DNA of 20,893 nt from a virus. The stretch's first letter is position 1. Each line of letters starts with the position of its first letter. The notes under the pieces were generated by a model. That model was given only the letters and a program-made list of their open reading frames with translations. It ran no database searches and was not told the origin of the DNA. Below, one piece after another: positions 1-20,893 of the stretch. The stretch spans positions 1-20,893 of the IMG/VR virus record IMGVR_UViG_3300038786_000507. One strand, 5' to 3'. A program made the position numbers and the translations under genes.

Positions 1-775
1 TATTAGAAGTGATACTCAGATCTAGTGTTGAGTTTGGATTCGCATTTACATAATCCATTACCTTGAATGTATTATTGTCCATCAACGGCTCACCGCCTGT
101 CATACGAAAAACTTTTAGTTCTTTGTATACATCAGGAAACCATTCCCAGAATGCTGAGATATATGGATTATCTTTACGAGCAACTTCTAATGGCATCATG
201 CCAGTCTTTCGTAAGTAATCTAAATCATTATGACCAGATCCATTTGAGAATCTAAAGCCACCATGTTCTTTGATATCATCTTCCCATGCGGTAGATAAAT
301 GAGGTGAACAGTAAGCACACTTGAAATTACATGCTTGGTTGAAATTAACTTCAACATATCTTGGAGCGATATCATGGTCCCACGCATTGTCTACTACTTC
401 ATCCCATGCTTCTTTAACCCACCATTCGCTTGAACGATAATGTCTATCACTAAGTCTCGGCTCTGGTTCTGGTCCACCAACTACTGCTGGATTAGGAGCA
501 TCTTCTACGTTCCAACAATACTGACATCCTTCTGGACGAGTACCCTCTTTCATTTGCTTTCGTTCTTCTAATTTGAACTGAGTGTTATGAAGTGCGTTCT
601 TGTTTATCTTTAACTCTTCAAGTGGAATAGGATGAGTAGGTGGATGATAACAACTATGAGTGCGACCTTGTGGCAAATGTAAACTCACTTGGAGCCATTT
701 TGCCATACACATGGACGGAGACAACTTATTGAGTTCGCCCCTTGTTACGGTCGCGTCATCATCGTAATTCGACAT
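1..775 (-). CDS. Twitch-type radical SAM protein (3' end cut by window edge)
   Basis: Minus-strand frame open from ATG at 775-773 to the left edge, 258 codons seen, no stop. The radical SAM signature is CNFKCAYC, with Cys149, Cys153 and Cys156 (CX3CX2C), the ligands of the 4Fe-4S cluster that cleaves S-adenosylmethionine. TGGEP at 226-230 is the usual SAM-binding motif. Upstream lie Cys42 and a CQYC pair (Cys84, Cys87) followed by WNVED, like the N-terminal cysteine segment of phage twitch/SPASM-like radical SAM proteins; any C-terminal cysteines lie outside the window. The start overlaps the stop of the 327-aa gene by one base (TAATG), with GGGAT about 8 nt upstream, so it is the last gene seen in a coupled operon with glycosyltransferase-like genes. 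Family: seen. Reaction and substrate: unknown; peptide or sugar modification is only inferred from context. Confidence 0.9.
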   Translation of the reverse strand, partial: MSNYDDDATVTRGELNKLSPSMCMAKWLQVSLHLPQGRTHSCYHPPTHPIPLEELKINKNALHNTQFKLEERKQMKEGTRPEGCQYCWNVEDAPNPAVVGGPEPEPRLSDRHYRSSEWWVKEAWDEVVDNAWDHDIAPRYVEVNFNQACNFKCAYCSPHLSTAWEDDIKEHGGFRFSNGSGHNDLDYLRKTGMMPLEVARKDNPYISAFWEWFPDVYKELKVFRMTGGEPLMDNNTFKVMDYVNANPNSTLDLSITSN

Positions 776-1758
776 TATCTATCCCAACCAGTCTGCTTCT
801 CTGTTGCAATTGGATTGCCACTTCTTGGTGGATTAGTGTACACTCTTTTAAAGAATTTACTCAACTCTTTAGTTGGGTCGGCGATTTCCATTCCAATCTT
901 ATCATGAAGAATATCTCCGATGCGTAAACACTCATCGTATAGTTTATCATAATCCCATACTAATCCTGTTCTAGGACATTTCATATCACCGTCTGACATT
1001 AATGGAGCAATCTCTTCATCGAAATAAGTCTTGAACCAATCAAATGATGAAATGTTTTCTAACTTATAATCTTTAACAAAGTTTACATCATAGCAGCCCA
1101 ATCTAGCGCCATAACAAGCCCACAAGCCATTCTCTACATCTGCGCCTACATTACACCAGGTTATCAATCGTTCATAGTTCTTTGGCCAAATTCGTTTAAC
1201 GAAGTCTTCGACAGGAACAGTATTACCCTCGTCTAATGACATCTTGACTCCTTCTCTATATCCAGCGCGGAATGCCTGGAATGGTGAACCTGCATTGAGT
1301 ACCTCAGAGTATGTGTCATTCATTTGGATATAGTTTAAGTCCCAACAGAAATCAACTTTCTTTGTTTCGTCAACTGCATTCTCATGTGTTTGCATCTCTA
1401 GAACTAGTTTTACTGGCCAGCATTTGATTCCACCGTTTCCGTATACTAATCCATTTACCATGTTCTTAGCACTCCAACTGATAATAGAATGTTCTATATC
1501 AGTATTTTCGGGAAATGTAATTGCTATATCAAAAAACTTTTCATCAACAATATTGTCTCCATCAATAGTAATAAACCTATCAGTTTCACTTTGTCTTGCA
1601 CATTCTTTGTGTGCCTCATCGAATCCCTTTACACCATCGACTCGTTTTGCAAATGGAAATTTCATCATTAGGTTAGCCCAATGTTCTTCTTTTGCAGGTT
1701 CATCATAACTGATATAGAATACATCTAAGTCACCAAGAACTAGTTCGGTTTGTTTCAT
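775..1758 (-). CDS. Phage glycosyltransferase-like protein, DGD motif (327 aa)
   Basis: Begins with a DVFYISYDEP segment (residues 12-21), then KRVDGVKGFDEAHKECA and FITIDGD (DGD at 66-68), the acidic metal/nucleotide-sugar motif expected of GT-A-fold glycosyltransferases. A VNGLVYGNGGIKCWP block follows. This order (YDEP, GVKG..AH, DGD, VNGLVYG.GG.K) matches a protein family I recognise from T4-like phages of marine bacteria, usually named hypothetical or glycosyltransferase-like. No signal peptide or membrane segment. Start choice: an upstream in-frame ATG at 1770 would add MEKS, but its ATG lies inside GGAGAAAAGT, the Shine-Dalgarno sequence for the ATG at 1758. The 1758 start also gives the classic ATGA overlap with the preceding stop. 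Role in moving a sugar to a virion, DNA or cell-surface acceptor is inferred; donor and acceptor are unknown. Confidence 0.8.
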   Translation of the reverse strand: MKQTELVLGDLDVFYISYDEPAKEEHWANLMMKFPFAKRVDGVKGFDEAHKECARQSETDRFITIDGDNIVDEKFFDIAITFPENTDIEHSIISWSAKNMVNGLVYGNGGIKCWPVKLVLEMQTHENAVDETKKVDFCWDLNYIQMNDTYSEVLNAGSPFQAFRAGYREGVKMSLDEGNTVPVEDFVKRIWPKNYERLITWCNVGADVENGLWACYGARLGCYDVNFVKDYKLENISSFDWFKTYFDEEIAPLMSDGDMKCPRTGLVWDYDKLYDECLRIGDILHDKIGMEIADPTKELSKFFKRVYTNPPRSGNPIATEKQTGWDR

Positions 1759-2327
1759 ACTTTTCTCCAAGAATACTTATCAAAATACTTCTGCGTATAA
1801 ACGCTTATACTGTATTTATTCTCTTCAAACTTAACTCTTTTTCCAGTAGATAATAATTCAGAAAATGGAACTAACACAGTTTTGATTAAGAACTCTGGCT
1901 TGTCTTTGTATGTTACAAAAAATACATGTTCAGTCTTGCCCGCGACAGACACTACTTGATTTGGATCGATTCCAATACTTTTCTTTAGACTTTCACTCGC
2001 TTCAAAAACTAAGTCACCGTCTTCGATGTATAGTAGGATATCAGTATCTAGTGTTGTAGATATCTTATGTAACTGATTATCTTTGTTTCTTCGTCTAATA
2101 TCAACCTTTGTTTTTATGATCTCATATACTAATGGGTTAGTTGTTCTACTAACGATGTAATCTGTAAACTTGTAACTGCCGTCAAGAAAAGGCATGATAT
2201 CATCAAACTCGAACCAGGCAAATAAATCTTTTGTATCCCGTGTCTGATTTGTTATCTGAGTAATCTTACTAAAGCCATCGAAGTAGACCGCGCGACACGT
2301 ATCAGTTTTTTCTATAACACTTAACAT
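1755..2327 (-). CDS. Hypothetical protein, 190 aa, in glycosyltransferase operon
   Basis: I do not recognise a family. The protein begins MLSVIEKTDTCRAVYFDGF and reads as a soluble, mainly beta-strand protein with many charged residues and alternating hydrophobics (TDILLYIEDGDLVFEAS near the middle, HVFFVTY later). It has no signal peptide, membrane segment or cysteine cluster. The start overlaps the preceding stop by one base (TAATG at 2329-2325) with GAGAGG about 9 nt upstream; its end overlaps the next gene by 4 nt (ATGA). This double coupling between two glycosyltransferase-like genes argues that it is real and works with them, perhaps as an accessory or acceptor-binding protein; that role is inference only. 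A DGD tripeptide is present but lacks the hydrophobic strand-DxD-strand setting of the neighbours, so I do not call it a transferase. Confidence 0.75.
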   Translation of the reverse strand: MLSVIEKTDTCRAVYFDGFSKITQITNQTRDTKDLFAWFEFDDIMPFLDGSYKFTDYIVSRTTNPLVYEIIKTKVDIRRRNKDNQLHKISTTLDTDILLYIEDGDLVFEASESLKKSIGIDPNQVVSVAGKTEHVFFVTYKDKPEFLIKTVLVPFSELLSTGKRVKFEENKYSISVYTQKYFDKYSWRKV

Positions 2328-3181
2328 TATTGTGCCCTCTCAAGTTGTGCAATCTTACTACTATCCATCCAATCTTTCTCTACGTAATGTAAGGGTAATG
2401 TTTGAGTAAAATTACCAATCTTAACTTGTAAGTCATCGCTTAGTTCACTAGTAATACTCTTCGTCCAGTTACTCTCTATTTGATTCGCTGGCACATTCTG
2501 AATCATACTTTTCATATGAACAAACGTAGGAACATCTTTAATAGAATAGTCACAAGTTTCTTCTTCAATGTCTAAGAGTTGAATTGCTAACGCATATGCG
2601 ACATCCGCACTCATCCAATTCTGACCAACACCATTAAGAAATTTATCAAAGTATACATTCCAATGAGTCATAATCAACTCAACCATCTTAAAGAATTCGA
2701 ACGTTAACTCTGACTTTTTAAAGTAAGTGAAGTTACTATACACGTTCGGTAAATTTAATTGAGTAAATTTCTTTCTGTAGTAGTCGCTTGTTACATCTTC
2801 GTTTCTGAAAGTTTTAACATTAGTGCAACACCAGACATCTCTCTTTGCTAGATACTGCCACCAATGATCTACGCTAGTAGTAAACAACATATCACTATCA
2901 AGTATAATAGTTTCATCATACGGAGTCATATGTGGATATTTCCACTTATTGTGAATCTTCCACTTGTCTCCCATAGCATCATCATTCCACGGAATATCAA
3001 CTATGGCATCGAATGCATGTACGTGCTTGTCTGTAATTAGTTTTCTAGTTTCATCATCTACACATACACAAAGATTGCTGTTTTCTTGTGTTGCGTTTAG
3101 ACTGAGAGCCAGTGCATACGACATTTCCAAGTAATCAATATCACCGCTATTTTGTGCGATGGTTATATATCCTTTACTCAT
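2327..3181 (-). CDS. GT-A-type glycosyltransferase-like protein, paralogue B (284 aa)
   Basis: Starts MSKGYITIAQNSGDIDYLEM, then TPYDETIILDSDMLF with the DSD motif at 95-97, placed as the DxD metal-binding motif of GT-A glycosyltransferases (GT8-like order: N-terminal Rossmann-like strand, DxD near residue 100). TYFKKSE and a DVAYALAIQLL helix follow. The same landmarks in the same order occur in the adjacent 291-aa protein, so the two are tandem paralogues. GGAGA precedes the start, which overlaps the end of the upstream paralogue by 8 nt (ATGAGTAA), suggesting translational coupling. No signal peptide or membrane segment, so a cytoplasmic enzyme is expected. Sugar donor and acceptor cannot be read from the sequence. 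An alternative is a sugar-nucleotide-binding protein without transferase activity. Confidence 0.78.
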   Translation of the reverse strand: MSKGYITIAQNSGDIDYLEMSYALALSLNATQENSNLCVCVDDETRKLITDKHVHAFDAIVDIPWNDDAMGDKWKIHNKWKYPHMTPYDETIILDSDMLFTTSVDHWWQYLAKRDVWCCTNVKTFRNEDVTSDYYRKKFTQLNLPNVYSNFTYFKKSELTFEFFKMVELIMTHWNVYFDKFLNGVGQNWMSADVAYALAIQLLDIEEETCDYSIKDVPTFVHMKSMIQNVPANQIESNWTKSITSELSDDLQVKIGNFTQTLPLHYVEKDWMDSSKIAQLERAQ

Positions 3182-4049
3182 TTACCTTTTCTCCATATAA
3201 TAAGAAGTCATCCATAAATCGTGCTATCGCCTTCTTGTTCATAATGTGCAAATCAGTGTTCGTGAATCTTGTTAGTATATGGTCTGTAATTCTTTCTGCA
3301 TCTGCACAATACATGATAATATCATTGTGAGAATTAACTCGAAAGATATCATCAATATCAAAACTGTTATTGAGGTATGTAATAGGCAATGACGGCACAT
3401 CAAACGCAACACTACCATTTAGTATATGTAGTGCCATCGAGAATGCAAAATCATTACGATACAATGAGCCACTACAGTTATACAGGTAATAGTAATACTT
3501 GTAATTCTGTTTTATATGGCTTATCAGTGTAAATAGATTTTCAGCGAATTCAGATTTCTTAAAATATACAACAGTTGCCCAATACATTGGAATACTGAAG
3601 TTATCAATGTATTCAATATGTTCTTTATGTCTACCAGATACATCTCGATAATGACAATTAATCATAAGATCATTTTCACTATCCCATACTTGGTCTAATA
3701 CGGCATTCATGATGAAGTAATCACCATCAATGACCAGTGTCTCATCATACGGTGAGAGTTCGTATACTTCGGACCTAGACATGTTCTTGAAGGTCGCGTA
3801 TTCTGTCTTGTCGGGAGTGTCTTTAAACAGTCTTATATTGTCAGGTTGAAAAGAATCAGTAACAATTATTCTGTCAAAGTATTCATTGATTAATGTTTCA
3901 TTTTGTTCTAATGTTTCAGTATTAGTGATTAGACAAATTTCATCAAACAACGAAAGATTCTTTCTGGCAAAACCAGCACACGCACACGCAGTCTCCGCAT
4001 AATTGACATACTCGTTATTCTGAGCAAATATTATAATACCCTTACTCAT
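3174..4049 (-). CDS. GT-A-type glycosyltransferase-like protein, paralogue A (291 aa)
   Basis: Starts MSKGIIIFAQNNEYVNYAET, with SPYDETLVIDGDYFI placing DGD at 108-110 as the probable DxD metal/nucleotide-sugar site. VVYFKKSE, a tyrosine-rich segment (KYYYYLYN) and DFAFSMALHILNG follow. These landmarks match the next gene (MSKG..I.AQN, PYDET..(I/L)D.D, YFKKSE, D.A...A...L), so the pair arose by duplication. They have since diverged strongly, which suggests different donors or acceptors rather than redundancy. The start is 2 nt beyond the stop of the 131-aa gene, with AGAGAT upstream. It is a soluble protein by inspection. Transferase activity is inferred from motif and fold-like order; no substrate can be named. 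Confidence 0.77.
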   Translation of the reverse strand: MSKGIIIFAQNNEYVNYAETACACAGFARKNLSLFDEICLITNTETLEQNETLINEYFDRIIVTDSFQPDNIRLFKDTPDKTEYATFKNMSRSEVYELSPYDETLVIDGDYFIMNAVLDQVWDSENDLMINCHYRDVSGRHKEHIEYIDNFSIPMYWATVVYFKKSEFAENLFTLISHIKQNYKYYYYLYNCSGSLYRNDFAFSMALHILNGSVAFDVPSLPITYLNNSFDIDDIFRVNSHNDIIMYCADAERITDHILTRFTNTDLHIMNKKAIARFMDDFLLYGEKVNE

Positions 4050-4051
4050 AT

Positions 4052-4447
4052 TTAAATCTCTAAGACTTTTTCTATTTTGCGTGAACTACGGAGTTGTTGA
4101 TATTCATTGTAGTAATCATTCACTACTTCAAAATATAAACTAGATACATCTTCAAGAAACTTTTCAGTATCTTCGATGCGAATTGGGATATCATTTTTAT
4201 CAAGCAATGAGATTTCAGTTTTGCCACTTGAAACAACAAAGTTCATAAAAGATATGAGTGATTGGTCAACGGAGAACGAGCCACCAGAAGTACTGTAACT
4301 TAATAAGTTTTGTGTTTTTACTTTGAGGTTGTTTTTTGAAAGATTAAACGTCTTCATAGTGTTAGAAAAGTCTAACGCTTTCTCTAGTCGTTGTAAATCT
4401 TCATCCGACGGTTGTATAACGCCTTCTTCTTTGGTAATGACTGTCAT
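4052..4447 (-). CDS. Hypothetical protein, 131 aa, first gene of modification operon
   Basis: Small acidic soluble protein that I cannot assign. The N-terminal third is polar (VITKEEGVIQPSDEDLQRLE). The middle carries SFSVDQSLISFMNFVVSSG, and the C-terminal third looks alpha-helical and charged (EKFLEDVSSLYFEVVNDYY, then NEYQQLRSSRKIEKVLEI). A short helical protein placed directly after fibre-like genes could be an assembly chaperone for them, but this is a guess from position. The start is well supported: AGGAGA lies 6 nt upstream of the ATG, and a sigma70-type promoter sits just before that, so this gene leads the operon of glycosyltransferase-like and radical SAM genes. The next gene begins 2 nt after its stop. 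Confidence 0.8.
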   Translation of the reverse strand: MTVITKEEGVIQPSDEDLQRLEKALDFSNTMKTFNLSKNNLKVKTQNLLSYSTSGGSFSVDQSLISFMNFVVSSGKTEISLLDKNDIPIRIEDTEKFLEDVSSLYFEVVNDYYNEYQQLRSSRKIEKVLEI

Positions 4448-4470
4448 GGTTTTCTCCTATATTAGTATTA

Positions 4471-4499
4471 ATAATACAGCAAAATGCCCTAAAAGTCAA
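4471..4499 (-). promoter_or_regulatory. Sigma70-type promoter for the glycosyltransferase/radical SAM operon
   Basis: On the minus strand TTGACT (4499-4494) and TATTAT (4476-4471) are separated by exactly 17 bp, the optimum for bacterial sigma70-type promoters. The -35 begins 2 nt after the stop codon (4504-4502) of the 322-aa structural gene. Transcription would start near 4464, leaving a leader of about 16 nt that contains the AGGAGA ribosome site. The motif is seen directly; activity is inferred. No T4-late-type ATAAATA element lies in this gap, so this operon may be expressed earlier than, or independently of, the structural genes. Confidence 0.65.
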
Positions 4500-4501
4500 G
4501 T

Positions 4502-5470
4502 CTAAAGAGAAGAAATAGTTGAATAAGTTGGGGAAGAAACAGATACTCCATCTGGCGAATCTGTTGGACGAATTTCGTCTAGTGTAACTGTGAGTGTACC
4601 AGCAACATAGTCAGTACCTGTCCAAGAACCACCACCATCGTGTGCCCATGTTCCGGTGTCTGCTGGATGACTATCATCAAACGCCATCTTAACATCAATA
4701 TCAGCAGTACCATTAAGTTTTGCCCAGATGTTTAATTGGTTTCCAGAATAATCAGCAGTGCCGCCCTTGGTATATACTAATGTATATCCGGCAGATAGAT
4801 TATTAAATCCTACTCCGGGTGTGCCTACACTTGCTGAACTCTCAGTCGTAGTGTGGCCTAATTTTACAGTAGCAATTGCACTTAACATATTTTGCCAATC
4901 AACACTTTGTGCGTGAGAGGCATCAACTCCACTAAGAACAGCATCGAATCTTATTTCGCCGCCAGAATTAAAAAAGTGTCTACGAGCAGTTGTATTTGCA
5001 AATGATACCTTTGCTTCATAGTATACTTGATTTATGTTTGTCCACGTAGGAGTACTTGGTGAGCCATTTGGATCATAGAACGTTGCCAAGTCTGAAATTT
5101 GATTAGGAGTAACAGTCATATATGCCACATCACTGTTCAATTTATTAGATACTATAGTTGCTATGTCAGTTGTTAACGTTGGCAATATAGTGATAAGTTT
5201 ACTAGCAACGGGCCAACTAGCATCAGATGAACTAGCCGGAACTGATATTGTTGTGCCCTGGTGTCTGGCAGCATAAAGCATAGAAGTCAAAAGTTCATCC
5301 CACAATGATGCTGTTACTGATCCGCCTACTACAGCGTTAGTGACAACGAGATGACCTTGGCCGTATCCTGAATCTGCCGAACCGATACCTACTATATCGT
5401 TTATATCGTTAGCAAAAAGATTAAAGTCCGCGGCGCGAACTTTACCTCCTAGATAATAACTTTGTGGCAT
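4502..5470 (-). CDS. Virion structural / tail appendage protein, GGEIR paralogue 2 (322 aa)
   Basis: The N-terminal half contains NDINDIVG and SGYGQGH (34-40) with GGSVTASLWDEL; the C-terminal half contains SGGEIRF (GGEIR 170-174), DYSGNQ (240-245), GGSWTGTDYVAGTLTVT and a final GVSVSSPTY. Each landmark recurs in the same order in the neighbouring 303-aa protein. The composition (rich in S, T, G, A and N, no cysteine, short beta-like segments) and the GYGQ/GGEIR pattern fit tail or baseplate-attached structural proteins of marine T4-like phages. Its location after gp25, gp6 and the giant protein agrees with a late virion gene. The start at 5470 has GAGAG about 11 nt upstream, in a 26-nt gap. 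The exact virion position is unknown; a receptor-contacting or decoration role is inference. Confidence 0.75.
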   Translation of the reverse strand: MPQSYYLGGKVRAADFNLFANDINDIVGIGSADSGYGQGHLVVTNAVVGGSVTASLWDELLTSMLYAARHQGTTISVPASSSDASWPVASKLITILPTLTTDIATIVSNKLNSDVAYMTVTPNQISDLATFYDPNGSPSTPTWTNINQVYYEAKVSFANTTARRHFFNSGGEIRFDAVLSGVDASHAQSVDWQNMLSAIATVKLGHTTTESSASVGTPGVGFNNLSAGYTLVYTKGGTADYSGNQLNIWAKLNGTADIDVKMAFDDSHPADTGTWAHDGGGSWTGTDYVAGTLTVTLDEIRPTDSPDGVSVSSPTYSTISSL

Positions 5471-5496
5471 AAGAATTTATCTCTCGTCAACACAGA

Positions 5497-6408
5497 TTAT
5501 AGGTTGTCTGTTACAGTGAATACTGGATTTGTAATACTAACAGAACCAGAAGGATTCGTCATTCTAAGTGACGCAACCGTTACTGTTGATGTTCCAGGTA
5601 CTGTATCAGCACCAGTCCATGACCATGCACCGCCGTAACCTGAACCACTACCTGAACGAGCCACGTGAGCATCATTTAATGTAGTTTTCACGTAGATAGA
5701 TGTACCAGACTTATATGCATGAACCGTAATTTGGTTAGCACTATAATCGGAGTCGTTTGCATATTCGCGTTTGATAAGAGCATAACTTCCAGTTAGATCT
5801 GAATACTTTTTACGAGTCGAGGTATCGGTATTAGTTTCTGATGTATTCGCTGTGATCTTATATGTTCCCATTTCACCAGCAAGTTGTTCCCACGAAGTAC
5901 CTTGTTGATTAGATGACGTATCATTATGTGATGCTGAAACTCTAATTTCACCACCCGCTGTCATCCATGCATCCATGACTGCTGTTGAACTAAATGTAAC
6001 TCGTACAATTTGTACTCGCGAACCATTCCAGTTAGATACTGTTTGAGATGTTTCGTTCTGAACACTCATATCCCACCCAGTAGCATAAGACCACGGTGCG
6101 TTAAAACGAGTATTAATCGAAGATTCAAATGCTGCCGCGACACTTCCGTAATGTGACCAGTTTACCACTGTTCCTGCATTTACCGCAGTAAATGGATTTG
6201 AAATTGCATAAAAGTTTGCAATTTTAGCTGCCGCACTATAGAGTGAATCTAAGTACGAATCGTCAATTACTGATCCCGATGTTGGGTTTGCCGCAACTGT
6301 GTGAGATTGGTTATAACCACCAAGAACTCCAGTCCCGTTAAGTATTGTATTCATTTTGTCACGTAGACTACTTAGATCTGCGTTATGTATTATTGAGCCT
6401 GAAGCCAT
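5497..6408 (-). CDS. Virion structural / tail appendage protein, GGEIR paralogue 1 (303 aa)
   Basis: Landmarks in order: LGGYNQSH (29-36), GSVIDDSYLDSLYSAA, MTAGGEIRVSASHND (GGEIR 152-156), WEQLAGEMGTYKI, DYSANQ (221-226), GAWSWTGADTVPGTSTVT and VSITNPVFTV near the C-terminus. These align along the whole length with the 322-aa neighbour, so the two form a tandem duplicated pair. The small-residue and Ser/Thr/Asn-rich, cysteine-free composition is typical of beta-structured phage fibre or baseplate-associated proteins. A strong AGGAGT lies 6 nt before the ATG, and the preceding gene ends 17 nt upstream. A structural role is supported by family resemblance and position; a specific named T4 counterpart (gp9, gp10, gp11, gp12) cannot be assigned from sequence. 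Confidence 0.76.
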   Translation of the reverse strand: MASGSIIHNADLSSLRDKMNTILNGTGVLGGYNQSHTVAANPTSGSVIDDSYLDSLYSAAAKIANFYAISNPFTAVNAGTVVNWSHYGSVAAAFESSINTRFNAPWSYATGWDMSVQNETSQTVSNWNGSRVQIVRVTFSSTAVMDAWMTAGGEIRVSASHNDTSSNQQGTSWEQLAGEMGTYKITANTSETNTDTSTRKKYSDLTGSYALIKREYANDSDYSANQITVHAYKSGTSIYVKTTLNDAHVARSGSGSGYGGAWSWTGADTVPGTSTVTVASLRMTNPSGSVSITNPVFTVTDNL

Positions 6409-6425
6409 TGTTATACTCCTAAATT

Positions 6426-7082
6426 TTAACTAATTTGAATTGTAACTGTGTAGTCAATTACAATCGTTCTATTTGCCGCCAACAACACAGGATGGAAAGT
6501 CACATGTGTCAGCATTAACGTTTTTGTTTTATCCAGTGAGCCACTATTAGTGACCCCAGATAATAATCCAATTTCATCGATAGTGAATGCCGCTACCGCA
6601 CTTGTGTCAGTCGAAGTATCACTCGATGGTACCGTTTCGCTTACAGCCGTTGCGTAATCCGAGTGAGATAAGTTCACACTGAAATTCACTTTTGCTGTAT
6701 TGTTTGGTACTGTTTTCCCGCCCATATCCTGACCAGGATAGTACACGGTATTCGTTGTTGTCTGTTCATACTTTGGTACATACAATGAAGAACTACTCGC
6801 TGTTATCGATAGTCCATCATATGTTGGATTTACTCTTGGAGAACGATATGAAAGTGTTGTAGTAGATACACTTCCTCCGTTACCAAACGCCATCCAATTA
6901 ATACTTGGTGCAGAGCCAGACGCATTAACACTTGTTGGTTTTCCAGCAAGGGCTGATGCGAGAACATACGCCATGTTTCCAGGGTGTATTGCATTTTTCT
7001 TTTGCACAAGTATTTCTCCACTATCTTTATCGTAGATTTTCAGTGTACCAATTACTTGTGAGTCTATTTTATCATTAAACAT
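6426..7082 (-). CDS. Virion structural protein, FGNGG type (218 aa)
   Basis: The N-terminus holds GTLKIYDKDSGEILVQKKNA, then NAIHPGNMAYVLASALAG (30-47) and WMAFGNGGSVSTTT (63-76), followed by a RSPRVNPTYDGL segment. The combination of K.NAIH..NMA and AFGNGG is one I recognise from structural proteins of T4-like marine phages. Near the C-terminus AAFTIDEIGLLSG resembles the (F/T).EIGL turn common in tail proteins, and the protein ends in alternating beta strands (RTIVIDYTVTIQIS). It is the first gene of the tail cassette after the giant protein, preceded by a 79-nt gap with tandem late-type promoter elements and a weak AAAGAGA ribosome site. It may link the baseplate periphery to the two paralogous proteins downstream; that link is inferred. 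Confidence 0.77.
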   Translation of the reverse strand: MFNDKIDSQVIGTLKIYDKDSGEILVQKKNAIHPGNMAYVLASALAGKPTSVNASGSAPSINWMAFGNGGSVSTTTLSYRSPRVNPTYDGLSITASSSSLYVPKYEQTTTNTVYYPGQDMGGKTVPNNTAKVNFSVNLSHSDYATAVSETVPSSDTSTDTSAVAAFTIDEIGLLSGVTNSGSLDKTKTLMLTHVTFHPVLLAANRTIVIDYTVTIQIS

Positions 7083-7109
7083 TTATTCGTCTCTTTGTTG
7101 AGTCTTTAT

Positions 7110-7119
7110 TATATTTATC
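7110..7119 (-). promoter_or_regulatory. T4-late-type promoter element, proximal copy
   Basis: On the minus strand this reads GATAAATATA, with ATAAATA at 7118-7112, exactly 16 bp downstream of the distal copy in the same orientation. It would start transcription roughly 20-25 nt before the 218-aa coding region, leaving room for the AAAGAGA ribosome site. Two same-strand copies in a 79-nt gap support a late promoter region for the tail cassette, though AT-richness makes single matches weak evidence. Confidence 0.45.
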
Positions 7120-7125
7120 TTACAT

Positions 7126-7136
7126 TGTATTTATGC
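7126..7136 (-). promoter_or_regulatory. T4-late-type promoter element, distal copy
   Basis: On the minus strand this reads GCATAAATACA, with ATAAATA at 7134-7128 matching seven of the eight bases of the T4 late -10 consensus TATAAATA. It lies in the real 79-nt gap between the giant structural gene and the 218-aa gene, about 46 nt before the latter's start. T4-like late promoters need no -35 box. The ATAAATACA core also occurs upstream of gp25. Activity is inferred. Confidence 0.5.
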
Positions 7137-7161
7137 TTTTCATCTATGATGATAAGTTACA

Positions 7162-10100
7162 CTATAAGTCTTGTAAAACTATTTGCAACGGAACATCTAA
7201 TACATATACTGTGTCAAGATTCGCAAATGCGTGTCCCAATCCAGTATACAACGCTCTATTACTAATAGTTAATGCTGTTCCTACTTTCTTGTCGTATAAC
7301 ATGAATTCCATATCAGAACTCCCTGCTTTTTGGACGGCTATTAATTTCTTATTGGTATCAGATGCCCCATCATCGAACAGTGCTGGATGGTTCACGGTAA
7401 GGGTAGTTCCATCAAATGCTGATATAGTTCCTGTGCCAGTAACACTTACATTGTATCCTCTGCCATAAATATCATAAACGTACATCAATGTATTACTGAC
7501 TGTTTCTGAACCTATGCCAGCAGTTATATTTCCCGTGTATGTTTGTAATTTTAATATAGTCGATTCTAGTCCATCAAATCTTACAAAGCCAGTATCGAAT
7601 CCCGTAGTTCCGTTTGTTATTGTAGTTCTACTTCTTAACAATCCACCTTGTTCGTATTCGCCATCAGCGATAGACGAGAACGATGAAGGGTCGGATGTAT
7701 CGTAATCCCCACCATCTATTACATTTTCATCATATCTACTATTACTACCGAAATCTAAAGTAAGATTCATCTTCTCATCAATGGTAGTTGTCAGTGTTGC
7801 TTTATCACTCAATGTATTCGTTCGTGTAATTTCTCTTATTTTGACGTGATATGGTTTCGCTTCTCTAACATATTCTAATACATCTGCTTCGCTATCTCGT
7901 TGATACACCGCGTATTGTTTCAGATCACGATTATACAGATTCAAATCTATATAACTTGTTTTAAACAACCAAGTAGGATAAGTCTTTTCTGTGTAAAGAT
8001 AATTGATCATAGTAAAGAATATATCATTGATAAACGAATTATCAGGATAATCCTTGATCATATTCATTAATTCTTGAATCTGAATTCCCACTGCATTATT
8101 ATAATATATATCAAATGATAATTCTGGATATACAAGGTTATCAAATGATACACTCAATGAACTTTTACTTCTATTGACTAATTTTAATGTGCCATTATCT
8201 TCAAAGTAATATTCGTCATGTGTTGGCAACTTTAACTTAAATGATTTTATTCCATTATTATATTCTGTCAACATATCAAAATTTCGAGTAGTCGATAGAT
8301 ACGAGAATGTATCAATTGTCTTGTAGTTATCAGTTAGATACCAATCAGTCAAGTCGAATATAATATCGTCAGTGTTTATGTATTCTGTGTACTTAGAATA
8401 TAAACTCACTAGTAACTTACTTTTCATTGTATCATTTATAACTGAAGCAAAATTACTTCTGGCAGTAACATTATCTGCAAACCAATTATCTTCCGTAGGC
8501 GCTATCTTGTATACTCTTAATATATCGCCTGCTATCATCGTATGTGTTTGTGATATACGTAGATTACCACTCGAAATACTTAGATAACTTGCTTTCACCG
8601 TGCTACTATTAATAGTAACTACTATATCGTTTATACTCAAGTCTGTTATCCAATAGATTGGAATTATCGCATTATTAACATCAGTTAATTGTGATGATGA
8701 TAACCCGGCAGTATGCGTTTTCATAATACTAAGATTCGATAATGAATCGATCATATCATTTAAGAATGTACCGGGAACGATAGTATCTGTGTTCTTCGCT
8801 AACATCTCCCAATCAGAGTGACCTTTGCGAATACCAGATTCTTGTTGGTATTCTAATGTAGTACTTACCGTTTCATTAGTATATGAAGTCGCGTTATTAC
8901 TAATAAGAACACTTGACGGACCAACAGGTATAAATTTATTCTTAGTACCACCTGCTGAAATCAACATTGCGATTTCAACAACTTCAGCACCAACAGAAGA
9001 CCAGTAGAAATAATCAGTAACTTCTTTGCCTGCTACATCATCGTAATACTTTTTAGTAGTATATGTTGGTGTTTCAGTTGGCAATATTCTAGATTTCGTC
9101 CACTTCTTAACAACAACGGACGACTCTGTTACTAATCTTCCCCAATACTTCTTCACATAGTTGACATTCAAGTTTCCGTTTGAATCACCATAATCGTTGT
9201 ATCTATAAAATCTTGCTAAGTCTGTGTCCCACCAGATCTTGCCCAACTTCTCATCTAACCAGATATCAGAACTAGTAGTATTATCATAACTTGCTGGATC
9301 ATTCCATGCGATGTATTCTAGTTTAGAAACAATTGAACCAGGCATTTTTAAGTTAAGTGGATCATATATTTGATGATTAATGAAGTTATCTCCATCTTTT
9401 ATCATTAATCTTTTTGTCAAATCAGTGTCTATAATCGCTGATTGTCTTGCGTGAACTGACAATATTCCAGTCGTACTTCTATTAAGAACCGCCCAGTCAC
9501 CAGTAGTGCCGTATGTATCTGCCCACAATTTACTCGCGCTGTTCAGTCCAAGACTGGTGTAGAATTCAGTAAATGTATTACCGTTAATTCCTGGAGTGTA
9601 TCTAATAGATTTCCAAAGCATTGCTTTATAATTAGCACTACTTGTTACGTTTGAGTAATCTCTTACCAGCCCTATTCTAGTCAATAATGCTTCACTTGTT
9701 CCAGAGAAGGACATACTTACGCCAGTGTGAGTGAATATCATTCTGCCATCGCTTGATAAATTAACAGTAAGTCCAGTTGTATTAGTAACTGCATCAGTAA
9801 TTTGTCCAGCAAATGCAATCGCTGAAGAACTTAATACTGATGTGTTCGAATATGTACCAACTGTTATTCCGATATCAGATAGAGAATTTCCTATGATATT
9901 ACTAGCAACTATACTGCTTTCAGAACTTGTTATTAATACCTGTCTATCAGATTTAGTTGCGGTAGATGTTGATGACGCGAATACTTGAGAATTTAAATCA
10001 CTTATAATGTTATCAGTAGCATCTACTGCCACAGTAGTCGTAGCATATCCTAATCTTCCCATAGCGCCAGACGTTACTTCAACTATATCTAAGTTATGAT

Positions 10101-13100
10101 TTGTGCTTGTTATTTTAATTGTGCCAGTTACAACTGCCGCAGTTACCCCTAGAATACTTAGTGCGTTTATTTGTGAAACAACACTTGTTGCAGTTGGACT
10201 AGAGTTCGCTTCATACGTGCCCGATGTAATACCCAATTCAGACAATGCTGTTCCTGAGATAGCCATCGAAGATGCAGAACTTGATATTACCATGTTACTA
10301 CCAACAACAGAACAAGTAATACTAGTTATAGTATTGATTGCTGTCGCTAGATTATCTAGTTTTGAGTCATAATACAATGTAGTAGTAGATAATCCCAGGT
10401 CTTGTAACGCACTGCCCGACATATCTAATTCAGGAGATGATGTCGTTAGAACTAATTCGTTAGTTCCCGAGTTACTAGCAACTACTAAAGTTGATGTTGA
10501 ATTGATTGCTATAATAATTTCAGCAAGAGTATCTCCACTCGTAAGTGTCACAGTTTGACCATTAATTGACAATGGTTTCGTAGATGCCATCACTGGTGCC
10601 GTTACTGTTCCAGTCGTAGTTAACGCTACTACTGTCTTTGTTACTCCATCGATGACAACTGTGTTTCCTGTAGTAAGTGGCGAACTTTTTGTAGCCGTTG
10701 AAGTCAATGAGATTCCAGCAGAGGCACTATAATCTATAGTTAATGTTGTGCCGTCAATTGTAATTGCATCGCTATAATTACTAGTAAATGCAGTCGATGT
10801 AGTTGCAACTGTACCAGTAAATGTTACGTTAGTATCAGTAGTATTCTCAACTAATCCACTAGCATTGTAAATAACAAATCTTGCTTGTTCTCCCTCTGAT
10901 ACTGTTGGATTTGCAACTGTTCCCAGTATCGAGATTCCAGATGTCGAAGCAGCCACAGAGGCGTAAGTGAAACTCGTTCCATCGACAACTAGTATGTCAC
11001 TTGCAGTGAATACAGGGTTGCTTATTGAACCAATTGCTTCGATTCCAGAATCTGTTGTCGTAGGAACGAAGATACTGTTAGTAGTTGAAGAATCTATTTC
11101 AATAATCACTGGCTCAAAGTCTTCTTCGAATACTAGGTATTCATGAATAGTACTCGTGTTTACTGTTTTTGTTCCATTTGCGGCTAGCAAATAATATCCG
11201 TCTATCGTTGGATCTATTTCAGCACCAGAAATCTTTAGATAAATTGGTTTATCAACATACGCAGAATCTATTGCAGTAAGCATTCCAATGTATAATTGAT
11301 TATCAGAAGTTTCACCAATATAACTTATCTCTGCTACTTCACTTAATCGTACCACGTCCCAGTCTCTATCTATATCGAATTGAACCCATGCTGTATCTCC
11401 CTCATATAATGTATTAGTTTCAGTTGATAACCCTACTAAATCACTCTGAGTCTTCGTTAGATAGTTTACATCACTTACATCAACATAACCCGATGTCTTT
11501 ATTGCTATTGCAGGCTTAGATGAGCGTGGCATTAGTGTTTTTGTGATGTTCGGATATTCTATCAAGAATGGATTACTAATCATATCGTTGACTTTTACAT
11601 CTTTTGTCATTGTAAGATTAGTTGATATCTGTCCATAGTCACTTAACTTAACAGCCCAGATATCAGAATGCTTGATGTCTTTGAAGTTACTGTTGTTATT
11701 AACAATTCTATTAATACTTGAGTTTGTTCCCTTGTGAGATAAGAAACCTTTATAAAATTCTAGTTGTGATTCTCTTTCAATTCCATGATTAGACAAGTAT
11801 GCTCTAGTTGTATATCCCATATGATTTGATTTTAATTTGTTAACAATCGACAATCCTTGGTCGACAATTGTATTTCGATAATGGCGAGTTTCTTCAATCA
11901 TTGTATCGAAGTTTGGTATTAATTGATTATCATGAACTAGATATCCATCAACCGACATAGTTCCGTCCCAATCTAATGTTCGATTACAATCAATTTGCAT
12001 ACGAAGATTTCGTGTGTGAGTATGAGGGTCGTAGATAACGTCATCGTAACTGTCAACTCTGTCAACAACGAATGCGTGTTCGATGTCTCTTATATCCATT
12101 TTCATTCCATAGATAGGAATATTACTAGTGAATGATAATTTGGCACCGTCTGTATGGAAATCAAGTTCAGTATTTGGTATAAGTCTACCTGAAGAGTCTA
12201 CTACTCGATAAAAGTTCTTGAATGTTTCAGTGGCCACACTCGCTACGCCGTAAGTTGCATTGAAAGTGCCCCCCGTCAATAGCGGAGTCAATGTAATGAA
12301 ATCTCCAATGGTGTGTTGTTCGCTCTGCCAATCTAAGAACTTATACAATAGATTTTCCCAATCTATGACATCACCGCTTTGGTCTGAGTCTGTGAATTCC
12401 CATCCTACTAATTTCAAGTATTCTTGATAACCCAATATTAAATGAGCAACATCATCTACTGTTTCTAAGATGTCACCATAATTGTAATTCTTTATAGTAT
12501 CGTTTACTAATTCCTTGTAACCATTCGCAGTTGTTTTGTTTGTTCTTGGCCATTCTACTACTGGTTTCCAATCTTTAATATTGTCATCAAATAATGTAGT
12601 CGAGGTATGTGATGTAAGACAAACGTAGGGAGTGTCATTCCATAATACATACGAATCTAGTCTATAATATTCTCCACCCTGCCAGTTTTTTAGAGCAAGT
12701 TTATCTCCTGCTGTTGAAAATACTTTCTCGCCACTTGCTGTATCCCATCCCATTGAATAGAATGTTGGATTAATTTCATCGTATCCGTGGACTTGGAATC
12801 CGAACTTATTTGTCTTCGGCTGCGATATAAGTGCCCAACTACTATAATCAAATGTGATAATACCCGCAGTCTCTTTTGTAGAGATACCAGTTGTTTTTCT
12901 TTTATAGTATTTGTTGTCGCCCGTGTTTAGAACAATATCACCCTTGACATACGTTGCCGCACTGGCAAGGCTATAAGCGGGATATGGTAAATCTAATGAT
13001 ACCTTCTCTAACACGATAGCACTAAAGAATTCACTTCTGTTTGGTACCCCCGCATGAACGAATAAATCATAATTGTCTGTTGGTATCTCAGAGAATCTAC

Positions 13101-15915
13101 TATTAGATAATGAGTTGTTCTCTGACTGTAGTTTGAAATTATTGACGAATCCGCCTAACTTCGAACCCAACTTAAATGAATACTTGACTTTATCCGCAAG
13201 AACAACACTGGTGTCAATACCTTCATTTTTATTAGAGTATGTGATAATGTCTTTTATCTGTGAACTGTAATTATACACAACTTCGAACGGACTTGACAAT
13301 AACATTAATGTAAATTCAGCGAAAGCGAATTCACTACTTCTAGTCCAAGCAAGTTCAACTGGTGAACCGTCTCCAAATTCCCATGCTTGGTCCATCAATA
13401 ATATATCACTTGATGTTATCGCGCTGCCGAAGAATAAATCACTAGGCGTCTTCAAGTTTCCAGAAACATCAACTGGCACTGGACAAGATAACGAATTGGC
13501 AGATATTAATGATGTCCAGAATGAAGTTTGTGTGTAATCAGCCCCATAGGTTGTATCAAAGTTTGCTGGTTTTTGTGATAATTTTATTGCTTTCCAAGGT
13601 TCAAGCAATGGTCTATCTGTGCCGTACGCATTTATTAGTTGTCCTCTCCAGTGACCACTAGAATTCTCATCTTTTGCTCTATAGTTCCATGTCTTATATT
13701 CGGTAGCATCGAAGTCTGTGTTATCTAGATTATCAATGCTATTTCTCATCATCCATTTTTTAAAGAAAGGATACATGATATATTTCTTTTCAACATTCGA
13801 ATAATCAGTGCCAGCAGTACCATATAATCCATAATTCATGCTATCTATTTTAGCACTAGAATTATCTGTTAAATTATTAAATATTAAAGTCTCGAATGAA
13901 AGGAGTATAGTATCGATTCGTGTTCCATACATAGGAATCAACGAGCCATCGTGTCCTTGAATAAACGAAACATCAGAACTATATTCAGTGTCAGTTACAA
14001 CTTTGGGCTCAAATGCCGGTGCAATTTTCAATGAAGTTGCACTTGGTGGTATATAAGTTTCTTTTACATTGGAATAGTGTCGAATATCTAGTGAATCACT
14101 AGATGCCAACGCGGTTGTAAATGTTATATTTGTTGCGCCTGATGATAACGTGTAATCTTTATTTAACCGTTTGACAACGTTGTTTAGAATAACAACAACA
14201 TCTTTGTCATTTAGTATAGTATCACTAAATGATGGCATCACTTGTTCTGTTGCGCCATCTACAATTGAGACACCAAGTGTTTGATAATGAGAATGGACAT
14301 CACCAAAATTTATCATTGAACTGTCGCGGAAAATACTAACACTTGTATGTTTTCCAAGTGAAATGGTGCCTATGGCTTCTTCTAATATTTGTAGATCAGT
14401 TTTGGTCTCACTTGAACTCGATTCTAAAATAGAAATAATAGTAGTCATTAATTTATTTTTGTAACCATTGTATGCACCAGATAAAAATTCTGTTGCTTTA
14501 ATAGGGTCGTAGTCATTTCGTGTTAATGCAAAGTATGCCTCTTTAATATCAACTGCGTTGCGAATAAGTACACTGCCTTGGTTCGCATATCTTAGTTTGT
14601 CTGTGTTTGTTCCTGACGTTCTGTAGTTATTTACTGCGTTTGCATTACCAGTTAATCCAGATACAGTCTCGACTATACGAACCATATGCTCGTATACAAG
14701 AGAGTATGTCATTTCTGTGTTTACATACGACTTGTTATCCACGTTATATTCAACTGATGGGTTAATGCGCTGGAACACGGTGGCACCATCATAAACAACG
14801 GGAGTAGCAGTGCAATAATCGACATACGCGCTTCCACTCACTGATTCAGTCATTGTGATTTTATTGGTAACACTACTAAATGTATAGTTTCCTATTTGTT
14901 TCTGTCCATCTACGTACACGTCTATTGTATTAGAATTTTTTGGTGCTTGTAGAAGTTCAATCTCAGTTATCACTACACTGTCGTCAATTTCTTGTCTTAG
15001 ATTTCGATAATCAAATGTAGATGCGATGTATAAGTTTTTATATACTGTTGATAGTTTGTAATTTGATGACTCTACCAAGTCGATGTTGAATACAAATTCG
15101 CTTTGATAGTCTCCTGCTACCAACTTGGGTCCAACTGGATCTAGTCCCGAATCTGGAAATGCCAATTCAGTATCCTTTACATATCCGGTACCAGTTACAT
15201 AATGAAATATTTTTATATCACTGATATATGTGTTAGTAGAATCATACGACTTAAACGTGGGAACTGTAAATGATGATGACACGGTGGTTGATGCACTTGT
15301 GTCACTCATCGCAATGTTCTTATCAAATTCAATAATAGGTCTCAGTGCTTGAGATATTAAAGTAAAGTTGTCATCTGTAATTAAAGATTTAATATCATCA
15401 TAGTGATACCAAGAGTTATTCTTTTTCCAGAAGTCAGAAGCAGTTGAGTCTTTATCAATCGTTACATAATGCTTTTTTGTTGATGACTGAAAACTTGCAT
15501 CAGCCGTAAATCCAGGCTTAATCCAATAATACATACTGAAATTGATAAACTTATCTAAGTCAATTGGCAAACCTACTGTCTGCAATGTACTTTTAAATAA
15601 TCTCCTGTGGTCATTAGTTAACGCACCTTTATTGTACATTGCGTTGAGTAAATCGTCATAGAATATGTTATCAGTTGAGTCTACACTTGAGAATGTAGGT
15701 TCGAGCCCATAATTATCTCTTGCGTACGCCTGTGTCGGATACGATAGATATATATCATTACTGTTATATATTCCCTTTTCCTTTCTGCCAACAAATGCTT
15801 TCGTCTTCTCCATTTCACCAACAGAGAATACTCTGTCTAATGTAGTGTCGAATATTGTTTCTAACTCACTGTTCTTTAGATGACTTGGTAAAAAGTCATA
15901 AATCTTCTTTGCCAT
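7162..15915 (-). CDS. Giant virion structural / baseplate protein in gene 7 position (2917 aa)
   Basis: One uninterrupted frame filling 42% of the window. The N-terminus (MAKKIYDFLPSHLKNSELE, YYWIKPGF near 130) matches the style of giant structural proteins that follow gp6 in marine T4-like phages. Three copies of a small beta module (hydrophobic-VxVDG/NN, later Y, then I-T-F/I) appear near residues 325-370, 565-610 and 2425-2470. Residues about 1620-1780 hold SGI..GT..NP repeats, and about 1778-2085 hold five hook-IN-like repeats. REAKPYHVKIRE lies at 2684-2695 in a C-terminal conserved segment. The order 25-6-this gene matches T4 25-6-7, and T4 gp7 is 1032 aa, so a wedge role is likely but homology to gp7 is not shown. 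It starts one base after the gp6 stop (TAA-T-ATG) with GGTAGG upstream. It could replace several wedge or tail-fibre proteins. Confidence 0.85.
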   Translation of the reverse strand: MAKKIYDFLPSHLKNSELETIFDTTLDRVFSVGEMEKTKAFVGRKEKGIYNSNDIYLSYPTQAYARDNYGLEPTFSSVDSTDNIFYDDLLNAMYNKGALTNDHRRLFKSTLQTVGLPIDLDKFINFSMYYWIKPGFTADASFQSSTKKHYVTIDKDSTASDFWKKNNSWYHYDDIKSLITDDNFTLISQALRPIIEFDKNIAMSDTSASTTVSSSFTVPTFKSYDSTNTYISDIKIFHYVTGTGYVKDTELAFPDSGLDPVGPKLVAGDYQSEFVFNIDLVESSNYKLSTVYKNLYIASTFDYRNLRQEIDDSVVITEIELLQAPKNSNTIDVYVDGQKQIGNYTFSSVTNKITMTESVSGSAYVDYCTATPVVYDGATVFQRINPSVEYNVDNKSYVNTEMTYSLVYEHMVRIVETVSGLTGNANAVNNYRTSGTNTDKLRYANQGSVLIRNAVDIKEAYFALTRNDYDPIKATEFLSGAYNGYKNKLMTTIISILESSSSETKTDLQILEEAIGTISLGKHTSVSIFRDSSMINFGDVHSHYQTLGVSIVDGATEQVMPSFSDTILNDKDVVVILNNVVKRLNKDYTLSSGATNITFTTALASSDSLDIRHYSNVKETYIPPSATSLKIAPAFEPKVVTDTEYSSDVSFIQGHDGSLIPMYGTRIDTILLSFETLIFNNLTDNSSAKIDSMNYGLYGTAGTDYSNVEKKYIMYPFFKKWMMRNSIDNLDNTDFDATEYKTWNYRAKDENSSGHWRGQLINAYGTDRPLLEPWKAIKLSQKPANFDTTYGADYTQTSFWTSLISANSLSCPVPVDVSGNLKTPSDLFFGSAITSSDILLMDQAWEFGDGSPVELAWTRSSEFAFAEFTLMLLSSPFEVVYNYSSQIKDIITYSNKNEGIDTSVVLADKVKYSFKLGSKLGGFVNNFKLQSENNSLSNSRFSEIPTDNYDLFVHAGVPNRSEFFSAIVLEKVSLDLPYPAYSLASAATYVKGDIVLNTGDNKYYKRKTTGISTKETAGIITFDYSSWALISQPKTNKFGFQVHGYDEINPTFYSMGWDTASGEKVFSTAGDKLALKNWQGGEYYRLDSYVLWNDTPYVCLTSHTSTTLFDDNIKDWKPVVEWPRTNKTTANGYKELVNDTIKNYNYGDILETVDDVAHLILGYQEYLKLVGWEFTDSDQSGDVIDWENLLYKFLDWQSEQHTIGDFITLTPLLTGGTFNATYGVASVATETFKNFYRVVDSSGRLIPNTELDFHTDGAKLSFTSNIPIYGMKMDIRDIEHAFVVDRVDSYDDVIYDPHTHTRNLRMQIDCNRTLDWDGTMSVDGYLVHDNQLIPNFDTMIEETRHYRNTIVDQGLSIVNKLKSNHMGYTTRAYLSNHGIERESQLEFYKGFLSHKGTNSSINRIVNNNSNFKDIKHSDIWAVKLSDYGQISTNLTMTKDVKVNDMISNPFLIEYPNITKTLMPRSSKPAIAIKTSGYVDVSDVNYLTKTQSDLVGLSTETNTLYEGDTAWVQFDIDRDWDVVRLSEVAEISYIGETSDNQLYIGMLTAIDSAYVDKPIYLKISGAEIDPTIDGYYLLAANGTKTVNTSTIHEYLVFEEDFEPVIIEIDSSTTNSIFVPTTTDSGIEAIGSISNPVFTASDILVVDGTSFTYASVAASTSGISILGTVANPTVSEGEQARFVIYNASGLVENTTDTNVTFTGTVATTSTAFTSNYSDAITIDGTTLTIDYSASAGISLTSTATKSSPLTTGNTVVIDGVTKTVVALTTTGTVTAPVMASTKPLSINGQTVTLTSGDTLAEIIIAINSTSTLVVASNSGTNELVLTTSSPELDMSGSALQDLGLSTTTLYYDSKLDNLATAINTITSITCSVVGSNMVISSSASSMAISGTALSELGITSGTYEANSSPTATSVVSQINALSILGVTAAVVTGTIKITSTNHNLDIVEVTSGAMGRLGYATTTVAVDATDNIISDLNSQVFASSTSTATKSDRQVLITSSESSIVASNIIGNSLSDIGITVGTYSNTSVLSSSAIAFAGQITDAVTNTTGLTVNLSSDGRMIFTHTGVSMSFSGTSEALLTRIGLVRDYSNVTSSANYKAMLWKSIRYTPGINGNTFTEFYTSLGLNSASKLWADTYGTTGDWAVLNRSTTGILSVHARQSAIIDTDLTKRLMIKDGDNFINHQIYDPLNLKMPGSIVSKLEYIAWNDPASYDNTTSSDIWLDEKLGKIWWDTDLARFYRYNDYGDSNGNLNVNYVKKYWGRLVTESSVVVKKWTKSRILPTETPTYTTKKYYDDVAGKEVTDYFYWSSVGAEVVEIAMLISAGGTKNKFIPVGPSSVLISNNATSYTNETVSTTLEYQQESGIRKGHSDWEMLAKNTDTIVPGTFLNDMIDSLSNLSIMKTHTAGLSSSQLTDVNNAIIPIYWITDLSINDIVVTINSSTVKASYLSISSGNLRISQTHTMIAGDILRVYKIAPTEDNWFADNVTARSNFASVINDTMKSKLLVSLYSKYTEYINTDDIIFDLTDWYLTDNYKTIDTFSYLSTTRNFDMLTEYNNGIKSFKLKLPTHDEYYFEDNGTLKLVNRSKSSLSVSFDNLVYPELSFDIYYNNAVGIQIQELMNMIKDYPDNSFINDIFFTMINYLYTEKTYPTWLFKTSYIDLNLYNRDLKQYAVYQRDSEADVLEYVREAKPYHVKIREITRTNTLSDKATLTTTIDEKMNLTLDFGSNSRYDENVIDGGDYDTSDPSSFSSIADGEYEQGGLLRSRTTITNGTTGFDTGFVRFDGLESTILKLQTYTGNITAGIGSETVSNTLMYVYDIYGRGYNVSVTGTGTISAFDGTTLTVNHPALFDDGASDTNKKLIAVQKAGSSDMEFMLYDKKVGTALTISNRALYTGLGHAFANLDTVYVLDVPLQIVLQDL
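9660..10585 (-). repeat. Five tandem flagellar-hook-IN-like protein repeats inside the giant protein
   Basis: About residues 1778-2085 of the 2917-aa protein. Each unit has a helix-like start with an N or Q (AEIIIAINS, LATAINT, VVSQINA, IISDLNS, FAGQITD), a short strand (LVLTTS, MVISSS, IKITST, VLITSS, MIFTHT) and a closing turn (LQDLGL, LSELGI, MGRLGY, LSDIGI, LTRIGL). Spacing from one closing turn to the next is 54, 61, 60 and 66 residues. The first unit begins LSINGQTVTLTSGDTLAEI, close to the flagellin hook IN motif of bacterial FliD/FlgK-type proteins. The resemblance is by eye. Confidence 0.7.
10560..11070 (-). repeat. SGI-G-NP Ser/Thr-rich repeats inside the giant protein
   Basis: About residues 1620-1780 of the 2917-aa protein. 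Partial copies are visible as SGIEAIGSISNPVFTASD, SGISILGTVANPTVSEGE, AGISLTSTATKSSPLTTG and TGTVTAPVMASTKPLSINGQ, most followed by a strand with a (V/I)DG or NG turn (VVDG, TIDG, VIDG, SING). They lead straight into the hook-IN-like array, so the two blocks form one extended Ser/Thr-rich stretch of about 465 residues. Confidence 0.55.
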
Positions 15916-15916
15916 A

Positions 15917-18900
15917 TTATTTGCCTACCAATTCAGATTGCGCTAATTGTGTTATTATTTTTACATCACTAGATGTCGTTACTGCCATAAATATTTCATT
16001 CAATGAACATGATATACTTAACAAATTCGTAAATGTATTTGTTGCATATTTTGGTGTAATAATTACACTTGAAATATAATCGCCTAATTCTTTATGTAAG
16101 TATGCTGCCAACTCTGAGAAATAGAATGTTGCTCCAAAGTCCCAGTTGTTGATTGCAAAATACTCATTTACTTTAGTAGATACTACTGTCTTAATTTCGC
16201 TATCTGTGTATCCAGTTCCTAGTTTTTTAATGACTTTAAATATTGCTTGATTCTCATTACTAGCATGTGAACCAAAAAGATACTTAAACTGCACTGGGAT
16301 ATAAGCAATGTGGTCTGCAATGGCACCCTTCGGCTCAATACTACTCATTATCTTTGCTAATTCAAAATTATTAGGAGCAACTGGCGAAGTAGTCAAAAAG
16401 TCGTCTGCTACCCATTCATCTACCTTCCTAACATAATCTGAACTTAATACGTACATATCGACAATATTACTAGTGCTAGGATCTATTCGCTTGTTTATAT
16501 CAGCATAATGGTCCCATCTGAAACTAGTAAATTCGTCTTTAACAAATGTTATACCTTCAACTACTCGGTATTGTATGCTGTTGTAGTTGATCTGAATTAG
16601 AGCAGGAGTAACAGTAGTTTGATCTACGTGTCCCGTTAGCACACTCCATCCACCCGCTTCGCGAATATACCAAGTAGTATCAGTTGTATTATAGTATATA
16701 GTGACAGTAGAAGGCACTCTAGTTGGTCCACTGGCAGCGACCACAGTTTTTGATGCTCTTTCATATTTTATGTTATTGTCTGTATATTGTTCCATTACTA
16801 CCGTTTCGTCAGTTGTAATATCGAGCATAGCAAACGGGTTATCGTTAGTATCTGAAGTTAACAGTTTAACCTTTGTACTATCTTTGTAACCAGCAGATGT
16901 CAAGTAGTCATCATACACATACGATGATGTTCCCGCATATGTCGTGGTTGTTGCGTTTGTTCCTACCGAAAGTCCAAATGATGCAGAAACTCTCACTGAG
17001 AAATCTGCGATAGTAGTTATGTCTGTGTCCACTCCGATAATTACATCAACTAGTTCTCCAAGTGTTATCGCATATGTCCAAAAAATAATCTTGTAGTTTG
17101 TACCAGATGTATTAGTAACTGTTATATGGTCGTTACTGAGTATCGTACCAGTGCTATCTCGCAGTAACACATTACTTGTAGTAAGTGCAGTTGCACTTGA
17201 TACTGTGAATTCTCCGTAAGCATATTGTTTGAAATAGAGGTCTGCGTCTAAATTGTTATAAAGAGCGGAGGCTGCGGTTGACATTGTAAATGTATATTCG
17301 TCTGGTGCAGTAGAGTATACTGTAGTGAAATCTGTGGTTGTCGTTGCATCTGATACATCACTCCACTTAAAGTTATTACTCGAGGCGGCAGCATTAAAAT
17401 AAGACAACGATTTTTTGCCCTTGAATCCTAAAGTATCCAGTTCATTAGATGTTTGTGTTGAATGCGAATTATTGGAATCACCAACATTACCAGTGTATCC
17501 TTCTAAGAATCCAACGGCGTCAAGTGATGTGAAAACATCACTTGATGCTATTGTAGTAATATCTGTTCCGCCGGATATAGGATCAGGAGTTGTTGAGTAA
17601 TTTGCTAAATCACTCACTGCTATTGAAAGTTTATATTCATTAGTATCGGCTGGAACAGTAGTATACTCGTCAGTGTACCCTATAATTTTCCATGTGTCCG
17701 ATATTGGATATGTAATCTGACTTGCTCTATTGAGTTCATATTCTATTCCTGATGGCGATACAAGATGATGAGTGTATACTACACTAGATATTCCCGCAGT
17801 CTCGAAATCATTATCTTCTACAAAATCGTAAGTTGTTGGTGCGCCACTATATTTAAATATAGCATCAAATGTTGCGCCTGTTCCACCATCAGTTACTACT
17901 GTGCTGGATGCTATAGGAACTTGTCCCACTGTAACTTTCTTACCAGTGTCTTCCGTGGCTGTTCCAATAGTTCCCGGAGATTCTTTTAAGTAATTAATAA
18001 ATATCGCATCTCGTTTAGATAAATTTGTTTCGTTATCGATTACATCGGTAGTGTTACCGTAGAAAAATTTAACTTCATCTCTACTTTCGAATGCAACTTT
18101 TTTGCCTGTAAATTGGGCAGTATATTGTGATTCATTATCTCTGATGCCAGAATTATAATTAAATACGACATGAACTTCTGATGGAACTGAAGCTGGTATC
18201 GTTACCGGATGTAGTTTCCATTCTAGTTCAGTTGGCTTACTCACTGACACAACCGCATATTTTAACGTAAACGTTTGTTCTGCATTACTATCAACTGAGG
18301 TTTTAATGTTAGCGATTTCGGTAGCAGTGAACTTAGTTCTGAATCCTCTTACTACTGATACTAATCTGCCTACTTCTGGAATAAACTTACTTAATGTAAG
18401 AGTATCATCTGCGTTTGCAGGAGATGTTGATGTTTCTACTTTTTTGACTACAGCCCAAATAGTTTTTCCTGATGCTGTTAATAGTAACTCAATCCAGTCT
18501 CCAACAAAAACACCACTTGTCGGAGCAGATGTTGTTTTAATTTTCATTCCATCTGCTACATCAACAGCATATGTCGATGTTTGTGTTATTTTAACTTGTC
18601 CATTATCTTTGTTGCCATGTAGAAATTTATTTAAAAGACTTGGATGCTTCAACGCACTTGCTAACTCATTTCGTATAAAGTTGTCGCTGTTTCCTTGGAG
18701 TTTATTATAACTCAATGGAATAGACACTACTTCATCTTCAACAAATAGACTTCCGTCAGAACCAGTTACACTCAAATTTGAGTGATGTCCCAACACATCG
18801 TCCATTTCATAAAAACGTGAGTTACCAGCAAATGATGTGTTTACTGATTTTAATTTAGTGATTACATTGTTTCCCAACGATAGCGGATATACATTGTAAT

Positions 18901-20209
18901 CTTGTGCGTTAACCATTCTATCTTGTGAATAATAACTTCTGGGAGCAATTCTTCGTACACTAGTATATGTTTCGCCAGAGAAGTTTTCACCAAAGTCGAT
19001 CGTACTTGTCATTGTTACAGTAAGTCTATACGTTTTAGTATCAGTTCCAACATATGGAATTGTTATAACTTTGTTAATGATATCATTAGAGTTTACAGAA
19101 AAATTATCATTATCAACTGTTCGATACCACACTCGGTAGTTACCATATGCCGCATTGCCAAAAAGTCCATCCGGATAATGTAGTTCAACCGCATTGTCGT
19201 CCATCGAATTTATACTTACTATATCTCCTGAACCAGTTCGCAAACTATTGTAGATGGCTGTTTCTCTAGTGTCATTGTCTATAGAAGTGACACTTGATAC
19301 ATAAGATCTTGTTGAATCTATTTTTTGAACCCATACATCTGAATTCGATATATTAGATTCATTTATTGTCTCTATTCTATTTGATATTTTGTTATTGTAG
19401 ATGAAGTCTTGATAATTTGTTGAACCTGCGGCTGCGTAAACAAAGAATCCAGTCCTGTCACTAGCAGATCCCAAGTTATCATTTCTATTAACAATCGTAA
19501 AGTTGTTGTTTTGATTTGGTTCGGCTTCTTTAATCTTTGTGTTTTTTGTATCTAGTATAACTCTTACTGCTTCAAAGTCTCTACTCTTGCCCTTGATATT
19601 AGCAGAGAATGGATAGTTTACACTTTTTGTGGTTGTGTCTTCGTTTATTTCATACAAAGAATGCTCCACGTCCGATATAGTCAACGTAGATGATGGATTC
19701 TGAATCTTTGTTGTACCTGTAAAAGAAGAATTTAAGATACTAATAAAGTTCTCGTACCAATCGATGTCATTGCTATCATTCCAGTTGATAACTTTGCCTG
19801 CCAAAGAAATGCCTTCATTATCAAGAACGCCCTCGTCAGTTGTTACACTAGAAATCTTCATGAAGCCTTTTGCGTTTATTGGTCTAGTCTTATTGTAACC
19901 TAACGTCTTTGCCATTTGTAGAATACTTGCTCTACGTTCAGCAGTGTCCATAAAGTTCTCACGAGTATTCATGTCCAATCTGAATGCTAAACTGTGTCCC
20001 ATATAAGCAACTAAATCTAAAATTGCGATGAATTCTGAACTCGCAACAAAATCATTAAATTTATTAGGATAAGTCTGAACTGTATATGCTAACAGGGCTT
20101 CTCTAATTGTATCAAAGTCATATGCTTTAAGACTGATATTGGTAAAAGCAGTGTATACTGCTGTCCAACTCTCACTTGCAAATAAATTGTCTGTACGTTC
20201 TTGGCTCAT
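15917..20209 (-). CDS. gp6: Baseplate wedge protein gp6-like, enlarged (1430 aa)
   Basis: gp6 is the wedge subunit whose dimers form the continuous ring of the T4 baseplate. The N-terminal part fits gp6 of T4-like phages: FDTIREALLAYTVQTYPNKF, a FIAILDLVAYMGHSLAFRLD helix and RENFMDTAERRASIL within the first 95 residues; PDGLFGNAAYGNYRVWYR; then RSYYSQDRMVNAQDYNVYPL (422-441). The C-terminal module from about residue 1277 (NFELAKIMSSIEPKG, FKYLFG, INNWDFGATFYFSELAAYLH) also fits. T4 gp6 is 660 aa, so roughly 700 extra residues lie between these conserved parts and are rich in Ser, Thr, Asp and beta segments. The gene starts one base after the gp25 stop (TAA-T-ATG) with GAGAG upstream. No frameshift is seen. 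Identity is firm; the function of the insert is unknown. Confidence 0.88.
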   Translation of the reverse strand: MSQERTDNLFASESWTAVYTAFTNISLKAYDFDTIREALLAYTVQTYPNKFNDFVASSEFIAILDLVAYMGHSLAFRLDMNTRENFMDTAERRASILQMAKTLGYNKTRPINAKGFMKISSVTTDEGVLDNEGISLAGKVINWNDSNDIDWYENFISILNSSFTGTTKIQNPSSTLTISDVEHSLYEINEDTTTKSVNYPFSANIKGKSRDFEAVRVILDTKNTKIKEAEPNQNNNFTIVNRNDNLGSASDRTGFFVYAAAGSTNYQDFIYNNKISNRIETINESNISNSDVWVQKIDSTRSYVSSVTSIDNDTRETAIYNSLRTGSGDIVSINSMDDNAVELHYPDGLFGNAAYGNYRVWYRTVDNDNFSVNSNDIINKVITIPYVGTDTKTYRLTVTMTSTIDFGENFSGETYTSVRRIAPRSYYSQDRMVNAQDYNVYPLSLGNNVITKLKSVNTSFAGNSRFYEMDDVLGHHSNLSVTGSDGSLFVEDEVVSIPLSYNKLQGNSDNFIRNELASALKHPSLLNKFLHGNKDNGQVKITQTSTYAVDVADGMKIKTTSAPTSGVFVGDWIELLLTASGKTIWAVVKKVETSTSPANADDTLTLSKFIPEVGRLVSVVRGFRTKFTATEIANIKTSVDSNAEQTFTLKYAVVSVSKPTELEWKLHPVTIPASVPSEVHVVFNYNSGIRDNESQYTAQFTGKKVAFESRDEVKFFYGNTTDVIDNETNLSKRDAIFINYLKESPGTIGTATEDTGKKVTVGQVPIASSTVVTDGGTGATFDAIFKYSGAPTTYDFVEDNDFETAGISSVVYTHHLVSPSGIEYELNRASQITYPISDTWKIIGYTDEYTTVPADTNEYKLSIAVSDLANYSTTPDPISGGTDITTIASSDVFTSLDAVGFLEGYTGNVGDSNNSHSTQTSNELDTLGFKGKKSLSYFNAAASSNNFKWSDVSDATTTTDFTTVYSTAPDEYTFTMSTAASALYNNLDADLYFKQYAYGEFTVSSATALTTSNVLLRDSTGTILSNDHITVTNTSGTNYKIIFWTYAITLGELVDVIIGVDTDITTIADFSVRVSASFGLSVGTNATTTTYAGTSSYVYDDYLTSAGYKDSTKVKLLTSDTNDNPFAMLDITTDETVVMEQYTDNNIKYERASKTVVAASGPTRVPSTVTIYYNTTDTTWYIREAGGWSVLTGHVDQTTVTPALIQINYNSIQYRVVEGITFVKDEFTSFRWDHYADINKRIDPSTSNIVDMYVLSSDYVRKVDEWVADDFLTTSPVAPNNFELAKIMSSIEPKGAIADHIAYIPVQFKYLFGSHASNENQAIFKVIKKLGTGYTDSEIKTVVSTKVNEYFAINNWDFGATFYFSELAAYLHKELGDYISSVIITPKYATNTFTNLLSISCSLNEIFMAVTTSSDVKIITQLAQSELVGK

Positions 20210-20210
20210 A

Positions 20211-20567
20211 TTATTCTCTCTCTAAATCTATACTTAATTCTACTGGCTCGTTTGATGGTAGAATTTCAAGGCGCACGGCGGCGCTGATAGTGTGGTCGGA
20301 ATCTGTAACGTCAATACTTAGGAAGTTACATCTCGGATCATCTTTTATAATTTCTGTCAAATCTTCTTCAATCAACTCGATTGTTTCAGATGTCAATGGT
20401 TCAAACAACATTTCATGGATGATAGATCCGTAATTAGGCAGCATCACGCGTTCGCCTTTACGAGTCATGATGTTATTCATGAGGTCTTCAATAATCAAAT
20501 CTTTGTCAGTCAACTCATGGTTGATTGCTTTTTTATTTTTGGTACTAAAACCAGCGAATAATGGCAT
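20211..20567 (-). CDS. gp25: Baseplate wedge subunit gp25 (118 aa)
   Basis: Member of the GPW/gp25 family, a small wedge protein found in contractile tails, type VI secretion (TssE) and related machines, where it joins the wedge core and the first sheath ring. Seen: MPLFAGFSTKNKKA N-terminus; DLIIEDLMNNIMTRKGERVM leading into LPNYGSIIHEMLFEPL, the family's G.R....P.YGS....LFEP core (about residues 38-58); then an acidic helix (ELIEEDLTEIIKDDPRC) and paired C-terminal strands. The length is close to T4 gp25 (132 aa). It is the first gene of the minus-strand baseplate operon and is followed after one base by gp6, as in T4 where 25 and 6 are adjacent. A weak GAGA ribosome site precedes the ATG, with a late-type promoter element about 34 nt upstream. 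Confidence 0.92.
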   Translation of the reverse strand: MPLFAGFSTKNKKAINHELTDKDLIIEDLMNNIMTRKGERVMLPNYGSIIHEMLFEPLTSETIELIEEDLTEIIKDDPRCNFLSIDVTDSDHTISAAVRLEILPSNEPVELSIDLERE

Positions 20568-20598
20568 AATGTTCTTTTCTCTAATGTTATTTACTAAA

Positions 20599-20608
20599 TG
20601 TATTTATC
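20599..20608 (-). promoter_or_regulatory. T4-late-type promoter element upstream of gp25
   Basis: On the minus strand this reads GATAAATACA, with ATAAATA at 20607-20601 matching the T4 late -10 consensus at seven of eight positions. It shares the ATAAATACA core with the element at 7126-7134. It lies 34 nt before the gp25 ATG in a true intergenic region, a suitable place to drive the gp25-gp6-giant protein operon late in infection. Activity is inferred. Confidence 0.55.
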
Positions 20609-20610
20609 AC

Positions 20611-20640
20611 TGTATAAACTTCGCAGTTTTTGATTGACAA
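20611..20640 (-). promoter_or_regulatory. Possible sigma70-type promoter toward gp25
   Basis: On the minus strand TTGTCA (20640-20635) and TATACA (20616-20611) are 18 bp apart. The -35 match is five of six and the -10 match four of six, so this is weaker than the clpP promoter. Its -35 occupies the same bases as the clpP -35 on the other strand. The late-type element follows 3-4 bp downstream of the -10. Confidence 0.3.
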
Positions 20641-20662
20641 ATAGACTCAATCGTGTTATCAT
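20634..20662 (+). promoter_or_regulatory. Sigma70-type promoter for clpP
   Basis: TTGACA (20634-20639, perfect -35) and TATCAT (20657-20662, five of six) are 17 bp apart on the plus strand, about 42 nt before the clpP ATG. This is the strongest host-type promoter in the window by sequence and would allow host RNA polymerase to transcribe clpP without late phage factors. Activity is inferred. Confidence 0.65.
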
Positions 20663-20666
20663 GGTA

Positions 20667-20674
20667 TATAAATA
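20667..20674 (+). promoter_or_regulatory. Perfect T4-late promoter element for clpP
   Basis: TATAAATA on the plus strand is an exact match to the T4 late -10 consensus. It sits 4 bp downstream of the sigma70-type -10 and 30 nt before the clpP ATG. The gene may therefore be transcribed from overlapping early-type and late-type promoters. Confidence 0.6.
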
Positions 20675-20704
20675 ACACTATAATCACAACAAGGATAGCA
20701 ATTT

Positions 20705-20893
20705 ATGCCAACTTTAGTACCAATGGTCGTTGACCAGTCAGCAAACGGCGAACGCAGTTACGATATTTTCTCTCGTTTACTGAAAGAACGAGTAATATTC
20801 CTAACAAGCGAAGTCAATGACTATCAAGCCGATTTGATTTGTGCCCAATTATTATTCTTGGAAGCAGAAAACCCAGATAAAGATATTCATTTC
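20705..20893 (+). CDS. clpP: ClpP-type ATP-dependent protease subunit (5' part, cut by window edge)
   Basis: 63 codons from ATG to the right edge, all open. The product opens with [20 protein letters not shown], then [20 protein letters not shown] and [17 protein letters not shown]. This is the bacterial ClpP N-terminal region almost position for position (LVPMV.EQ..GERS.DI.SRLLKER.IFL and [13 protein letters not shown]), including the axial-loop and ClpX/A-docking area. Only MPT precedes LVPMV, so the propeptide of E. coli ClpP is missing and the product starts near the mature end. The catalytic Ser, His and Asp lie beyond the edge, so activity cannot be judged. AAGGA is 9 nt upstream of the ATG. 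It is transcribed away from all other genes. It resembles host housekeeping ClpP more than the ClpP-fold capsid maturation proteases of other phages. Confidence 0.93.

Follow-up and report, generated by a model that had tools for sequence, protein, structure and literature searches.

A five-unit tandem array of flagellin hook IN-like domains in a giant phage baseplate-region protein

The window analysed here, a 20,893-nucleotide stretch of viral DNA, is part of a 22.2-kb virus fragment. Its long open reading frames all lie on the minus strand and together form a contractile-tail baseplate cluster. The first of the baseplate genes encodes a gp25-like wedge protein of 118 residues (20211-20567, minus strand; Pfam GPW_gp25, 44.5 bits; PHROG 43) and is followed by the gene for a gp6-like wedge protein of 1430 residues (15917-20209, minus strand; PHROG 10646 and PHROG 219, baseplate wedge subunit). 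The third gene (7162-15915, minus strand) encodes a giant baseplate-region protein of 2917 residues, which carries the array described below. The giant protein matches PHROG 10938 ('virion structural protein') with an E-value of 1e-195; a full-length Pfam scan gave no family over its cut-off, and sequence searches for a known structure of the protein or a homologue gave none. The gene order is that of T4-type phages, in which gp25 and gp6 are followed by gp7, and P-SSM2 possesses a giant gp7 of 5195 residues. A reading of the letters alone (the sequence-only reading) had placed the protein in a baseplate region and at the gene 7 position. The gene order supports the baseplate context and the position, but profile comparison with T4-type gp7 (hhalign E 0.3) and with P-SSM2 gp7 gave no match, a result with which distant homology is compatible.

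The named relatives of the 2917-residue protein are the jumbo phages of the PA5oct group, SCTP-2, Phosso, Atu_ph07 and RaK2, and its close relatives are IMG/VR contigs. Two contigs from the wider clade are 342 kb in length. The array-carrying clade is taken to be one of jumbo myoviruses, presumably marine judging from the kind of contigs.

Beside the baseplate genes, an open reading frame cut by the window end (2-775, minus strand) encodes a Twitch-domain radical SAM protein (NCBIfam NF033640, 186.5 bits; cut-off 170). The gene is kept in relatives, and an annotated radical SAM gene is also located near the giant-gene homologue of Phosso. Three minus-strand proteins (775-1770, 2327-3181 and 3174-4049) contain DxD-like motifs (DGDN, DSDM and DGDY), show 72-96% conservation in relatives and resemble GT-A glycosyltransferases by eye; family searches gave no naming match for them. 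Two of them (2327-3181 and 3174-4049) are mutually related (E 1e-9), and each matches PHROG 1903 (unknown function). These putative glycosyltransferases could modify S/T-rich virion proteins. Just past the giant gene and one small gene, two tandem paralogues are found on the minus strand (4502-5470 and 5497-6408; 27% identity, E 5e-20), the first of which is seemingly absent or replaced in a close relative, L009 (best match 25%).

The array consists of five tandem units at window positions 9658-10581 on the minus strand, corresponding to residues 1779-2086 of the giant protein. The units comprise 59-65 residues each, close to the 54-66 residues of the sequence-only reading, which had located the array at 9660-10585 (residues 1778-2086). 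All on the minus strand, unit 1 covers residues 1779-1842 (10390-10581), unit 2 residues 1843-1901 (10213-10389), unit 3 residues 1902-1961 (10033-10212), unit 4 residues 1962-2021 (9853-10032) and unit 5 residues 2022-2086 (9658-9852). Unit 5 is the most diverged and contains a conserved SSDGRMIF strand. The array is preceded by an S/T-rich β-strand flank (10582-11085, minus strand; residues 1611-1778) with repeated GD.(I/L).IDGT..TY hairpins. Self-similarity in this part of the protein is observed between residues 1601-1611 and 1671-1691, and the strands are present in both structural models. A profile match covers elements b1-b4 of the flank, of which b4 overlaps the start of unit 1, and the last strand of the flank adjoins unit 1 in the models.

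Self-comparison and profile pairs both give a strong repeat signal, in agreement with the five-unit tandem array proposed earlier. When the whole protein is compared with itself, the top non-overlapping window pairs fall in about residues 1771-2070. Single sequences reach clear significance only for units 1 and 2 (z 6.8) and units 2 and 4 (z 6.4), and the signals of units 3 and 5 are clear only with profiles. The unit profiles, built from 36 homologues, align pairwise over 40-58 columns. Unit 2 matches unit 1 with a probability of 97%, unit 3 matches units 1, 2 and 4 with 92-95%, unit 4 matches units 1 and 2 with 96-97% and unit 5 matches unit 2 with 96%. All ten unit pairs scored higher than all 40 column-shuffled controls, including the weakest pair, units 4 and 5 (hhalign score 22 versus a shuffle maximum of 15). 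At the DNA level, no tandem repeats are found at the array among the families shown, and the duplications are therefore probably old.

AlphaFold models generated from 20 sequences (first model) and 36 sequences (second model) each contain five units with a strand-helix-three strands-short helix arrangement (E-H-E-E-E-h). In the second model, units 3 and 4 exhibit the same secondary structure as the other units. A single β-helix is ruled out by both models. Thus, neither a missing internal repeat nor one β-helix-like fold, the two outcomes that would have contradicted the sequence-only reading, was encountered, and the predicted structure is one of repeated small domains. The confidence of the second model is moderate (pLDDT 78, pTM 0.47), with pLDDT values dropping to about 52-69 in unit 5 and low at its end, so that the overall shape of the array is uncertain.

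The top Foldseek match in the PDB is H. pylori FliD (E 1.5e-5 in the first search and 5.9e-4 in the second), with flagellins and contractile phage sheaths making up most of the hits after it. In VIA-align comparisons, unit 1 superimposes on V. cholerae FlaA (Z 11.0, 2.2 Å, 86 residues), on E. coli FliD (Z 8.8) and, at Z 5-9, on the sheaths of A-1(L), XM1, phiTE, Pa193, E217 and Mu and on podovirus nozzles. The structural matches span only unit 1 and the first strand of unit 2. A search of a viral structure library gave alignments of 294 columns between the second model and two proteins, one from an uncultured phage (2e-5) and the other a tail sheath protein of Myoviridae sp. ctWb16 (1e-4). Other phage proteins may therefore carry multi-unit versions.

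The hook-IN character suggested by the sequence-only reading is borne out for unit 1, with FliD and flagellins as the top PDB folds and a Pfam score over the curated cut-off of Flagellin_IN (PF07196; 22.7 bits). Unit 1, matched at 10429-10572, scores 27.7 bits alone and 27.5 bits in a genome search, and the unit 1 consensus of relatives reaches 36.2 bits (E 7e-9). The score depends on the sequence supplied: it is 22.1 bits in a 526-residue segment, and the match is missed in the scan of the full-length 2917-residue protein. At a loose threshold, half of 20 relatives match Flagellin_IN. The unit 2 consensus gives weak FlgK_D1 and Flagellin_IN matches, both below the cut-off; the consensus sequences of units 3-5 match neither Pfam family, and units 2-5 all remain under the PF07196 cut-off. 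Units 3-5, like unit 2, would therefore be tied to the Flagellin_IN family through their internal similarity to unit 1. The IN or near-IN dipeptide that ends the central helix is exact in units 1 (AIN), 2 (AIN) and 3 (QIN) and drifted in units 4 (DLN) and 5 (QIT).

The unit 4 consensus scores 20.5 bits against the bacterial Ig-like family Big_2, under its cut-off of 22.8, and a helix, present in the units of every model, argues against this family. Pfam assigns the giant protein no core domain of flagellin, FliD or FlgK over the cut-off and no tail sheath domain, and the gene context is a phage baseplate cluster; the protein is accordingly classed neither as a flagellar protein nor as a sheath. 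PF07196 also gave no match in T4, P-SSM2, HTVC008M, ACG-2014f, Mu, K491, S13 or a 636-kb uncultured phage, and only 15.7 bits in KVP40, in another open reading frame. PDB sequence searches with the unit 1 consensus and with a segment profile returned no flagellar chain, and the flagellar link thus rests on Pfam and on the folds.

The likeness to flagellar IN domains could reflect convergence on a common small α/β sandwich without shared ancestry. VIA-align Z values of 6-11 over 75-90 residues at 10-25% identity can arise from a common arrangement, and the Foldseek E-values are modest. However, the PF07196 profile by itself places unit 1 over the cut-off, and ten shuffled unit consensus sequences (two per unit) gave no Flagellin_IN match. 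Moreover, sequence comparison recovers IN domains in phage sheaths. Pfam calls Flagellin_IN in the sheaths of Phosso and Atu_ph07, together with Phage_sheath_1C, and a unit 1 profile built from the phages studied here finds the same places (Phosso, 3e-6; Atu_ph07, 0.002). Convergence is thus quite unlikely.

The number of units is invariant. In 41 of 41 distinct complete arrays, units 1 to 5 occur in order. Because this sample was partly drawn with the array sequence, a second sample was taken using the conserved upstream core; 67 of its 80 loci read through the array, all with units 1 to 5 in order, and the other 13 stop before the array end. Counting relied on unit HMMs that derive from the same set of relatives. 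The variable part of the array is an insert of about 70-210 residues in unit 1, which separates the hairpin of this unit from its helix. Of 49 tree rows, 10 carry the insert, and at least 3-4 gains or losses are needed to explain its distribution on the tree. Since all complete arrays have the same five units, the extensible spacer proposed by the sequence-only reading is not supported. An array acting as a ruler or spacer, with copy number setting its length, would account for equal-sized tandem repeats in a giant structural protein. Such a role is very unlikely, given that every relative reading through the array has exactly five units although lengths differ elsewhere in the protein, and that inserts enter unit 1 with the unit number unchanged, a pattern that a spacer of fixed length would still fit.

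The array is richer in S and T than the rest of the protein (33% versus about 19%) and poorer in K and R (3% versus 9%), an S/T-rich, charge-poor composition that resembles that of a surface domain. The array evolves under purifying selection, with dN/dS values of 0.11-0.22 in six comparisons. These features bear on another alternative, in which the array binds a receptor or glycan, with each unit or the unit 1 insert weakly touching the host surface before the tail fibres lock on. The composition, the repeated presence and absence of domains in unit 1 and the location in the baseplate, the host-facing end of the tail, are all consistent with host contact. Receptor-binding parts are usually the most variable, whereas the array displays a low dN/dS with no sign of diversifying selection, a fixed unit number and a conserved core; a divergent unit 1 is nevertheless found in L009. 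Overall, we consider receptor or glycan binding unlikely.

Two observations concern sequence divergence along the gene. In comparisons with six close relatives, the array and its β flank (9658-11085) mostly show a lower dS (about 0.3-0.9) than the neighbouring parts of the gene (about 0.5-1.8), a hint of recombination or synonymous constraint in this region. In L009 (L009:12040-13032), unit 1 is far more diverged than the other units, as if it had been swapped by recombination.

We favour, as the probable explanation, an array that forms a surface arm of fixed length pointing outward from the baseplate, built from five outer domains of the flagellin/FliD type and offering a site for domain insertion in unit 1. 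This folded arm would stand out from the baseplate surface, contact neighbouring virion parts sideways or the host surface weakly and take no part in contraction. Unit 1 would serve as a landing site for an additional domain, which in some lineages separates the hairpin from the helix. The projection, virion position, contacts and function are inferred by analogy with the same fold on phage sheaths and flagellar filaments. A bolder version, in which a module exchanged between flagella and tails was expanded to five copies and engages host flagellar or other surface filaments, or associates side by side like flagellar outer domains, is highly improbable.

None of the six named distant relatives that were compared has the array at this site, and its gain would be placed in the marine clade and not in these relatives. 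In Phosso and Atu_ph07, the baseplate protein is homologous to the 2917-residue protein outside the array, and the array site (L044 and L045; about residues 1675-3170 of the homologous protein) contains about 1500 residues with GxGY...P repeats. In phages of the PA5oct and RaK2 types, the site is occupied by a shorter, unrelated-looking segment. Because these types differ from Phosso and Atu_ph07 at this point, different lineages hold different modules at the array site. The IN array was not found in isolated phages by tblastn at E up to 10, where the low-complexity filter may hide S/T-rich matches, or in bacterial genomes in a scan with one short pattern; a scan with the SCTP-2 core also gave no match.

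Among known systems, the flagellin hook IN motif (PF07196) of FliD, FlgK and flagellin outer domains is like unit 1 in both sequence profile and fold, and tandem repetition also occurs in flagellar proteins. In contrast to flagellar proteins, the array sits in a phage baseplate-region protein that lacks the core domains of flagellin and FliD. Structure comparison reveals the same fold in the lateral insertion domain of the contractile sheaths of Vibrio phage XM1 (gp6), phiTE, Mu, E217 and A-1(L) (Z about 6-9), but each sheath subunit carries a single domain, whereas the array presents five consecutive copies in a protein of the baseplate region. The sheath insertion domain of XM1 was reported to be similar to FliD, and gene exchange with the host was suggested (2023; PMC10457771). 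The study of Adele described the same domain in sheaths, nozzles, auxiliary capsid proteins, FliD and flagellin (2025; PMC12846349). Sharing of the module between the flagellum and the contractile tail is already published for sheath proteins, and such sharing is not as unusual as the sequence-only reading had supposed, given the published occurrence of the fold in phage tail sheaths, nozzles and auxiliary capsid proteins. In the jumbo phages Phosso (Sinorhizobium) and Atu_ph07 (Agrobacterium), the Flagellin_IN module resides in the annotated tail sheath and not in the baseplate protein. No open-licence paper in the literature searched describes an IN array in a baseplate protein, and the tandem arrangement in a baseplate-region protein appears to be new. 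The array adds the baseplate region to a small published list comprising the sheath, the nozzle, the auxiliary capsid protein and the flagellum, and indicates that the module can be kept as a fixed tandem array. Through two virion proteins of related jumbo phages, flagellar IN motifs are linked to phage virion domains at the level of sequence and not only of fold, which makes the direction of module movement testable with sequence data.
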